64,000 nucleotides of DNA from positions 62,001 to 126,000 of the forward strand of contig CAIYBN010000137.1 of the NCBI GenBank assembly GCA_903924465.1, in the 5' to 3' direction. Positions within the stretch are counted from its first letter, which is position 1, and each line of letters opens with the position of its first letter. The notes beneath the pieces are model-generated. The model was not told the origin of the DNA and made no database searches. It saw only the letters and a list, made by a program, of their open reading frames with translations. The position numbers and the translations under genes are program-made. This stretch comes from an uncultured Myxococcales bacterium (GTDB lineage Bacteria > Myxococcota_A > UBA9042). This document shows positions 1 to 64,000 of this stretch, piece after piece.

Positions 1-1
1 G

Positions 2-217
2 GCGTCCGTGCGGGCGTTCAAGGTCGACGCGCTGTCGCCCATCGGTCCGCATTTTGGCCAGATTGCGCTGCCTTTGCCGGTTGGTGCGTTGCTGACGGGC
101 GGGATGCAAAGTGTCTCGCTTCCGGCGTCCGCGACCCTTCCGACCTTCGACGGGCTTGGGCAACTCATCTCCGCACCGTTTCCACCGGCTGCGAGTCAAT
201 CCGCCTGCCAACCGTAA
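2..217 (+). CDS. C-terminal end of an unrecognised protein (5' truncated by the window)
   Basis: An open frame enters from the left edge and ends at a TAA at 215-217, giving 71 residues of a C-terminus. It is rich in Pro, Ala, Leu and Ser and ends near S-Q-S-A-C-Q-P. I recognise no domain. It does not resemble lipoyl(octanoyl) transferase LipB, which often precedes lipA. The stop is 27 bases before the lipA start on the same strand, so co-transcription is plausible. The composition looks like a low-complexity exported or linker region, but the true gene cannot be named from this fragment. Confidence 0.4.
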   Translation, partial: ASVRAFKVDALSPIGPHFGQIALPLPVGALLTGGMQSVSLPASATLPTFDGLGQLISAPFPPAASQSACQP

Positions 218-244
218 CTTGATGAAGTTGCTGCGAGTGTATCC

Positions 245-1183
245 GTGCGCATTTCTCCCGAAAAGACATCGCTCCTGCGTGATCGCGACCGTGAACGCGG
301 CGTTGAACGTCCGCGCCTGCCGCCGTGGCTGAAAGCGCCGCTGCCGGGTGGTGAACGCTATGCCGACATCAAGACGCGCCTGCGGACCCGCAAGCTGCAC
401 ACGGTTTGCGAGGAGGCGCAGTGTCCCAACATCGGCGAGTGCTGGAATTCCGGCACGGCGACGCTGATGCTCATGGGCGAAGCGTGCACGCGGACGTGCC
501 GGTTCTGCGCCGTCAAAAACAATCCCAAGCCGCCGGAGCTGGACGCGGACGAGCCGCGCAAGTCGGCGGAGCAAGTCCAGTTGATGGCGCTCGATTACGT
601 CGTGCTGACCAGCGTGAACCGCGATGACCTGGCGGATGGCGGTGCCGGGCATTTCGCTGCGACGATCCAGGCCATCAAAGCGGCAAGTCCGCACACGCTG
701 GTCGAGGTGTTGACGCCGGATTTCCAGGGCAAGCCGGAGCAGATTGCCGCCGTGCTGGACGGCGCGCCGGATGTGTTCGCTCACAACATCGAGACGGTTG
801 CGCGCTTGACGCCATCGGTGCGCGATCGCCGCGCGACGTACCAGCAGAGCCTCGCTGTGCTGCAATTCGCCAAACAGCATCGGCCGCAGGTGGTGACCAA
901 GTCCTCGATCATGCTGGGTTTGTCGGAGACGGACGAGGAAATTGATCAGGCGCTGCGGGATTTACGCGCGCACCACGTCGATGCCGTGACGCTCGGCCAG
1001 TACTTGCGGCCGTCGCCGTGGCACCTGGAGGTCGTCGCGTTCATCACGCCCGAGGCGTTTCAGCGCTGGCACGATCGCGCGATGGAACTGGGCTTTCTCT
1101 ATTGCGCGTCAGGGCCGCTGGTGCGGTCGAGCTATCGTGCGGGCGAGCATTTCCTGAAGTCGTTGGTGCAGGAGCGGGCATAG
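245..1183 (+). CDS. lipA: Lipoyl synthase (radical SAM)
   Basis: LipA inserts two sulfurs into the octanoyl chain carried on E2 or GcvH domains, making the lipoyl cofactor of 2-oxoacid dehydrogenases and the glycine cleavage system. The 312-residue product has both cluster motifs: the auxiliary-cluster C-E-E-A-Q-C-P-N-I-G-E-C (CX4CX5C) near residues 58-68 and the radical-SAM C-T-R-T-C-R-F-C (CX3CX2C) near residues 85-92. The C-terminal R-S-S-Y-R-A-G-E signature, whose serine ligates the auxiliary cluster, is also present. Length is normal for the family. The start is a GTG at 245; no upstream ATG in frame gives a better N-terminus. It faces the MopE-repeat gene, with 128 bases between the convergent stops. 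Confidence 0.97.
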   Translation: MRISPEKTSLLRDRDRERGVERPRLPPWLKAPLPGGERYADIKTRLRTRKLHTVCEEAQCPNIGECWNSGTATLMLMGEACTRTCRFCAVKNNPKPPELDADEPRKSAEQVQLMALDYVVLTSVNRDDLADGGAGHFAATIQAIKAASPHTLVEVLTPDFQGKPEQIAAVLDGAPDVFAHNIETVARLTPSVRDRRATYQQSLAVLQFAKQHRPQVVTKSSIMLGLSETDEEIDQALRDLRAHHVDAVTLGQYLRPSPWHLEVVAFITPEAFQRWHDRAMELGFLYCASGPLVRSSYRAGEHFLKSLVQERA

Positions 1184-1253
1184 GGATTGTGACAAAACTC
1201 GTCGATCGATCGCAAACCTGTGTCACCGTGCGTATCGCCGCAGGCGGGCGCAC

Positions 1254-1271
1254 TTGGCGACCCAGCGCCAA
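1254..1271. terminator. Hairpin between convergent stops, possible terminator
   Basis: A perfect six-base-pair stem, T-T-G-G-C-G pairing with C-G-C-C-A-A around a six-base loop, lies between the convergent stops of lipA and the giant lipoprotein gene. No T-run follows on either strand, so a classical intrinsic terminator is not shown. The rest of the 1184-1311 spacer holds nothing I recognise. Confidence 0.2.
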
Positions 1272-1311
1272 TGCCAAGATAGGTAAGATGCTCTGTCACA
1301 GGCACTTGGCC

Positions 1312-7149
<5,838 letters not shown>

Positions 7150-7232
7150 TCCGGTAGTCCAGCGCGATCGCAGCGCCCGCAAACACTACAGGGTATCGTG
7201 CCGCCTCGCCCGGTTCAAGCGACGCTGCGCAA

Positions 7233-8579
7233 TCACCGGCGGGTCGCGCGCAAGAACCACTGGTTGGACGTGCCGGGGCCGACGGCCTGCACCGTGTCGA
7301 CATGAAACCCGTCCGGGACCGCAGCGCACAGTGCGCGTGCGGCGTCCGGCGCGTCGGCATTCCGGTAGTGCTCAAACGGTGTTTCTGACACGGGAATGGC
7401 GTGAGCGCGGGCCAATTGCTCCGGGGTGCGGCACAGGCCGAATGCCACGTTGTCACACGCCAGAAACACGCCGCCGGGTTTCAGGACGCGAGCCACCTCA
7501 CGCAGCGCTTGAGGGACGTCGCGCAAGTGGTTGAACGAACGCAGCATCATCACGGCGTCCGCGCAGCCATCCCGGAGCGGCAAGTGCTCGCCGGTCCCTT
7601 GAAGGCACAACGCTTCAGGTAGCGCCGCAGCCGCGCGTTCCAGCGCCGACAAGTCCGGTTCCACGGCGACGTAGCGCAGCACGTTGCTGGCCTGCGCCCG
7701 GGCCAACTCCTGAACGTAGCGAATCGGCCCGGCGCCGATGTCCACAACGACCCCGCTCAGTTCGCGCAGTTGGGCCAGCAGCAGCGCTTCCTCCGCGGCA
7801 AACGGTTGTTGGTCTGCCACGCGCCAAACACGCCCGTCGACCTGCTCCAGGAGCGTCAGGTCTGCGGCGAAATCGTCCAGGCGCGGCTTCTCCGAGCGAT
7901 CGAGGTACACCTGGCCGCGCGCCAACGCCTCCACGATGGTGGCGGACGGCGGTTGCTCGGACACGAAAAATCGAGGCGATGGCCCGTCCAGACAGAGCAA
8001 CGCGGTCGCTTGCGGCCCGTCGAGCAAGTCGAACTGATTGCTTATCGGCTCGGGCAAGGGCATCACGGGCTGCGCGGCGAGCGGTCCTGCGCACTGCATT
8101 CGCGCACCGCACGTGGCACAGGCCGGCGCGTGAGGACGGGCAGGCGGCTGCGCGAGCACGACATCGGGAAGCCACGACGCCAAATGGCACACAGGCACGC
8201 CCAGCATGGACCACCGCAGCTTGGCGAGCCGCGTGCGCGCGAGGGTCGCCAGAAAATCGTGCCAATGCTCTGGATCCTCTGGAGATTCCGGCGCCAGGAC
8301 CAACAGCAGCGGTCCAATGGCATCCAACTCCGTCAAGGGCAGGACGGCGATTGTGGAAAACGGGATGAGGATGCCTGCAACGAGGCGATGCTGCCGGACC
8401 CGACTCGCCCACTCGCCCAGCGGCCTGGGATCGCTGCGCCAATCGCGCCAATGGGTCAAAATGACCTGAAACCGGCCGGCCTGGGCTTGGCTCAGCCACG
8501 CCGAGGAATTCAGCTGGCTCCGCGGACAAACCGTCCAGCGAAGTGCAGTTGCCTGGGGCGAAGGCGGCGACGGGTTCAT
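7233..8579 (-). CDS. SAM-dependent methyltransferase with a cysteine-motif N-terminal domain
   Basis: The C-terminal half is a class I methyltransferase of the Methyltransf_11 type. It has a motif I V-V-D-I-G-A-G near residue 280, an acidic V-E-P after strand 2, and L-R-E-V-A-R-V-L-K-P-G-G. The N-terminal 250 residues contain C-A-T-C-G-A-R-M-Q-C-A-G (CX2CX5C) near residues 152-162, which recalls the C-terminal cluster motif of some radical SAM proteins. No CX3CX2C is present, so this may be a decayed radical SAM half fused to the methyltransferase. The start is uncertain: ATG at 8579 (chosen) or 8597, and the frame is open further upstream. It lies 83 bases upstream of the giant lipoprotein gene on the same strand. 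The substrate is unknown. Confidence 0.75.
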   Translation of the reverse strand: MNPSPPSPQATALRWTVCPRSQLNSSAWLSQAQAGRFQVILTHWRDWRSDPRPLGEWASRVRQHRLVAGILIPFSTIAVLPLTELDAIGPLLLVLAPESPEDPEHWHDFLATLARTRLAKLRWSMLGVPVCHLASWLPDVVLAQPPARPHAPACATCGARMQCAGPLAAQPVMPLPEPISNQFDLLDGPQATALLCLDGPSPRFFVSEQPPSATIVEALARGQVYLDRSEKPRLDDFAADLTLLEQVDGRVWRVADQQPFAAEEALLLAQLRELSGVVVDIGAGPIRYVQELARAQASNVLRYVAVEPDLSALERAAAALPEALCLQGTGEHLPLRDGCADAVMMLRSFNHLRDVPQALREVARVLKPGGVFLACDNVAFGLCRTPEQLARAHAIPVSETPFEHYRNADAPDAARALCAAVPDGFHVDTVQAVGPGTSNQWFLRATRR

Positions 8580-8704
8580 GCGGGCAAGATGCTCCATGCG
8601 GACCCGGAGAGCGTAGCCCAGGACGGGCCACATGCAAGCTGGGTTCGACCGACGGCCTTGTCCTCGCGCCGACGTCTGCGGGAATTGCGGTCGCATGGAA
8701 AAGC

Positions 8705-8740
8705 GTTTGACAGACGGCTGCGGCTGTCACAAACTGTAAG
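8705..8740 (+). promoter_or_regulatory. Possible promoter/operator dyad upstream of the Tat-signal gene
   Basis: A consensus -35 hexamer TTGACA lies at 8707-8712, inside an imperfect inverted repeat (GTTTG-ACAG at 8705-8713 against CTGTCACAAAC at 8724-8734). The -10 at normal spacing (CAAACT) is weak. The dyad over the -35 would suit a regulator-controlled promoter. It serves the gene starting at 8766 and faces away from the divergent methyltransferase gene. Confidence 0.3.
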
Positions 8741-8765
8741 CTGGGTTTTTCTTTGGGGGTGTCCT

Positions 8766-9233
8766 ATGTCTTTCTCTCGTCGCGATTTCATGGCCCTCGT
8801 GGGCACTTCGGTCGCCGGTGTGGCGGCTGTCAGCGCTGTTGGCCGTTCCGCCACCGCTCCCGTCGCTGCCGCTGGCAGTGCAGGTGCGGCACGCAGCGAT
8901 CAGTGGGTCGTCGAATCTATCGGTGCCGTTGCCAAGGGCGCCGTGCCCATCACGCTCGTTCACGCCACCACGGGCGAACGCCTGAACGTGGAAGCGTGCC
9001 GTCGTGGATCTGGCCGCAAGTCCGTGGCTTCCAGCCGCGATTTTGACCTGTTCCTCGCGAACAACGGTCAGGGTCACGCGCCGACCTCCGCGTCGCATAC
9101 CGTCGCCATTCGTTCGCTCGCCAAGCACTTGGACAAGAACGTGAAGGCAGTCCCGGCGACTGTGGTCACGATGGCCGCGCGCCAGTCCAAGCACGCTGAG
9201 TTGTACACGACGAACGACGATCCGGTTGCCTGA
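8766..9233 (+). CDS. Small Tat-exported protein of unknown function
   Basis: A 155-residue protein whose N-terminus S-R-R-D-F-M followed by a hydrophobic Ala/Val-rich stretch is a good twin-arginine export signal, with likely cleavage around residues 35-42. A G-rich ribosome-binding site (GGGGG) lies just before the ATG at 8766; longer readings of the frame upstream are antisense to the divergent methyltransferase. The mature part contains G-A-V-P-I-T-L-V-H-A-T-T-G-E-R-L and a short conserved-looking basic region, but no cofactor motif. Tat export of such a small protein usually implies folding or partner binding in the cytoplasm, though nothing shows a cofactor. The gene is isolated: divergent from the methyltransferase and closed by a strong terminator. 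Confidence 0.8.
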   Translation: MSFSRRDFMALVGTSVAGVAAVSAVGRSATAPVAAAGSAGAARSDQWVVESIGAVAKGAVPITLVHATTGERLNVEACRRGSGRKSVASSRDFDLFLANNGQGHAPTSASHTVAIRSLAKHLDKNVKAVPATVVTMAARQSKHAELYTTNDDPVA

Positions 9234-9257
9234 ACAGCGCCGCGTCTTTTCAGTTCC

Positions 9258-9304
9258 AGCAACACGATCGCCGTTCCCCCGCGGCGGTCGTTTTGTTGCT
9301 TTTT
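9258..9304 (+). terminator. Intrinsic terminator after the Tat-signal gene
   Basis: A long imperfect inverted repeat (AGCAACACGATCGCCG against CGGCGGTCGTTTTGTTGCT) with a short C-rich loop is followed by TTTT. It begins 24 bases after the stop at 9233. It may act on both strands, because the next gene (mreB) ends at 9327 from the other side. Confidence 0.8.
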
Positions 9305-9326
9305 GCGCCAGATCTTGCCGTTGACG

Positions 9327-10367
<1,041 letters not shown>

Positions 10368-10537
10368 CTCCGGGTCGCCAGACTACCGTCGACCTTGCGC
10401 GGACACGACGCAAGACTCAAGCGACCGGCAGCGAAGGTAACAGGCCCTTGGCCGTCGCGGCAAGTTGCCCATGCGGATTGGCGCCATTCTTTGTTTGGCG
10501 ACGCGCGCTCGGGTGAGGACGGTGATAAGGCCGGACG

Positions 10538-12175
10538 CTATTCCGGAATAAAAACGCCGCCGCCACCGGACTTTTTGGCCCCACCATCGCCGGCCGCTTT
10601 GTGTACCTGCGGTCGCGGCTTCGCCCTGGGCGCGTCCTGCTTTTCGACCTTGGCTGCTTCCGCGCTGGCCGCCTGAACTTTCTCGACTTCCGCCTTGACG
10701 GCCGCGGCCTTCTCGACCTCAGCTTTGGCGCCTTCCGCCCGTGCCGCGTCCAGTTTGGCCGCCTGCTCCTTGGCTGCTTCGGCCTTCGCCGCTTCCGCCT
10801 TGGCGGCTTCCGCTTTCTCGGCCTCAGCCTTCGCAGCAGCGTCTTGTGCAGCCTTACCCGGGTCCGCCGCGGCAGCAGCGGCAGCTTCCGCAGCCTTTGG
10901 CGTTTCACTGTTGCTTGGTTTGCCGCCCGAGGACATGGCAATGCCGCCGACGGCAACGACAACAGCAACGGCCACGCCAACGCCAATCATCAACCCGGTG
11001 TTCTTCTTGCCGACCACGGGCTGCGCGACGGTCTGACCGAATCCCGCGCCAATCGTTGCGCCGACGCCCGTCGCGGCGATCGTTTCGCTGTTGACGTCAT
11101 AGTTCGCGGTGCGGTTGTTGACAGACACCGTCTGCGTGCTGAGTGGTGTTGGCGAACCCGGCACGTAGCCTGGGCCGGTACCATCGTACAGCGCGTTCAT
11201 TTCGCCGGTCGAGTTGCCTACCAGCCGCTCCAGCGCCGCGCGCATGTCGCGCGAGGAGGAGAACCGGTCGTCGCGGGACTTGGCCAGCGCGCGGTTCAGC
11301 ACCTGGATGAAGCCTTCCGATACCGGCGTCCTGGCGTTCTCAGCGATCGACGGCACCGCCGCTTGCGCGTGATTGAACATGATCGTCAGCGGATTGCGAT
11401 CGTTGAACGGCGGCTGGCCGCACACGCAGCGGTACATGATGACCGCCAGCGAGTACAAATCCGATCGGCCGTCCAGCTCGCCGCCCTGGCACTGCTCCGG
11501 GCTCATGTAGGCGGGCGTGCCCAAGGCGGTTCCCGCACCCGTCAGCGAGGAATCCTGGGCGCGCGCGATGCCGAAATCCAACACCTTGACGATCGGCTCA
11601 TCGTCACCCGAATCGGCCAGCATGATGTTCGCCGGCTTCAGATCGCGGTGCACCAACTTCTGGCCGTGCGCTTCCTGCAGCGCCTTCAGGATCGGGATGC
11701 CCATCTTGACGGTTTCCAGTTCCGTCATCACCGTGCCTTCGTTGGAACGATCCTTCAGGACCTTCTCCAGCGTCGGGCCATGGAGCAACTCCATCGCGAT
11801 GTACAGCGCGCCTTCCTTGGTCTGGCCAACGTCGAACACGCGCACGGTATTTTGGTGCTTCAGGTTCGCCGTGACCTGCGCTTCCCGATAGAAACGGCGT
11901 ACTTCCGCGTCGTCCGCGCCCGCGCCGGGCAGCATCATCTTGAGCGCGATCTTCTGCTGGGTGCCGGTGTGTTCGGCCGAATACACCGCGCCAAATCCGC
12001 CGCGGCCAAGCACGCCCGTGACGCGGTAGCGGCCGTCGACGACGTCGCCCTCGTGCACTTGCGTCGCGTCGACGTCCAGCTTTTTGCGGCCAAGCGTCGC
12101 TACGCCGTCTTTGGGGCAGAATTCCGCGTCGGTCTTGTCACCGCAGCTAGGGCAATATCGTGTGGCGTCAGACAT
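10538..12175 (-). CDS. Ser/Thr protein kinase with zinc ribbon, one membrane segment and an Ala/Lys/Glu-rich tail
   Basis: A 545-residue Hanks-type kinase. The N-terminus has a short zinc-ribbon-like C-P-S-C...F-C-P. The kinase domain follows (about residues 50-320): glycine loop L-G-R-G-G-F-G, VAIK-type lysine I-A-L-K, catalytic H-R-D-L-K-P-A-N near residue 175, D-F-G-I-A near 200, and T-P-A-Y-M-S-P-E. All catalytic residues are present, so it should be active. A hydrophobic segment of about 24 residues near 390-413 would anchor it, leaving a charged helical A-K-A-E-A repeat tail ending G-G-G-V-F-I-P-E. The tail probably forms a periplasmic coiled coil, as in many myxobacterial kinases, but this is inference. 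The target is unknown. Confidence 0.93.
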   Translation of the reverse strand: MSDATRYCPSCGDKTDAEFCPKDGVATLGRKKLDVDATQVHEGDVVDGRYRVTGVLGRGGFGAVYSAEHTGTQQKIALKMMLPGAGADDAEVRRFYREAQVTANLKHQNTVRVFDVGQTKEGALYIAMELLHGPTLEKVLKDRSNEGTVMTELETVKMGIPILKALQEAHGQKLVHRDLKPANIMLADSGDDEPIVKVLDFGIARAQDSSLTGAGTALGTPAYMSPEQCQGGELDGRSDLYSLAVIMYRCVCGQPPFNDRNPLTIMFNHAQAAVPSIAENARTPVSEGFIQVLNRALAKSRDDRFSSSRDMRAALERLVGNSTGEMNALYDGTGPGYVPGSPTPLSTQTVSVNNRTANYDVNSETIAATGVGATIGAGFGQTVAQPVVGKKNTGLMIGVGVAVAVVVAVGGIAMSSGGKPSNSETPKAAEAAAAAAADPGKAAQDAAAKAEAEKAEAAKAEAAKAEAAKEQAAKLDAARAEGAKAEVEKAAAVKAEVEKVQAASAEAAKVEKQDAPRAKPRPQVHKAAGDGGAKKSGGGGVFIPE

Positions 12176-12272
12176 CGTTCGGCTTTCGACCTGATGGTCG
12201 TATCGGAATCCCCGCGCATAGGGTAACGGGCCTTGGCGGATTCTTCAAGCAAAACCAAGCAGGCTGCCAAGC

Positions 12273-15200
12273 CTACGGCGACGTTTGCCCCAAAGGCAGG
12301 TCCCATTCGGCGCGCAGGTTGTGATCGCTGACGCACTTGGGATCGCCCCAGCACGGATCTTCCGTGACCTTGGTGGCCAGCGAATGCAGGTACGTGGCGA
12401 TCAAGTTGCGGTGATATTGCGTGTACGTCCCCACATAGCCATCGACGTGGGGAAAGCTGTCATCCGAGTTCGTCGTCGCAATGTATTCGTGATGGCCATG
12501 GACGTCCGCCAAGCACAGCGCCGACAAGGCCTTGCCGAGAGGTCCTGCCGCGGTAATCTGCGACGGAATGATGTTGCAGAGCCCCGTGCCTTTGCCGCCT
12601 TCCGGCTTGGCCGGATTGAGCAGGACCGGCGGCACATCTTTGCTGACGAGAATCCCGAGAGAAATCATGCCTTCCGTCCACGCGCGGTACGGCGCGGCGA
12701 AATCGGTCTGGATCGCAAACGGGTTGGCCACGGCTTTGTTCAAATCGGGATCGCGACCGAACAGGCCGATCGACCGCGCGAGCGCGAGTCCCTGGGCGAA
12801 GACGACGGTGCTGTCGCCGACCGCCAACATCATCAGCATGTTCGTCACCGGCCATTCGGGCTGCCGGCCGGCTGCCGGGTCCAACAGCACGCGATCCGCC
12901 ACCGTGATCGCATCGGCGCCTTCCAGCACGTTCGCGGCCAATTGGACAAATCGACGAAAATCTGGGGTGTTGCGCGTCTTTGCAAGACCTTCAAACGGCG
13001 AAATCAGGCGCGCGTGGCTCACCACGTTGCCCGACTGACCCATCACGTCCACCGTCAGCACGTCGCCGATGTCCGAGCCAATCGCCACGGCAAATCCGCC
13101 ATCCTTGGCCACGGTCGTCTCGGCCTGCGTACCCGCGGTCAAATCGTGCACCCGAACCGTGGCGCCGATTGGCGCAAGAATTTCGCCCAGGTGCGCCGGA
13201 TCTCCGCCGTCCAACTGGACCGGATAGGCCGCGCTCACGTCGACGGCGGTATCCACGCATTCGCCGCCGTGGTTCCAGTCCCGGTACGTCGAAAAGGTCT
13301 GTTGATTGCAGTTGTTGGAATCGTTGTTCAATGACAGCCGCGCATGGTTGTTGCCGTGATCGTCCGCGCCCATCGGGCAACCGACGACCATCACACCGCC
13401 GATCTTCTGCATCAGCGGCTCGGCAATCTGCCCCAGGTGCGTGCGAATGAAGATGTCCGCCAAGCCCGCGCCCGGCACATCCGGCGCCACCGCCACGATG
13501 TACGGCTCCAGCGGCGCCGTGAGCGCGGTGTGCACACCACCCAGCGAAATCCCCATCATGAAGTACGGCTGTGGCTGCAGCCGGTCTGAACCGTCCGGAT
13601 TCTTCTTGTCGGACTTGATCGTCTTGCCGTCCGTTCCGACCATGTTCTCGCCGCCGATGTCCAAAATGCCGTCGCAGTTGAAGTCCGCGGCCAGCAAACT
13701 GGGCATCAACTGCTCGGCGGTCGCGTGCGCGGGATCCGCCGGCGGCTTGGGCACGCCCCCTTGGGTCAGCGAATGCAGCATCCGCACCGCGACGATGTAG
13801 TCGAACGTGGTCTGGCGCATCGAGTCGCGCAGGCGGAACGCGTTGGGCGAATAGTAGCCCTCGCCGTTGGTGATGACGCAGTCGCCGTTGTCGTCAAACG
13901 CGCGGCCTTTCACCGCCAGCTGCTGGACAAAGCCGTTCTTCAGCATCGCCGTGACCACGTCCTTGTCGGACATCGTGTCCGGAAAGTCCTTCGCCGCATT
14001 CGGGAAAATCAGCTGGCCCAGCATCGTTCGCACCAAAGGCACGTACTGACCGCCCTTTTGCGCGAGGAATTTCAGTGGATCCGCCAGCACCGGACCGTGG
14101 CCAACGGCGTCGATGGCGAACGTCGCGATACCGGATTGCGCCAGGCGATCCGACATCAGCAGTGCTTCGATGCGGCTCGTGCCCGTGGCGTGCGCATACA
14201 CGAGCACCGGGAACGGCGGCTTGTGCGTAGCCGTCGTCTTGGGCACCACGAGCATGAACGGCACGTTTTCGTGATGCGCGGTCTGAACCATCGCCACGCT
14301 GCCGTCGGCCTGCGTCTGCGCCACCGTGCCAGCTTTCTGATCCAGCACCCACACCTTGTCCGGCGTGTTGCGCAAATCTGGCGTCTGCATCTCGCCAAAC
14401 ACCACGTAGTCGCCGTAGTCGAAGCCATCGGCCACGCCCGGCTGCACTGCATTGATCAAGCCCACGATTCGCTTGATGAACTCGCCCTGCAGCACGTACT
14501 GGTGGTCCCACGGCACGGTCGGATACGGATTGTCCGGCGGATACGTCTCGATGTTGCCGTCAAACGCGATGTCCATCCGATCGACTTCCGTGATCTTCGC
14601 TGGAAACTCCGAGTTCAGCCACGCGAACGGACCGCTGCCGTAAAGGCCATCGCGCAAGTTGCGAAATGTCCGCGACAAGTCACCGGTCGACAGCGTCCAG
14701 CCAAAGGCGATGTCCTCCAACTTGACGCCGGCTTTGTCGAGCGTCGGCAGCGCCAGTTTCAAATCGGCGGTCTGGCTATCGTGGTTGACGATGTCAAAAG
14801 GCGACTGGATGGGACCATAGCGGCCATTCTTGTCCCAACCCTTCACGGCGCGGGTCAGCACGATGGCGTAGCGCGAGCCCGTCGCCATGGGAATCAGCGG
14901 CCGGATGTCCAACGTGTGCGTGGACACCTCGTAGTGGTAGACCCACTTGTCCGGCGTCCCATCGCCATTCAGATCGACCATATTGTCGGGCGGCAGCACG
15001 AAGCTGTCGAAGCTGCCCAGCGGATCGCGCGGAAAATAGTGGCGCTGATCCGCCTGATGCGGAAACCAGCCGCGACCCAGATCCAGCGGAATGCGCTCGC
15101 CAAAACGCTTGGAATTCGGATCGACGTTGATGACGAACACGGAATTGTCCGTCACCGTCGAGACATCCAGCGGCCCGTCAAAAGCGACCGTAATCGGCGA

Positions 15201-15500
15201 CAGGCCGGAAAATCCGTCCAATTCGGTCAAATGCAGGCGATTGGAATCGTCGATGTTCGTGTCGCCATCCTTGGACACGTTGAAGCGCAGCGAGCCGTCG
15301 GCCAGCATCTTGAGCGCCAGGTCGTTGGGAAAGGGCAGTTCCGGCTGAGGCCGGCGCAGCGGATCCCACACGATGACCGGGCCTGGCTGACTGCGATCGG
15401 TATCGGCCAGCCCCAAGCGCGGAGAATCCTGGCATGCGACGAGCGACAGCAGCGGCAGCGTCAGGACCAAAAAATGCCAGCGAAAAGCGAGATTTTGCAT
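12273..15500 (-). CDS. Large lipoprotein with an alpha/beta-hydrolase (esterase-like) domain
   Basis: About 1075 residues beginning with a signal sequence and lipobox L-S-L-V-A-C, so probably lipid-anchored. The N-terminal third carries Ig-like/extracellular sequence (S-P-I-T-V-A-F-D-G-P-L-D-V-S). A hydrolase domain follows: V-L-V-Y-A-H-A-T-G-T-S-R (oxyanion region), I-D-A-V-G-H-G, and the nucleophile elbow G-I-S-L-G-G with Ser near residue 652. A C-terminal H-V-D-G-Y could supply the catalytic His. The insert D-F-N-C-D-G-I-L-D-I resembles a calcium loop. The start is the ATG at 15500 because GGAGG precedes it by five bases; a GTG 12 bases upstream is also open. The gene follows the barrel-protein gene by 12 bases, which implies co-expression. 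The substrate is unknown. Confidence 0.8.
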   Translation of the reverse strand: MQNLAFRWHFLVLTLPLLSLVACQDSPRLGLADTDRSQPGPVIVWDPLRRPQPELPFPNDLALKMLADGSLRFNVSKDGDTNIDDSNRLHLTELDGFSGLSPITVAFDGPLDVSTVTDNSVFVINVDPNSKRFGERIPLDLGRGWFPHQADQRHYFPRDPLGSFDSFVLPPDNMVDLNGDGTPDKWVYHYEVSTHTLDIRPLIPMATGSRYAIVLTRAVKGWDKNGRYGPIQSPFDIVNHDSQTADLKLALPTLDKAGVKLEDIAFGWTLSTGDLSRTFRNLRDGLYGSGPFAWLNSEFPAKITEVDRMDIAFDGNIETYPPDNPYPTVPWDHQYVLQGEFIKRIVGLINAVQPGVADGFDYGDYVVFGEMQTPDLRNTPDKVWVLDQKAGTVAQTQADGSVAMVQTAHHENVPFMLVVPKTTATHKPPFPVLVYAHATGTSRIEALLMSDRLAQSGIATFAIDAVGHGPVLADPLKFLAQKGGQYVPLVRTMLGQLIFPNAAKDFPDTMSDKDVVTAMLKNGFVQQLAVKGRAFDDNGDCVITNGEGYYSPNAFRLRDSMRQTTFDYIVAVRMLHSLTQGGVPKPPADPAHATAEQLMPSLLAADFNCDGILDIGGENMVGTDGKTIKSDKKNPDGSDRLQPQPYFMMGISLGGVHTALTAPLEPYIVAVAPDVPGAGLADIFIRTHLGQIAEPLMQKIGGVMVVGCPMGADDHGNNHARLSLNNDSNNCNQQTFSTYRDWNHGGECVDTAVDVSAAYPVQLDGGDPAHLGEILAPIGATVRVHDLTAGTQAETTVAKDGGFAVAIGSDIGDVLTVDVMGQSGNVVSHARLISPFEGLAKTRNTPDFRRFVQLAANVLEGADAITVADRVLLDPAAGRQPEWPVTNMLMMLAVGDSTVVFAQGLALARSIGLFGRDPDLNKAVANPFAIQTDFAAPYRAWTEGMISLGILVSKDVPPVLLNPAKPEGGKGTGLCNIIPSQITAAGPLGKALSALCLADVHGHHEYIATTNSDDSFPHVDGYVGTYTQYHRNLIATYLHSLATKVTEDPCWGDPKCVSDHNLRAEWDLPLGQTSP

Positions 15501-15512
15501 GAGGTCCTCCAC

Positions 15513-17081
15513 TTACCACGTGCCGCGCAGGGCCAACTGGCCTTGCACTGCCGCCACTGCCGAAGCTGCCGTTCCATCCGCCGCGTCAAACGCGTGTCCC
15601 GGCAGCAGCACGCCACCGTCCACCCGCGCCAACAGCGACAGGCCGACGGCCAGCGGCTGGTTCCACTCGATCGCGGAGTCAAATTCCAGTCCGAGGTCGA
15701 CTTGACGCTTGGCACCACGCGGTCCGGCAGGCACGCCACCTGCCAAATACGTCTGGAACGGATCCGCCACCTCCACCGGTGACCGCGCCCACACCGCGCC
15801 GACCATCACGGCCAGACGCTTGAACGGCTCGACGCGCACGACCGGGTGCAGGTACATCGCTTGGGTCACCGCGCCATGCGTGTCCACATGCTCGACACCC
15901 GCGGGCGCGCCGTTGGTAAACCGCGGATCGCCGAGGTTCGCCATGGTGTTGCGCGACTGCTGGCGCATGTACTGCGAGAACAGCACCAGGCCGACGTGGT
16001 AGTCGCTGGCGAATTGAAAATTGTGCAGCGTGCTGTCAAATGGCCGATCGTCGCCCGACGCAATGCCAGCCTCCAATCGCAGTTTCAGCTGCTTGTGCGA
16101 GGCGTCGCCGCGAATCACGCCGCCCCATTGCGCGACGTCCAGGTGATCCGGTTGGGCCAAAGTGCGCAGCCAGGTGGTCGTGCCGCTGACGACCGCCACT
16201 TCGCCGGAGACGCCCAATTTCCAGCCTGTCTTGCTCCAGGAGCTGTACTCGGCATAGGCGTCGCCAATCCATGCGTCCAGGCCCAGGCCTGCCGCGTCCT
16301 TCTGGTCGCGCTTCACGCCGTACAAGCCGGCTTGCAGTTCCTTGCCGCGGTACAAGAGCGCCGCAAGCCAGTGGTGGGCGATGTCGGAGTCCAAGCGCGC
16401 CATGTCATCCAGCCGCACGCGGTCGTAGGCCACGGCCAGCGCCAGCGGGAACGCTTCCAGTGGGTCACCGGAGTGGAAAATCGCGGCGGGCAGGATCGAA
16501 TACTGCACGCGGTCGACGATCCCGCCGCCGTGCTTCATGCCGAACTGCATCGGGTCGTCCACGCCATCCTGCGCGACCAGGCCTAAGCCCCAATGCTGGG
16601 TCGTGCGACCCGCGCTCAAGCGTCCCGCCAGCGTCGTCGCCTCGGCAAAGGCTTTGCGCATCAGGAAACCGTCGGGCGTATCCACGGTGTAGTTGGACTG
16701 GCGAAAATCCGCCTGAACTTGCGCGGCAAGACCGCGGACGAAGCCTTCCTTGATCGCATATTCGACGTCGCCGCCCAAACGCAATCGGTGCTCGCCTGTG
16801 TCGTCCGGCGTCAGTCGTGTCGGTGTCGGCGCGTTGACGTCGATTCCTGTCACATGATCGCCGGCCAGCCGCCAGGCGCCGTTGATGTGCCAGCGTAGAC
16901 CGGACCGAAGCGGCGCCTCGTCCGTTGCCGTCGCGTCTTCACCGTCGGCAACGGCGTCCAGATCCGCCGCGTGCCCGGTGGCTGGCAACGTCCAGATGCC
17001 AACAAGCCCGACGAGACTTGAACACAACCAGTTGCGCGCACACGGAAAACCGAGTGCAGACGATCCGCCCACAAGTGCCAT
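15513..17081 (-). CDS. Probable outer-membrane beta-barrel protein
   Basis: A 522-residue protein with a signal peptide (hydrophobic stretch ending A-T-G-H-A-A-D) and no cytoplasmic-type domain. Its body alternates short amphipathic strands with Gly/Asp/Asn turns and ends in a C-terminal aromatic (G-T-W), as outer-membrane barrels do for BAM recognition. I cannot assign a transport family. The ATG at 17081 has a G-rich Shine-Dalgarno. The downstream lipoprotein hydrolase gene begins 12 bases after this stop, so the two are probably one two-gene transcription unit acting at the outer membrane. Barrel topology is inferred from composition and the last residue only. Confidence 0.7.
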   Translation of the reverse strand: MALVGGSSALGFPCARNWLCSSLVGLVGIWTLPATGHAADLDAVADGEDATATDEAPLRSGLRWHINGAWRLAGDHVTGIDVNAPTPTRLTPDDTGEHRLRLGGDVEYAIKEGFVRGLAAQVQADFRQSNYTVDTPDGFLMRKAFAEATTLAGRLSAGRTTQHWGLGLVAQDGVDDPMQFGMKHGGGIVDRVQYSILPAAIFHSGDPLEAFPLALAVAYDRVRLDDMARLDSDIAHHWLAALLYRGKELQAGLYGVKRDQKDAAGLGLDAWIGDAYAEYSSWSKTGWKLGVSGEVAVVSGTTTWLRTLAQPDHLDVAQWGGVIRGDASHKQLKLRLEAGIASGDDRPFDSTLHNFQFASDYHVGLVLFSQYMRQQSRNTMANLGDPRFTNGAPAGVEHVDTHGAVTQAMYLHPVVRVEPFKRLAVMVGAVWARSPVEVADPFQTYLAGGVPAGPRGAKRQVDLGLEFDSAIEWNQPLAVGLSLLARVDGGVLLPGHAFDAADGTAASAVAAVQGQLALRGTW

Positions 17082-17210
17082 GATTCCCCCAACCGCACGC
17101 CAATGCAGGCGCCCGCGAGCCGAAGGCTACGCTGGACAGGCCATCAAGGCAAACCGGCTCAAAGGCTGATCAGTCTCGTGACGCAACCGTGATGGGGAAA
17201 GCGAGTGTCG

Positions 17211-17266
17211 GTGTCCCCGCGGCTGCATCGGGGTTGGGGAGGGGAGGGCAGCAGCCGCGGGGACAC
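17211..17266 (-). terminator. 16-bp perfect inverted repeat after the phasin-like gene
   Basis: GTGTCCCCGCGGCTGC at 17211-17226 is repeated as its exact reverse complement at 17251-17266 around a 24-base G-rich (plus strand) spacer. It begins 17 bases beyond the stop of the phasin-like gene in its direction of transcription. The stem is strong, but no clean U-run follows, so Rho-independent termination is likely rather than shown. Confidence 0.5.
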
Positions 17267-17283
17267 TCGAGGGGTGGCAAGGT

Positions 17284-17823
17284 TCACGCCTGTGCGGGCG
17301 TGTCTTCCTTGCGCGCGCGCCGACGGGCCGGCGTCGCGTCTTTGGATTCCGTCTGCGGCCGTTGCAAGGTGATCTCAGCGCGGAGCGCCACGATCTCTTC
17401 CAACACAGCAGCCGTCTGTTTTGCCGTCGCCACGCCGGCGACCGTCAGCACGTCATCGCGCACGTCCGCGGGCAACTTCAGCCAAGCCGCCAGCAGCGCC
17501 GCACCGCGTGCGTGCAACACAGCCGAGGGCGAGACCTTGGCCTGCAAGTCCGTCGGCAATTTGGCGATCAGCGCTTCAACGCGTTGCGTCACTTCGTCCT
17601 TCTCCGCGCGCGCCTTCTCCTGGGCCTTGCCGACAAACGTCGCAGCCTTGCCCTGCCAATCGGTCAGGTGCGCTTGCGCCCGCAGCACGTGGTCGTGAAA
17701 CTCGCTCTGCACCTTGCTGCGCGCCGCGTCCACGCGTTCGACCATCTGCACAGCGGCAGGAAAACGCTTCAGTGCTTCGGGCAACGGGTTCTTCGCCTCA
17801 GTCGGATTGCTGTTCGTCTGCAT
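17284..17823 (-). CDS. Phasin-like alpha-helical protein (tentative)
   Basis: A 179-residue soluble protein that is almost entirely predicted helix, with Ala/Glu/Lys/Arg-rich heptads (Q-E-K-A-R-A-E-K-D-E-V) and a basic C-terminal tail (A-R-R-R-A-R-K-E). It has no signal peptide and no cysteine. The size, amphipathic helices and basic tail resemble phasins, which coat polyhydroxyalkanoate granules, but no phasin signature is conclusive and no pha biosynthesis gene is in the window. It is monocistronic, with a good promoter and paired 16-bp operator-like repeats upstream and a strong inverted repeat downstream. An autoregulated structural protein would suit that layout. The function is otherwise unknown. 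Confidence 0.6.
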   Translation of the reverse strand: MQTNSNPTEAKNPLPEALKRFPAAVQMVERVDAARSKVQSEFHDHVLRAQAHLTDWQGKAATFVGKAQEKARAEKDEVTQRVEALIAKLPTDLQAKVSPSAVLHARGAALLAAWLKLPADVRDDVLTVAGVATAKQTAAVLEEIVALRAEITLQRPQTESKDATPARRRARKEDTPAQA

Positions 17824-17868
17824 CGGTTCTTCCTCGGTGGCCTTGGGGGGCGGCCACCGTCTGGAACC

Positions 17869-17896
17869 AAGATAACGCAGCGCGTCATCGTGTCAA
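17869..17896 (-). promoter_or_regulatory. Sigma-70-type promoter of the phasin-like gene
   Basis: Read on the minus strand, a perfect -35 TTGACA (17896-17891) is followed by a 16-base spacer and a -10 TATCTT (17874-17869). Transcription would start about 40 bases before the ATG at 17823. The -10 and spacer overlap one of two operator-like repeats. Confidence 0.6.
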
Positions 17897-17919
17897 GCGG
17901 AAAATAACGCGACGCGTCA
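17872..17919. promoter_or_regulatory. Two 16-bp direct repeats, probable operator
   Basis: ATAACGCAGCGCGTCA (17872-17887) and ATAACGCGACGCGTCA (17904-17919) match at 14 of 16 positions and are exactly 32 bases apart, about three helical turns, so both would face the same side of the DNA. One covers the -10/spacer and the other lies just upstream of the -35 of the promoter at 17869-17896. This geometry suits cooperative binding of a repressor. The binding protein is not identifiable from the window. Confidence 0.55.
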
Positions 17920-17959
17920 AAATATTCACAACCACGCAAAACAAAGGCAGAAGTTTTTG

Positions 17960-18454
17960 CTATTGCCGTCCAAGCTGCCGCAGAACCTTGGGCTCGTACA
18001 CGGCCAGAAGGCGGCCTCCCGTCGGGCCACGCACGTCCAGCACGGCGACGCCGGCCTTCTTCAGCGCGGTGAGCGGCTGTGTCGCGCCGACCAGCCTGGC
18101 AATCAGCGCGTCCAGTTCCGGCGCGTGACCCACCACGAGCGTCGCACGCGCGCCGCCCGCTTCAATCGCGGTGACGGCGGCCTCGACCGGTTGTTCCGGT
18201 GCGAGCGCATCCGTCGTCTCCACATTGCCGCGCAGCACACCGAGAGGCTCCGCCGCAATCGCCGCCGTCTGTGCCGCGCGCAGGTGTGGACTCGTCAGCA
18301 CGCGCTCCACGTGCACGCCCAAGCGCACAAGGCCCAGCACGGCCAGCCGCGTCCGTTCGCTGCCATCCGCTGTCAGCGGGCGTTCCGGGTCGGACGGCGC
18401 GGCCGGATCGTGCCGATCCATCGCGACGCCGTGGCGCATCACATACAACCGCAT
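17960..18454 (-). CDS. sixA: SixA-type phosphohistidine phosphatase (histidine phosphatase superfamily)
   Basis: A 164-residue single-domain protein. The N-terminal M-R-L-Y-V-M-R-H-G supplies the catalytic R-H-G of the histidine phosphatase superfamily. The T-S-P-H-L-R-A-A-Q-T and V-V-G-H-A-P-E-L motifs give the second arginine and second histidine. Size and motifs fit SixA, which removes phosphate from histidine in HPt domains or PTS phosphocarriers. The start is the ATG at 18454, six bases after GGAG. The stop is 41 bases from the operator repeats of the phasin-like gene, which has its own promoter. The physiological target is not shown. Confidence 0.88.
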   Translation of the reverse strand: MRLYVMRHGVAMDRHDPAAPSDPERPLTADGSERTRLAVLGLVRLGVHVERVLTSPHLRAAQTAAIAAEPLGVLRGNVETTDALAPEQPVEAAVTAIEAGGARATLVVGHAPELDALIARLVGATQPLTALKKAGVAVLDVRGPTGGRLLAVYEPKVLRQLGRQ

Positions 18455-18529
18455 GGCAGACTCCGTCGCCCGTCTCGGGGCCGTGCATGTCGCAGCAGCG
18501 CGCGGCCGGTGCAATCCGGACGTCTCGCC

Positions 18530-21460
18530 CTACGGCTGTTCGTTTGGCGCCACGCTCGGCGCGCTCCCCGGATGGCGCTCGTTCAGAATCGGCGGGGGTG
18601 GCGGCGGCAACTGGGGCGGCGGCACACCGATCTCAGGATCCCCTTCGCGTCCCAAGCCGCGATCCGGCGGCGGCGCAGCTTCTGCCGCAAACACACCACC
18701 GCAATCGCCCAGCATCCGCCGTTCTTCCTCAGCAATCTTCCCGCGTTTGACCATCACGTCCGCGATCCAGCACAGCGTCGTTTTGGTGCTATCGCTGATC
18801 TTGCCGTCCCGGTACTGGTGATAAAACGCCCGCGGATTCGGTACGATGTCACCCAGCCAAATGGCCTGAAGCAGCGTCAGATCGCCGGGCGGACGGTTGA
18901 AATAGTGCTGCGATGCCGCCTTGATGCCGTAGATTTTCGGGCCCAGCTCGATGATGTTCAGGTACAGCGCGAGCATCTGCTGCTTGGACAGCGAACGCTC
19001 GATTTGCCACGTGACGACCGCCTCTTGCACTTTGCGGCTGATCGTCTTCTCACGCTCGACAAAAAACAGGTTCTTCACCAGTTGCTGGGTGATGGTCGAC
19101 GCACCGCGGACAAATCGGCCGCGTTTCAGGTTCTCAATCGCGGCGTTCTTGAACGATTCCCAGGAAAAGCCTTTGTGGCCGAAAAAGCCGCCATCCTCGG
19201 TCGTGGTCAGCACTTTGACGAAGTTGGCCGAAATGCCCTCCAGCGGCGCCCACAAATCCGCGCCGGGGCCGGTCACAAACGTATACAGCGTCCCGTCTTT
19301 CTGCCGCGCGTGGTGCTCAAACGGCGCGTCAAAGATGTCGAAGCGGATGTACTTGCCCATGCTCGTGATGCGCACGTTGCCCAGCGCCGGCTCCCACTCC
19401 AGCTTCAGCGAGTTCATGTTCGCCGTGTCCAACGCCAGCTTCGCCTCCGCGCTCATCTGACCTTCGCAGGTCATGCCGTCCAACATCGGTGCAAAGCCGC
19501 GCGGCGCCGAATCGACGACGTCCTGGCACGGAACCGTCGGGATCTTCAGCGAGATGGAAAACGCCGGCGCGGTGCGGAAATGCTTCACGGCGGCCTGAAT
19601 CACCGCGTGCGTTTTGCCGACGATCACCTCGGCTTCATCCAGCTTCAGCTCCTGTTTGCGCAGGTCAATCGCCAATTTGCCGCGCGCTTCCACCACCAGA
19701 TCTTCCAGGCGCTGCCGGGAGATCCGCGCAATGTCCGCGTCCAGATGTTCCACTTTGCCGTGGCCTTCCAGCGTCAACTGCCCAGTCGCTGCGGTGAACA
19801 GCAGCGTCAGCGCGGCATCCCGAACCGCGCCGTTCTCCTGCGGCACCAGCACGGGCGGCAGCACCGCCGCGTAGGCCGCCAGTGGCAGACGTTCCAACTG
19901 CATCTTGAGCTCGACATCGCCGGTCTTCGTGTCCACGCGGCTCTCGATCTGGTTGGTCTCCTGCCGGCCCGGCGTGTGAAACGCGAGTTCCAGCCGCGCC
20001 ACGTCTTCACCCGGCTTGCGCTGCAATTTCGCCGAGAAATCGCTCAACTCGCGCGCCTGCCCGCCCGCGGTGCCTTGCTCGTCGGAGAACCGCGCGCGGC
20101 CACGCTGCACCGTGATCAGCGGCACGGGGATGGCCGCCACCGCGGTCTTCAGTTTGGTCAGGTTGCGCTCCAACTTGTCCGCGCCTTGCGAAAACGCCGC
20201 CGACAGGCCGTTGCGAATCGTTGCGCCTTCCGACCCGTCCGAGACCTTTTGCGCGGCGGCAGCGGCTTCTTTGGCAAGCTTCTCCGCCTTGGCGTTCTTG
20301 CCCTTCGCCGGTTTCTTCGCACCGTCTGGCGTCAACTCCGGCGCGGATTCCTCGTCGTCGTCATCCGCCGCCGCCGCTGCTTCCTTCGGGCGTTCCTGCC
20401 GTTTGCCGACGATGACGGGCTCCTCGATCGCCACTTCCGCCACCCGACGGAGCATCTGCCGGGCAAACGGCGGGATCTTGTCGCGCAGCGCATCGGGCAG
20501 CACGGGTTCGGGGCCTGGAACCGCACTCAGCTTGATGGCGATTTCCTGGATATCCAGGGCGAACTGGCTGGTCCCGGTCGTCTGCGCAAGTTGCACCCGA
20601 CCCAGCGCGATGGAGCCATCTGTCCGCGCCGTCAACTGCCCCACCTGCGCGCGCCAGCCGCCCATGTCCACGGCCATCTGTCCCGGCAGCCGCAACGTCA
20701 ACTCACCGTTCCCCAGTTCCTTGCCATCACTCGGTCGGTCCAGCTTGCCGGTCAACTGCACTGCATCCGCCATGCCCGCGACGCGCGCCGAGGCCTGGAG
20801 CACGAGGTTCTGCGTCTCGGCGACCGCCGACGTATTCTTCAGGCTCAGCGCGGCATCCGACACGCGCAGGTGATGCAGGTCCAGCCCGGCAAGCTTGGCC
20901 GGCGCCTGGCTATGCTCGTCGTCAAACGCCGCGCGCAATTGCCGCATCTCGATGTCCGGCAAGTGCTTGGACACGTATTTGCGCCACCCTCCGCCGTGCG
21001 CTTCTTCGTCATCGTCGCGCGGCTTCAGCAGCCGGTCGAAGATGCCCTGCGCGTTCCACGTGCCGTTGGCGTCGCGGCGCAGATACAGGTCAGGCGACTG
21101 CAGCAAAATCGTTTGCAGGTACAGCTTGGGCAAGAACAGGCCGCCAATTTCGTACTTGACCTGCAACCGGGCGATGCGCGCGATCGGCGTCGTTTCCGGG
21201 TGTGCGGCGTCCCGCAACTCGACGTTGTCGAGCGTCAGCGCGCTCATCGGATCAAACCACGTCTTGCCGATGGTCAAACGGACGCCGCGTTTTTCGGCGC
21301 GCTGAATCAGCCCCGCCGTCACCTTGTCCGTCAGCAGGCCCGGCAGCGCGAAATAGAACACGCCGAGGCCAAAACCGCACAGAGCCGCCACAGCGATCAG
21401 GCTGCGTAGCATCCACGTGCGCGCTCGCCCGGGTCGGGCGCTAGGCTGGGCGGCAGTCAT
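18530..21460 (-). CDS. AsmA-like / GT51 peptidoglycan glycosyltransferase fusion, copy 1
   Basis: 976 residues. A membrane anchor (about residues 18-42) leads into a long periplasmic region resembling AsmA/TamB-like proteins, interrupted by a charged Lys/Ala/Glu/Asp segment near residues 380-440. A GT51 transglycosylase domain follows (about 735-880): E755 in T-E-D-G-G-F-F-G-H-K-G, then G-A-S-T-I-T-Q-Q-L-V-K-N-L, S-R-K-V-Q-E and L-Y-L-N-I-I-E-L-G. Both catalytic glutamates are kept. There is no transpeptidase domain; the end is Pro-rich. It is expected to polymerise lipid II glycan strands at the inner membrane. Canonical monofunctional GT51 proteins are about 240 residues, so the AsmA-like extension is unusual. 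A paralogue lies at 28900-31812. Repeat copy A begins 17 bases upstream of the ATG. Confidence 0.88.
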   Translation of the reverse strand: MTAAQPSARPGRARTWMLRSLIAVAALCGFGLGVFYFALPGLLTDKVTAGLIQRAEKRGVRLTIGKTWFDPMSALTLDNVELRDAAHPETTPIARIARLQVKYEIGGLFLPKLYLQTILLQSPDLYLRRDANGTWNAQGIFDRLLKPRDDDEEAHGGGWRKYVSKHLPDIEMRQLRAAFDDEHSQAPAKLAGLDLHHLRVSDAALSLKNTSAVAETQNLVLQASARVAGMADAVQLTGKLDRPSDGKELGNGELTLRLPGQMAVDMGGWRAQVGQLTARTDGSIALGRVQLAQTTGTSQFALDIQEIAIKLSAVPGPEPVLPDALRDKIPPFARQMLRRVAEVAIEEPVIVGKRQERPKEAAAAADDDDEESAPELTPDGAKKPAKGKNAKAEKLAKEAAAAAQKVSDGSEGATIRNGLSAAFSQGADKLERNLTKLKTAVAAIPVPLITVQRGRARFSDEQGTAGGQARELSDFSAKLQRKPGEDVARLELAFHTPGRQETNQIESRVDTKTGDVELKMQLERLPLAAYAAVLPPVLVPQENGAVRDAALTLLFTAATGQLTLEGHGKVEHLDADIARISRQRLEDLVVEARGKLAIDLRKQELKLDEAEVIVGKTHAVIQAAVKHFRTAPAFSISLKIPTVPCQDVVDSAPRGFAPMLDGMTCEGQMSAEAKLALDTANMNSLKLEWEPALGNVRITSMGKYIRFDIFDAPFEHHARQKDGTLYTFVTGPGADLWAPLEGISANFVKVLTTTEDGGFFGHKGFSWESFKNAAIENLKRGRFVRGASTITQQLVKNLFFVEREKTISRKVQEAVVTWQIERSLSKQQMLALYLNIIELGPKIYGIKAASQHYFNRPPGDLTLLQAIWLGDIVPNPRAFYHQYRDGKISDSTKTTLCWIADVMVKRGKIAEEERRMLGDCGGVFAAEAAPPPDRGLGREGDPEIGVPPPQLPPPPPPILNERHPGSAPSVAPNEQP

Positions 21461-21477
21461 GTTGGGCTATACACGCT

Positions 21478-21607
21478 GACCGAGGTTCGCGATCAAACGT
21501 CCTCTATCCGCGGCGTGCCACCAGAAGTGCACGCTCGCGGTCGCATTCCGAAATGCAACAGATCTGAGCGGCGATCTTGGGAATCCGAATAAGGTCTTCA
21601 TGTTTAG
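21478..21607 (+). repeat. 130-bp dispersed intergenic repeat, copy A
   Basis: Aligns without a single gap to 52524-52653, with 28 mismatches by hand count (about 78% identity). An identical 12-base block (CGGCGTGCCACC) and an identical ACGCTCGCGG form the two sides of a hairpin whose loop differs between copies. The ends share GACCGA and CATGTTTAG. This copy fills the space between a lipoprotein gene and the AsmA/GT51 gene, both minus strand. Its right end overlaps the lipoprotein stop codon and its left end is 17 bases from the GT51 start. It is in antisense orientation to local transcription. Confidence 0.85.
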
Positions 21608-22104
21608 AAGGACGCTTTACCGGACGCGACGACGATGCCGACGATCAGGCCGGTCGCCAGGATGACACCCGCGGAGACCATGGCGACCGTCTTGCCGGTG
21701 GACAAGTGGTCGACTTCAAACGATTTGACTTCCGACAGCGGCAACAGGTAGTCGCGATCCGAGGCGACGAGTTGGCTGGACGCCATGGAGAAGTTGAACG
21801 CCGTGACCTGATAGCGACGACCGCCTTCCGAGCGCACGAACAGACGCGTGTCGCGGTTGACGCCGACCTTGTCGGACTTTTCGTCGGTGACGGTCACCAG
21901 ATCGTTCTCACCGCGTTTTTCCAACGCCGAGATCTCTTCGGGCGAAATCACACCCGCGAGTTTCTGATCCTCAATCACCGCGCCAGCCGACTGCAACTTG
22001 CGAAATTCATCCGCCGGCACGCGGTAGGTGTTGTAGCAGCCGGACAGGGTCGCGGCCACCAGCGTAAGCAACGCCAGAAAAGCAGTCGGGCGCAGGTGTG
22101 GCAT
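21604..22104 (-). CDS. Small lipoprotein with a C-terminal hydrophobic segment, unknown function
   Basis: A 166-residue protein. The signal sequence ends in the lipobox T-L-S-G-C-Y, so it should be lipidated. The middle is hydrophilic and contains a repeated-looking E-I-S-A-L-E-K-R-G and a strand-rich part (F-V-R-S-E-G-G-R-R-Y-Q-V). A clear hydrophobic segment of about 22 residues lies near the C-terminus (V-A-M-V-S-A-G-V-I-L-A-T-G), which is unusual for a lipoprotein already anchored at its N-terminus. GAGG lies six bases before the ATG at 22104. It follows the TM2 gene by 71 bases and precedes the AsmA/GT51 gene on the same strand. I recognise no family. Confidence 0.75.
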   Translation of the reverse strand: MPHLRPTAFLALLTLVAATLSGCYNTYRVPADEFRKLQSAGAVIEDQKLAGVISPEEISALEKRGENDLVTVTDEKSDKVGVNRDTRLFVRSEGGRRYQVTAFNFSMASSQLVASDRDYLLPLSEVKSFEVDHLSTGKTVAMVSAGVILATGLIVGIVVASGKASF

Positions 22105-22175
22105 CTTCTTCCTCGTTTGGGGCGCGATTCTCGCCCGGATGGGTCAATCGACTCGGTGAGAGCCTGTTGCTTCGG

Positions 22176-23078
22176 TCAGCGCTTCAGCGGTTTGCCTTGC
22201 GCGTCGGTTGTTTGGCCGGTGGCGATGAGCACAATGTCGGTGATCCAGCCGATCAGGAGAGCGGCCGTCAGGGCAATTTGGGCCATCAGCGGAATCGCGA
22301 CGAGCCACGCAGCCAACACCAAGCCCAAGGCCATGAGTTTGACTGCGCCCAAGCCGCGGTAGCCGAGATAGAAACGGTCGGCGCCAAACACACCGCCGGC
22401 AATCGCCAGCAGCAAGGCAGTCTGGGCCTCGCGCGTGGATGCGGGCGCTTGGGTCGACGCGGTGGTCTGGCGCGCTTTGGGCGTCGCCGCGGGTGTCAAC
22501 TCAGCCTTGCGGGCCTGCGTCGTGGCCTTCAACTGCAAATCGGCAGGAAGTGCAGCCATGTACGCAGTCGACGCCTCTTCTTCTTCAGCCGGCGCGACAG
22601 CAGCGGAGAGAATCACTTTTGCGGCGCCCTTGGGTGGCGCAGGCGGCACGCCTTTCAACTGGTCCGGAAGCTGCATGAACGTCGTCGGGATGCTGTCGTT
22701 GGCATCATCGACAGCAGGCGCCGCTTTGGCAGCGATCGCCCCAGGACGGTCCGCGGCGCGGATCAAACCAGAAGCGGTTGGTGAATTGGGCGGCGGTGGC
22801 TCCTGGCCGGCTGCACCATCGAGACTGGGCAAACGCGCATCCACGCCGGCCATCGCCGCGAGCATCTCCGGCGTCAACTGCACCGCCACAGTCGCTTCGC
22901 TTTCTTCGATATTCCACGCGCCGGTCAATTCGGGCACTTGGCCCGCAGCCAGCCATTCGCCTTTTTCGTCGACGTAGATGTACTCGTCCTGCGGCAATTC
23001 GCCGCGGCGCGCCATCTCGCGCAGTTCGGCTACCGCAAAGGTTGTCGATGTGCCGTCGCGGTGAAGGTGGAAAGCCAT
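22176..23078 (-). CDS. GYF_2 / TM2 two-domain membrane protein
   Basis: 300 residues. The N-terminal 55 resemble a GYF_2 (DUF4339) domain (E-L-R-E-M-A-R-R-G-E-L-P ... D-E-K-G-E-W), a peptide-binding fold. A Pro/Ala-rich linker of about 150 residues follows. The C-terminal TM2 domain has the signature G-G-V-F-G-A-D-R-F-Y-L-G-Y with two membrane helices joined by a short turn, and G-W-I-T-D-I at the second helix. The likely role is a membrane-tethered protein-interaction module; partners are unknown. It lies between DUF507 and a lipoprotein gene in a minus-strand run, with a 122-base gap upstream. Confidence 0.85.
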   Translation of the reverse strand: MAFHLHRDGTSTTFAVAELREMARRGELPQDEYIYVDEKGEWLAAGQVPELTGAWNIEESEATVAVQLTPEMLAAMAGVDARLPSLDGAAGQEPPPPNSPTASGLIRAADRPGAIAAKAAPAVDDANDSIPTTFMQLPDQLKGVPPAPPKGAAKVILSAAVAPAEEEEASTAYMAALPADLQLKATTQARKAELTPAATPKARQTTASTQAPASTREAQTALLLAIAGGVFGADRFYLGYRGLGAVKLMALGLVLAAWLVAIPLMAQIALTAALLIGWITDIVLIATGQTTDAQGKPLKR

Positions 23079-23200
23079 GGGTTTGCCGTGGAATTCGTGG
23101 GTTGAAAGACCGGTTTGGGTACCGAACCGGCCATCATGCCGATTGCGAACAGTTTATCAGCCGAGTCTGCGCTCGCGTCAATCTCTGTTGTGGCGAAGCG

Positions 23201-23722
23201 CTAGCCTTCCAAGCCCTTCAGGCGCTTCAGATCCTGCATCACCTTGTGGTATTCGACCTCCCAGTTCTGGGTGCCTTCCTGCAAGTTCTTGATGCGACGC
23301 CGAACTTCCTGATCCAGATCGTCGTCAACGTGCAAATGCCGGTTCATCACATCGCGCAGGGTTTTCCGCAGCGTGTGGTCCTCTGCATACACTTCTTCCA
23401 CATGCCGACTGTGGAACAGCGCCTCGATGCACTGCTTGGTCAAGTAGTCGACCGCGCGATCGCCTACGCCAAGTCCGCGTTCTTCAGCCAGTTTCGTCTT
23501 GATCTTGTTGACCTGATTGAACTCCAGGCCATCGCGGGAAATCAGGTCGCGGGCGCGATCGGTCACTTCGCGATCGGCGCGAATGTATTCGCGGAGCACG
23601 CTTTCGATGTCCAGCACCACTTCGCTGACCATGTCGGGCAACACTTCGATGTCGCCGCTCGCGCTGAGCACGTCCACCATGTCTTTGGCGATCGCTGAGA
23701 CCTTGCCGGGATACAACCTCAT
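23201..23722 (-). CDS. DUF507 family protein
   Basis: A 173-residue, highly charged helical protein beginning M-R-L-Y-P-G-K-V, with the DUF507 pattern of V-L-x-D-I-E-S-V-L-R-E-Y and a C-terminal V-R-R-R-I-K-N-L-Q-E-G-T-x-x-W-E-V-E-Y. No catalytic motif or signal peptide is present. GAGGAG precedes the ATG at 23722 by eight bases. DUF507 proteins occur widely in deltaproteobacterial and related genomes; their function is not known to me. It lies between the plsB-type gene and the GYF/TM2 gene, with 179 bases to the former, enough for its own promoter. Confidence 0.88.
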   Translation of the reverse strand: MRLYPGKVSAIAKDMVDVLSASGDIEVLPDMVSEVVLDIESVLREYIRADREVTDRARDLISRDGLEFNQVNKIKTKLAEERGLGVGDRAVDYLTKQCIEALFHSRHVEEVYAEDHTLRKTLRDVMNRHLHVDDDLDQEVRRRIKNLQEGTQNWEVEYHKVMQDLKRLKGLEG

Positions 23723-23901
23723 GTTTCTGACTCCTCGCGTGCAGGTCTGGATGAAGCCCAGACGCTCAATCGTTCACGTCGCCGCCGACCGGGCAACGAG
23801 AGCTTCGCGCGAACGGAGCCGGTCGAGACGGGCGGAAGCTAGCACAGGATCGAACGACTGGGCTAGACCGACGTGGAAGAAATGTCCGGCGGCGGTCTGA
23901 C

Positions 23902-26736
23902 TCAGCGATCCAGGCCCCAAGGCGCTGCGAGATCGCGAATCCGCTGCACGTAGCCGGCCAACTGCACGCCGGTCCCTTCGCCGTGCTTGACGGTCAGCAT
24001 CTTGACGCGTTTCTTGCCGACGCCTTCGCTGTACGAACGCACAAAGCCTTGTTCGACAAAGATTTTCAGGGCGTTTCCAAGGTTGACGCGCGACACCGCT
24101 TCGTAGCACTGGACGTCGCCCAACTCGAACGCTTTGGCGGCCTCATTTTGCACATGTTCCAAAAAGTCCTTTTCCGCCATCGGCCCCTTTTGCAGCACCG
24201 ACAGCGCGCGACCCATGAGCGCGTACGACTCGATGAAATTCTGGACCAATTTCGCATACAGCCGCACCACCGGCAGGACCGTCGGCCGCAGGCGCAGCTT
24301 GCCGTTGGGTTCGCGCACGAGCCAACTGGAGGCCAGGAAATCCTGCAGCGTCGCGTCGTACATTTGTTCAAACGACACGCCCGGCGCATACACGAACTCG
24401 AACTTCAGGAGACGAGACAGGAATTTCGTCATGTCGCCCAGCTCGTCCGGCTCGAGCAGGTCCTCCTGCACTTGCAGCGCCAGCACGCTGGACGCCAGCA
24501 GCGCGTCAGGCACGAAGAGATGCAGCATGTTGTTTTTGTAGTAGTCGAGGTGCAGACGGCCTTCGGTCTTGGTGATGTAGATGTCCTGGTCGTCAAATCG
24601 CCGCACGTGAATCCATTTGGCGTTTTCAAACATTTTCAGCACTTCGTCGACAATGCCCTCCACTGCCTGGCCCATGCGGCGGGAATGCTCGCCGGTCTTG
24701 CCCAGCGGCTCCGGGACGCCGCCCGACTCGGCGTGGCGGTGCAGATCTGCGCTTTCCGCCTCGCGAATGTGCGCCCGCCTCACGCGGATGGCCATGACCA
24801 ACGTTTCCGACAACACGGCGCCGCGCCGGCCTGCGACGTCCAGCAAGTAACCGACGCGCACCAGCAGGTCCTTGCGGGAAATGCCGCGCCGCACCTTGGT
24901 CAGGAGTACGGCCGCGACAATCGACGTCGGCGTGATGACCGCCGCCGCGTTGATGCCACCCAGGATGCGATAGCCGCAGACTTTCAGCGCCCGATCGAAC
25001 GCCTTCGCATCGCGCACCGCCGCGGGCATCAGCGCATTGTTCTCCGCCAGAATTTCCCGCACCGACATCGGGTGGCCGAACTGAATGCGAATTCGCCCGT
25101 ACTTGTGCACCAGCACGCTGGTCGCCTTCAGCACTTCAACCGGAGATTCGGCTTTCTTTTCTCCGCCTTCCAGTTCGCGCCGATACGCCTTTTCCTCGAT
25201 CAGCCGCTCGTAGCCAAAGTTGGTCGGCATCAGCACGACATCGGGCTGCAGACCGTCCGCGACCGCTTCCAGCACGTGCTTGAGCAGACCAAACTTGGGT
25301 GGCAGCAACTTGCCAGTGCGCGAACGTCCGCCTTCCAGGAAGAACTCCAGCCAGTGGCCGTCGCGGATCAGCTTGCGGAAATAGTGGCGGAAAATCGACG
25401 CGTAAATGGGCTGGCCGTGGAAACTTCGGCGCAGGAAGAACGCTCCCGAACCGCGGAAGATGACGCCCAGCGGAAAAAACGAAAGGTTCGATCCTGCGGC
25501 AATATGCGGTGGAATCAGGCCGTTGCGGTAGAACAGGTAGCTGATCAGCAGGTAGTCGATGTGGCTCTTGTGGCTCGGCACGATCACGATCGGCGTCTTG
25601 CGCCCCGCCTCGCGAATGCGCTCCATGCCGTCTTCGTCGACCTCGATGCCTTCATAAATTCGCGCCCAGAGCAGGGTCAGGAACAGCGACAGCGCGCTCA
25701 GCATCCCCATGCTGTAGTCCGCGGCAATTTCCTTCAGGTTTTCATCTGCTTCCTCGCGAACTTCGGCAATCGGCTGCTTGGTCTCTTCCGCCAGCCGCAT
25801 CAGGTCGCGCATCACTTCTGGATCGTTGAGAATTTCCTCGCGCAGCTGTTTCGGCGGCTTGATCGGCGCACCGCGAATCACCCGCTGTTCCACCTGGAAC
25901 GAGCGATCGATCTGCACCCGCAGCAACTCGGCGAGCAGGCGATCGTCCTGCCGGTTCGGGTGCTCGGCCAGAAACTTTTGGACGTTGACCGGCTCGCCCG
26001 ACTGCACGAACGCGCGGCGGTGATTCAGGATGAAGCTGAAGAGCTTGCGAAACCGCCCGGGCGCGTCCGGATCGCCAAAGAATTCGTCAATGATGCGGGT
26101 GCGACTGCGCTCCGGATCGCGCTCCCACACCAGCAGCTGCGGCGCGAGCAGGATGGGAAACGACAGACTTCGCTGGGCTTCGATCAGCTCGGCGAGGTAG
26201 GGCAGATCGGACTTGGGGTTGATCAGATCCAACAGGCTGAATACGCGGTGCAGGAACAGCAGAACAGCGTGCTTGCGCTGCAGGTGGCCGCACAGAATCT
26301 CGACTTCCGGCGGTTGCGGCCGGTGCAGCACACGCCGACGGAACCAGCCGCTGATCGCCCGTCGCCACGGCTGGAAGGCCAGCATGGACGGGCCGTTGGA
26401 AAAGTGGGCAAGCGGCAACTGCGCGTCGCGAAAGACATAGTTGAAGTACAGGTAGTCGAGCAAGCTCGTGGTGCGCATGGTGTAGACCAGCACGCCATCT
26501 TGCGAGAGCTCCTTGAGATCCTGGATTTGCCGGACCGGAAACGTCACCGGCTTGAAAAAAATCCACGCGAACAGGCGCAGAAACATGCCCGGGTGGTCGA
26601 CCATCCCCGTCACGTGCACCAGGTCGGCGTCCGTCCAGCGATCCGCACCCGGCTGCGAGCCCAATTGCGCCAAGCTCAGCGGCTGCAGTTGGGCGGAATC
26701 GTTCGAACTTGGCGGCGGCGGTGAGGTCGTGGTCAT
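23902..26736 (-). CDS. plsB: Glycerol-3-phosphate 1-O-acyltransferase, PlsB type
   Basis: PlsB acylates the sn-1 position of glycerol-3-phosphate, the first step of phospholipid synthesis at the inner membrane. The 944-residue length is in the usual range (about 800-950). The acyltransferase block shows the catalytic H-K-S-H-I-D (HX4D, first His near residue 389), G-S-N-L-S-F-F-P-L-G with G-A-F-F-L-R-R, F-L-E-G-G-R-S-R-T-G-K, and a V-V-L-M-P-T-N block. The start is the ATG at 26736; the frame stays open to 27036, but that part overlaps the divergent gene and lacks conservation. Only 72 bases separate it from the divergent plus-strand gene, so both promoters must share that space. Confidence 0.93.
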   Translation of the reverse strand: MTTTSPPPPSSNDSAQLQPLSLAQLGSQPGADRWTDADLVHVTGMVDHPGMFLRLFAWIFFKPVTFPVRQIQDLKELSQDGVLVYTMRTTSLLDYLYFNYVFRDAQLPLAHFSNGPSMLAFQPWRRAISGWFRRRVLHRPQPPEVEILCGHLQRKHAVLLFLHRVFSLLDLINPKSDLPYLAELIEAQRSLSFPILLAPQLLVWERDPERSRTRIIDEFFGDPDAPGRFRKLFSFILNHRRAFVQSGEPVNVQKFLAEHPNRQDDRLLAELLRVQIDRSFQVEQRVIRGAPIKPPKQLREEILNDPEVMRDLMRLAEETKQPIAEVREEADENLKEIAADYSMGMLSALSLFLTLLWARIYEGIEVDEDGMERIREAGRKTPIVIVPSHKSHIDYLLISYLFYRNGLIPPHIAAGSNLSFFPLGVIFRGSGAFFLRRSFHGQPIYASIFRHYFRKLIRDGHWLEFFLEGGRSRTGKLLPPKFGLLKHVLEAVADGLQPDVVLMPTNFGYERLIEEKAYRRELEGGEKKAESPVEVLKATSVLVHKYGRIRIQFGHPMSVREILAENNALMPAAVRDAKAFDRALKVCGYRILGGINAAAVITPTSIVAAVLLTKVRRGISRKDLLVRVGYLLDVAGRRGAVLSETLVMAIRVRRAHIREAESADLHRHAESGGVPEPLGKTGEHSRRMGQAVEGIVDEVLKMFENAKWIHVRRFDDQDIYITKTEGRLHLDYYKNNMLHLFVPDALLASSVLALQVQEDLLEPDELGDMTKFLSRLLKFEFVYAPGVSFEQMYDATLQDFLASSWLVREPNGKLRLRPTVLPVVRLYAKLVQNFIESYALMGRALSVLQKGPMAEKDFLEHVQNEAAKAFELGDVQCYEAVSRVNLGNALKIFVEQGFVRSYSEGVGKKRVKMLTVKHGEGTGVQLAGYVQRIRDLAAPWGLDR

Positions 26737-26808
26737 TGCGGCGATCCTGTGCCAAGCGTTGTGGAAGTGCAAGCGTGTCGGGTACAACCGCGGGCCGGAG
26801 AACGGTGG

Positions 26809-27723
26809 ATGGCGATTGTCGACGAACTGGCGGGAGTGCGATGGCGACGCGGGCTGGCGTGTCGTCTGCCGCGGCTGTGGCTCGACCAACCGCGGGCGGG
26901 AGCGCTGGGAATCCTCGTGGACGCCGACATGCCGGTGCCGCCGCGCGCGCGGGTTCTGGCGACGCCGATGGCTGCCAACCTCGCGGGACTGACGGCGGGG
27001 CGCGCGCTGCAAGTCCCGTATGGCCAACCGTTTCAACTCGGCGCAGGTGCAGTGGAATTGCTGCCATCTGGCGCGTCATTGGGCGGCGCGATCGCCCGCC
27101 TGCACACCAAAGGTCAGACGGTGCTCGCGGTGCGCTCGGCGTCGCTCGACCCGCTGCCTTCTTGCGCGCAATTGGAACTGCGTGATGCGGACGTGCTTCT
27201 GCTCGATGCCGGCCTGGCCGAAGCCCACACGCTGAGCGCCGGGGAGTTGCGCGCGCACTTGCACGCCGCGATGAAGCCGCCCGCCCACGTGTGGCTGCTG
27301 CAAGAGCCGCTGCTCGCCCTCAATCTCCTGCTGTGGGCGGATGGTGCGCTCCGCCTCGCGCCGTCGCTGTTGCGGCTGGTCCAGCGCTCCGGTTTGCCGA
27401 TCCTGGCGCCGCAGTCGCCGGGCAAACAGCCGAGTGGCCTGCTCCTGTGGCCCCTCCGTCAAGCCGCGCGGCTGCCGCTCGCGTGGCGCGATGTGCCACG
27501 GTCGGTCGTGGCCGAGCCGGATCAGCCCATCGCCGACGGCCTTGCGCATCTGCCCTTCTCCCGGCGCCTGACCGGAGATACCCTGCAGGCATTGGCCCAG
27601 CAAGCCGCGTGTCCGACCGTGCTCGCGTGGGGCGCCGGGGCGGAATTCCTCGCGCATCGCCTGGCTGCAAACGGCCAGCAGTGTCACGTGTTGCGTATTC
27701 CGTTTCAACTTCCGCTCGTGTAG
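26809..27723 (+). CDS. Metallo-beta-lactamase-like exonuclease homologue without metal ligands (probable pseudoenzyme)
   Basis: 304 residues; ATG at 26809 after GGAG. The sequence follows the layout of the MBL/beta-CASP exonuclease family (RNA 3'-end-processing / DNA-ligase-associated): V-P-Y-G-Q-P-F-Q-L-G then V-E-L-L-P-S-G-A-S-L-G-G, where active members read P-A-G-H-x-L-G-S-A. It continues with D-A-D-V-L-L-L-D-A-G, where they have E-A-T-F-G. At each expected ligand site the residue is gone: the H-A-H-x-D-H site reads D-A-D-M-P-V, the G-H reads G-A, and a C-terminal H-G reads W-G. So the fold is probably kept but the nuclease is dead. The resemblance is by eye and moderately secure. It is followed after 9 bases by the lipid-kinase gene. 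Confidence 0.5.
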   Translation: MAIVDELAGVRWRRGLACRLPRLWLDQPRAGALGILVDADMPVPPRARVLATPMAANLAGLTAGRALQVPYGQPFQLGAGAVELLPSGASLGGAIARLHTKGQTVLAVRSASLDPLPSCAQLELRDADVLLLDAGLAEAHTLSAGELRAHLHAAMKPPAHVWLLQEPLLALNLLLWADGALRLAPSLLRLVQRSGLPILAPQSPGKQPSGLLLWPLRQAARLPLAWRDVPRSVVAEPDQPIADGLAHLPFSRRLTGDTLQALAQQAACPTVLAWGAGAEFLAHRLAANGQQCHVLRIPFQLPLV

Positions 27724-27732
27724 GAACCCTTC

Positions 27733-28782
27733 ATGGCTCAACCGCTCATCGGCGTGATTACCAACCCGAACTCCAAGAAAAACCGCCTGAATCCAGGCCG
27801 ATACGACACAATGCGCCGTTTGGTTGGCGATCTGGGCCTGGTCAAGCGCACGCACCATACCGGGGAGATCGCGGATGTTGTGCGGGAATTTCTCGATGCC
27901 GGCGTGCCGTATTGGCTGGCGGACGGTGGCGACGGCGCGTTTCACTGGTTGGTCAATGTGCTCGAACAGGTGCTGCAGGAGCGCGGCCACACGGGGCCGC
28001 TGCCGGCGATCATGCCGACGAATGCCGGAACCATCGATTTTGTCGGGCGCAAGGCCGGCGTGGTGGGCCACACGGAGCAACTCATCGTTGCATTGGGCAG
28101 GCAGCTCCGCAGCGGTCAGACGCCGCAGATTGTCACGCTCGACAGCTTGCGAGTGCGCGGTTTGCATGGCCCGGACTCGGATTTTCCGGGAAAGCCGTTT
28201 GACAAGATTGGCTTTGCGACCGCGATGGCCGGTGCAGGGCAGGCGGTGTTCGACAAGTTCTATGCCCAGCAGAACCAGAGCGGGCTCGGCGTCGTGCAAC
28301 TGGTCGCCAAGACGCTGACTTCCGCGGCCTCGCAGTCGCCGTTTCTGGACTGGGTGCCGCTGCCGGTCACCTGGCGGCACTTCTCGGATACGATTTTTGA
28401 GCCGCAGCCGCTGGATGTCTGGGTGGACGGCGAGCAAAAGTCCATCAAGTGGTACCGTGACCTGGACGTTGGCTCGATCGACATCAACATCGCCGGCTTG
28501 TTTCGCTTCTTTCCCTGCGCGGCCGAGCCGGGCGTGTTGCACGTCCAGGGTGGCGACGTCAGCCCGTGGGAAGTGGCCAAGAACCTGCCGGCGATGTCTG
28601 CGGGCAAGCCGCTGCAGATTCACAACTTTTTTCAAGGACCGGCGAGGCACCTGAAAGTCGTGGCGCGCGATGGCCGGACGATTGATCCCGTCATCGATGG
28701 CGAGCTGTATTACGGTTTGGTGCATGCGACCGTCGAGGCAGGACCACCGGTGCGGGTGGTCGCGGTGCGTGGCGACGCATGA
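27733..28782 (+). CDS. Diacylglycerol kinase-family lipid kinase
   Basis: 349 residues. The N-terminal domain has I-T-N-P-N-S-K-K-N, the nucleotide-binding A-D-G-G-D-G-A near residues 63-69 and M-P-T-N-A-G-T-I-D-F, which correspond to the N-P-x-S-G, G-G-D-G and G-T-x-N-D-F signatures of the DAGK catalytic domain. A beta-rich C-terminal part fits the YegS/DgkB fold. The family phosphorylates diacylglycerol, sphingosine-like bases or other lipids; the substrate here is undetermined. A sphingosine-1-phosphate-lyase-like gene lies elsewhere in the window, so a sphingoid-base kinase role is worth keeping open. It starts 9 bases after the upstream gene and 117 bases before the AsmA/GT51 gene, so an operon is likely. 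Confidence 0.85.
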   Translation: MAQPLIGVITNPNSKKNRLNPGRYDTMRRLVGDLGLVKRTHHTGEIADVVREFLDAGVPYWLADGGDGAFHWLVNVLEQVLQERGHTGPLPAIMPTNAGTIDFVGRKAGVVGHTEQLIVALGRQLRSGQTPQIVTLDSLRVRGLHGPDSDFPGKPFDKIGFATAMAGAGQAVFDKFYAQQNQSGLGVVQLVAKTLTSAASQSPFLDWVPLPVTWRHFSDTIFEPQPLDVWVDGEQKSIKWYRDLDVGSIDINIAGLFRFFPCAAEPGVLHVQGGDVSPWEVAKNLPAMSAGKPLQIHNFFQGPARHLKVVARDGRTIDPVIDGELYYGLVHATVEAGPPVRVVAVRGDA

Positions 28783-28899
28783 CCCTTCGGGCAACTCGGC
28801 GGGCATGACCGGCACCCCACTTTTTGGCCGAGATCCCAACGCCATGCGACCATGAGGGATTGTTCGCCGCGCGTGCGGCTGCTGCTCTCTGGGAAAGCC

Positions 28900-31812
28900 A
28901 TGCGTTTTCGCAAACTTGCCATCGCGTTGGCCATCTCGCTGCTGCTGGCCGTCGGCCTGTGGCTGGGGGCACGCCATTGGCTGGAGCAGGTCGTGGCGCA
29001 GAAGCTGCAGGCGCGGCTGGCCGGGTCGGATTTTGACCTGCGTTGGCAATCGCTGTCCCTCGGGCCGACGGGCAAGCTCGCGCTGCGGCAATTGGTCCTT
29101 CACGATGCGGTGAGCGAGACCGACGTCCTGACGGCGGCGGAAATCGACGCAAATGTCGCCATCTGGCCGTCGCTGGTGGGGCAAAAACGCCTGGATGGGC
29201 TGCGGCTCCTGGATGTGCGGCTGCGCGTCGACGTGGCGGATGGCCACGCGGACGTGCTGGAACGGCTGCGCAAGGCGCTGAAGAAGCGCACCGACGACCT
29301 CGACACGGGCGCGCACACGCCGCTGCTGGCGCGCCTGGGCGCGGTGGAGATCGAGTCGCTTGCGGTCACGGCCCAGCTTTCGCGCCAGGGTGAGATGGCG
29401 CTCAAGACGACCGCGACGCTCCAGGGTCGGGTGCAGCTTGCCGATCCGGGCAGCGAACTGACCGCGCAGCTGGACGCGACGCTGGGCGGCGGCAAGGTTG
29501 CACTGGCGCTGGAGCATCCCGATGGCCAACTGCTGGCGGTGCGCGCGGCGAGTCAGCCGAGGGTGACGGTCGCGTTGCAGCTTTTGTATCCGAAAGCGCC
29601 GCCGAACTGGCAGGTGGTGGTTCGCGCGTTGGCGCTGGAGAAGGTGGGGCCGGATTGGCAACTCGTACTGGCGGACGTCGGCATGGGGTCGGTCGACGAC
29701 CAGGTGCTGACGGCGTCTGAAGTGCGCGTGCATCCGGACAAGTCGCTGGCAGTGCGCGACGTGCGGCTCTCGGCCAAGCCGGCGATGCAGGCGCAGCTCT
29801 TGCCAGAACCGCTGCGGAAACGCCTGGAGGACGTGGGGCTGAGCGGCGAATGGACCGCGACGGTGGCCACCTTGACGGTGCAGCCTGGGGCGGAGCGCGC
29901 GCTCGCGGTCGATGCGGGCAACCTGGCCTTGGGCATCGCGGGCCTGGAGGCGCGACTCGTGCGTTTGCAGCTGGCGCTGACCGATCGCCATGCGCTGCGC
30001 AACCCGGCCAGCTGGCGGATGATTCAGCTGGATGAGCCGACGCTTTCGTTGCCGATCGACGGTCCGTTGCTGCAAAAGGACGAGAACCTGGCGGCGGAAA
30101 TCGCCCACCTCGCGGCGCTGCGCAAGCCGGCGGATGAGCCAGACGACGACGACGCGACGGACGAGAACGTCGACCCGGATACGTTGCCGGAAACGCCGCC
30201 GGAGGACGACCCGACGCGGCCGCCGACCGCGGCGGAGCGGTCGAAGGAAAAGCCCGGCGTGCGCTGGACGCGGGCCATCAACAACCTGCAGACGCGGCTC
30301 CTGGGCCTGCACGACAAGCTGGATGAACTGTGGCCGGACACGCCGCTACCGGCTTCGCTGACGATTCAGGTGCGTGGTGGGCGGCTGGAGCTGACCGACC
30401 ATGCAGGCAAGGCCGTGCTGGGCGCGCGCGACGGGCGCGTGGAATTGCTGCCGCCGGAAAACGGCGTCCGCAAGCTGAGTTTTGGCGCGGAGCCGTTTGA
30501 TTCGGCGGGCTCGTGGGGGCACATGGGCGCGACGTGGCAGCATGACGCCACGGGACATCGGCTGGACGTCCGGCTGTCTGGCGCCGGCATCGCGCAACTG
30601 CTGGCGATCAAAGCCAAAGGTCTCGCGGTACAGCCGGAGGCCGATATCGAGCTGCTGGCGACGCTGGCCTTGCCCGACGACGATCGCGTGGACGTGTCGG
30701 GGCGGCTGTCGGTGACGCACATGGGCGTGCACTGGTGGCGTCTGGCGGAAAGGCCGATTGCCGATCTGCGCTTGAACATGCCGTTTGAGCTGCACGTGCG
30801 CCGACATCCGGCGACCATCCAATTCCGCTCACCGGACGTGTATTTTGGCGGCGCGGGCGACGATGCGATGGCGCATTTGGCGGTGGATCTGGACATCTTT
30901 GCCGCCGACGCCAAGCCGCGGGTGCACTTTGCCCTGGAGGCGCCGGTGCAGGAGTCGGCGGACATGCTGCACGCGATTCCGCCGTCGCTGCTGCCGACGA
31001 TTGGCCGCATCGACGCGCACGGGCCGCTGGGCTGGCGGGTCGCGGTGACTGTGCCGCTGGCGATGACCGGTGCGGCGCAGGTGGAGCTGGCGCTGGGCGA
31101 CACGAACTGCGTCATGGACAACTTTGGCAACATCCTCCTGGAAGAACTCAACGAGGATTTTGACCGCCCGGTGAACGAAAACGGCACGATCCTGGAAGAT
31201 GTGCACATCGGGCCCGCCTCGGGCTCCTGGACACCGCTCGAAGAAATTCCCGCACACGTGGTCTATTCCATCTGGGCGACGGAAGACTCGTTCTTCCGCC
31301 ACCGCGGGATTTCAGAAAGCCTCGTGTCCAAGGCGCTGGCGATCGATTTGTCCTACGGCCGCTTCATTTACGGCGGTTCGACCATCACCCAGCAGCTGGT
31401 CAAGAACTTGTATCTGGTGCGGCACAAGGCGTTGTCGCGCAAGTTCGAGGAAATGCTGATCGCTTGGCAGATGGAAAAAGTCGTCGGCAAGCAGCGGATT
31501 TTGGAGATCTACATCAATGGCGTGGAATTTGGCCCCAAGATCTACGGCATCACGCGCGCGGCGTGGGCGTTCTTTGGCAAGTCCCCGGGCGAGTTGATTC
31601 CCAAGGAAGGCGTGTACCTCGGCATCATCAAGCCCAGCCCGCGATCGGGCTATGGCACGGCGCGGGCGAACGGCTGGGGCGATTGGTACGACATGAAGGT
31701 GACCAAGTACATGGATCGGCTGCTGGATGAGGACTTCATCTCGCCGGAGGAGTACGAGGCGGAAAAGCCGTTCAAGCCGAAGTTCGACGTGCAGTCGGGC
31801 AAAGGGCAATAG
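28900..31812 (+). CDS. AsmA-like / GT51 peptidoglycan glycosyltransferase fusion, copy 2
   Basis: 970 residues from the ATG at 28900 (GGAAAG just upstream; another ATG at 28852 is in frame). Order: N-terminal membrane anchor (about residues 5-25), a long AsmA-like periplasmic region with an acidic D/E/P insert near residues 410-450, and a C-terminal GT51 domain. That domain has E795 in T-E-D-S-F-F-R-H-R-G, then G-G-S-T-I-T-Q-Q-L-V-K-N-L, S-R-K-F-E-E and I-Y-I-N-G-V-E-F-G-P-K-I-Y-G-I. Catalytic glutamates are kept; no transpeptidase domain is present. It has the same architecture as the protein at 18530-21460, on the opposite strand about 7.4 kb away, but the AsmA-like parts are strongly diverged. 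It is expected to polymerise glycan strands. Confidence 0.88.
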   Translation: MRFRKLAIALAISLLLAVGLWLGARHWLEQVVAQKLQARLAGSDFDLRWQSLSLGPTGKLALRQLVLHDAVSETDVLTAAEIDANVAIWPSLVGQKRLDGLRLLDVRLRVDVADGHADVLERLRKALKKRTDDLDTGAHTPLLARLGAVEIESLAVTAQLSRQGEMALKTTATLQGRVQLADPGSELTAQLDATLGGGKVALALEHPDGQLLAVRAASQPRVTVALQLLYPKAPPNWQVVVRALALEKVGPDWQLVLADVGMGSVDDQVLTASEVRVHPDKSLAVRDVRLSAKPAMQAQLLPEPLRKRLEDVGLSGEWTATVATLTVQPGAERALAVDAGNLALGIAGLEARLVRLQLALTDRHALRNPASWRMIQLDEPTLSLPIDGPLLQKDENLAAEIAHLAALRKPADEPDDDDATDENVDPDTLPETPPEDDPTRPPTAAERSKEKPGVRWTRAINNLQTRLLGLHDKLDELWPDTPLPASLTIQVRGGRLELTDHAGKAVLGARDGRVELLPPENGVRKLSFGAEPFDSAGSWGHMGATWQHDATGHRLDVRLSGAGIAQLLAIKAKGLAVQPEADIELLATLALPDDDRVDVSGRLSVTHMGVHWWRLAERPIADLRLNMPFELHVRRHPATIQFRSPDVYFGGAGDDAMAHLAVDLDIFAADAKPRVHFALEAPVQESADMLHAIPPSLLPTIGRIDAHGPLGWRVAVTVPLAMTGAAQVELALGDTNCVMDNFGNILLEELNEDFDRPVNENGTILEDVHIGPASGSWTPLEEIPAHVVYSIWATEDSFFRHRGISESLVSKALAIDLSYGRFIYGGSTITQQLVKNLYLVRHKALSRKFEEMLIAWQMEKVVGKQRILEIYINGVEFGPKIYGITRAAWAFFGKSPGELIPKEGVYLGIIKPSPRSGYGTARANGWGDWYDMKVTKYMDRLLDEDFISPEEYEAEKPFKPKFDVQSGKGQ

Positions 31813-31828
31813 CTGGGCGACGTGGCGC

Positions 31829-31858
31829 AAAAACACCAAAAGCCCGGTGAAGGGCTTT
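31829..31858 (-). terminator. Intrinsic terminator of tRNA-Ala
   Basis: On the minus strand, AAAGCCC and GGGCTTT form a seven-base-pair stem around TTCACC, followed by a T-rich run (T, GGTG, TTTTT). It begins 36 bases past the tRNA 3' end. The stem also lies 27 bases after the AsmA/GT51 stop on the plus strand, so it may serve both directions. Confidence 0.75.
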
Positions 31859-31893
31859 GGATGCAAGCGATAAAGCTTCAGGATTCCAGTACT

Positions 31894-31969
31894 TGGTGGA
31901 GCCAATGGGGATCGAACCCATGACCCCCTGAATGCCATTCAGGTACTCTCCCAGCTGAGCTATGACCCC
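31894..31969 (-). tRNA. tRNA-Ala (anticodon GGC)
   Basis: The reverse complement folds as a full cloverleaf of 76 bases with the CCA end encoded (31896-31894). Acceptor GGGGTCA pairs with TGGCTCC, allowing two G-U pairs. The D arm is AGCTCAGCTGGGAGAG, the anticodon stem CCTGA/TCAGG holds loop ATGGCAT with anticodon GGC, and the T arm contains GGTTCGATCC. It reads alanine codons GCC/GCU. The gene stands alone between two protein genes with its own promoter and terminator. Confidence 0.97.
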
Positions 31970-32015
31970 AGAACAGGAACCCACAGCGACGCGCGCGAGA
32001 CGCGAGGCGGGCGAA

Positions 32016-32044
32016 AGGATAGCAGCGTTCACCGGTCTGCGCAA
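32016..32044 (-). promoter_or_regulatory. Probable promoter of tRNA-Ala
   Basis: Minus strand: -35 TTGCGC (32044-32039), a 17-base spacer and -10 TATCCT (32021-32016). A transcript would begin about 40 bases before the tRNA 5' end at 31969. A G/C-rich stretch follows the -10, as expected for a stringently controlled discriminator. Position and spacing support it; the hexamers are only moderately close to consensus. Confidence 0.5.
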
Positions 32045-32050
32045 GCGGGA

Positions 32051-35000
32051 TCACTTCACGCAGCGCACGCGGAAGGTGTTGGCTTTGTCGTTGCCTTCCG
32101 ACTTGCCTTCGCTGAAATAGACGCTCCAGATGTTGACGCTGGAGCCTCCGGCGCCCGATGTCGCCCAGAACCACTCCGACGGTGTCGCGGGGAACACCAC
32201 GGCATCGATGGCCGGACTGCTGACGCTGCGGTCGACAAGGCTGCGCAATTCCACGATGTTGGGCATCCGCCAGCCCATGCTGCCATCGAGGACCAAGCTC
32301 GCGCAATAGGCCTGCGCGCTGCCGGGCGTTTCCGCGCTCGCGTCGAGCGCCCGCTGCCAGATCAACTGCGTCCACGTGTCGGTGACGGTGTCGACGGCGG
32401 TGGTGAAGCGCTTGCCGGTCTGGCTGGCTGTGGTGCCGCGCACGCAGCGCACGTGGTTTTTCGAACTGAGCATGGCCGGAGCCTCGTCGCCGACGACGAA
32501 ACTGATGCTCCACGCGTTGCCTGCGCCGTTGGCGAGTGGTGTAGCGCTCCAGTAGCCGAGGCTGACGTTGGTCTGCAACAGGTTGGTCGTCGCGGGGTTG
32601 AGCTTGTTGAAGTCGATGAGCGTGCTCAGCTCCGCCAGCGTTGGCAGGCGCCAGTCGGTCACGTTGGCGAGCTTGGAGGTGATGCAGAACTGGTTGGCCT
32701 GGTCCCACGTGTAGGTGACGCCTGCCGGGTCGGCCTGCTGCCACGTCAAGCCGGTGTCCGTGTCGCTGACGGTGCCGTCTGCGTTGTCGCTGAAGCCGGC
32801 GGGCGAGTAGGGCAGGTTGCCCCAAACGGGACCGTCGGCGGCGCAGACTTTGCCGTCGCCGCTGGTGACGCTGAGGTAGCCGGGGGCGCAAATGCAGGTG
32901 CCCGCGGCGCACGTGGCGCCGTTGCCGCACACGGTGCCGTCGACCATGTTGGCGTGCCAGCAGCCGCTCTTGGCGGCGTTGCACAGGTCGGCCGTGCACG
33001 GGTTGCTGTCGTCACAGTCGGAGACATTGAGCGCGGCGCAAGTGCCGGACGCGGCACACGAGGCGTTGCCCCAGAGGTCGGTGCGGTGGAGCCAGAAGCT
33101 CTGCGATCCGGTGACGTTGGTGTTGCCGGCGATCGCGAAACCGTCGCTGAGCGCGGCGATGGCGTGGAAGCTCTGCGAATTACCGGCACCGACCGTCGCG
33201 TCCCACAACTTGTTGCCGTCCCAGTCGGTCCGGACCACGTAGCCGTTGCCGCCGGAGTTGCCGACCAGCGCGAGGCCGTTGCTGTCCATGCTCAAGCCAG
33301 TAACGGATTCTGCCGCGCTGGTGCCAAATGTTTGGCTCCACAGCTTGACGCCGCTCGCGTCGGTGCGGATGAGCCACATGTCCGATGCGCCGGAGCCGGT
33401 CGTCTCGCCGCCGAGGATGAAGCCGTCCGCGGTGGCCACAACCGCATGTGCGGCGTCGAATGTGCCGTGCGCATAGCTCTGTGCCCACAACTGCACGCCG
33501 CTTGGGTCGGTGCGGACGAGCCAGGCGTGGCCCGTGCTCGCGCTGATGGAAGCCGTGAGGCCAGCCAGGGCAAAGCCATCGGGGAGTGCGGCAATCGCGT
33601 TGAACGCGTCCACATTCGCGCCGTCATAGGACTTTTGCCAAAGCTGCGCGCCGGAAGCATCGGTCCGGATCAAGTAGCCGTTCTGCGTCGTCGCGCCCAG
33701 GGACATCGTCGCGCCAGCCAGCGCGTAGCCGTCGGCAACAGCGGCAAGCGCGTAGGCGTAGTCGTCGCCCTTGTCGCCCAGTTCGGCGTTGAGCGCGAGC
33801 TTGCCCGCGGCATCCGTCGTCAACAGGAAGCAGTCTTCGCCATTGTTGTCGGAGCCCACCGAGCCGGCGACCGCGAATCCATTGCTGGTGGCAACGACCG
33901 CAGAGGCCGAACCGTCATACGAGCCGAGGGAGTACGTTTTGTCCCACGCCAATGCGCCGGCGCCGTCGGTGCGGACGATGCGCACATCGCCCGCGGTGCT
34001 GACGTTCTTGGGCGAGCCGGCGACAACGAATCCGCCAGGCGCAATGGCCAGATAGCCGCCCGTGCCCATGGTGCCAGCGAATTGTGTGTCGAACAACTTC
34101 GCGCCACCGCCGCCGCACGCACCCGCAGTGCACGTCTGCGCGACCAGGCACGCGTCGCCGGAACTGCACGGTGAGGTGTCCGGCAAGTTGCTGTGCCAGC
34201 AGCCTGAGTGCGCGGCGTCGCACAGGTCGGCGGTGCAGGGGTTGCTGTCGTCGCACTCGTTGGTGTAGCCGGAGCAGATGCCGGAGGTGGCGCAGGAGGT
34301 GTTGCCCCATGGGTCGGTGCGGAGCAGCAACATGTCGCTCTCCGTGCTGGTGGGTCCGATCGACCCAGCGACGGCGAAACCGGAACCACCAAGGTCGACG
34401 ATCGCCGCCAGACCGTCGTTGCCGGTGCCGCCGAAAGTGCGGTCCCAAAGTTGGTTGCCCGACAGGTCCGTGCGTACGAGCCAGCCGTCGCTGTTGCCCG
34501 CGCCCTTCGATTGGGTCGAGCCGACCAACGCGAAGCCACTGTCGCCCACCAGAACGAGTCCGACGCCGTAGTCGTCGGCGCCACCGCCATAGGTGCGGTC
34601 CCATAGCAGGTTGCCGGCTTCGTCGGTTCGCAGAAACCATAAATCGTGGCCGCCCGCGCCTTTGGAACTCGTGCCGCCCAGGATCGCAAAGCCGCCGTCG
34701 CCCATCTGGCGGGCCTGACGGGCACCCTGATTGCCGTCGCCGCCGAAAGCGCGACTCCAGAGCAGATTGCCGTCGCCGTCGGTGCGAATGAGCAGGACAT
34801 CCGTCTTCGTCGGCGTGTTGGTCCAGCCGGTCGAGCCGACAAGCGCGAACCCACCGTCGGCGGTTTGCAGGACGAAGTTGGCACCATCGAAAACCGAATC
34901 CAACTGCGGCCCGATGTACGTCCGCGTCCAGAGGACCGCGCCGTCCGCGTCCGTACGCACCAACCATGCGTCGTAGTTGTCCGCGCTCTTGACGGAACTC

Positions 35001-36106
35001 ATCCCTGCGAAGACAAGCCCGCCGTCGGGCGTCTGAAGACCAGAATAGAGGTAGTCAAACCCCGCGCCGCCGTAGGTCTTGTCCCAGAGTTTCTTGCCGG
35101 TCGCATCGGTGCGTACGACCCAGCCGTCCCCGCCGGCGCTGCCTACGATGGCGAATCCGCCGTCGTTCGTTTGCACCAGCGCAGATGGCTGCACGTCGCC
35201 CCAGCAGCCCCCAAGCCCCGCCGGGCAGAGGTCAAACGCTTGGGCCCAAAGCTGCTTGCCTGCGGCATCGGTGCGGATGAGTCCAAATGCGACCTTTGGG
35301 CCCCATAGGGCACTGGCGACCGCAAAACCACCGTCAGCCGTTGCGACAATGCCCCATCCAACATTCAACGTGGAACTGTCGCCAAACGTCTTCTCAAACA
35401 ACTTCGCGCTTCCCGCACAAGTCATCCCCGCGCACACATCTCCGACCGTGCACGCATCCCCGTCATCGCATGTCGTTCCGGCCATCACGACCGTATTCAC
35501 GCAGCCCAACGACGCAGTGCAGCTATCGTTGGTGCACGAATTCCCATCGCCGCAGTTCTTGGTCGTGCCGGTGCACACGCCGCTCGCGCAGGCGTCGTTC
35601 TCGGTGCACTTTTTGCCGTCGTCGCAGGCCCAACCGTCGATCTTGCTGGTGGGTACGCACTTGCCGGTCGTCGGCGCGCACGCCTGGGTGGCGCAGGGCA
35701 AGTCCACACAGGTCACGCTGGCGCACAAGTCCACATCCGGCGCATCCAAAGTGCTATCGGCGTCGTCCAACGAGACTTCGGACGCGTCCAAGGCGTCCAT
35801 TGTCGTGTCCAACGAGACTTCGGACACGTCCAAGGCGTCCGTTGTCGTGTCCAACGAGACTTCGGACATGTCCAGGGCGTCCATTGTCGTATCCAATGAG
35901 ACTTCGGACACGTCCAAGGTGTCCGTTGTCGTATCCAATGAGACTTCGGACACGTCCAAGGCGTCCATTGTCGTGTCCAAAGAGACTTCGGACGCGTCCT
36001 CACCGCTGATATCCGGATTCTGATCCGAAAACGCCTCGCGCGGTGGCACCGGGATGCTGCACGCCGTCGTCAGGACGGCACAAAATACCAGTGCGCGCCA
36101 CGTCAT
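32051..36106 (-). CDS. Large lipoprotein: 14-residue tandem repeats, Cys-rich segment, propeller-like repeats, DUF1566 C-terminus
   Basis: 1351 residues from the ATG at 36106; the frame is open upstream, but that is antisense reading of the TPR gene's coding DNA. Lipobox L-T-T-A-C-S. Then: five to six 14-residue repeats of the type S-E-V-S-L-D-T-T-M-D-A-L-D-V (about residues 35-115); a Cys-rich stretch with C-x-D-G-x-x-C-T repeats; many copies of a roughly 50-residue D-G-G-F-A-x-x-G ... R-T-D-x-x-G-N-x-L-W unit, likely beta-propellers; and DUF1566-like domains at the C-terminus (D-W-R-L-P-T-L-A-E-L, V-R-C-V-R-G, and again M-G-W-R-M-P-N). A surface-anchored protein with binding propellers is likely; function unknown. 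The start overlaps the upstream TPR gene's stop by one base, so translation is coupled. Confidence 0.87.
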   Translation of the reverse strand: MTWRALVFCAVLTTACSIPVPPREAFSDQNPDISGEDASEVSLDTTMDALDVSEVSLDTTTDTLDVSEVSLDTTMDALDMSEVSLDTTTDALDVSEVSLDTTMDALDASEVSLDDADSTLDAPDVDLCASVTCVDLPCATQACAPTTGKCVPTSKIDGWACDDGKKCTENDACASGVCTGTTKNCGDGNSCTNDSCTASLGCVNTVVMAGTTCDDGDACTVGDVCAGMTCAGSAKLFEKTFGDSSTLNVGWGIVATADGGFAVASALWGPKVAFGLIRTDAAGKQLWAQAFDLCPAGLGGCWGDVQPSALVQTNDGGFAIVGSAGGDGWVVRTDATGKKLWDKTYGGAGFDYLYSGLQTPDGGLVFAGMSSVKSADNYDAWLVRTDADGAVLWTRTYIGPQLDSVFDGANFVLQTADGGFALVGSTGWTNTPTKTDVLLIRTDGDGNLLWSRAFGGDGNQGARQARQMGDGGFAILGGTSSKGAGGHDLWFLRTDEAGNLLWDRTYGGGADDYGVGLVLVGDSGFALVGSTQSKGAGNSDGWLVRTDLSGNQLWDRTFGGTGNDGLAAIVDLGGSGFAVAGSIGPTSTESDMLLLRTDPWGNTSCATSGICSGYTNECDDSNPCTADLCDAAHSGCWHSNLPDTSPCSSGDACLVAQTCTAGACGGGGAKLFDTQFAGTMGTGGYLAIAPGGFVVAGSPKNVSTAGDVRIVRTDGAGALAWDKTYSLGSYDGSASAVVATSNGFAVAGSVGSDNNGEDCFLLTTDAAGKLALNAELGDKGDDYAYALAAVADGYALAGATMSLGATTQNGYLIRTDASGAQLWQKSYDGANVDAFNAIAALPDGFALAGLTASISASTGHAWLVRTDPSGVQLWAQSYAHGTFDAAHAVVATADGFILGGETTGSGASDMWLIRTDASGVKLWSQTFGTSAAESVTGLSMDSNGLALVGNSGGNGYVVRTDWDGNKLWDATVGAGNSQSFHAIAALSDGFAIAGNTNVTGSQSFWLHRTDLWGNASCAASGTCAALNVSDCDDSNPCTADLCNAAKSGCWHANMVDGTVCGNGATCAAGTCICAPGYLSVTSGDGKVCAADGPVWGNLPYSPAGFSDNADGTVSDTDTGLTWQQADPAGVTYTWDQANQFCITSKLANVTDWRLPTLAELSTLIDFNKLNPATTNLLQTNVSLGYWSATPLANGAGNAWSISFVVGDEAPAMLSSKNHVRCVRGTTASQTGKRFTTAVDTVTDTWTQLIWQRALDASAETPGSAQAYCASLVLDGSMGWRMPNIVELRSLVDRSVSSPAIDAVVFPATPSEWFWATSGAGGSSVNIWSVYFSEGKSEGNDKANTFRVRCVK
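35766..35999 (-). repeat. 42-bp tandem repeat array inside the lipoprotein gene
   Basis: Five complete 42-base units (35766-35975) and a partial sixth, differing mostly by single bases. Each encodes a 14-residue unit such as S-E-V-S-L-D-T-T-M-D-A-L-D-V. Because 42 is a multiple of three, copy-number change would keep the frame. The array forms a flexible acidic stalk directly after the lipidated N-terminus. Confidence 0.92.
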
Positions 36107-37215
36107 CAAAACCGCCCTGCGAGTGCCATGCCATGCCAGTCGGGCACCAGCGCCACGTTGGCGTCGCTCGACGTCAATGCCAGATACGCGCCCACGCCGG
36201 CCGCCGCCAGACCGACGCCGACAAACGCCACGCCGGTCGTCTGCAACGAGCCGATCCACTGCGCCCGGCTCGTCGCTTGGCCATAGGTCAGCGAACCGTG
36301 CACGACCGTCCCGTCGTAGTTCAGGTCCTGATTGAACTGCGCCTCCGCGGACTTGCCCAGAATCACCAGCGCGACGCCCGTCACCGCGAACGCCGCGCCG
36401 CTGCCCAGCGTCCACCAACCCGCGGTCCGGCGTGCGGACGTCGGTTGCTGCGGCTGTTCCACGTGTTGCACGGGCGGCGGAGGCAGATTCGACATGACCG
36501 GCTTGACCACCGGCGCTTTCAGTGGCTCGGGCGCCCGCTCCACCGGCGCGACCACGACTCGCTTGCCGGCGCGCGCGTCCAGCATGGCCTGCGCCTCCGC
36601 GCGATCCGGCGCATCCGCAGGCGCGCGACCCAGATACTCTTTCAGCCACGTCTCCGAACGCTTGCGGTCGCCACTTTCATCCGCTGCCCGCGCGGCTTTG
36701 AGCAACAGCGGCAGGCGATCCGGCCGCAGACGCCACGCTTCGCCATACGCCGCTTCCGCCACGCGCCATTCGCTGCGCTTGGCGGCGCGATCCCCGGCCT
36801 GGGCTTTCTCGTCCGCGTGCAAGCCATCGAATTCCGTCAAATAGCCTTTCGCCTTGGCGACTCGCGCCGGCTCCGCGTTCGGCACGTCCACAAACTGCCG
36901 GTAAAGTTCCTCTGCCCGGTCGCGCTGCCCCGCCGACTGCTCCGCCCGCGCCGCGCCGTACAGGTAGTTCGGCTCCGACGGGTCTGTGTGCCACGCTTCG
37001 AGGTAGACCTGTGCCGCGCGGTCCATGTCGCCCGCTTCAAACGCCTTCGCCGCTTGTTGCGCCAGCGCCACCGCAGTCTTTCGCGCGTCAATGGCATGCG
37101 CCGGCCAAGCAAAGAGGAACAGGCTTATGCAAATCAGAAAGTTACGCCCAGCTTGCGGAAGCCGCGGGACCTGCTGTCGTGTCCTTCGCCCTGTCGTGTC
37201 CGCCGGTATCGCCAT
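36106..37215 (-). CDS. Periplasmic/membrane TPR protein, partner of the downstream lipoprotein
   Basis: 369 residues. A hydrophobic N-terminal segment ending W-P-A-H-A-I-D-A looks like a signal peptide; the start at 37215 could also be further inside the N-terminus. Residues 45-240 carry tetratricopeptide-like repeats (A-A-K-A-F-E-A-G-D-M-D-R-A-A-Q-V-Y-L-E-A-W). A proline-rich linker follows (P-P-P-P-V-Q-H), then two hydrophobic segments near the C-terminus (T-L-G-S-G-A-A-F-A-V-T-G and V-A-F-V-G-V-G-L-A-A). The layout resembles TPR proteins common in Myxococcota and Bradymonadota. The stop overlaps the ATG of the large lipoprotein gene (TGATG), indicating translational coupling. Divergent from the PilZ gene. 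Confidence 0.8.
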   Translation of the reverse strand: MAIPADTTGRRTRQQVPRLPQAGRNFLICISLFLFAWPAHAIDARKTAVALAQQAAKAFEAGDMDRAAQVYLEAWHTDPSEPNYLYGAARAEQSAGQRDRAEELYRQFVDVPNAEPARVAKAKGYLTEFDGLHADEKAQAGDRAAKRSEWRVAEAAYGEAWRLRPDRLPLLLKAARAADESGDRKRSETWLKEYLGRAPADAPDRAEAQAMLDARAGKRVVVAPVERAPEPLKAPVVKPVMSNLPPPPVQHVEQPQQPTSARRTAGWWTLGSGAAFAVTGVALVILGKSAEAQFNQDLNYDGTVVHGSLTYGQATSRAQWIGSLQTTGVAFVGVGLAAAGVGAYLALTSSDANVALVPDWHGMALAGRF

Positions 37216-37338
37216 GTCAGAAGTCTAGGTCTCCCGGTGACTTTGCGTCAATGTGTGTGGCTGCCGTTGACGTCGCTGCTTGCGTTTCCTACGCTTCAGA
37301 AGCCAAGTCGCGTGACCCGACTGCAAAGTTCTCCGCCG

Positions 37339-37812
37339 ATGTCCCACCACGACGAACAGCCCCGATCTGACACCGCACTTCGCCCGACGACGGCGGAAGC
37401 GATGACCACAACCGGCAACCACCGCATTCAGGGCCCCATCGAACGTCGCCATTCGCGTCGGGTGATGGTGGATTTGTTCGTGCAGGAAAACGACGGCGAG
37501 CGCGTGTGGATGCACCCGGCGACCAACCTCAGTGCGTCGGGTATCTTCATCGAGAGCCATTCGTACTCGCTCCGCAACGCCAAGGAACCGCAGTTCATCG
37601 ATTTGCAGTTCCAGCTGCCGGACGCCTCGCCGCCGATTTCCGCGCGCGGCCAAGTGCTGGGCGCACGGCGTGTCCGCGGTTTTTCGCACGGACTGGCGGT
37701 GCGGTTCTTGGACCTGAATGACGAAGACCGCGCCCGGTTGAGCGAATTTGTCGAGCGGCGTTTAGCGGCCGGCGGAGATGAGGGCCCGGAGAACGAAGCC
37801 GCACCGACGTAG
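37339..37812 (+). CDS. PilZ-domain protein (c-di-GMP receptor type)
   Basis: 157 residues from the ATG at 37339; an ATG at 37402 just after GGAAG is an alternative start. One PilZ domain fills residues about 30-140: I-E-R-R-H-S-R-R-V supplies the R-x-x-x-R motif and N-L-S-A-S-G-I-F-I the (D/N)-x-S-x-x-G motif, so c-di-GMP binding residues are present. The C-terminus is acidic and short. There is no enzymatic domain, so it would act as a small diffusible effector. It is divergent from the TPR/lipoprotein pair and 119 bases before mtnP. The output pathway is unknown. Confidence 0.87.
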   Translation: MSHHDEQPRSDTALRPTTAEAMTTTGNHRIQGPIERRHSRRVMVDLFVQENDGERVWMHPATNLSASGIFIESHSYSLRNAKEPQFIDLQFQLPDASPPISARGQVLGARRVRGFSHGLAVRFLDLNDEDRARLSEFVERRLAAGGDEGPENEAAPT

Positions 37813-37931
37813 GTCAGAAACGCATCGCCACTCGTTGGCCTCAGGTTGCCCTGAACGGCGCATCCGCCTAGACTCCGGCCGCCGCCTGCGCGTTTTCCCG
37901 CGGCATGGACCGCGAAGCGCCAGAGGTTGCC

Positions 37932-38828
37932 ATGAATTCCAACGCCTACACAGCCCGCGAGCCCGTCGTCCTGGGCATCATCGGTGGCAGCGGACTGTAC
38001 GAGATGCCCGGTCTGGAACGCGTGCGCGAAGTGCGCGTGACCACGCCGTTTGGCGATCCGTCCGACGCGCTCATCGAAGGTTGGCTGGGCGAACAGCAGC
38101 TGATTTTCCTGCCGCGGCACGGTCGAGGTCACCGGTTTACGCCGACCGAAGTACCGTACCAAGCGAACATTTGGGCGCTCAAAAGCCTGGGCGTGACGGA
38201 CATCGTGTCGGTCAGCGCGGTGGGCTCCATGCGCGAGGACATTCATCCCGGCGACATGGTCTTGGTCGACCAGTTCATCGACCGCACGGTCTCGCGACCG
38301 CGGACGTTTTTTGACCGCGGCGTCGTGGCGCACGTGGGCTTTGCCGATCCGGTGAGTCATCGCGTGCATGCGGCGCTCCGGCGCGCGTGTGAGCGCGTGC
38401 ACGTGCGGCATCACAACAGCGGCGCGTACGTCTGCATCGAAGGTCCACAGTTCTCGACGCGGGCGGAATCGCACACGTTTCGGACGTGGCCGGGCGTTGC
38501 CGTCATCGGCATGACCAACCTGCCGGAAGCGCGGCTGGCGCGCGAGGCGGAAATTCCCTATGCGACGTTGGCGCTGGCGACCGACTACGACTGCTGGCAT
38601 GAGGCGCACGACGCCGTCACCGTGGAGCAGGTCATCGCGACGCTGCACGCCAACATTGAGAATGCCCAGAAGATTCTCCGCGCCGTGGCGCACGATCCAC
38701 CGCACGGCCCGTGCCCGTCACAGGACGCGCTGAAGTTCGCGATCATGACATCGCCGGCCGTCATCCCCGCTGAAGCGCGCGAACGACTCGCGCTGTTCCT
38801 GGACAAATACTTGCCGCCGAAAGGCTGA
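37932..38828 (+). CDS. mtnP: S-methyl-5'-thioadenosine phosphorylase
   Basis: Cleaves methylthioadenosine with phosphate to adenine and 5-methylthioribose-1-phosphate in methionine salvage. 298 residues from the ATG at 37932, which AGAGG precedes by five bases. Signatures: I-I-G-G-S-G-L-Y at the N-terminus (phosphate loop), R-H-G-R-G-H, N-I-W-A-L-K-S-L-G-V, A-Y-V-C-I-E-G-P-Q-F-S-T-R-A-E-S and L-A-T-D-Y-D-C-W-H, which all match the MTAP subfamily rather than purine nucleoside phosphorylase. Followed by the PfkB-kinase gene with a 12-base gap. Confidence 0.95.
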   Translation: MNSNAYTAREPVVLGIIGGSGLYEMPGLERVREVRVTTPFGDPSDALIEGWLGEQQLIFLPRHGRGHRFTPTEVPYQANIWALKSLGVTDIVSVSAVGSMREDIHPGDMVLVDQFIDRTVSRPRTFFDRGVVAHVGFADPVSHRVHAALRRACERVHVRHHNSGAYVCIEGPQFSTRAESHTFRTWPGVAVIGMTNLPEARLAREAEIPYATLALATDYDCWHEAHDAVTVEQVIATLHANIENAQKILRAVAHDPPHGPCPSQDALKFAIMTSPAVIPAEARERLALFLDKYLPPKG

Positions 38829-38840
38829 GTGGAGTTTCCC

Positions 38841-39776
38841 ATGCGTTTGCTCGTCGTTGGCTCAGTCGCCTACGATTCTGTCGAAACCGCTTATGGCAAG
38901 GTCGATCGCGCCTTGGGCGGTTCGGCCACGTTCTTTGCGATGGCATCGTCGCTGCTCGCGCCCACGCACGTCGTGGCGGTCGTGGGCGAGGATTTTCGGC
39001 CCAGCGACATGGAGCGCCTGAACCAGCGCGGCGTGGACACCTCGGGTATCGAAATTGTCCCCGGCGAGACGTTTCGCTGGGGCGGTATCTACTCGAAGCA
39101 CTTTGAGACGCGGACGACGCTGTTCACGGAACTCAACGTGTTCTCGGACTTTTCGCCGCGCGTGCCGCAGAAGCACCGGTCGGCGGAGCTCGTGTTTCTC
39201 GCCAACATCCACCCGGCGTTGCAGTACCAGGTGCTGGATCAGGTCGACAAGCCGAAATTTGTCGCACTGGACACGATGAATTTCTGGATTTCCGGCGAGC
39301 GGGAAGCGCTGGTCAAGGTGCTGGGTCGCATCGACGCGCTGTTCCTGAACGATGAAGAAGCGTACGCGCTGTCGGGCATCGGCAACCTGTTGTTGGCGGC
39401 GCGGGAAATCCAGAAGATGGGCCCCAAGACCGTCGTCATCAAGCGCGGCGAGCACGGCGCGGTGCTGTTCCACGGCGACACGATTCGCCACACGCCGGCG
39501 TTGCTGCTGGACACCGTGCGCGATCCGACGGGCGCGGGCGACACGTTCGCCGGCGGCTTCATGGGCTACCTGGCGACGCAGCCGGAAATCAACGTGGCGG
39601 CGCTGGAAGGCGCGATGGTCATGGGCACGCTGGCGGCGTCGGTGAGCGTGGAAGATTTCAGCGTGGATGCGCTTGAGCGCGCCGACCTGAAGTCGATCCT
39701 GACGCGGCAAAAGGCCCTGCGGCAGTTGTCCTTGCGTGTGGAACTGGACGAGGCGGCGCTCCTGGCCAAACGATGA
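38841..39776 (+). CDS. PfkB-family carbohydrate/nucleoside kinase
   Basis: 311 residues; ATG at 38841 preceded by GGAG. The C-terminal PfkB signature D-P-T-G-A-G-D-T-F-A-G-G supplies the catalytic Asp and anion hole. The N-terminal G-G-S-A-T-F-F-A-M fits substrate binding of the ribokinase family. The family phosphorylates sugars or nucleosides; the substrate cannot be read from sequence. Because MtnP already produces a phosphorylated ribose, a methylthioribose kinase would be redundant, so adenosine or a related nucleoside is a reasonable guess. The tight gap to mtnP implies co-transcription, and the next gene begins 9 bases after its stop. Confidence 0.88.
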   Translation: MRLLVVGSVAYDSVETAYGKVDRALGGSATFFAMASSLLAPTHVVAVVGEDFRPSDMERLNQRGVDTSGIEIVPGETFRWGGIYSKHFETRTTLFTELNVFSDFSPRVPQKHRSAELVFLANIHPALQYQVLDQVDKPKFVALDTMNFWISGEREALVKVLGRIDALFLNDEEAYALSGIGNLLLAAREIQKMGPKTVVIKRGEHGAVLFHGDTIRHTPALLLDTVRDPTGAGDTFAGGFMGYLATQPEINVAALEGAMVMGTLAASVSVEDFSVDALERADLKSILTRQKALRQLSLRVELDEAALLAKR

Positions 39777-39785
39777 TGGAGGCCG

Positions 39786-40673
39786 ATGATGGCAGGCAAA
39801 CCGCAGACGAAACCGCCGAAATGGCTCAACCTGCTGAGTGATCCGCGGGTGTCGCAGGCCATGGGGCGGCTGGTCCGGCTGCGGGCGCCCAAGCCGGTGC
39901 TGCAGGCGGCCATCACCGCATTCTGCAAGATCTACAGCGTCGACCTGACGGAAGCAGAGCGGTCGCTGGCCGACTTTGCGACCTTCCAGGAGTTTTTCAC
40001 GCGGCGGCTGAAAGCCGATGCGCGGCCGGTGGAGCCTGGTTTGGGCGTACTGCCGTCGCCCGCGGATGGGGTGCTGTCCATCGCGGGCTCGCTTGCCACC
40101 GACACGTTGATTCAGGCCAAGGGCATCGACTACACGCTGGATGCGCTGCTGGGCGGCAAAGAGGACGCCGATCCGTACCGCGGCGGTTCCTACGCGGTCG
40201 TCTATCTGGCGCCGAACAACTACCACCGCGTGCACAGCCCGTGGCAGGGTGAAATCGTCAAATGGCGTTACATCGCCGGGCCTCTGTATCCGGTGAACCG
40301 TCTGGGCATCCAGCACGTGCCGGGCCTCTTCGCCCGCAATGAACGCATCATCGGCCATTGCCACACGGAATTCGGCCCGGCGGCGCTCATCATGGTCGGT
40401 GCCACCTGCGTCGGCCACATGCGCGTGTGTTTCAGCGACTTGTGCACCAATGAAGGCAAGGCAACGACGGATTTGAACACGCTGACGCCACCGGTGAGCC
40501 AATCACGCGGCGACGAATTCGGCGTCTTCGAGATGGGCTCAACCGTCGTGCTGGTCTTCGCCAATCCCGACGTCGAGGCGCTCGTGCCGGTCCCGTCGCC
40601 CGTTCTGCAAGGTCAAGGCGTCCTGCGGGTCTCTGCAACCGCGTCGTCCAGCGAGCCGCGCCATGGAGCCTGA
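39786..40673 (+). CDS. psd: Phosphatidylserine decarboxylase proenzyme
   Basis: Makes phosphatidylethanolamine from phosphatidylserine at the inner membrane. 295 residues, usual for the family. The self-cleavage site E-M-G-S-T-V (Ser252 becomes the pyruvoyl group) reads M-G-S-T in place of the common L-G-S-T. Other landmarks: F-F-T-R-R-L-K, P-A-D-G, Y-L-A-P-N-N-Y-H-R-V-H-S-P and F-A-R-N-E-R, including the catalytic His of the D-H-S-type triad region. GGAGG sits just before the ATG at 39786 (another ATG one codon in). It is embedded in a tight operon after the PfkB gene and 3 bases before the exonuclease gene. Confidence 0.95.
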   Translation: MMAGKPQTKPPKWLNLLSDPRVSQAMGRLVRLRAPKPVLQAAITAFCKIYSVDLTEAERSLADFATFQEFFTRRLKADARPVEPGLGVLPSPADGVLSIAGSLATDTLIQAKGIDYTLDALLGGKEDADPYRGGSYAVVYLAPNNYHRVHSPWQGEIVKWRYIAGPLYPVNRLGIQHVPGLFARNERIIGHCHTEFGPAALIMVGATCVGHMRVCFSDLCTNEGKATTDLNTLTPPVSQSRGDEFGVFEMGSTVVLVFANPDVEALVPVPSPVLQGQGVLRVSATASSSEPRHGA

Positions 40674-40675
40674 AC

Positions 40676-41452
40676 ATGGACATCCTGGATGCCAAGACTG
40701 CTGAACTGACCCCGTGGTATGACCTGCCGCTCGCCGTGCTGGATACGGAAACGACGGGTTTGGCGCCGGAAACGGGCGATTGCATCATTGAAGTCGCGGT
40801 CATCCATTTTGACCGCGGTGAAGTGACCGGTCGCTGGTCCACGCTGCTCGATCCCGGCATCCCGCTGCATCCCGACGTCACGCGTCTGACCGGCATCTCG
40901 CCGGACGACCTGATGGAGCAGCCGAGCTTTGTCGATGTGGCGGACGAACTGCTGAGCCGTCTGCGCGGGCGCATCCTGGTGGCGTACAACGTCCCGTTTG
41001 ACCGCAGCTTTCTGATCCACGAGTTTGCGCGCATCGGCAAGACGCTGCCGGAAGGCGCCAAGTGGCTGGACCCGCTGGTGATTGCCCGCCAGACGCAAAA
41101 GGGTCAGGGCAACATGAAGCTGGGCACCGTGGCGAAGCGCCTGGGTGTCCAGTTGGATGAAGCCCACCGCGCGCAGGCGGACGCGGAGTGCGCGGGCAAG
41201 GTGCTGCTGGCGCTGGGCAAGAATGCGAGCTTGCCTGACGACCTGGACGCTGTGCTGGACTTGCAGGAGCGCTGGGAAGCCGCGCAGGAAGCGGAGCGTT
41301 CCGGCTGGCGTTCGCGCCAACAGCAAGGACGCGGCAATCGGCCGATGGCGGATGACGGTTCACCGCGCAACGCGTTGGGTGCAGCCTACCCGCACGGCGA
41401 CGAGCTGGATCCCGTTCGCTACATGTATCTCCGACTCGCAGGACGTGGTTGA
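40676..41452 (+). CDS. DnaQ-like 3'-5' exonuclease (DEDDh)
   Basis: 258 residues. The N-terminal exonuclease domain has L-D-T-E-T-T-G-L (Exo I, Asp and Glu near residues 22-24), V-A-Y-N-V-P-F-D-R-S-F-L (Exo II) and H-R-A-Q-A-D-A-E (Exo III, H-x4-D). All four acidic ligands and the catalytic His of the DEDDh class are present. The last 80 residues are charged and not conserved. It could be an epsilon-like proofreading subunit or a free-standing exonuclease; the window shows no polymerase gene. It begins 3 bases after the psd stop and overlaps the region immediately before mgtE, in one operon. Confidence 0.92.
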   Translation: MDILDAKTAELTPWYDLPLAVLDTETTGLAPETGDCIIEVAVIHFDRGEVTGRWSTLLDPGIPLHPDVTRLTGISPDDLMEQPSFVDVADELLSRLRGRILVAYNVPFDRSFLIHEFARIGKTLPEGAKWLDPLVIARQTQKGQGNMKLGTVAKRLGVQLDEAHRAQADAECAGKVLLALGKNASLPDDLDAVLDLQERWEAAQEAERSGWRSRQQQGRGNRPMADDGSPRNALGAAYPHGDELDPVRYMYLRLAGRG

Positions 41453-41463
41453 TGGAGGACGGG

Positions 41464-42807
41464 ATGCACGACCACGAAATCGATCTGCACGCGCTCCTGA
41501 CGCTTTCGCCGGAAGCGATTCGCGCGGCGTATGCCGATTTGCACGCTCAGGACTTTGCCGATCTGATCGAACGCACGGATCTGGTGGAAGCGCAGCGTTT
41601 GCTGTTGGCGCTGGACGCGGACGATGCAGCGGACGTGTTGGAGTACATCGACAGCGAACGCCAGATTGAGCTGGTCGAGCGGCTGGGTGCCAAGCGCGCG
41701 GCGCGCATCGTCGAAGAAATGTCCGCGGACGATGCGGTGGAGCTGTTTGGCGATCTGGAAGACCACGTCGCGGAAGCGGTGCTGGCGCAGATGCATCCGG
41801 ACGACGCCGCGGAAGTGCGGGCGTTGGCGAAGTGGCCCGATGGCACAGTTGGCGCGCTGATGACCACGGAAGTGCTCAAAGTGCCCGTCGACATGACCGT
41901 CGCCGCGGTGATCGAGCGCGTGCGCCAGCGGGCCGAGGAAGTGGAGACGGTGTCGTACGTTTACGTCGTCGGCAACGGCGATGTGATGGTCGGCGTGGTG
42001 TCCATGCGTGAGCTGATCCTCGCGCATCCCGACAAGCCGATCGCCGATATCATGCGCGAGGAAGTCATCTGTGTGCTGCCGACGACGGACGAGGACAAGG
42101 CCGCGAAGCTGATTGAGCACTACGATCTCGTCGCGCTGCCGGTGATCGACGAATCGCGGCGTTTGCTCGGCCTGGTCACGGTCGACGACGTCATGGACTT
42201 CCTGGCGCAACAGGCAACGTCCGACTTCCAGCGCATGGGCGCCGTGCAGCCGGTCGAGACGTCCTATTTTGAGACGACATTTTGGGGTTATTTTGTCCGC
42301 CGCGCGCCTTGGCTCGTGGCGCTCTTGCTGCCGGAAATGCTGACCGGCGGCGCGATGAGCCATTTTGAGGACCTCATCAAGAAGGTCACCGTCCTGGTGC
42401 TGTTCGTGCCCCTGATTCTGTCCTCGGGCGGCAATTCCGGCTCGCAATCGGCGTCGATCATCATCCGCGCGCTGGCGCTGGGCGAGGTGATTCCGCGCAA
42501 TGCGTGGCTGGTGTTCCGGCGCGAAATTGGCATGGGCCTGCTGCTGGGCGTGACGCTCGGCTTGGTCGGCATGGTGCGCTCGGTGCTGTGGGGCGGCAGC
42601 GGCGATGTGACGATGGTCGTCGGCCTGTCACTGATCTGTGTCGTGACGGTCGGCACGGTTCTGGGGTCGATGCTGCCGCTTCTGCTACAAAAAATTGGCT
42701 TGAATCCGGCGGATTCATCGACGCCGTTCATCGCGTCCATTTCGGACATCCTTGGCATCCTCGTGTACTTTTCGATCGCACGAGCGCTGCTTCACTTGGG
42801 TGGGTAG
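41464..42807 (+). CDS. mgtE: Magnesium transporter MgtE
   Basis: 447 residues, normal for MgtE. Order: N-terminal helical superhelix (D-A-A-D-V-L-E-Y-I-D, D-D-A-V-E-L-F), a CBS pair (V-G-V-V-S-M-R-E-L and L-G-L-V-T-V-D-D-V-M-D), a plug helix, and five membrane helices with the selectivity signature S-G-G-N-S-G-S-Q-S-A. The CBS and N domains gate the pore by sensing Mg2+. The start is the ATG at 41464, five bases after GGAGG; an ATG and a TTG at 41452/41449 overlapping the exonuclease stop are alternatives. The CYTH gene begins on the base after its stop. Confidence 0.95.
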   Translation: MHDHEIDLHALLTLSPEAIRAAYADLHAQDFADLIERTDLVEAQRLLLALDADDAADVLEYIDSERQIELVERLGAKRAARIVEEMSADDAVELFGDLEDHVAEAVLAQMHPDDAAEVRALAKWPDGTVGALMTTEVLKVPVDMTVAAVIERVRQRAEEVETVSYVYVVGNGDVMVGVVSMRELILAHPDKPIADIMREEVICVLPTTDEDKAAKLIEHYDLVALPVIDESRRLLGLVTVDDVMDFLAQQATSDFQRMGAVQPVETSYFETTFWGYFVRRAPWLVALLLPEMLTGGAMSHFEDLIKKVTVLVLFVPLILSSGGNSGSQSASIIIRALALGEVIPRNAWLVFRREIGMGLLLGVTLGLVGMVRSVLWGGSGDVTMVVGLSLICVVTVGTVLGSMLPLLLQKIGLNPADSSTPFIASISDILGILVYFSIARALLHLGG

Positions 42808-43479
42808 ATGGCGACGGAAATCGAGATCAAGCGGCTGTTGGACGCGCACGGCTACGAACGGCTGCGCAGGCATCTGGACAGCTTGGGCGCGCCTGAACGG
42901 CAGGAGCAGGTCAATCACTATCTGGACCTGCCTGATGCGGCGTTGCGTCAGGCTGGTGCGATGCTGCGCTTGCGGGTGATCGGCGAGCGGCTCGTGCTGA
43001 CGCTCAAGGCCCGCGCCAACGTGAGCCACGGTGTGCTGCAGGCGCAGGAATTGGAACGGGAATTGACGACGGCGGCGGAGCGCACCTTCTGGCTGCAGCG
43101 GCCAGTGCCGTGGCAGGCTGCGGTGATGCGCTTGGACGATTGGTTGACGGCGACAGGGCTGGCCCTCTCGGCCGCGCGCGATTCCGCGTTGATCGAGGTG
43201 GGCAGCACGGCGAACCTGCGTCTGGTCTATCGGCTCGCCGCGGGCATTCCCGGCTGGCCGCTGCCGTTGACGCTCGAGTTGGACCACACGCGCTATCCCG
43301 GCGGTATCGATCGGCTGGAGCTGGAATGCGAACACGTCCACGCCCATGAGCTGGCGCCGCTGTTGGATGCATGGCTCACGCGGCTGGACGTGGTGGGCGC
43401 GCATGCCACTGAAACCAAGTACGCGCAGTTCTTGCGGTTGGCGTCGATGCCGCCCGCCCTGCGCGCTACTTGGGAGTAG
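42808..43479 (+). CDS. CYTH-domain protein (triphosphatase/adenylate-cyclase fold)
   Basis: 223 residues beginning M-A-T-E-I-E-I-K-R-L-L: the E-x-E-x-K signature that binds metal and triphosphate in CYTH enzymes. Further strands carry paired Arg/Lys/Glu residues (L-R-L-R-V, L-T-L-K-A-R, E-L-E-R-E-L) and a T-L-E-L-D-H-T-R. Family members hydrolyse inorganic triphosphate or thiamine triphosphate or make cAMP; the substrate here is unknown. The ATG directly abuts the mgtE stop. Coupling with a Mg2+ transporter is sensible for a Mg2+-dependent enzyme but does not prove function. Confidence 0.88.
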   Translation: MATEIEIKRLLDAHGYERLRRHLDSLGAPERQEQVNHYLDLPDAALRQAGAMLRLRVIGERLVLTLKARANVSHGVLQAQELERELTTAAERTFWLQRPVPWQAAVMRLDDWLTATGLALSAARDSALIEVGSTANLRLVYRLAAGIPGWPLPLTLELDHTRYPGGIDRLELECEHVHAHELAPLLDAWLTRLDVVGAHATETKYAQFLRLASMPPALRATWE

Positions 43480-43516
43480 TCCAACGGCGCGCAAACCTGT
43501 ACGCTTGGGCGGCCGG

Positions 43517-43969
43517 ATGCGTGCCGGCAAACGAGTCCAATTGCGCTGCCTGCTGTTCACGGTGCTGCTCACCTTTTTGTCGTGCACGACGGTCGATTCC
43601 GGCGCGCCACCATCGACCGCATTTCCGGCCGCGGCCTTGACGTCGACGACCGATCCGGCGACTGGCTGGCGATTCGAACTGCGCACCGCGCCCAACCAGC
43701 CGCCGACGACTGCGGGTGGCTCGGGCGAGATCCGCGTGCTCGACGACAAGTCGCAACCGGTCGAGAACCTGACGTTGCACGTGCAAGCCTGGATGCCGTC
43801 GATGAACCATGGCAGTTCGCCCGATCCAGCGGTGACGACCAATGGTGCCGGCCGCTACCTGCTCGCGCCGCTGAACCTGTTCATGGCGGGCACGTGGCAA
43901 GTGCGCGTGGCGTTCGCGCCCGTCACCGGTGCGTCGGGGCAAATCGTTGAACAGTTTGATGTGCAATAG
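43517..43969 (+). CDS. YtkA-like lipoprotein
   Basis: 150 residues; ATG at 43517. A signal peptide with lipobox T-F-L-S-C-T gives a lipoprotein. The mature part matches the YtkA-like Ig-type fold: G-W-R-F-E-L-R-T, H-V-Q-A-W-M-P-S-M-N-H-G and N-L-F-M-A-G-T-W-Q-V-R-V. Related domains occur beside copper and cytochrome-oxidase assembly genes, and the M-x-x-M-x-H pattern could bind copper; that role is inference. The barrel-type gene starts 34 bases downstream on the same strand. Confidence 0.8.
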   Translation: MRAGKRVQLRCLLFTVLLTFLSCTTVDSGAPPSTAFPAAALTSTTDPATGWRFELRTAPNQPPTTAGGSGEIRVLDDKSQPVENLTLHVQAWMPSMNHGSSPDPAVTTNGAGRYLLAPLNLFMAGTWQVRVAFAPVTGASGQIVEQFDVQ

Positions 43970-44003
43970 CGTGCCCGATGCACGGTGCGTCGCGGCCTGG
44001 ACG

Positions 44004-44927
44004 ATGGCGAACTGCATCTGGCGGCGTTCCGCGCTCCTGAGCGTGTTGTCCTTGGCTGTGCTGGCGATGCCGGTGAACGTCTCGGCCCAGGCCTGCTGTG
44101 CGGGTGGGCAGGCGCTCACGCCCATTCGCTTGGGCATGGAAGACGTGTGGGCGGCGGGTCTGCAGCTGCGCGCCGGTGGTGATCTGGGTACCGTCGACAG
44201 CCACCACCTCTGGCACCCGGTCGCGAACGGCACGCAGAACGTGAATCTGGAACAGGACTTGCTCCTGGCGCGGCGACTGCTGCCGTCCACCGAGGCTGCG
44301 CTGCTCGTCCCTTGGCTGGAGTCGGGCCGGCACGTGCCTGGAATGCAGCAATGGGCGCAGGGCATCGGCGACGTGGATCTGAGCGTGCGCCACGAGTTCC
44401 TGCACGCGTTGGATGCCCAGCCGTGGCCGGGCTTTGCCCTTGTCGCCGGCGTCACCGCACCGTCTGGGCGTGCAGCGGAACAAGCGCGGACGACGCTGGG
44501 CGCGGACGTGACGGGCACCGGTGCTTGGCAGGCCCGGCTTTCCGCGGTGGCGGAGCATCAAGTCGAGGGCTGGTTGACGCAACTGGCGGTCGGGGCCAAT
44601 TGGATCTCGCCGCGAACTGTGAGCGGCCTGCACAGCGTTCCGGGCCTCGGCATGCAGGTGCAAGCGGCTGGCGTCTGGCAGCATTTTCACCAGGTCGCGC
44701 TGACCGGGATGCTCGGCTGGCAAGGCGTGTTGGCCGGGACGGTCGATGGCCAGACGTCGGTGGACAGCGAAAAGAGCCAATGGACATGCGGTGTCGGCGC
44801 GTTCTGGTTGCCCAAAGGTGCCTGGCGCATCTCGGCCAGCCTCGGCAGCGGGTTGCCGCTCGGCCCCGTCAGCAAGAACGCGCTGGTCGCGATGACCAGC
44901 TCCGTCAGTGCAATCCTGCCGTGGTGA
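44004..44927 (+). CDS. Probable outer-membrane beta-barrel protein next to the YtkA-like gene
   Basis: 307 residues from the ATG at 44004; two more in-frame starts lie upstream, overlapping the YtkA gene. Signal peptide ending N-V-S-A-Q-A. The mature N-terminus has C-C-A-G-G. The rest alternates amphipathic strands with Gly/Ser turns and ends in an aromatic (I-L-P-W), the usual barrel end. I do not recognise a transport family; a vicinal C-C near the mature N-terminus beside a YtkA lipoprotein suggests, but does not show, copper handling. It follows the YtkA gene on the same strand. Confidence 0.65.
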   Translation: MANCIWRRSALLSVLSLAVLAMPVNVSAQACCAGGQALTPIRLGMEDVWAAGLQLRAGGDLGTVDSHHLWHPVANGTQNVNLEQDLLLARRLLPSTEAALLVPWLESGRHVPGMQQWAQGIGDVDLSVRHEFLHALDAQPWPGFALVAGVTAPSGRAAEQARTTLGADVTGTGAWQARLSAVAEHQVEGWLTQLAVGANWISPRTVSGLHSVPGLGMQVQAAGVWQHFHQVALTGMLGWQGVLAGTVDGQTSVDSEKSQWTCGVGAFWLPKGAWRISASLGSGLPLGPVSKNALVAMTSSVSAILPW

Positions 44928-45031
44928 GGGAATCGTCCCCGTGGGCTCCCTGATTGGCACGGACCCTTGACCCCCAGCGCAGCCCGCGCGATCCTGCGTT
45001 CACGGCCCGCCAGCGCGCGCCCGAGGTGTTG

Positions 45032-45514
45032 ATGCTGACCAGAACGTCCATCTTGCGCGGCGCAGCAATTGCCGGTCTTTCCGTCGTGTTGGGACTTGTC
45101 GCAGGCGTAGCCGTCGCTGAACCAGCGCCTGCCACCGCGCCGACCAAGCCGTGGGGCAAACTCATGTTGCCCAGCGGCAAAGCTTGGGAGTTGACCAAGC
45201 CGGAGATCACCGTGGGCACGGATTCGGCATCTGATGTCGTCCTGGCCGACGCGACCGTCGCGCCGCACCATTTTCGCATCACCTTTGCAGAGGGCAACGC
45301 CACCGTCGAAGATCTGGGCAGTCCGTCCGGGACGCTGGTCGCGGGCACGGCGATCAAGCCCGGTCGGCCGTTCAAAGTGTTGAACAAGGTGGAAATTGAC
45401 GCTGGTGCGATGCGGCTGCAGTTCGAGTTCCTGGAACGCGGCCGGATTGCCGCCACGCAGGCGCCAAAGCTGCGAGCCGGCAAAGCGGCCGCAAAGTCGC
45501 GCAAGCACAAGTGA
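45032..45514 (+). CDS. Exported FHA-like protein lacking phosphothreonine-binding residues
   Basis: 160 residues from the ATG at 45032 with GAGG six bases upstream. A hydrophobic N-terminal segment (about residues 9-28) ending A-V-A-E-P-A suggests export or a membrane anchor. The middle aligns with an FHA domain: V-G-T-D-S-A-S-D-V-V-L, H-H-F-R-I and V-E-D-L-G-S-P-S-G-T-L-V. In active FHA domains the first block has G-R, the second S-x-x-H and the third S-x-N-G; here the Arg, Ser and Asn are replaced (T, A, S). Phosphothreonine binding is therefore doubtful. The C-terminus is basic. It lies 19 bases before the hydroxylase operon. Confidence 0.75.
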   Translation: MLTRTSILRGAAIAGLSVVLGLVAGVAVAEPAPATAPTKPWGKLMLPSGKAWELTKPEITVGTDSASDVVLADATVAPHHFRITFAEGNATVEDLGSPSGTLVAGTAIKPGRPFKVLNKVEIDAGAMRLQFEFLERGRIAATQAPKLRAGKAAAKSRKHK

Positions 45515-45533
45515 ACCTGCGACGGAGTGCCAA

Positions 45534-46085
45534 GTGACTGTCCCCGATGCCCCTTCGCCCGCGCCCGTGCTGGTGACCCTGCAGCTCAACGGTGAACCCG
45601 TCAGCGTCGCCGTGCCGCCGCATTGGACGCTCTTGGAATTGCTGCGTTATCGTCTCGGCTTGACCGGCACCAAGCAGGGTTGCGACAAGGGTGATTGCGG
45701 GACGTGCACCGTGCGCATCGACGGCGAACCGCAATTGGCGTGCCTGACGCTGGCCGTGGAAGTGCGCGATCGGCATGTGGAAACGGTGGAAGGTCTCGGC
45801 GTGGGCGGCGAGCCGCATCCGCTGCAGGAAGCTTTCGCCCGCGTGGGCGCGGCGCAGTGCGGTTTTTGCACGCCCGGCATGCTGATGTCGGCGTCGGCGT
45901 ATCTGGACAAATTGACCTTGGAAGACGAACCAGTGGTCCGCCGTGAGGACATCGCGCAAGCGCTGGCCGGCAACCTGTGTCGCTGCACAGGCTACACCAA
46001 GATCCTCCAGGCGGTCGAAGAGGTTGCGCAAGTCGTCCTGGATCGCCAGCGCGAGTTGGCCGAGTCGACCACGGAGGAACCGTGA
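45534..46085 (+). CDS. Molybdenum hydroxylase, small [2Fe-2S] subunit (HcrC type)
   Basis: 183 residues starting at GTG 45534, six bases after GGAG. The plant-ferredoxin-like cluster is G-C-D-K-G-D-C-G-T-C (CX4CX2C) and a later C, the second cluster C-G-F-C-T-P-G-M ... C-R-C-T-G-Y. Both [2Fe-2S] clusters of xanthine-oxidase-family small subunits are thus complete. It passes electrons between the molybdenum site and the FAD subunit. The stop overlaps the large-subunit GTG start (GTGA), so translation is coupled. It belongs with the two following genes, whose medium subunit has the HcrB-type extra cluster. Confidence 0.93.
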   Translation: MTVPDAPSPAPVLVTLQLNGEPVSVAVPPHWTLLELLRYRLGLTGTKQGCDKGDCGTCTVRIDGEPQLACLTLAVEVRDRHVETVEGLGVGGEPHPLQEAFARVGAAQCGFCTPGMLMSASAYLDKLTLEDEPVVRREDIAQALAGNLCRCTGYTKILQAVEEVAQVVLDRQRELAESTTEEP

Positions 46086-48457
46086 GCGCTGTGCGGGACA
46101 ACGTCAGCCGGGGACGGCCTTACGCAGTGGTCGGCGCGCGTCATGGCAAGCCCGACGCGCTGGACGCCATGGCCGGTCTGGCCAAGTATGCCGATGACAT
46201 CGCTTTGCCGCGGATGCTGCACGCCAAAATCCTGCGGTCGCCGCACGCGCACGCGCGGATTCGCAGCATCGATACCAGCGCGGCCGAGGCGATGGAAGGT
46301 GTGCACGCGGTCGTCGTCGGCGCGGAAATGCCGACACGTTACGGCGTGATTCCGTGGACACCCGATGAACAGGCGCTGGCGGCGGACAAAGTGCGCTACG
46401 TCGGCGATGGCGTGGCGGCCGTTGCAGCGGTTTCCGAGGACATCGCGATCGCGGCGTGCAAGCGCATCGTTGTGGATTACGAGGTGCTGACGCCATTGAC
46501 GACGCCGGAAGCCGCGCTCGCGCATCCCGAGAACAAGATCCACGAGGCGAACAAGCACGGCAATATCACCAAGCAGGTGCAGCTCGCGTTTGGCGATGTG
46601 GACGCGCAGCTGGCGAACGCGGATTTGGTGATTGAAGGCCATTACGGCTTTCATGGCTCGACGCACGCGGCGCTGGAGCCGCATTGCAGCGTGGCGCACG
46701 TCGATGGCCGCGGCCTGCTGACGGTGTGGTCCGCGACGCAGGTGCCGCATTACCTGCACCGCGAGTTGGCCAAAGTGCTGGAAGTGCCGACGCACAAGAT
46801 CCGCGTGATTCAGCCGCAGGTCGGCGGTGCGTTTGGCGGCAAGTCGGAGCCGTTTGATCTGGAGTTTGTCGCCGCGAAGCTGGCCATGAAGACGGGTCGT
46901 CCGGTGAAGTGCCTGTATACTCGGGAGGAAGTCTTCCTGGCGCACCGCGGCCGCCATCCGTTTGAGATGGACTACAAGACGGGCTTCGCCGAGGACGGCA
47001 AGATCCTCGCAGTCGATGCCAAATCCATTCTCGACGGCGGCGCCTACAGCTCGTTTGGCCTCGTCACCACGTATTACTCCGGGCAATTGCTGGGCTCGCC
47101 CTACGTGTTCGACAGCTACCGCTTTGATTCCACGCGGGTTTACACCAACAAGCCGGCATGCGGGCCCAAACGTGGCCACGGCAGCGTGCAGCCGCGATTC
47201 GCGATTGAAGTGCAGTTGGACAAGGCGGCGCGCGCGCTGGACATCGATCCAATCGAACTGCGACGGCGCAACTTTGTTGGCGAAAATACCACGACGATCA
47301 ATGAGTTCCACATCGGATCCAGCGGCTTCCTGGAATGCCTCGACTTGGTCGAACAGGCGTCCACGTGGAAAGCGCGCCACGGCAAACTGCCGCGTGGCCG
47401 TGGGCTCGGCGTCGCGGGATCGACCTACATTTCTGGCACCAACTACTGCATTTATCCCACCGATTTGCCGCAATCCGGCGTGCAGATCTGCCTTGACCGC
47501 TCCGGCCGCGTGCGCGTGTTTGCCGGCACGAGCGACATCGGTCAGGGCAGCTCCACGATGCTCGCCGTCGTTGCCGCGGAAGAATTGGGCGTGCACTTGG
47601 ACGACGTGCGCGTGGTCGCCGCCGACAGCGATTTGTGCCCGGTCGATTTGGGCGCGTACAGCTCGCGCATCACGCTCATGGCCGGCAACGCGTGCTTGTC
47701 CGCGGCCCGCGATTTGGCCGGAAAAGTGCGGCAAGCCGTCGCCAAAAAGTGGCTCTGCCAAAAGCGCGACGTCATCCTCGCCGATCGCCGCGCGCAACGC
47801 CTGGACGATCCCGATGTGTGGATGGACATCACAGAAGCGTTCATCCTCGCCGAAGTGGAATTCGGCACGATGGGCAGCACCGGCAGCTACCAGACGCCAC
47901 GCGAAGACGTCCACGGCGAGTACCGCGGCGGCACGATCGGCGCGAGCCCGGCGTACTCGTTCACCGCGCACATCGCGGAAGTCAGCGTCGACGAGGAAAC
48001 CGGCGACGTGCGCGTGGAGAACATCTGGTGCGCCCACGATTGCGGTCGCGCCTTGAGTCCCGTGCTCGTGGAAGGGCAAATCGAGGGCAGCGTCTACATG
48101 GGCTTTGGCGAAACGGTCATGGAACACCACCACGTGATGCCCTCGGGTCTGCGGACGGACGGCAAGCGCCGCGATTCCGGGCCGGGCAAGGAAGGCCTGC
48201 TGGCGCACAGTTCGCTGCTCGATTACCGCATGCCGACGACGCTGGACACGCCGAATCTGTTTGCCGGCATCGTCGAAAAGCCGGATCCACGCGGGCCTTT
48301 TGGCGCCAAGGAAGCGGGCGAAGGACCGCTGCACAGCGTGATTCCGGCGATCTGCAACGCGATTTTCGATGCGGTTGGCGTGCGCGTCGATGAACTGCCG
48401 GTGACGCCTGCGAAGATCCTGGCTGGCCTGCGGGCGCAGCGCTCGGGAGGTGCCTGA
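46082..48457 (+). CDS. Molybdenum hydroxylase, large molybdopterin-binding subunit (HcrA type)
   Basis: 791 residues from GTG 46082, overlapping the small-subunit stop by four bases. The aldehyde oxidase/xanthine dehydrogenase fold is clear: D-A-M-A-G-L-A-K-Y-A-D-D, Q-P-Q-V-G-G-A-F-G-G-K (pterin region), G-T-S-D-I-G-Q-G-S-S-T-M, and F-G-A-K-E-A-G-E-G with the catalytic-base Glu (E747) near the C-terminus. It hydroxylates or reduces an aromatic or heterocyclic ring using Mo-pterin cytosine dinucleotide. The substrate is not fixed by sequence; the companion HcrB-type subunit argues for a 4-hydroxybenzoyl-CoA-reductase-like enzyme over xanthine dehydrogenase. No maturation gene is seen in the window. 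Confidence 0.93.
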   Translation: MSAVRDNVSRGRPYAVVGARHGKPDALDAMAGLAKYADDIALPRMLHAKILRSPHAHARIRSIDTSAAEAMEGVHAVVVGAEMPTRYGVIPWTPDEQALAADKVRYVGDGVAAVAAVSEDIAIAACKRIVVDYEVLTPLTTPEAALAHPENKIHEANKHGNITKQVQLAFGDVDAQLANADLVIEGHYGFHGSTHAALEPHCSVAHVDGRGLLTVWSATQVPHYLHRELAKVLEVPTHKIRVIQPQVGGAFGGKSEPFDLEFVAAKLAMKTGRPVKCLYTREEVFLAHRGRHPFEMDYKTGFAEDGKILAVDAKSILDGGAYSSFGLVTTYYSGQLLGSPYVFDSYRFDSTRVYTNKPACGPKRGHGSVQPRFAIEVQLDKAARALDIDPIELRRRNFVGENTTTINEFHIGSSGFLECLDLVEQASTWKARHGKLPRGRGLGVAGSTYISGTNYCIYPTDLPQSGVQICLDRSGRVRVFAGTSDIGQGSSTMLAVVAAEELGVHLDDVRVVAADSDLCPVDLGAYSSRITLMAGNACLSAARDLAGKVRQAVAKKWLCQKRDVILADRRAQRLDDPDVWMDITEAFILAEVEFGTMGSTGSYQTPREDVHGEYRGGTIGASPAYSFTAHIAEVSVDEETGDVRVENIWCAHDCGRALSPVLVEGQIEGSVYMGFGETVMEHHHVMPSGLRTDGKRRDSGPGKEGLLAHSSLLDYRMPTTLDTPNLFAGIVEKPDPRGPFGAKEAGEGPLHSVIPAICNAIFDAVGVRVDELPVTPAKILAGLRAQRSGGA

Positions 48458-49462
48458 ATGCTGCGTCTCCCGCCTTTTGCCCTGCACCAGCCGACGACCG
48501 TCGCCGAAGCGGTCGCAACGTTGAAGGAATTCGCGCCGGATGTCCGTGTGATCAGCGGCGGCACGGACCTGCTGCCCAACATGAAGTTGGCGCAGACCAA
48601 AGTGTCGCATCTGGTGTCGGCGAAGTTCTTGGACGAACTGCACGGGATCACGCGTACGGACACGCACGTGCGCATCGGCGCGGCGACCAGCTTGCAGACG
48701 CTCGCGGAGGACGAGGATGTGCGCGAGCTCCTGCCGGCGTTGGCCTATGCCGCGTCGCGGATCGCCAGCCCGCAGATTCGCCAAATGGGCACGCTGGGCG
48801 GCAACATCAGCCTGGACACGCGGTGTCGCTACATCAACCAGTCCGAGCTGTGGCGGGAAGCGCTGGGCGGCTGTCTGAAATCGCACGGCTCGGAGTGCCA
48901 CGTGGTGCCGGGCGGGCAGGGCTGCGTTGCCGCGCTTTCCGCCGACACTGTGGCGCCGTTGATTGCCTACGGTGCTGTCGCGGAAATGGCGAGCGTGCTC
49001 GGTCCACGACGGGCGCCTGTGCAGGAACTGTTCCAGCAAGATGGCACCTGGCACGTGCGGATCGCCCGGGAAGAACTGCTCGTCGCGATTGAGATTCCCA
49101 TCCCCGCGCCGCAAACGCGCGTGGCGTATCGCAAGTGGTCGGTGCGGCAGAGCATCGATTTTCCGCTGGTTTCGGTCGCGGTGCGGCTGGACGTCGCCGA
49201 TGACGTGCTGACCGGTGGCTTGGTGGTGGTCAGCGCGCTGGGACCGCGACCGCGGGTGTTGACGCTCGAGCGCCTGGCCGGCAGTGCCATCGACGAATCG
49301 CTGGCCGAGGCGTTGGGCCAGATGGTCCATGAACGCGCTCGCCCGCTGCCGAATCTGCCTTACGACGCCGAGTACCGCCGCGAACGGATGGTGGTCGAAG
49401 TGCGACGCGCCGTGCGGGTGCTGGCGGGTTTGCCGGAGCGTCCGCTGCCCGTGCCGCGCTAG
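48458..49462 (+). CDS. Molybdenum hydroxylase, FAD subunit with an extra Fe-S cluster (HcrB type)
   Basis: 334 residues; the ATG at 48458 abuts the large-subunit stop. The FAD-binding motifs V-I-S-G-G-T-D-L-L-P and T-L-G-G-N-I are present. An insertion holds four Cys at residues 123, 139, 147 and 156 (C-X15-C-X7-C-X8-C: D-T-R-C, G-G-C, S-E-C, Q-G-C). This matches the [4Fe-4S]-binding loop that distinguishes 4-hydroxybenzoyl-CoA reductase beta subunits from other xanthine-oxidase relatives. With that cluster the enzyme may run reductively, drawing low-potential electrons. No other aromatic-CoA gene lies nearby, so the substrate is open. Confidence 0.93.
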   Translation: MLRLPPFALHQPTTVAEAVATLKEFAPDVRVISGGTDLLPNMKLAQTKVSHLVSAKFLDELHGITRTDTHVRIGAATSLQTLAEDEDVRELLPALAYAASRIASPQIRQMGTLGGNISLDTRCRYINQSELWREALGGCLKSHGSECHVVPGGQGCVAALSADTVAPLIAYGAVAEMASVLGPRRAPVQELFQQDGTWHVRIAREELLVAIEIPIPAPQTRVAYRKWSVRQSIDFPLVSVAVRLDVADDVLTGGLVVVSALGPRPRVLTLERLAGSAIDESLAEALGQMVHERARPLPNLPYDAEYRRERMVVEVRRAVRVLAGLPERPLPVPR

Positions 49463-49480
49463 CATCCAAGGAGTCCTCAC

Positions 49481-50968
49481 ATGCCCGGCGCGATTGACCT
49501 TCCCCTCGTCCGCACGCTGCCCGTTCAGGGCCGCGACCATGCGACGCTGCTGCAGGAACTGGAAGCGCTGCGCGTGGCCGACGCGGATTGGCGCGACGGC
49601 CGCGTCTTCAGCCTCGTCTACGATCCGGGCCATGCGCACGAAGCCTTCTTGCAGGAAGCGCACAGCCGCTATTTTTGCGAAAATGGCCTGAACCCCATGG
49701 CATTCAAGAGCTTGCACCGCATGGAGACCGACGTCGTGCGGATGGTCGGCGCGCTGCTGCATGGCGATGCCGAAACCTGCGGCACGATGACGTCGGGCGG
49801 CACGGAGTCGATCCTGCTCGCCGTGAAGACAGCCCGCGATCGCGCGCGGCGGCTGCATCCGTGGAACCAGCGGCCGGAGATCATTTTGCCCACGACCGCG
49901 CACGTCGCATTCGACAAGGCCGCTGATGCCTTCGGCCTGCGGATTCGCCGCGCCCGGCTGATGCCAGACATGCGCGTGGATGTGCGGCATGTGAAGCGGC
50001 TGATCAATCGCCACACGGTGCTGCTGGTGGCGAGCGCGCCGCAGTACCCGCACGGCGTGGTCGATCCGGTGGCCGACGTCGCCAAGCTCGCGCAAAGTCA
50101 CAAGATTCCCATGCACGTCGACGCCTGTGTCGGTGGTTTGATCCTGCCGTTCATCGAGCGACTCGGTCGGCCGGTGCCGCTGTGGGATTTTCGCGTCCCG
50201 GGTGTAACCAGTATTTCTGCGGACTTGCACAAGTACGGCTACACCGCGAAGGGCGCGTCGGTGCTGCTGCATCGTTCCAAAGACTACCTGCAGGACCAGA
50301 TTTTCATCGCAACGGACTGGCCGGGCGGCGTCTATGCCTCGCCGACGCTGCCGGGAACGCGGCCGGGTGGCACGATTGCGGCGGCGTGGGCCGGCATGCA
50401 GGCTTTGGGCGAGGACGGCTATCTGGCGCTGGCACGGCAGACCCTGGCGGCGGCGGATGCGCTGCGGGCAGGCATTGCCGGCATCGACGGGCTGCGGTTG
50501 TTATCGCCTGATAACATGCCAATTGTCACGTGGACTTCGGCCGCGCCGGACATCGATGTGTACGCGGTCGCGGATCAACTGGAGGCCCGTGGCTGGCACA
50601 TCGACCGGCAGCAGGACCCGCCGTCGGTGCACCTGACCGTGATGGCTGGACACGAGCGCATCGCGCCGGCCTACCTGCAAGACTTGCGCGAAGCGGTGCA
50701 GTTTGTTCGCGCCCATCCGGGGGCAAAAAGCCAAGGCAATGCGGCGATGTATGGCATGATGGCCAAGGTGCCGTTTCGCGGCATGATCAAGAAGACCGTG
50801 CGCGACTTGTACCTGGAGCTGTACGGCCCGGAAGGAGGCAAGTCGCAAGGCGATCCGGCGCCGCCCGACGGATTTGTCGGCAAGATGCTGGCGCAACACG
50901 GCGAAAAGATTGATCGCGCGCTCGATGCCTACCAGCACCTGCGTGCGCGGCTCATGGGGAGGAACTAG
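49481..50968 (+). CDS. Sphingosine-1-phosphate lyase-like PLP enzyme
   Basis: 495 residues; ATG at 49481 following an AGGAG. A PLP-dependent decarboxylase-fold lyase of the Dpl1/SGPL1 type: F-S-L-V-Y, M-T-S-G-G-T-E-S-I-L-L-A, A-H-V-A-F-D-K-A-A-D, M-H-V-D-A-C-V-G-G, and T-S-I-S-A-D-L-H-K-Y-G-Y with the PLP Lys at K251. These blocks align closely with the human S1P lyase rather than with glutamate decarboxylase. The eukaryotic membrane-anchoring N-terminus is absent, so it should be soluble. S1P lyase breaks phosphorylated sphingoid bases into an aldehyde and ethanolamine phosphate. It follows the hydroxylase operon after 18 bases; a related amino-acid decarboxylase activity cannot be excluded. 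Confidence 0.88.
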   Translation: MPGAIDLPLVRTLPVQGRDHATLLQELEALRVADADWRDGRVFSLVYDPGHAHEAFLQEAHSRYFCENGLNPMAFKSLHRMETDVVRMVGALLHGDAETCGTMTSGGTESILLAVKTARDRARRLHPWNQRPEIILPTTAHVAFDKAADAFGLRIRRARLMPDMRVDVRHVKRLINRHTVLLVASAPQYPHGVVDPVADVAKLAQSHKIPMHVDACVGGLILPFIERLGRPVPLWDFRVPGVTSISADLHKYGYTAKGASVLLHRSKDYLQDQIFIATDWPGGVYASPTLPGTRPGGTIAAAWAGMQALGEDGYLALARQTLAAADALRAGIAGIDGLRLLSPDNMPIVTWTSAAPDIDVYAVADQLEARGWHIDRQQDPPSVHLTVMAGHERIAPAYLQDLREAVQFVRAHPGAKSQGNAAMYGMMAKVPFRGMIKKTVRDLYLELYGPEGGKSQGDPAPPDGFVGKMLAQHGEKIDRALDAYQHLRARLMGRN

Positions 50969-52516
50969 ATGTCTGGGCATTGTTTGCGTCTGGCTTTTGC
51001 CCGGGTCAATCAGGAAACCAACGCGTTGTCGCCGGTGTTGACCACTTTGGCCGATTTCAAAGCAACGCACTGGCTGGAAGGCCCGCAGTTGCTCGCCGCC
51101 TGTGGTCGCAAGCCGATGGAAGTCCTGGGGATGTTTCGCAATGCGGAACTGTCCGGGTTTGTGCAGGAAATGCACAAGCTCTCGCATGCCCACGACCTGG
51201 CCCACGCGCATACGGGCGTGGCGCTGGTGCCGCTGGTCTCTGCGTGGGCCGTTCCGAGCGGGCCGCTGACCCGAGACTGCCTGCAGGGCATCATCGACGC
51301 GATCCTGCGGCAGTTGCGGGCGACCGAGCCGGTTGACGGGCTGTATCTGAGCCTGCACGGCGCGATGGGCGCGCAGGACACAGCCGATCCGGAGGCCGAG
51401 ATCATCCGTCAGCTCCGTGCCGAGTTGGGACCGACGCTGCCGATTGTTGTGACCTATGACCTGCACGCCAGCGTGAGTCGCGAAGTGGTGGAGCAGGTGC
51501 AGGCGATTGTTGCGTACGCCACCAATCCGCACCGCGATCACGCGCGCACGGGCGCCATGGCCGCGCGCATGTTGCTGGGCGTGTGCCGCAAGACGTTGCA
51601 CCCGACGATGGCGTGGCGCTCGCTGCCGATGCTGATGGGCGGCGGTACGACGATCGACTTCCTCCCGCCGATGCTGGCGATTTTTCAGCGGTTGCGGCGT
51701 TGGGAGCGGCAACGGAAGATTCTCTCGGGCAGCGTGCTGATGTGCCATCCGTGGAATGCGCATCCGGAAACCGGCTGGAATGTCCTGATTGTCACGGACG
51801 GCGACCGCAAGCTGGCGGAGAAACTGGCCGATGAGGTCGCCGAGCTGTGCTGGCAAGTGCGCCACGAACTGCCGCCGGCGTTTCACACGCCGGAGAAGGC
51901 GATCCAGTTGGCCAAGTCGGCGCGGCTGGCGCGCAAGCTGGGCGTCGTGGTGCTGGCGGACACGAGTGACGTGGTGAGCGCGGGCGCGCCGGGTGAAAAC
52001 ACCGCGCTGATCGAAGCACTGCTGGCGCATGGTCGCGAATTGGTCAGCTACGTGCCGCTGCGGGATCCGGAAGTCGTGGCGGCGTTGTGGCCGCTGGCGA
52101 TTGGCAGCCAGCAACACGTTACCTTGGGCGGCAAGCTGGATCTCGCCCGCGGCAAGGCGTTGACGTTGCAGGTGACGATCCACGACAAGCGCGAATCGCA
52201 CGGCGTGGGCCGGATCGTGGTGCTTGTCCACGAGAAGGTGCACATCGTCGTTGTCGAGGGCCCGGCGCTGGCCGTGCGTCCGGCGTTCTTCAGCAACGCC
52301 GGGTTGAATCCGTGGCGCGCGGACGTCATCGTCGTCAAGAACTTCTTTCCCTTCAGGATGTTCTTTGCGGCGATGGCGCGACTGACGCTCTACGTGCGGA
52401 CCAGCGGCGTGACGGACTTTGACGCGGCGCATGTGCTGGAGTTTGCCGGCAACATCCATCCGCGCGACGAAGTGACCGAATGGCGCACCGCGGATAGGCG
52501 GCGACGGCTCGACTAA
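50969..52516 (+). CDS. M81 (MlrC-like) metallopeptidase
   Basis: 515 residues; the ATG directly follows the S1P-lyase-like stop. The N-terminal DUF1485 region has R-V-N-Q-E-T-N (H-E-T-N in many homologues), the L-H-G-A-M-G loop, and Y-D-L-H-A-S-V-S, which carry the zinc-ligand Asp and His of M81. The C-terminal M81_C domain shows L-A-D-T-S-D-V-V-S-A-G-A-P-G. The named member, MlrC, cuts linearised microcystin, but most M81 proteins have unknown natural substrates. Here the usual N-terminal His of H-E-T-N is Q. It is co-transcribed with the upstream lyase gene; a shared pathway is unproven. Repeat copy B starts 8 bases after the stop. Confidence 0.85.
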   Translation: MSGHCLRLAFARVNQETNALSPVLTTLADFKATHWLEGPQLLAACGRKPMEVLGMFRNAELSGFVQEMHKLSHAHDLAHAHTGVALVPLVSAWAVPSGPLTRDCLQGIIDAILRQLRATEPVDGLYLSLHGAMGAQDTADPEAEIIRQLRAELGPTLPIVVTYDLHASVSREVVEQVQAIVAYATNPHRDHARTGAMAARMLLGVCRKTLHPTMAWRSLPMLMGGGTTIDFLPPMLAIFQRLRRWERQRKILSGSVLMCHPWNAHPETGWNVLIVTDGDRKLAEKLADEVAELCWQVRHELPPAFHTPEKAIQLAKSARLARKLGVVVLADTSDVVSAGAPGENTALIEALLAHGRELVSYVPLRDPEVVAALWPLAIGSQQHVTLGGKLDLARGKALTLQVTIHDKRESHGVGRIVVLVHEKVHIVVVEGPALAVRPAFFSNAGLNPWRADVIVVKNFFPFRMFFAAMARLTLYVRTSGVTDFDAAHVLEFAGNIHPRDEVTEWRTADRRRRLD

Positions 52517-52523
52517 TCACTCC

Positions 52524-52653
52524 GACCGAAGTTCGAGATCATCCGTTTTCGATCCGCGGCGTGCCACCGGTGGTGCACGCTCGCGGTCCCAGTCCGAAAG
52601 GCAACAGGTCTGACCAAAGAAGTTTGGTGTCCGACATAGGTCAGCATGTTTAG
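52524..52653 (+). repeat. 130-bp dispersed intergenic repeat, copy B
   Basis: Gap-free match to 21478-21607 (102 of 130 identical by hand count). The central hairpin CCGCGGCGTGCCAC...GTGCACGCTCGCGG is kept in sequence while its five-base loop differs (CGGTG here, CAGAA in copy A). GACC near the left end can pair with GGTC near the right end in both copies. It lies between the M81 gene and prfC in the sense orientation, the opposite orientation relative to transcription from copy A. Reading either copy as protein gives no third-position bias and a stop in copy A, so it is not coding. Confidence 0.85.
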
Positions 52654-52731
52654 CGGGCGCGCTCGACCCTCTCGCTCCCGGTGGGCCAAACGTGTACACT
52701 CCGCCGCCCGCCAGGGCCCAGGAGCTACCGC

Positions 52732-54318
52732 ATGTCCGCAGAACTTGAACGCGAAATCCGCCGTCGCCGCTCTTTTGCCATCATTTCTCACCCCGACGCG
52801 GGCAAGACGACGATGACGGAGAAGCTGCTGCTTTTTGGCGGTGCGATCCAACTGGCCGGCGCGGTCAAGGCCAAAAAATCGCAGCAATCCGCGCGTTCGG
52901 ACTGGATGTCGATTGAGAAAGAGCGCGGAATTTCCGTATCGACCGCGGTGATGACCTTTGAATACCGGGATTTGCAGCTCAACCTGCTCGACACGCCGGG
53001 CCACAATGACTTTTCCGAGGACACGTTTCGCACGCTGACGGCCGTCGACTCCGTGCTGATGGTGATCGACGCGGCCAAGGGCGTGGAAACGCAGACGCGG
53101 CGGTTGCTGGAAGTGTGCCGGTTGAAACGCACGCCGGTGATCACGTTCATCAACAAGCTGGACCTGGACGCGATGGAGCCGCTGGACATTCTCGACAACC
53201 TCGAGAAAGAGCTGGGCATGCAGACGACGCCGTTCACCTGGCCGATTGGCATGGGGCCGGATTTCAAAGGTGTGTACGATCTCCGCGACAAGACTGTGAA
53301 TTTCTATTTGGCGGCGGCGCGCGGACGGCGCAATGAGCGGGAAATCCTGCACAGCCTGGAGGGGCCGGAAGCGGAGGAACTGCTGGGGCGGCACCGCCAG
53401 CAACTGGTGGAGGAGATTGACCTGCTGCAAGGCGCGGCGTCGCCCTGGGATGAGACCGCGTTCCTGCGCGGGCAACTGACGCCGGTGTTCTTTGGATCGG
53501 CGCTGAACAACTTTGGCGTCAAGGAGTTGCTCGATTGCTTTTGCGATTTGGCGCCACCGCCGCAGCCGCGCGAGACGTTGGAGCGCATCGTCATGCCGGA
53601 GGAGGAGAAATTCTCCGGATTCGTGTTCAAGATCCAGGCCAACATGGACAAGAACCACCGCGACCGCATGGCGTTCCTGCGCGTGTGCTCGGGCACGTTC
53701 CGGCGCGGCATGCGCATTGTCCACGTGCGCACGGGCAAGGAACTGCAGGTGCGCAACGCGATGACGTTCCTGGCGCGCGATCGTAGCATCGTGGAGGAAG
53801 CCTACCCTGGCGACATCATTGGCATTCCCAATCACGGCACGATTCGCATCGCCGACACGTTTACCGAGGGCGAGAACCTGCAATTCACCGGCGTGCCGAG
53901 CTTTGCCCCGGAACTGTTCCGCCGCGTGCGGCTGCGCGACCCGATGAAGGCGAAACAGCTGCAGAAAGGGCTGGAGCAGGTGTGCGAGGAAGGTGCGGCG
54001 CAGCTGTTCCGGCCGCTTGTCGGCTCGGATTACATCGTCGGCGCGTTGGGGGCCCTGCAATTCGAAGTGATTGAAGCGCGCCTGCGCGACGAATACAGCG
54101 TAGACGCCGCGTTTGAAGGTCTGGCGCTGCAAGTGTGCCGCTGGGTGAGCTTTGACAAACCTGAAGCGCGGCGCACCTTTGAGAATGCCTACACCAAGGA
54201 CTTGTTCCAGGACGGCGCGGGCAACCTGTGCCTGCTGACGGAGACGCGGTTCCGCGCTGAGTACATCGCCGAGAAGAACCCTGGCGTGCGGCTGACGACC
54301 ACGGTGGAATTGCACTGA
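52732..54318 (+). CDS. prfC: Peptide chain release factor 3
   Basis: RF3 is the GTPase that recycles RF1/RF2 from terminating ribosomes. 528 residues, the normal size, from ATG 52732 with GGAG seven bases upstream. G1 is I-S-H-P-D-A-G-K-T-T, with S-D-W-M-S-I-E-K-E-R-G-I-S-V (switch I / G2), L-D-T-P-G-H-N-D-F-S-E-D (G3) and F-I-N-K-L-D (G4, here with L-D). S-D-W-M and F-S-E-D-T-F-R-T-L-T are specific to RF3 among the elongation-factor relatives. It stands alone: repeat copy B on its left and hairpins on its right. Confidence 0.97.
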   Translation: MSAELEREIRRRRSFAIISHPDAGKTTMTEKLLLFGGAIQLAGAVKAKKSQQSARSDWMSIEKERGISVSTAVMTFEYRDLQLNLLDTPGHNDFSEDTFRTLTAVDSVLMVIDAAKGVETQTRRLLEVCRLKRTPVITFINKLDLDAMEPLDILDNLEKELGMQTTPFTWPIGMGPDFKGVYDLRDKTVNFYLAAARGRRNEREILHSLEGPEAEELLGRHRQQLVEEIDLLQGAASPWDETAFLRGQLTPVFFGSALNNFGVKELLDCFCDLAPPPQPRETLERIVMPEEEKFSGFVFKIQANMDKNHRDRMAFLRVCSGTFRRGMRIVHVRTGKELQVRNAMTFLARDRSIVEEAYPGDIIGIPNHGTIRIADTFTEGENLQFTGVPSFAPELFRRVRLRDPMKAKQLQKGLEQVCEEGAAQLFRPLVGSDYIVGALGALQFEVIEARLRDEYSVDAAFEGLALQVCRWVSFDKPEARRTFENAYTKDLFQDGAGNLCLLTETRFRAEYIAEKNPGVRLTTTVELH

Positions 54319-54348
54319 GGCCGGGCGATCGTCGCGCACGCGGTCCTG

Positions 54349-54389
54349 GCGAGACTTCCTCGCGAAATCGTCAGAAACGTGAGGTTTCT
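54349..54389 (+). terminator. Two small hairpins after prfC
   Basis: GCGAG/CTCGC around ACTTC (54349-54363) and AGAAAC/GTTTCT around GTGAG (54373-54389) follow the prfC stop. The second is followed only by GG, not by a T-run. They may be a weak terminator pair or part of the leader of the next gene, whose ATG is at 54427. Confidence 0.3.
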
Positions 54390-54426
54390 GGATCGCGGCC
54401 CGGCCGTTTGCTACGCTGCGGACGTG

Positions 54427-56151
54427 ATGCATCTTCCGCCCCCACCAGACCTGTTTGACCGCCGCCGCCTGAGTGGCGCTCTGCTCGCCTTGTTGCTGCT
54501 GTGTCTGCCGGGGCACGCTTTTGCCGTGCTCGTCGATCCGAGCGGTGGTTGTCCAGCGCCGCCCAACACGCTGGTTCTGACCGAGTTCATGGTCGGCGGG
54601 CCCAACGATCCCCGCTGGGTCGAGATCACCAATCCAGGCAAGTACGCGCTTTCGCTGGTCAAAGTGACGCTGCAGATCTTTGGCGAGAAGGGCGCGCTGC
54701 TCGCGAGCTTTCCACTGGGCGCGACGCTGCCGTCCATTCAGGCCGGCGAGGCGTGGGCGCTGGGCGATGTGCCGGACACGAGTCCACTCAGCGCGTTGCT
54801 CAAGGTCAAGATCCTGGAATTGGGCGAGTCTTTTGCACTGCCGGCCTGCCACGCCAAGCTGGTGCTGATCGGCCCATCGGGGCTGATCGACTCGTTTGAA
54901 TACAACTTGTGCCAGGCCACGCCGAAACCCAAGGCGACCGTCCTGGCTTTGGACCCGGCGTTTACCGACCCGTGCAAGAACGGCGATCAGACGCTCTGGT
55001 GCTTTGTGCCGCCGCAGACGAGTCCGTATGGCACGCCGGGTGCGAAGAACGTGGGCTGTGATCTGGACGGCGATGGCTACCTGTCGACCAATGGCGACTG
55101 CAACGACCTCGACCCGACCGTGCACATCGACGCCCAGGAAGTGTGCAACGGCGTCGACGACGACTGCAACGGCTTGACCGACGACAACCTCACGCCGCCC
55201 GTCGGTTTCTGTCCTTCCTTGGGAATTTGCGCGCCAAGCGTCGGCGCCGACGGCACCGTCAAGCCCGGCGCCGTAGCCCATTGCGAAGGAGCGACCGGCT
55301 ACGTCTGCGATTATCCAGCAGGTTTTGAACCCGCGAAGGAAACGCTATGCGATGGTTTTGACAACGATTGCGACGGCTTGACCGATGAAGGCTTGTTGAA
55401 CGCCTGCGGGACCTGTGGCGCGCCGCCCAAGGAAATCTGCAACGGCAAGGACGACAACTGCGACGGCAAGACGGATGAAGGCGTCGTCGTCACGGGCCTC
55501 GCGTGCGGCAGCAAAGGCGTGTGCTTGCTGGCGCAAGACCTGTGCGTCGATGGCACGCCGACCTGCGTTCAGGATCCCGCCTGGCAGGCGACCGAGACGC
55601 TGTGCGACGCTTTGGACAACGACTGCAACGGCCTGACCGACGAAATGCTCAACGACACGAGTTGCAGCAGCGGCATCGGCGCGTGCGCCGTGGAGGGTGC
55701 CAGAAAGTGCGCGCTGGACGGCAGCGTGATGTGCCTCACAGCCGCGCCCGGCACGCCAAGCCAGGAATTGTGCGGCAACGGCCTGGACGACAACTGTGAC
55801 GGCAAAACCGACGAGGGATTTGATGTCGGCAGTCAATGCGAGGCGGGCACCGGAATCTGCCGGCTCATCGGCAAGAAACTGTGCAGCGCCGACAAGCTGG
55901 GCACGATCTGCAGCGTCGATCCCGGGCCTGCGGATGCCTTTGAAATCTGCGGCAACGGTTTGGACGACAACTGCAATGGCCAAACCGACGAATCCGGCTG
56001 TCGGGCCACCGCGAACGGCGGCGGCCTCCCTGGCTGTGGCAGCGCCGGCATCGGTTCGGGCGTCGGCGGATTCCTTCTGGCCTGTGTCTGCGGCTTGCTG
56101 GCCATCTTCCGTCGCAGGTCGCGGGTGCGAATTCCGCCCAGCCGCGGATAG
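54427..56151 (+). CDS. Secreted MopE-repeat protein with lamin-tail-like N-domain and MYXO-CTERM-type end
   Basis: 574 residues. Signal peptide with hydrophobic L-L-A-L-L-L-L-C-L-P-G-H-A-F-A. Residues about 40-190 resemble a lamin-tail domain (L-V-L-T-E-F-M-V, W-V-E-I-T-N-P). Six MopE-type motifs follow, such as L-C-D-G-F-D-N-D-C-D-G-L-T-D-E, and a D-L-D-G-D-G-Y calcium-like loop. The C-terminus is G-C-G-S-A-G-I-G..., a hydrophobic segment and R-R-R-S-R, the Cys/TM/Arg tripartite form of MYXO-CTERM sorting tails. It is thus expected at the cell surface, possibly released or lipidated at that Cys. It shares the repeat type with the giant lipoprotein at 1312-7149. The start is ATG 54427; GTG 54424 is an alternative. 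Confidence 0.86.
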   Translation: MHLPPPPDLFDRRRLSGALLALLLLCLPGHAFAVLVDPSGGCPAPPNTLVLTEFMVGGPNDPRWVEITNPGKYALSLVKVTLQIFGEKGALLASFPLGATLPSIQAGEAWALGDVPDTSPLSALLKVKILELGESFALPACHAKLVLIGPSGLIDSFEYNLCQATPKPKATVLALDPAFTDPCKNGDQTLWCFVPPQTSPYGTPGAKNVGCDLDGDGYLSTNGDCNDLDPTVHIDAQEVCNGVDDDCNGLTDDNLTPPVGFCPSLGICAPSVGADGTVKPGAVAHCEGATGYVCDYPAGFEPAKETLCDGFDNDCDGLTDEGLLNACGTCGAPPKEICNGKDDNCDGKTDEGVVVTGLACGSKGVCLLAQDLCVDGTPTCVQDPAWQATETLCDALDNDCNGLTDEMLNDTSCSSGIGACAVEGARKCALDGSVMCLTAAPGTPSQELCGNGLDDNCDGKTDEGFDVGSQCEAGTGICRLIGKKLCSADKLGTICSVDPGPADAFEICGNGLDDNCNGQTDESGCRATANGGGLPGCGSAGIGSGVGGFLLACVCGLLAIFRRRSRVRIPPSRG

Positions 56152-56216
56152 TCGCGCGGCGCATTTTGCGGCAAAGTCCCCTCCTGGCGCGGTCGAGTTG
56201 GCCGCCGGGAGTCGCG

Positions 56217-57671
56217 ATGGACACGATCAAGAAGACCTTCGCCCGCCTGCGGCCTGACGTGGACTTCTGCGCGCTGCGCGTGGTGGAGACTCGCGGCGAA
56301 ACGCTGGCGGTGCGGCAGGATGTGCAGGAGCCGTTGACCCGCTCCGTGGACCGCGGCGCGATGGTGACGGTGATCCATGCGGGCGGCTATGGCTACGCGG
56401 CAACAAGTCAATTGACCGAAGCCGGGCTGCAAGCCGCGATCCAGGAGGCCAAGCGTTGGGCAGAAATCAGCCGGACGCGTTCGGTTTTTGACTACAGCCA
56501 GATCGCGCTGCCGCACCCCTCGGGCCAGTATCACAGCCCGCAAGTGGCGCATGCGCCGCAAGTGCAGCGCCGCGAACTTCTCGAACTGCTGATGGCGGAA
56601 TCGCGGGCGGCCAAGGTCGATGACCGCATCGTCGACTGGGGTGCGACGATCGCGCTGCTGGCGTCGCGCCAGTTGTACATCACCCACGCCTCAGCGGCGC
56701 AGGGCGAGTCAGGCGTGGAGCAGGATTTCCAGTTCGTGATGCCTGGCGTCTCGGTGACCGCTTTTGCCAACGGCGATACGCAGACGCGCAGCCTGGGCGG
56801 TCAGTACAACGGCTACTGTCGCCAAGGTGGCCAGGAGATTCTTCAGGCCGCTGGGCTGGTTGGCGCAGGTGCGCGTGTGGCACGCGAGGCGCTGGAATTG
56901 CTCGCGGCGCCGAATTGTCCGACCGGCCAAATGGACTTGCTGTTGATGCCGGAACAGATGCTGCTGCAATTGCATGAATCCATTGGGCATCCGCTGGAGT
57001 TGGACCGGATTCTCGGCGACGAACGCAACTACGCTGGCACGAGCTTTGTCACGCCGGACATGTTTGGCACGTACCGCTACGGCTCGGAGCTGCTCAACGT
57101 TTCCTCTGATCCGACCGTCGCCAACGAGTTTGCGTCCTACGGCTGGGATGACGACGGAACGCCTGCGCAGAAGCATTTGCTGATCCGCGACGGCATCCTC
57201 GAACGACCGCTGGGTGGCGCGATCTCGCAGGCACGCTCGGGCCTGCCTGGGGTGGCCAACGCGCGCGCGTGCGCGTGGAATCGCGCGCCGATCGACCGGA
57301 TGGCGAATCTCAACATCGAACCGGGCGACGCGACGTTGGCGGAGATGATCGCGAGCGTGGAGCGCGGCGTCCTGATGGACACCAACGTCAGCTGGTCGAT
57401 CGACGACTCGCGCAACAAGTTCCAGTTCGGCTGCGAGCGCGGCGTGCTGATCGAAGGCGGCAAGCTGACCACCGTCGTCAAGAACCCCAACTACCGCGGT
57501 ATTTCCGCGACGTTCTGGCGATCCCTGCGACGGGTCGGCAACGCCAGCACGTCGCAGACCATGGGCACGCCGTTCTGCGGCAAGGGCGAACCCAACCAGA
57601 TCATCCGGGTCGGCCACGCCAGCCCGGCTTGCCTGTTCGGCGATGTCGACGTTTTTGGCGGAGAAGCCTGA
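56217..57671 (+). CDS. tldD: TldD-type metalloprotease subunit
   Basis: 484 residues; ATG 56217 five bases after GGGAG. The zinc site H-E-S-I-G-H (HExxxH, His253 and His258) in L-H-E-S-I-G-H-P-L-E is typical of TldD, with a third-ligand Cys region later. Other blocks: R-D-G-I-L-E-R-P-L-G and I-E-P-G-D-A-T-L-A-E-M-I. TldD/TldE form a heterodimer that degrades unfolded peptides and trims modified peptides such as microcin B17 and other RiPPs; no RiPP precursor is visible here. The stop overlaps the partner's start by one base (TGATG), so translation is coupled. Confidence 0.93.
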   Translation: MDTIKKTFARLRPDVDFCALRVVETRGETLAVRQDVQEPLTRSVDRGAMVTVIHAGGYGYAATSQLTEAGLQAAIQEAKRWAEISRTRSVFDYSQIALPHPSGQYHSPQVAHAPQVQRRELLELLMAESRAAKVDDRIVDWGATIALLASRQLYITHASAAQGESGVEQDFQFVMPGVSVTAFANGDTQTRSLGGQYNGYCRQGGQEILQAAGLVGAGARVAREALELLAAPNCPTGQMDLLLMPEQMLLQLHESIGHPLELDRILGDERNYAGTSFVTPDMFGTYRYGSELLNVSSDPTVANEFASYGWDDDGTPAQKHLLIRDGILERPLGGAISQARSGLPGVANARACAWNRAPIDRMANLNIEPGDATLAEMIASVERGVLMDTNVSWSIDDSRNKFQFGCERGVLIEGGKLTTVVKNPNYRGISATFWRSLRRVGNASTSQTMGTPFCGKGEPNQIIRVGHASPACLFGDVDVFGGEA

Positions 57672-58990
57672 TGCAGCACGAATTCTTCGAATTGGCGGAT
57701 CTGGTTCAGGCGCAGCTGCGACCCGGCGAGCGGTTCACGGCGTGGCTGGCGGCGGAAACGTCGGATTTTGTTCGCTTCAACCACGCCCGGGTGCGTCAGG
57801 CGGGACATGTCCAACAGGCGCATTTGACGCTGCGGTTGGTCGCCGATGGCAAGCAGGTCTCGGTCACGATGACGCTGAGTCAGCAAGTGGCGGAAGACCG
57901 CGCGCAAGTGCTGCATCAGCTTGACGCATTGCGGGGCCAGCTGCCGGACGTCGCGGTCGATCCGCATCTGCTGCTTGCGGACACGTGCCACGTTGCCTCG
58001 CGGCGGGAAGCGAATCCGGAGCTCCAGGCCGCGGTGATTGTGGAGGCGGTCACATCGCGCGCGGCTGCCTACGACCTGGTCGGCATTCTCGCGTGCGGTG
58101 TCATCGCGCACGGCTTCGCGGCCGACACCGGCTCGCGGCTTTGGGCGGAGACGACGAGCTTCAACCTCGAATGGAGCCTCTTCGCCCACGGCGACAAGGC
58201 CGTCAAAAGCGCCTACGCCGGCACGGTCTGGGAGGAGGCGGTCTTTGCCGACAAATTGGCGCACGCGGTCGGGCAACTTGCGCTGCTGCAGCGACCGGCC
58301 AGGACGCTGACGCCTGGAGCCTACCGCGCGTTCTTCACACCCGTGGCACTGGAATCGCTGCTGTCGATGCTGAATTGGGGTGGCTTCTCGGAAAAGCAGC
58401 TGCAGGTCAAGCGCAGTCCGCTCCTGAAGCTCCAGACCGGCGAGGCGGCGTTCTCGCCGCTGGTGACGCTGGTGGAGAACTCGGCGCAAGGGCTCTCGCC
58501 GCCGTTTCAGGGCGAAGGCTTCCTGAAGCCAGCCGAGGCGCCGTTGGTGCGGGATGGCCAGCTCTTCGGTAGTCTGGTGTCGCCGCGCACGGCCAAAGAA
58601 TACGGGCTGACGGCCAACGCTGATGCCGAGGAGACGACGCAATCGCTGCACATGGCGGCTGGTGACTTGCCGGAGGCGGACGTGTTGCGGCGCTTGGACA
58701 CGGGCCTGTACATCGGCAACCTGTGGTACCTCAATTTCAGCGATCGCATGAACGCGCGCATCACCGGCATGACGCGTTTTGCGACGTTTTGGGTGGAGAA
58801 CGGCGAAATCGTTGCGCCGCTGAATGTGATGCGCTTTGACGATTCGCTGTTCCGCGTGCTGGGCGAGCACTTGGAAGCACTGACGGTCGAGCGCGCCTTG
58901 CTGGTGGATACCGACACCTACGGCGCGCGGCACACGGCGAGTAGTCTGCTGCCCGGCGCGCTGGTGCGGCGGTTTGAACTCGTGCTGTAG
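57671..58990 (+). CDS. pmbA: TldE/PmbA-type partner subunit
   Basis: 439 residues; ATG 57671 overlapping the tldD stop. The sequence follows the PmbA/TldD fold (F-V-R-F-N-H-A-R-V-R-Q, L-S-P-P-F-Q, G-L-Y-I-G-N-L-W-Y-L-N-F-S-D) but has no HExxxH, as expected for the non-catalytic TldE side of the heterodimer. The C-terminal domain contains G-M-T-R-F-A-T-F-W-V-E-N-G-E-I-V, typical of the family. It is certainly the functional partner of the preceding gene by order and overlap. The next gene starts 93 bases on. Confidence 0.92.
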   Translation: MQHEFFELADLVQAQLRPGERFTAWLAAETSDFVRFNHARVRQAGHVQQAHLTLRLVADGKQVSVTMTLSQQVAEDRAQVLHQLDALRGQLPDVAVDPHLLLADTCHVASRREANPELQAAVIVEAVTSRAAAYDLVGILACGVIAHGFAADTGSRLWAETTSFNLEWSLFAHGDKAVKSAYAGTVWEEAVFADKLAHAVGQLALLQRPARTLTPGAYRAFFTPVALESLLSMLNWGGFSEKQLQVKRSPLLKLQTGEAAFSPLVTLVENSAQGLSPPFQGEGFLKPAEAPLVRDGQLFGSLVSPRTAKEYGLTANADAEETTQSLHMAAGDLPEADVLRRLDTGLYIGNLWYLNFSDRMNARITGMTRFATFWVENGEIVAPLNVMRFDDSLFRVLGEHLEALTVERALLVDTDTYGARHTASSLLPGALVRRFELVL

Positions 58991-59083
58991 ACTTGTCAGC
59001 ACCGTGCCCTGCTGGATTGCCGGCACCGCGCGAACGGCTTATGGTGCGAACAGATGCGTCAAGGTGCGCGTCAAGGGGATGTC

Positions 59084-59377
59084 ATGTTTGCACTCGGCTT
59101 GTTCGACAGCATTTTGCCCGCCTACAGCGTCGTGGCGTTCGCGCTCGTGCTGCTGATGGGTGCGGCCATCGTCGTGGCGTCGCGCGTGCTCGCGGCGCGC
59201 CAAGTGACGTGTCCGGAGAACGGCCATCCGACGGACATCGTGGTTGAAACGCAAAAGCGCTGGCCGTGGTCGCAGGTGCCGCAGTCGTCGGTCGCGCAAT
59301 GCTCGCGGTTGCCCCACGGCGTGACGTGTGAGCAGCCGTGCATGCGTCGCGCGCCTCGCGACGGGCCGTTGGCCTAG
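59084..59377 (+). CDS. Small one-helix membrane protein with a Cys-rich, probably zinc-binding tail
   Basis: 97 residues from ATG 59084 (AAGGGG six bases upstream). One membrane helix near residues 12-37, then a hydrophilic tail with V-T-C-P-E-N-G-H-P, A-Q-C-S-R-L-P and C-E-Q-P-C. The four-cysteine pattern with a C-P at the membrane-proximal end recalls small zinc-binding proteins widespread in deltaproteobacterial genomes; I know no function. Its stop overlaps the convergent phospholipase-D gene's stop by four bases inside a CCTAGG palindrome. Confidence 0.65.
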   Translation: MFALGLFDSILPAYSVVAFALVLLMGAAIVVASRVLAARQVTCPENGHPTDIVVETQKRWPWSQVPQSSVAQCSRLPHGVTCEQPCMRRAPRDGPLA

Positions 59378-60522
59378 GCCAACCCACGCAGACGCCACAG
59401 AATGGCGCCCGCGACGCGACGCATCAGCGGGCGTTGGCGCCATTTGTGCCACGACAACTCATCGGCGGCTGCGACAATTCGGGCAAACAACGCTTCGACT
59501 TCCTGCGCTTCCGCAGCGCCCATACCCACGACGTTGGCTTCCAAGTTGCGCAGGCGCGACAGCGGGTCCATGTTGGCCGAGCCAATCGTCCACCAGTGGC
59601 CGTCGATAACCATGAACTTGGCGTGCAACACGCCCGTGCCAAGCGCAAACACACGCACGCCGCGCTTGAGCAGCCGACCGACACCGTGCTCGCTGCCCAG
59701 CGCGACGATCGGCACATCGGAACTGGCCAGATTCGGTACGACGACTTGAACGTCGACGCCGCGTCGGGCGGCACTGACCAGTGCGCGCTGTAGCGCCCAA
59801 TTGGGCAGGAAATACGCTTGCACGACGTGGATGCTCTGCTTCGCGCTGCGCACCGCCTGCAGCATGCGCCGGTTGGCAAAAGCCCTGCGCGGTCCACCCA
59901 GGTTGAAGGCGTGCGTCACCAGCGCCGGACCGGCCAAAGGCGGCGGCAGGTCCTTGATGCGCGCCACCTTGCGCCAGTGGGACCGCAGGACCGAGGCCAT
60001 CTGCGCCGCGCACGGCCCTTCCACGCGCGCGCTCAAGTCAAGCCACACCGGCAGCCCTGGCGCCAGCGCGTAGTACTTCTCACCGATATTGCGCCCGCCG
60101 ATGTGCGCGATCTGTTCGTCCACGACGATCAGCTTGCGGTGGTTGCGGCGAAGCCAGTGCTTCCACGGCGTCTTGGCGGTCACCGGGTGGTAGATCCGCC
60201 ATTTCACGCCAGATTGCGTCAATTCGTCCAGCAAGCTGCCGGCGACATCCAGCGAACCAACGCCGTCGATCGTCAGCCGCACGTCGACGCCGCGGGCGAC
60301 GGCGTGACCCAGCGCGGCGACAAAGATCCGCCCGGCGACATCGTCGACCAGCATGTAGAGCTCAATCAGGATCGACACCTTGGCGCGAGCAAGATCGGCC
60401 AACAGCACCTGCCAAGCATCGTGCGGGTCCAGCAGCACGCGGACGTGGTGATCCGGGTGCATATCGGTCTCCAGCGCGTGGCGCCGACCGAGGACAGGAA
60501 AGATGCCGGAGGAGTGCGACAT
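59374..60522 (-). CDS. Phospholipase D family protein, cardiolipin synthase-like
   Basis: 382 residues from ATG 60522. Two HKD motifs are present, N-H-R-K-L-I-V-V-D near residue 135 and L-H-A-K-F-M-V-I-D near residue 300, each followed by G-G-R-N or G-S-A-N. Both halves are therefore catalytically complete. Length and order fit ClsB/YbhO-type cardiolipin synthases, which condense two phosphatidylglycerols or phosphatidylethanolamine with glycerol; other PLD activities cannot be excluded. No membrane helix is evident at the N-terminus, in agreement with the ClsB type. Transketolase is 68 bases upstream on the same strand. Confidence 0.9.
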   Translation of the reverse strand: MSHSSGIFPVLGRRHALETDMHPDHHVRVLLDPHDAWQVLLADLARAKVSILIELYMLVDDVAGRIFVAALGHAVARGVDVRLTIDGVGSLDVAGSLLDELTQSGVKWRIYHPVTAKTPWKHWLRRNHRKLIVVDEQIAHIGGRNIGEKYYALAPGLPVWLDLSARVEGPCAAQMASVLRSHWRKVARIKDLPPPLAGPALVTHAFNLGGPRRAFANRRMLQAVRSAKQSIHVVQAYFLPNWALQRALVSAARRGVDVQVVVPNLASSDVPIVALGSEHGVGRLLKRGVRVFALGTGVLHAKFMVIDGHWWTIGSANMDPLSRLRNLEANVVGMGAAEAQEVEALFARIVAAADELSWHKWRQRPLMRRVAGAILWRLRGLA

Positions 60523-60590
60523 GGCCACAAGGTAGCACGCCAGGCGCGGCGTGCGGCCTCATTTTGGTTGCACGAATTCCGGGCTGCGCG

Positions 60591-62576
60591 TCACGCCAAA
60601 AGCGCGCGGGCTTGGACCAGGACGTTTTCGATGGTGAAGCCGAAGTGCTTGGCCAGTACCTTGTCCGGCGCGCTGGCGCCAAACGTGTCGATGCCGATGC
60701 TCGTGCCGTCCATGCCGACGAAACGTTCCCAGCCGCGTGTCGTGCCGGCTTCGACGCTCAGGCGCGGAATGCCCGCCGGAAGCACCGATTTCCGGTACTC
60801 CAACGGCTGCGCGTCGAACAATTCCAGCGACGGCAGCGACACCACGCGCACGCCGATGCCCTGCGACTCCAGCTCCGTTTGCGCGGCCATCGCCAAGTGC
60901 ACTTCCGACCCGGTCGCGAGGATCACCAGCTTCAGCGCGGCCTTTTCGTGACGCAGCACGTAGCCACCACGCTCGACCGCCGTCACGGCATCGCCCAACG
61001 CAGCTTCGCGCGGCAGCTCCGGCAGGTTCTGGCGGGTCAACGCGAGGATTGTCGGTGCCTGACCGCGCAGCAGCGCCACACGCCACGCGCCAGCAGTTTC
61101 CGCCAGATCCGCGGGTCGCAGCACGACCGTATTCGGAATCAGCCGCATCGCCATGATCGTCTCAATCGGCTGGTGGGTCGGGCCGTCTTCGCCGACAAAG
61201 ATCGAATCGTGCGTGTACACGGTGACGACCTGCAGCCCCATCAACGCCGCAAGCCGGGTCGCGGGCCGCATGTAGTCGTGGAAAACGAGAAAGGTCGAGC
61301 CCACCGGAATGTGCCCGCCGTGCGTGGCGAGACCGTTGCAAATGGAACCCATCGCGTGTTCGCGCACGCCCCAGTGGATGTTGCGACCCAGCCAGTCGCC
61401 GTGCTGGACATGACCGCCACCCGTGATTTCCGTGAACGTCGAGTGGCCCAGATCCGCGCTGCCACCCAGCAACTGCGGTACGACCGCGGCGATCGCCGCC
61501 ATCACCTTTTCGCCGCCTTTGCGCGTCGACAGCATCGCGCCGGTGTCCTGCTTTGGCCACGCTATTTGCGCCGTCAAATCCGGCAAGTCCGGATTCAGGC
61601 GCGCCAGCAGCGCTTGGCCCTTCTCCTGGTGCGCGTGTTTTTCCCAATCCTGGCGTTCCGCCTGCCGCGCGGCATTCCTGCCCCGCACGTGGCCATACAC
61701 CTTGGGGTCGACGGCAAAGAACTCCAACGGATTCAAGCCGATGTTGATTTTGGTCGCTGCCACTTCTTCCAGACCAAACGGCGCGCCGTGGGCCTTGTGG
61801 CTGCCTGCCAGCTTGGGCGATCCGCGACCGATCACCGTGTTGCACACGATGAGCGTCGGCCGCGCGGTTTCCGCTTTGGCCGCGTGCAGCGCTTGGGTGA
61901 TCCCCGGCAAATCGTTGCCCTCTACGTGCAGCACATGCCAGTTGTAGGCGGCATACCGCGCAGCGACGTCTTCGGTAAACGTCAATTCCGTGCGCCCGTC
62001 AATCGTGATGTGGTTGGAATCATACAGGACGATGAGGCGGCCAAGGCCCAAATGCCCGGCCAGCGACGATGCTTCCGACGCGACGCCCTCCATCAGGCAG
62101 CCGTCGCCCGCGATCGCATAGGTCCAGTGGTCCACATGCTCGGCGCCGAACTCCGCGCGCAGCCGTTCCTCCGCCAGCGCCATGCCGACCGCGTTGGCGA
62201 TGCCTTGGCCCAGCGGCCCGGTCGTCGTCTCCACACCGGCGGTGTGCCGATACTCCGGATGCCCCGGCGTCTTGGAGTGCAACTGACGGAATTGCTTGAT
62301 GTCACTCAGCGACAAGTCAAAACCGTACAGGTGCAGCAGCGCGTATTGCAGCATGGAACCATGTCCGGCAGAGAGCACGAAGCGATCGCGGTCGGGCCAG
62401 TTCGGCGCGCTTGGGTCAAAGCGCAGAAAGTCCTGCCAGAGCACGTAGGCGGCGTCCGCCATGCCCAGTGGCATGCCGGGATGGCCGGAATTGGCGGCCT
62501 GGATCGCATCCATCGCGAGGCCCTTGATGGTGGCAATGGTGAGCGCGTCGATGGCGAGGGGGGCGGAAACGGACAT
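60591..62576 (-). CDS. tkt: Transketolase
   Basis: Thiamine-diphosphate enzyme of the pentose phosphate pathway. 661 residues, normal. ATG 62576, GAGG six bases upstream. Signatures: [12 protein letters not shown] near residue 28, [23 protein letters not shown], the TPP motif G-D-G-C-L-M-E-G-V ... [10 protein letters not shown], and [16 protein letters not shown] in the second domain. Single isolated gene. The 62577-62777 spacer before the divergent gene holds the promoters and a loose dyad (TGTGTG...CACACG, 62656-62679) but nothing I can name. Confidence 0.97.
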
Positions 62577-62777
62577 GACAACCTCGGTAGGCGTGTGAGG
62601 CCGGTAGTGTCGCACAGACCGCCCCGGAGGTCAGCCCGGCGCGGCCCGATCGACCTGTGTGTGGCAGAATTGACACACGCGCAGTGAACGAACTTGGCGG
62701 TTTCAGAAGCGCGCCGTTTCGGCCATACTCGCCTCCCTCTGGCCGACGTGCGCCAGTCTGCCCAGGCGGCCCGCTTC

Positions 62778-63722
62778 GTGAATTCCCCCTCGCTTCCCGA
62801 TCAGCCGCACGTGCCGCCCGCCACGACGCGCTCCGCTTTGCCCGCGATGCTGGGGCGTCTGATCAGCCTGCTGACGGCGTTTGTTCTGGCCTGGTTCATC
62901 GTGGATCGTGGCCTCGCCTCTTGGGTCCAGCACGAGGACGCGATCGTCGGTCAGGTGGCGCGCTACGTGCCGCAGTCCGATCCCGAGCAGCTACAGTCAC
63001 TCCTGTCGCTCGGCGAGCCGGATGCGCCGATGACCGCTGTCCTGGCTTGCGATCCGGCGCTCGCGCGTTGTCGCCGTCAATTGGCGCAACTGATTGCTTG
63101 GCAAGGGCAAACCTCGAAACTTCTTGGTCACGGAGTTGATGACTCGAGCGGGACGCGTCGGTTGGTTTACCTGCCGCGGCCGGACGCGCGCGCGGGGACG
63201 CAAGTGGGCCAGACCGTTCACGCACTGGATGCGCAGGGACACTTGTGGAAGGCGGTGCCGACGCTGGCGCAGGATCCGACGACTTGGACACCGGCGACGC
63301 TGGATCGCTCGCTGCACGCGATCGCGGTCGATCCCAAGCGACTGGCACGCGACCGCGACGATCCCGAGACCGTGTTGGCCGTGCAAATCGAGCGCACGAT
63401 GGCGGAAGCGCTTGAAATTCCGCAAGAGTCTGGAGTCCTGCTGGCCGGTCTTCCGGTCGCTGCGACGCAGAGTGAAGGTCCGGGACTGGCGGCGGCCCTC
63501 GACGGCGCTGAAGCCGAATTGGCGGCAAACATCCAGTTCTACAGTGGCGACGTGGCGTTGGGCCAAGCGCGGGGACTCGCCAAGCTCTCCGATCGGACGC
63601 GTGACCGGTTCATCCGTTGGATTCTGGTCGGCAAAAAGGTTTCCAGCCTGTCCGGCACGGGCAGTGATGCGCCGCCGTCTGGGGACGACGATGGCGGCGA
63701 AGAGGATGATGAAGCACCATGA
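62778..63722 (+). CDS. Membrane-anchored protein of unknown function
   Basis: 314 residues if the GTG at 62778 is used; ATG 62847 or a TTG upstream at 62694 are alternatives and none has a good ribosome-binding site. One hydrophobic helix near residues 27-46 (I-S-L-L-T-A-F-V-L-A-W-F), then about 240 hydrophilic residues predicted to be outside the cytoplasm, ending in an acidic tail (D-D-D-G-G-E-E-D-D-E). No domain is recognised. The stop overlaps the next gene's ATG by four bases (ATGA), so it is in an operon with the TrmH-type gene. Confidence 0.65.
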   Translation: MNSPSLPDQPHVPPATTRSALPAMLGRLISLLTAFVLAWFIVDRGLASWVQHEDAIVGQVARYVPQSDPEQLQSLLSLGEPDAPMTAVLACDPALARCRRQLAQLIAWQGQTSKLLGHGVDDSSGTRRLVYLPRPDARAGTQVGQTVHALDAQGHLWKAVPTLAQDPTTWTPATLDRSLHAIAVDPKRLARDRDDPETVLAVQIERTMAEALEIPQESGVLLAGLPVAATQSEGPGLAAALDGAEAELAANIQFYSGDVALGQARGLAKLSDRTRDRFIRWILVGKKVSSLSGTGSDAPPSGDDDGGEEDDEAP

Positions 63723-64000
63723 GTGAACGCAATGATGCGGATTTTCGCTGGCCGGCGATCGACCCGCTGGATGCGTATACCACGCCGGAACGGCTCGCCC
63801 GGATCGACGCCGTGCTGCGCCACCGAATCGTGTCGATCACGACGGTCTTTGAGGACGTCTTTGATCCGCACAACATCGCCGCTGGCCTGCGGACTTCCGA
63901 GGGCTACGGCCTGCACGACATCCACGTCATTCACAATCAGTTTGGCATGCGCTCCAGCTCGACGGTTGCCAAGTCGGCGGACCAGTGGCTCGACGTGCGT
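63719..64000 (+). CDS. TrmH-type RNA 2'-O-methyltransferase (3' truncated by the window)
   Basis: The first 94 residues from ATG 63719. R-I-D-A-V-L-R-H-R-I, V-F-E-D-V-F-D-P-H-N-I-A-A-G-L-R-T-S-E and G-L-H-D-I-H-V-I match the N-terminal half of SpoU/TrmH methyltransferases; N in P-H-N and R in L-R-T are catalytic-site residues. The closeness to TrmH (tRNA Gm18 methyltransferase) is good but the knot region with the SAM site is outside the window. Overlaps the preceding gene by four bases. Confidence 0.85.
   Translation, partial: MSERNDADFRWPAIDPLDAYTTPERLARIDAVLRHRIVSITTVFEDVFDPHNIAAGLRTSEGYGLHDIHVIHNQFGMRSSSTVAKSADQWLDVR

Follow-up and report, generated by a model that had tools for sequence, protein, structure and literature searches.

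The window, by which we mean the whole 64,000-nucleotide stretch of DNA analysed here, holds two copies of a 141-bp non-coding MITE that very probably uses an IS630-family transposase in trans, targets CTAG and often lands at stop codons. It founds a new family among the MITEs of the IS630/Tc1-mariner type, a kind that is itself well known. The window's own genome (G000) is a myxobacterial, metagenome-assembled 5.8-Mb draft in 149 contigs that is 94.6% complete, and we followed the element through this assembly and through four congeners (G001 to G004).

The two copies had been noticed as a gap-free repeat of 130 bases (21478-21607 and 52524-52653) with 28 mismatches, and this description proved exact; BLASTN returned a single alignment without indels at 78.46% identity (E ~3e-26), and a MAFFT alignment of the two stretches agreed with it. 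As the earlier note had read them, both copies start with GACCGA and finish with CATGTTTAG. The right end of the proposed repeat was the true one, but the left end was not, and the unit begins 11 bases further upstream. When ~50 copies were aligned with their flanks, the conserved unit was 141 bp including the target bases, starting C-TA-N-ACACTCC-GACC and ending CATGTTTAG; column information was at background from -12 and beyond +129, and the columns outside were random. A TA stands at either end, with C before it in 37/48 copies and G after it in 30/47. The terminal inverted repeats (TIRs; CTAAACA..GACC) are 15 bp long and imperfect, with the outer helix paired in 76% of cells. With no gene inside and a length under ~300 bp, the element has the size of a bacterial MITE, and the two window copies differ by no indels because both copy one element of fixed length. 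The family profile matched the window at these two places and at no others (Table 1).

Table 1. Coordinates in the window of the two MITE copies, their parts and the adjoining genes.
Feature	Position	Strand	Remarks
MITE copy 1	21467..21607	+	141 bp when the C and G of the target CTAG are included; 21468-21606 from TA to TA; profile match 4.3e-40, boundaries from aligned copies, empty site in G002
MITE copy 2	52513..52653	+	141 bp; profile match 1.6e-48; absent at the orthologous place in G002
Left TIR, copy 1	21467..21481	+	CTATACACGCTGACC; the family's left end matches the 3′ end of the IS630 element
Right TIR, copy 1	21593..21607	+	GGTCTTCATGTTTAG
Left TIR, copy 2	52513..52527	+	CTAATCACTCCGACC
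Right TIR, copy 2	52639..52653	+	GGTCAGCATGTTTAG
G+C-rich conserved hairpin core, copy 1	21508..21541	+	
G+C-rich conserved hairpin core, copy 2	52554..52587	+	
DUF748/transglycosylase gene	18530..21460	-	ATG 6 bp from the 5′ end of copy 1
166-aa ORF	21604..22104	-	stop TAA (21606-21604) provided by the 3′ end of copy 1
M81-family metallopeptidase gene	50969..52516	+	stop TAA (52514-52516) provided by the 5′ end of copy 2

No transposase gene adjoining either copy was seen among the flanking genes scanned, as had been noted before. The description of the repeat as non-coding was nearly right, except that each copy gives an adjoining ORF its stop codon. Elsewhere in the window, the ORF at 54379-56151 encodes six MopE-type putative metal-binding motifs and gives a weak match to a lamin-tail domain.

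With BLAST, a profile HMM and patterns for the core and the left arm, we found at least 84 dispersed copies in G000; this is a minimum because the searches scored no more than the top 40-60 candidates. A covariance model found 23 to 60 or more copies per genome in each of the four congeners, and in 48 other genomes it gave weak matches solely in G018, which belongs to the same family but a different genus. The G018 match at L096:1502-1645 is a palindrome whose ends read CTATAC...GTATAG; it is distinct from the present element and may represent a sister MITE family. The core pattern was present in 5/52 genomes of the class, all of the same genus, and was not found in the other 47; viral contigs and plasmid collections held no match to the element. 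In Rfam, no family matched either at the gathering threshold or at E<=5, the only returns being a tRNA elsewhere and chance matches. The earlier note had recognised no named element and had proposed searching the genome and its relatives, allowing that the pair might prove to be alone or to belong to a known family; the pair has many relatives, and Rfam held no match. One identical copy is borne by four G000 contig ends, and multiplication is therefore recent. In G001, head-to-tail clusters of 2-3 copies spaced ~125-138 bp apart (C63:3-264, C106:49215-49592 and C161:19745-19960) suggest tandem insertion or duplication.

Mobility can be read directly at copy 1, whose place is empty in G002: the window has GGGCTA[element]TAGAAGGACG where G002 has AGGCTAGAACGACG. 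The exact empty site thus reads GG-CTAG-AA and the filled site GG-CTA[element]TAG-AA, with TA on both sides when filled, which gives a target-site duplication at this one site. In G001, G003 and G004 the same place holds copies that have decayed throughout, core included. The counterpart of copy 2 is absent in G002, and the neighbourhood is different in the other congeners. Most copies are species-specific; when ~80 G000 copies were set against 44 sampled G004 copies, 3 places besides copy 1 were shared on both flanks, and one further gap common to the two genomes holds insertions in opposite orientations.

A candidate partner came from a DDE_3 search of the congeners. G003 has a 1230-bp IS630-family element (L145:1379-2608; G003:C752, CAIPXZ010000752.1), apparently intact. 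The overlap of its two ORFs (HTH_33 and DDE_3) falls on A8G, eight A followed by a G. Programmed frameshifts commonly occur at sequences of this kind, and one is likely here. No complete element of this type was seen in the other congeners searched. Its ends read CTAAACAyTCCGACCGAAGTC, and both ends of the MITE match it co-terminally, the MITE 5′ end matching the IS 3′ end over the first 29 nt (90%, E 4e-7; by eye the match reaches 33 nt, CTAAACACTCCGACCGAAGTyCrAGATCATCCG) and the MITE 3′ end matching the IS 5′ end over 27 nt (81%, E 2e-4). The MITE core was not found in this IS630 element. The family therefore has TIRs in common with IS630 together with the TA duplication and CTAG preference of the IS630/Tc1-mariner type, as read from one empty site and ~48 flanks; the preference of IS630 for the TA of CTAG is established (PMC6811581, citing Tenzen and Ohtsubo 1991 as its reference 19). 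These shared ends suggest that this IS630 transposase is the one that mobilises the MITE.

In G000 itself, the Pfam DDE_3 search gave no match, and the 94.6%-complete assembly contains no complete IS630 transposase gene, a point against the proposed partnership. With the partner protein as query, contigs C37 and C108 (L213:1-150 and L214:1-150) were found to open within the C-terminal part of a related IS630 transposase, at 61% identity over 36 aa, in a remnant that runs to ...ATGTTTA(G) and whose TIR is only similar to that of the MITE (23/33 by eye). IS630 3′ fragments at two contig ends therefore imply at least two IS630 copies in G000 that broke the assembly. This is evidence of a multi-copy IS630 that was probably collapsed out of the assembly, with its bodies missing from the bin.

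In 299 kb of G000, CTAG occurs at 0.16/kb compared with 3.3/kb expected from base composition, a ~20-fold depletion, and 13 of its 49 occurrences (27%) lie on stop codons; in the window there are 10 CTAG sites where 209 are expected, 4 of the 10 being assigned to stop codons and 1 to coding sequence. Genes were called with a simple codon-usage gene caller, and a stop was counted if it lay within the last 12 nt of the element. The copies are mostly intergenic. By this measure 52 of 84 G000 copies (~60%) end on a stop codon, a count to be compared with 13/49 in the knowledge that the CTAG sample is the flanks of known copies and no random sample of the genome. The low overlap of copies with ORFs and the counts of terminal codons are partly circular in that ORF ends define the "used" ends. 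The left/right asymmetry is safer: 37 copies carry the stop at the 3′ end only and 11 at the 5′ end only (4 at both; p = 2e-4), and the same treatment of G004 gave 17 at the 3′ end compared with 1 at the 5′ end, with one copy in both counts (p = 3e-5). On the incoming strand the sequence at the element's 3′ end is CTAAAC, which re-creates TAA, and the 5′ end in most subfamilies is CTAT or CTAC, through which a ribosome would continue for tens of codons; where the 5′ end does serve as a stop, TAA or TAG stands there in 10/15 copies, again a partly circular figure. Because the 5′ end permits read-through and the 3′ end restores TAA, selection against read-through is the simplest reading of the orientation bias and probably its source.

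We propose that an IS630-family transposase, acting in trans, would recognise both imperfect TIRs (CTAAACAyTCCGACC...) and insert the element into the TA of CTAG, leaving TA on both sides. In a G+C-rich genome where CTAG is very rare and often a TAG stop, such targeting would place many copies at gene ends; there the 3′ end of the element would bring TAA on the incoming strand and restore the stop, so that insertions of this kind would be nearly harmless.

An alternative account, modelled on reports for the ERIC and NEMIS RNAs, is that the element is a structured RNA or cis-regulatory 3′-UTR element whose hairpin affects mRNA decay or termination and which the host selects site by site, its mobility being incidental. 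Several points support this account. Both strands fold better than shuffles (z ~ -2 to -3.5), as an extended imperfect stem that encloses a G+C-rich hairpin, and the hairpin with the following AGTCCGAAATGCAACAG is 91-95% conserved compared with 73-80% for the variable arms and ends (93% for the inner left TIR). Differences between reciprocal nearest-neighbour copies number 18/706 in the core and 93/972 elsewhere, and double-changed arm pairs number 16 compared with 11.8 in shuffles, a mild compensation. The 3 places common to G000 and G004 have kept the core while their arms differ, and orientation relative to neighbouring genes is strong. The TAA carried by the 3′ end, however, accounts for the orientation, and the common places hold different subfamilies, as expected of independent insertions at the rare CTAG. 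The decay at the copy 1 locus in three congeners, which took the core with it, speaks against selection by the host, as does a tree of 123 copies in which the ratio of terminal to internal changes is ~4.5 for the core and inner TIR and ~2.2 for the arms; these ratios fit constraint acting on multiplying lineages more than on settled copies, although terminal changes are fewer in the core than elsewhere despite its higher ratio. RNAalifold found almost no covariation in the core, which says little because the core is nearly invariant, and the lack of an Rfam match is a further point against. No sense strand is claimed because the strand test on G.U versus A.C mismatches was inconsistent between helices. 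Several copies had been found via the core pattern, which raised a concern about ascertainment; a search with the left-arm pattern gave 72 matches, with the core lost or broken in 4 and present in the others. Overall we consider the RNA account improbable and do not adopt a free-standing structured RNA; the element is a MITE instead. The earlier note had posed a choice between selection on length or structure and descent from one mobile unit. Descent is borne out by the copies, TIRs, TA ends, empty site and IS630 element, and selection on structure is weakly favoured by the compensation in the arms and opposed by the decay at copy 1; the covarying stems it had suggested looking for exist in mild form in the arms and hardly at all in the core. 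The MITE reading has a difficulty of its own, which counts against it: a MITE should require its ends alone, but conservation is higher in the core than at the outermost ends, and the reading by itself does not account for this. We think that the core probably serves transposition (e.g., as a cruciform or host-factor site) and not the host, and host selection or gene conversion may act on it. That the MITE has been co-opted as a 3′-UTR control element, with a host-kept core hairpin and linker that tune mRNA decay or termination, strikes us as equally doubtful; if true, one genus would be employing a mobile element as a shared gene-end module for many mRNAs.

Two other readings are far less probable still. 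The first takes the element for a REP, a REPIN or a similar palindrome that a RAYT/Y1 transposase moves as a single strand; such a palindromic repeat would also be dispersed and mostly intergenic, and the earlier note had named REPINs beside MITEs as possibilities. To our knowledge REP elements are without TIRs and target duplication, so that the IS630-type TIRs, the TA at both ends and the matching DDE-type IS630 element do not fit a REP-like reading and leave it next to no probability; its companion suggestion of a MITE is the one that the at least 84 copies, the TIRs, the TA at both ends, the empty site and the matching IS630 in the genus uphold. The second reading, in which a single known gene or IS decayed and by chance left two remnants, could draw on the homology of the 5′ arm to the IS630 3′ terminus; the MITE core did not turn up in the IS, however, and more than 80 full-length copies have both ends in common. 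Copy number and common boundaries refute the decayed-gene reading, and we give chance remains almost no credence. An attC-like reading was also rejected when, by eye, the ends did not fit RYYYAAC/GTTRRRY.

The MITE described here gives Myxococcota a large family that seems to have been active recently and for which an IS630 partner is identified; in the literature searched we found no such family described for this phylum. It is also a clean example of a short, avoided target: CTAG, which persists mainly at stops and in intergenic DNA, directs a mobile element to the ends of genes, and the element's own end then mends the stop codon. That its core is better conserved than its outer ends raises the testable question of why a transposase-driven MITE needs its middle.

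Among known systems, the element seems most like RUP in its relation to IS630, and in length and palindromic shape it resembles ERIC (PMC2229807). RUP of Streptococcus pneumoniae (107 bp, ~100 copies, with proposed mobilisation by IS630-Spn1) is likewise short and non-coding, with TIRs common with an IS630 element and insertion at TA (PMC2229807); compared by description, our element differs in its length of 141 bp, its G+C-rich core hairpin, its concentration at stop codons and its phylum. ERIC/IRU of enterobacteria (127 bp) is likewise a long imperfect palindrome of similar length, intergenic and with TA termini; by description again, PMC2229807 names no autonomous partner for it, whereas here there is an IS630 with the same ends. 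The Correia/NEMIS elements of Neisseria share TIRs, TA termini, a length of 105-155 bp and a foldable transcript (PMC2229807), but that article names no IS partner for them, and one form of Correia/NEMIS has an IHF site. TnRErm46/ISRe46 of Rhodococcus equi likewise targets CTAG and lands on and restores TAG stops (PMC6794481); unlike our element, it is an autonomous resistance transposon and no MITE, with other ends and a duplication of NCTAGN.

Follow-up and report, generated by a model that had tools for sequence, protein, structure and literature searches.

A candidate clamp-tethered pseudonuclease of the SNM1/TIGR04122 branch in Myxococcota-like bacteria

We describe a gene of an uncultured Myxococcales bacterium whose product is homologous to metallo-beta-lactamase (MBL)/beta-CASP nucleases, has lost their metal site and ends in a short tail resembling the motifs that bind the beta sliding clamp (DnaN). 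The gene lies at positions 26809-27723 of the forward strand of the window, as we call the whole analysed stretch of 64,000 nucleotides. Sequence comparisons establish the homology, show that the metal site is lost and that the gene is under purifying selection, group such proteins in a single clade within the phylum, and reveal a nearly invariant tail that is missing from the active sister enzymes. The reading we favour, and hold to be reasonably probable, is that of a clamp-tethered pseudonuclease of the SNM1/TIGR04122 branch, with its tail docking on DnaN and the protein working like ImuB. Taken by itself, docking of the tail on DnaN is likely; that the docked dead body serves replication-coupled repair or tolerance is a tentative proposal, and any link of the pseudonuclease to DNA damage is hypothetical.

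Gene structure and selection

The open reading frame at 26809-27723 (+) encodes 304 amino acids, from an ATG start to a TAG stop. On direct reading, a ribosome-binding site, GGAG, is found at 26797-26800 (+), 8 nt 5' of the ATG, and the frame is uninterrupted, so that the original prediction of a good ribosome-binding site and an intact frame holds. A hexamer TACAAC at 26783-26788, 20 nt upstream of the start codon, is a possible -10 box; TACAAC-like letters ("YN" when translated in the upstream frame) also precede several orthologues.

The source is a draft genome in 149 contigs. It was compared with four congeners, uncultured "Myxococcales" MAGs that are its closest named relatives, and in the alignment the start and the length of the ORF are common to the window and all four. 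Across the ten pairs of these sequences, dN/dS (Nei-Gojobori) is 0.19-0.34 at dS values of 0.53-1.14, and 125, 85 and 230 variable sites fall on codon positions 1, 2 and 3, respectively. The opposite strand of the gene also bears long spurious ORFs; despite these, the codon-position pattern and the dN/dS range identify the pseudonuclease ORF as a real, selected gene. Selection at the codon level, one of the checks proposed along with the original prediction, is therefore purifying across the window and its four congeners.

Homology to MBL/beta-CASP nucleases

The window protein alone matched no family in a Pfam scan and no PDB entry in a phmmer search. In the NCBIfam scan its match to TIGR04122 stayed below threshold, scoring 14.5 bits (E = 0.012) where the cut-off is 325, and a match to CcmA was equally weak (E = 0.04). 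Two of the congeners match TIGR04122 directly, with E = 4.6e-6 and 2.0e-5. Relatives were then compared as profiles: A1 is an order-level alignment of 16 rows; A3 holds 15 enzymes of the TIGR04122 type from the phylum; A4 is a wider alignment of 31 of the 53 clade rows introduced below, in which 27 of the 30 non-window rows are 19-36% identical to the window protein; and A5 is a profile without the window's family. Aligned by hhalign, A1 and A3 match with a probability of 98.8 and E = 1.4e-16 over 291 columns, and A4 and A3 with E = 3.6e-38 over 310 columns. The significance of the first comparison bears out the earlier assignment of the product as an MBL exonuclease homologue.

Matches to solved nucleases point the same way. 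The A4 profile retrieves the RNase TTHA0252 (E = 1.1e-11), CPSF73 (2e-11), Apollo (4.2e-6) and Artemis (8.3e-5), and the profile of the canonical enzymes retrieves the same kinds of PDB entry. SNM1A is not significantly matched by A4 (E = 1.8), and is matched by A5 with E = 3.5e-6. Nine further clade members gave sub-threshold Pfam matches or none, MBL-type domains (RMMBL, Lactamase_B_2, Lactamase_B_6) appearing in five of the nine. An AlphaFold2 model built from only five rows has a mean pLDDT of 38.3, and the MBL fold is therefore inferred from sequence. Judged by this domain-length profile homology, the gene product is a member of the MBL/beta-CASP superfamily, in its SNM1/TIGR04122 branch.

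With the TIGR04122 exonucleases the window protein shares homology over nearly the full length (the 291 and 310 columns above) and the landmarks Y-G, [LI]-G and P-[AS]-G-x-x-x-G. It differs from them in lacking the metal ligands, in falling far under the 325-bit cut-off and in having a clamp-type tail, which is missing from all 18 canonical-type rows. Membership in TIGR04122 proper is ruled out by the score of 14.5 bits against 325, the lost ligands and the absence of a TIGR04120 ligase from the 22 genomes of the order.

Distribution and sampling

The A1 profile has matches at E <= 1e-3 in 20 of the 22 genomes of the order, in 36 of the 52 genomes of the class and in at least 77 of the 377 genomes of the phylum, six candidates having been scored per genome. 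The 77 matching genomes comprise 55 with a readable non-canonical row, nine with a canonical enzyme over the cut-off, one (G011) in which the match is split over two contigs, and 12 that were read last. Subtraction of L062 and L104, which are cut at contig ends, from the 55 rows leaves the 53 clade rows counted throughout, 19 of them from the window's family (window included) and 34 from other families; L082 and L092 were not used. The last 12 genomes yielded three further members (in G350, G105 and G081) and nine other MBL proteins with HxHxDH, all outside the 53-row counts. Of the 18 canonical-type rows used as a reference, 16 exceed the TIGR04122 cut-off and two, L080 (313 bits) and L081 (262 bits), stay under it; A3 uses 15.

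None of the 22 genomes of the order encodes a canonical TIGR04122 protein over the cut-off, a TIGR04120 ligase, or a TIGR04121 helicase over the cut-off, Lhr-like helicases reaching 438 bits. The window's genome does encode another protein with a partial match (L021, 42 bits). Two genomes, G334 and G149, each carry a clade member alongside an enzyme of the canonical type, so the clade member is not a simple replacement of the canonical enzyme.

Loss of the metal site

As metal ligands of the superfamily we take H37, H39, D41, H42, H93, D114 and H305 (numbering of the canonical-type row L064), and the corresponding columns were read on a 73-row MAFFT alignment. The window protein has D, D, a gap, M, A, S and G there, keeping none of the seven. 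The register of the ligand loop varies between alignments: A4 against A3 (hhalign) lays H-A-H-x-D on D-A-D-M-P, again with none of seven kept, and A1 against A3 lays D40 on the motif Asp, which would give one of seven. None of the ligand histidines is kept in any of the three alignments. The claim that every metal ligand is lost thus stands in two alignments and is reduced by at most one Asp, D40, in the third; the particular replacement of H-A-H-x-D-H by D-A-D-M-P-V is likewise recovered from A4 against A3, the A1 comparison giving another register.

The former motifs can be located in the gene. The HxHxDH loop now reads V-D-A-D-M-P-V (residues 37-43, positions 26917-26937, +), as placed by hhalign and the column table with an uncertain exact register. 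The P-A-G-H-x-L-G block has become P-S-G-A-S-L-G (residues 86-92, 27064-27084, +) with A89 in place of the ligand His by hhalign and MAFFT, and the predicted change of G-H to G-A is seen in its P-S-G-A (residues 86-89). The former T-H-G is now W-G-A (residues 274-276, 27628-27636, +); here both methods put the ligand His on G275, one residue off the W-G that had been equated with the C-terminal H-G. An E-A-T-F-G block, said to be recognisable, is only faint, as LDAGLAEAH at residues 132-140 with D133 as the acid. At the beta-CASP columns the window protein has A for H199 and R for H283.

This loss extends over the whole clade. Among the canonical-type rows, 17 of 18 have all seven ligands and the remaining one has six, whereas of the 53 clade rows 36 have none, 12 have one and three have two, L061 has four and L083 has five. 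D41 is kept in no clade row, and a histidine at the H42 column occurs only in L041 and L103. Orthologues retaining the ligands were named beforehand as evidence of a recently decayed copy; the full set is found in none of the 53 clade rows with readable C-termini.

Catalysis might in principle continue through a rebuilt metal site or by metal-independent hydrolysis. Two acids, D38 and D40, do remain within what was the HxHxDH loop, and the A1 comparison aligns D40 with the motif Asp; 15 of the 19 rows of the window's family have D as the motif-A acid, and 30 of the 34 rows outside it retain the beta-CASP motif-B His (H199). Against this, no His or acid is conserved across the clade at any of the seven ligand columns, the residues that are conserved being mainly glycines, prolines and leucines together with the tail, and the motif-B His is lost in all 19 rows of the window's family. 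We therefore regard remaining catalysis as very improbable and retain the reading of a pseudonuclease. The contrast at motif B marks the window's family as the most degenerate one, and members of other families, to judge from the kept His, may still contact nucleic acid; the original prediction had suggested an RNA- or DNA-binding or regulatory protein.

Age of the loss

A quick IQ-TREE phylogeny of 69 rows, with L069 and L071 left out, has a branch (SH-aLRT 99) with all ligand-poor rows on one side and the canonical-type rows on the other. When the canonical rows serve as root, L083, the row with five of seven ligands, branches first among the ligand-poor ones. A single ligand-poor clade with this branching order indicates that the loss of ligands is old and was probably stepwise, with no local decay.

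The ligand loss by itself would also fit a recently decayed copy of an active exonuclease. Such a copy is refuted by the spread of matches in the order (20 of 22 genomes, none with a canonical enzyme over the cut-off), by the tree, by the clade-wide loss and by the dN/dS of 0.19-0.34, and we give it practically no credence. The same dN/dS range, together with the loss of ligands across the entire clade, agrees with the original description of a maintained pseudoenzyme.

A short conserved tail

The last five residues of the window protein, Q-L-P-L-V (residues 300-304, positions 27706-27720, +), form a candidate beta-clamp (DnaN) binding motif, as suggested by conservation and by control counts; the original prediction did not mention it. 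All 16 rows of the order-level alignment have Q300 and L303. The only invariant columns of A4 (31 rows) are G78, G88, Q300 and L303, this alignment excluding 22 of the 53 rows; the excluded ones include L040 and L045, which have M in place of L303, and L083, which has F. Tails of distant members read QLMLF, QLSLF, QLDLF, QLTLF, QLALF, QLPLF, QMDLF, QMALF, QIDLF, QLGLF and QLNLF. In the excerpts of the literature available, the beta-clamp motif is given as a C-terminal QL(S/D)LF (PMC9690074) and, in revised form, as a consensus Q-phi-x-[L/M]-[F/L] with an additional six-residue form (PMC13254535).

Motifs were counted in the last 25 residues, with a core defined as Q-phi-x-[LM] in which M was also allowed at position 2. 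This core occurs in 47 of the 53 clade rows (18 of 19 in the window's family and 29 of 34 in the others), which are kin, so that the tail counts are not independent events, and which were found with a search profile, A1, that itself contains the tail and may favour rows bearing it. Among the controls it occurs in none of the 18 canonical-type rows, in 12 of 364 neighbouring ORFs, as delimited by a home-made gene caller, and in 4.3% of shuffled proteins. The strict consensus is present in 18 of the 34 rows outside the window's family, in none of the 18 canonical-type rows, in one of the 364 neighbours and in 1.2% of the shuffles. Most rows of the window's family have V or M at position 5; the strict count there is 3 of 19, all from letters outside the terminal motif, and no terminal motif of the family is strict. 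QLPLV of the window fails the strict consensus at position 5 (V) alone. The six rows without the core have QPLLVP, QPDLPF, QIGFDF, QGSLF, QFRLL and QCALDL, which are related and off pattern; a wider, Q-initial pattern, devised after the tails had been inspected, covers all 53 rows. The three members added once the motif was defined also carry the core, as QLRLF (within SQLRLF), QLPLA and QLPLA. The latter two, L197 in G105 and L201 in G081, are short, strongly diverged members of family f29 in which QLPLAGL is followed by six residues.

An unlikely alternative is that the C-terminal Q-L-x-L-[V/F] belongs to the fold, as a strand or cap unrelated to DnaN, in a pseudoenzyme with some other function, for instance as a regulator of the neighbouring lipid genes. 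The invariance of Q300 and L303 could indeed be structural, and QLPLV lies off the strict clamp consensus. The tail, however, starts where the alignment with the canonical enzymes stops (residue 299 in A1 against A3, 298 in A4 against A3). It exists in five-residue (QLSLF) and six-residue (QMPLPL, QLELRL, QPDLPF) forms followed by 0 to 14 residues, which would suit a docking peptide better than a core strand, and outside the window's family it meets the strict consensus at the rate given above, against a single case among the neighbours.

The terminal phi-x-phi could also be a different kind of C-terminal address, namely an outer-membrane beta-signal, a PDZ ligand or a protease degron. In 24 of the 53 rows nothing follows the five-letter motif, and 22 of the 53 have F at position 5, as such an address might have it; in the other 29 rows, however, 1 to 14 residues lie beyond the motif, and the initial Q, present in all 53 rows by the wide pattern, is not known to be needed by such signals. 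The MBL homology starts at residue 13 (A1 against A3) and so leaves little room for a signal peptide. We consider an address of this kind highly improbable, a shade more so than residual catalysis, and continue with the tail as a putative clamp-docking peptide.

Sliding clamps of the same genomes

DnaN is present in all 19 genomes tested. That of the window's genome (G000) ends in MPMRM; the genome has in addition a second, divergent DnaN-like match, L193 (G000:C30:43192-43533), with 36 bits to PF02768 and a frame ending in IIMPMNPDGVA, whereas the congener G003 has a single DnaN match.

Several Y-family polymerases of the phylum also bear clamp-type motifs: QLALPF, QLWLFE, QPDLFT and QGLLFG. 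The last is the DinB motif of two congeners (L162 and L164), which suggests that the clamp pocket there probably accepts F and that QLPLV of the window may be a weak version of the motif. In mycobacterial ImuB the clamp motif is QLPLWG; its replacement abolishes ImuB foci and, according to earlier work cited in the same paper, also function (excerpt of PMC10421592). In at least one species, therefore, QLPL can dock even when neither F nor L comes next. In G044 the fourth motif place is F both in the clade member L083 (QIGFDF) and in the DinB L157 (QLHFPF), where others have L, as if in this single case the motif followed the local clamp.

Under the favoured reading, the C-terminal peptide would dock in the hydrophobic pocket of the clamp and so bring the pseudonuclease to DNA, anchoring the dead nuclease body at replication forks, repair gaps or breaks. 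A body that does not cut would there act as an adaptor or gatekeeper: it might recruit a partner, shield a DNA end or junction, or compete with other clients of the clamp. In this it would resemble ImuB, a dead Y-family polymerase serving as a clamp hub, and the dead subunits INTS9 and CPSF100, around which complexes are organised.

Relation to known systems

Each part of the proposed system is of a known kind. Among the nearest models is ImuB, a DNA enzyme that is likewise dead and bears a clamp motif, QLPLWG in mycobacteria against QLPLV in the window (excerpt of PMC10421592); ImuB, however, is a Y-family polymerase, whereas the window protein belongs by profiles, without a Pfam match, to MBL/beta-CASP. 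INTS9 and CPSF100 are dead MBL/beta-CASP subunits of the same superfamily as the window protein. HxHxDH is not conserved in INTS9, and the inactive subunit has been suggested to position other modules close to its active partner (PMC7980224, in the part available). These subunits differ from the window protein in acting in eukaryotic RNA 3'-end processing and in being paired with an active paralogue, and the excerpted text of PMC7980224 mentions no clamp motif. As to a pairing of that type, the order has no TIGR04122 protein over the cut-off, and the window's genome has the protein with a partial match, L021.

Two active nucleases are tied to clamps. SNM1A (DCLRE1A) is an MBL/beta-CASP repair nuclease that binds PCNA through a PIP box, according to the available part of PMC7607226; unlike the window protein it is an active exonuclease, and its clamp and motif are eukaryotic. 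RecB docks on the beta-clamp through QVEMEF, residues 1018-1023 of its nuclease domain, and is thus a repair nuclease held on the bacterial clamp by a short motif (available part of PMC13254535); it differs in belonging to the active RecBCD enzyme and to another family, and in having the motif inside the nuclease domain.

In the open-access literature searched we found no paper joining clamp binding with bacterial MBL/beta-CASP proteins or ligase-associated exonucleases, nor the combination of a dead nuclease with a clamp tail. If the tail binds DnaN, the phylum has a clamp client that is without a Pfam model in the ten members scanned and, as far as the window protein goes, without an NCBIfam name. 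It would represent a bacterial nuclease turned into a clamp adaptor, in parallel with ImuB among polymerases and INTS9/CPSF100 in RNA processing. On a wider view, which we rate as evenly balanced, the clade could be an undescribed, widespread replication or repair component of Myxococcota-like bacteria, an SNM1-type lineage that lost catalysis while a clamp-docking tail was either kept or acquired, and so a second dead-enzyme clamp hub besides ImuB, built from a nuclease. The series of clade members from five of seven ligands (L083) to none allows the change from enzyme to pseudoenzyme to be studied with the putative docking peptide kept, making the clade a system for following the loss of catalysis while this peptide stays.

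Genomic neighbourhood

A lipid kinase with a DAGK_cat domain (27733-28782, +) starts 9 nt after the stop codon of the pseudonuclease and is probably co-transcribed with it, and a PlsB-type glycerol-3-phosphate acyltransferase is divergently encoded upstream (23902-26736, -; start codon picked by eye). In 13 of the 19 loci of the window's family the kinase follows the pseudonuclease on the same strand, as it does in none of 23 outside it. PlsB is divergent upstream in 16 of the 19 and near in one of the 23, there 2 kb off and on the other side. The operon position beside a lipid kinase, noted in the original prediction, is therefore real in the window and specific to its lineage.

A regulator of these lipid genes, the example given above of another function, would agree with their conservation within the window's family; in the 23 loci outside the family both genes are lacking, save the one PlsB 2 kb off, yet the tail persists. 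Restriction of the lipid neighbours to one family is evidence against a fixed role in lipid metabolism, and docking on the clamp stays the preferred explanation of the tail. Elsewhere in the clade, the loci scanned have a histidine kinase with pilus assembly genes, a penicillin-binding protein, a chemotaxis receptor, PilZ or Tat as neighbours. The scanned neighbours of clade members include no repair genes; they belong to lipid, peptidoglycan, pilus, signalling or Tat functions.

We considered and rejected a repair operon conserved about the pseudonuclease gene, the scanned neighbours varying by lineage. Ligase, helicase and phosphoesterase are absent from the three window neighbours scanned. 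Of the two canonical loci scanned, L131 has a ligase nearby; L132 has an Lhr helicase, a phosphoesterase and a further gene grouping with the ligase of L131.

Two further ORFs of the window deserve mention. The first (28852-31812, +) encodes a 986-aa protein with a lone transglycosylase domain, PF00912, at residues 788-932, an odd architecture for a peptidoglycan glycosyltransferase: the N-terminal part is very long and has only a weak GspN-like match, and no transpeptidase domain was matched. The second, a long ORF at 32051-36649 (-), contains repeated SEVSLDTT-type and GGDGW/DGG-type units and is perhaps a surface or secreted repeat protein.
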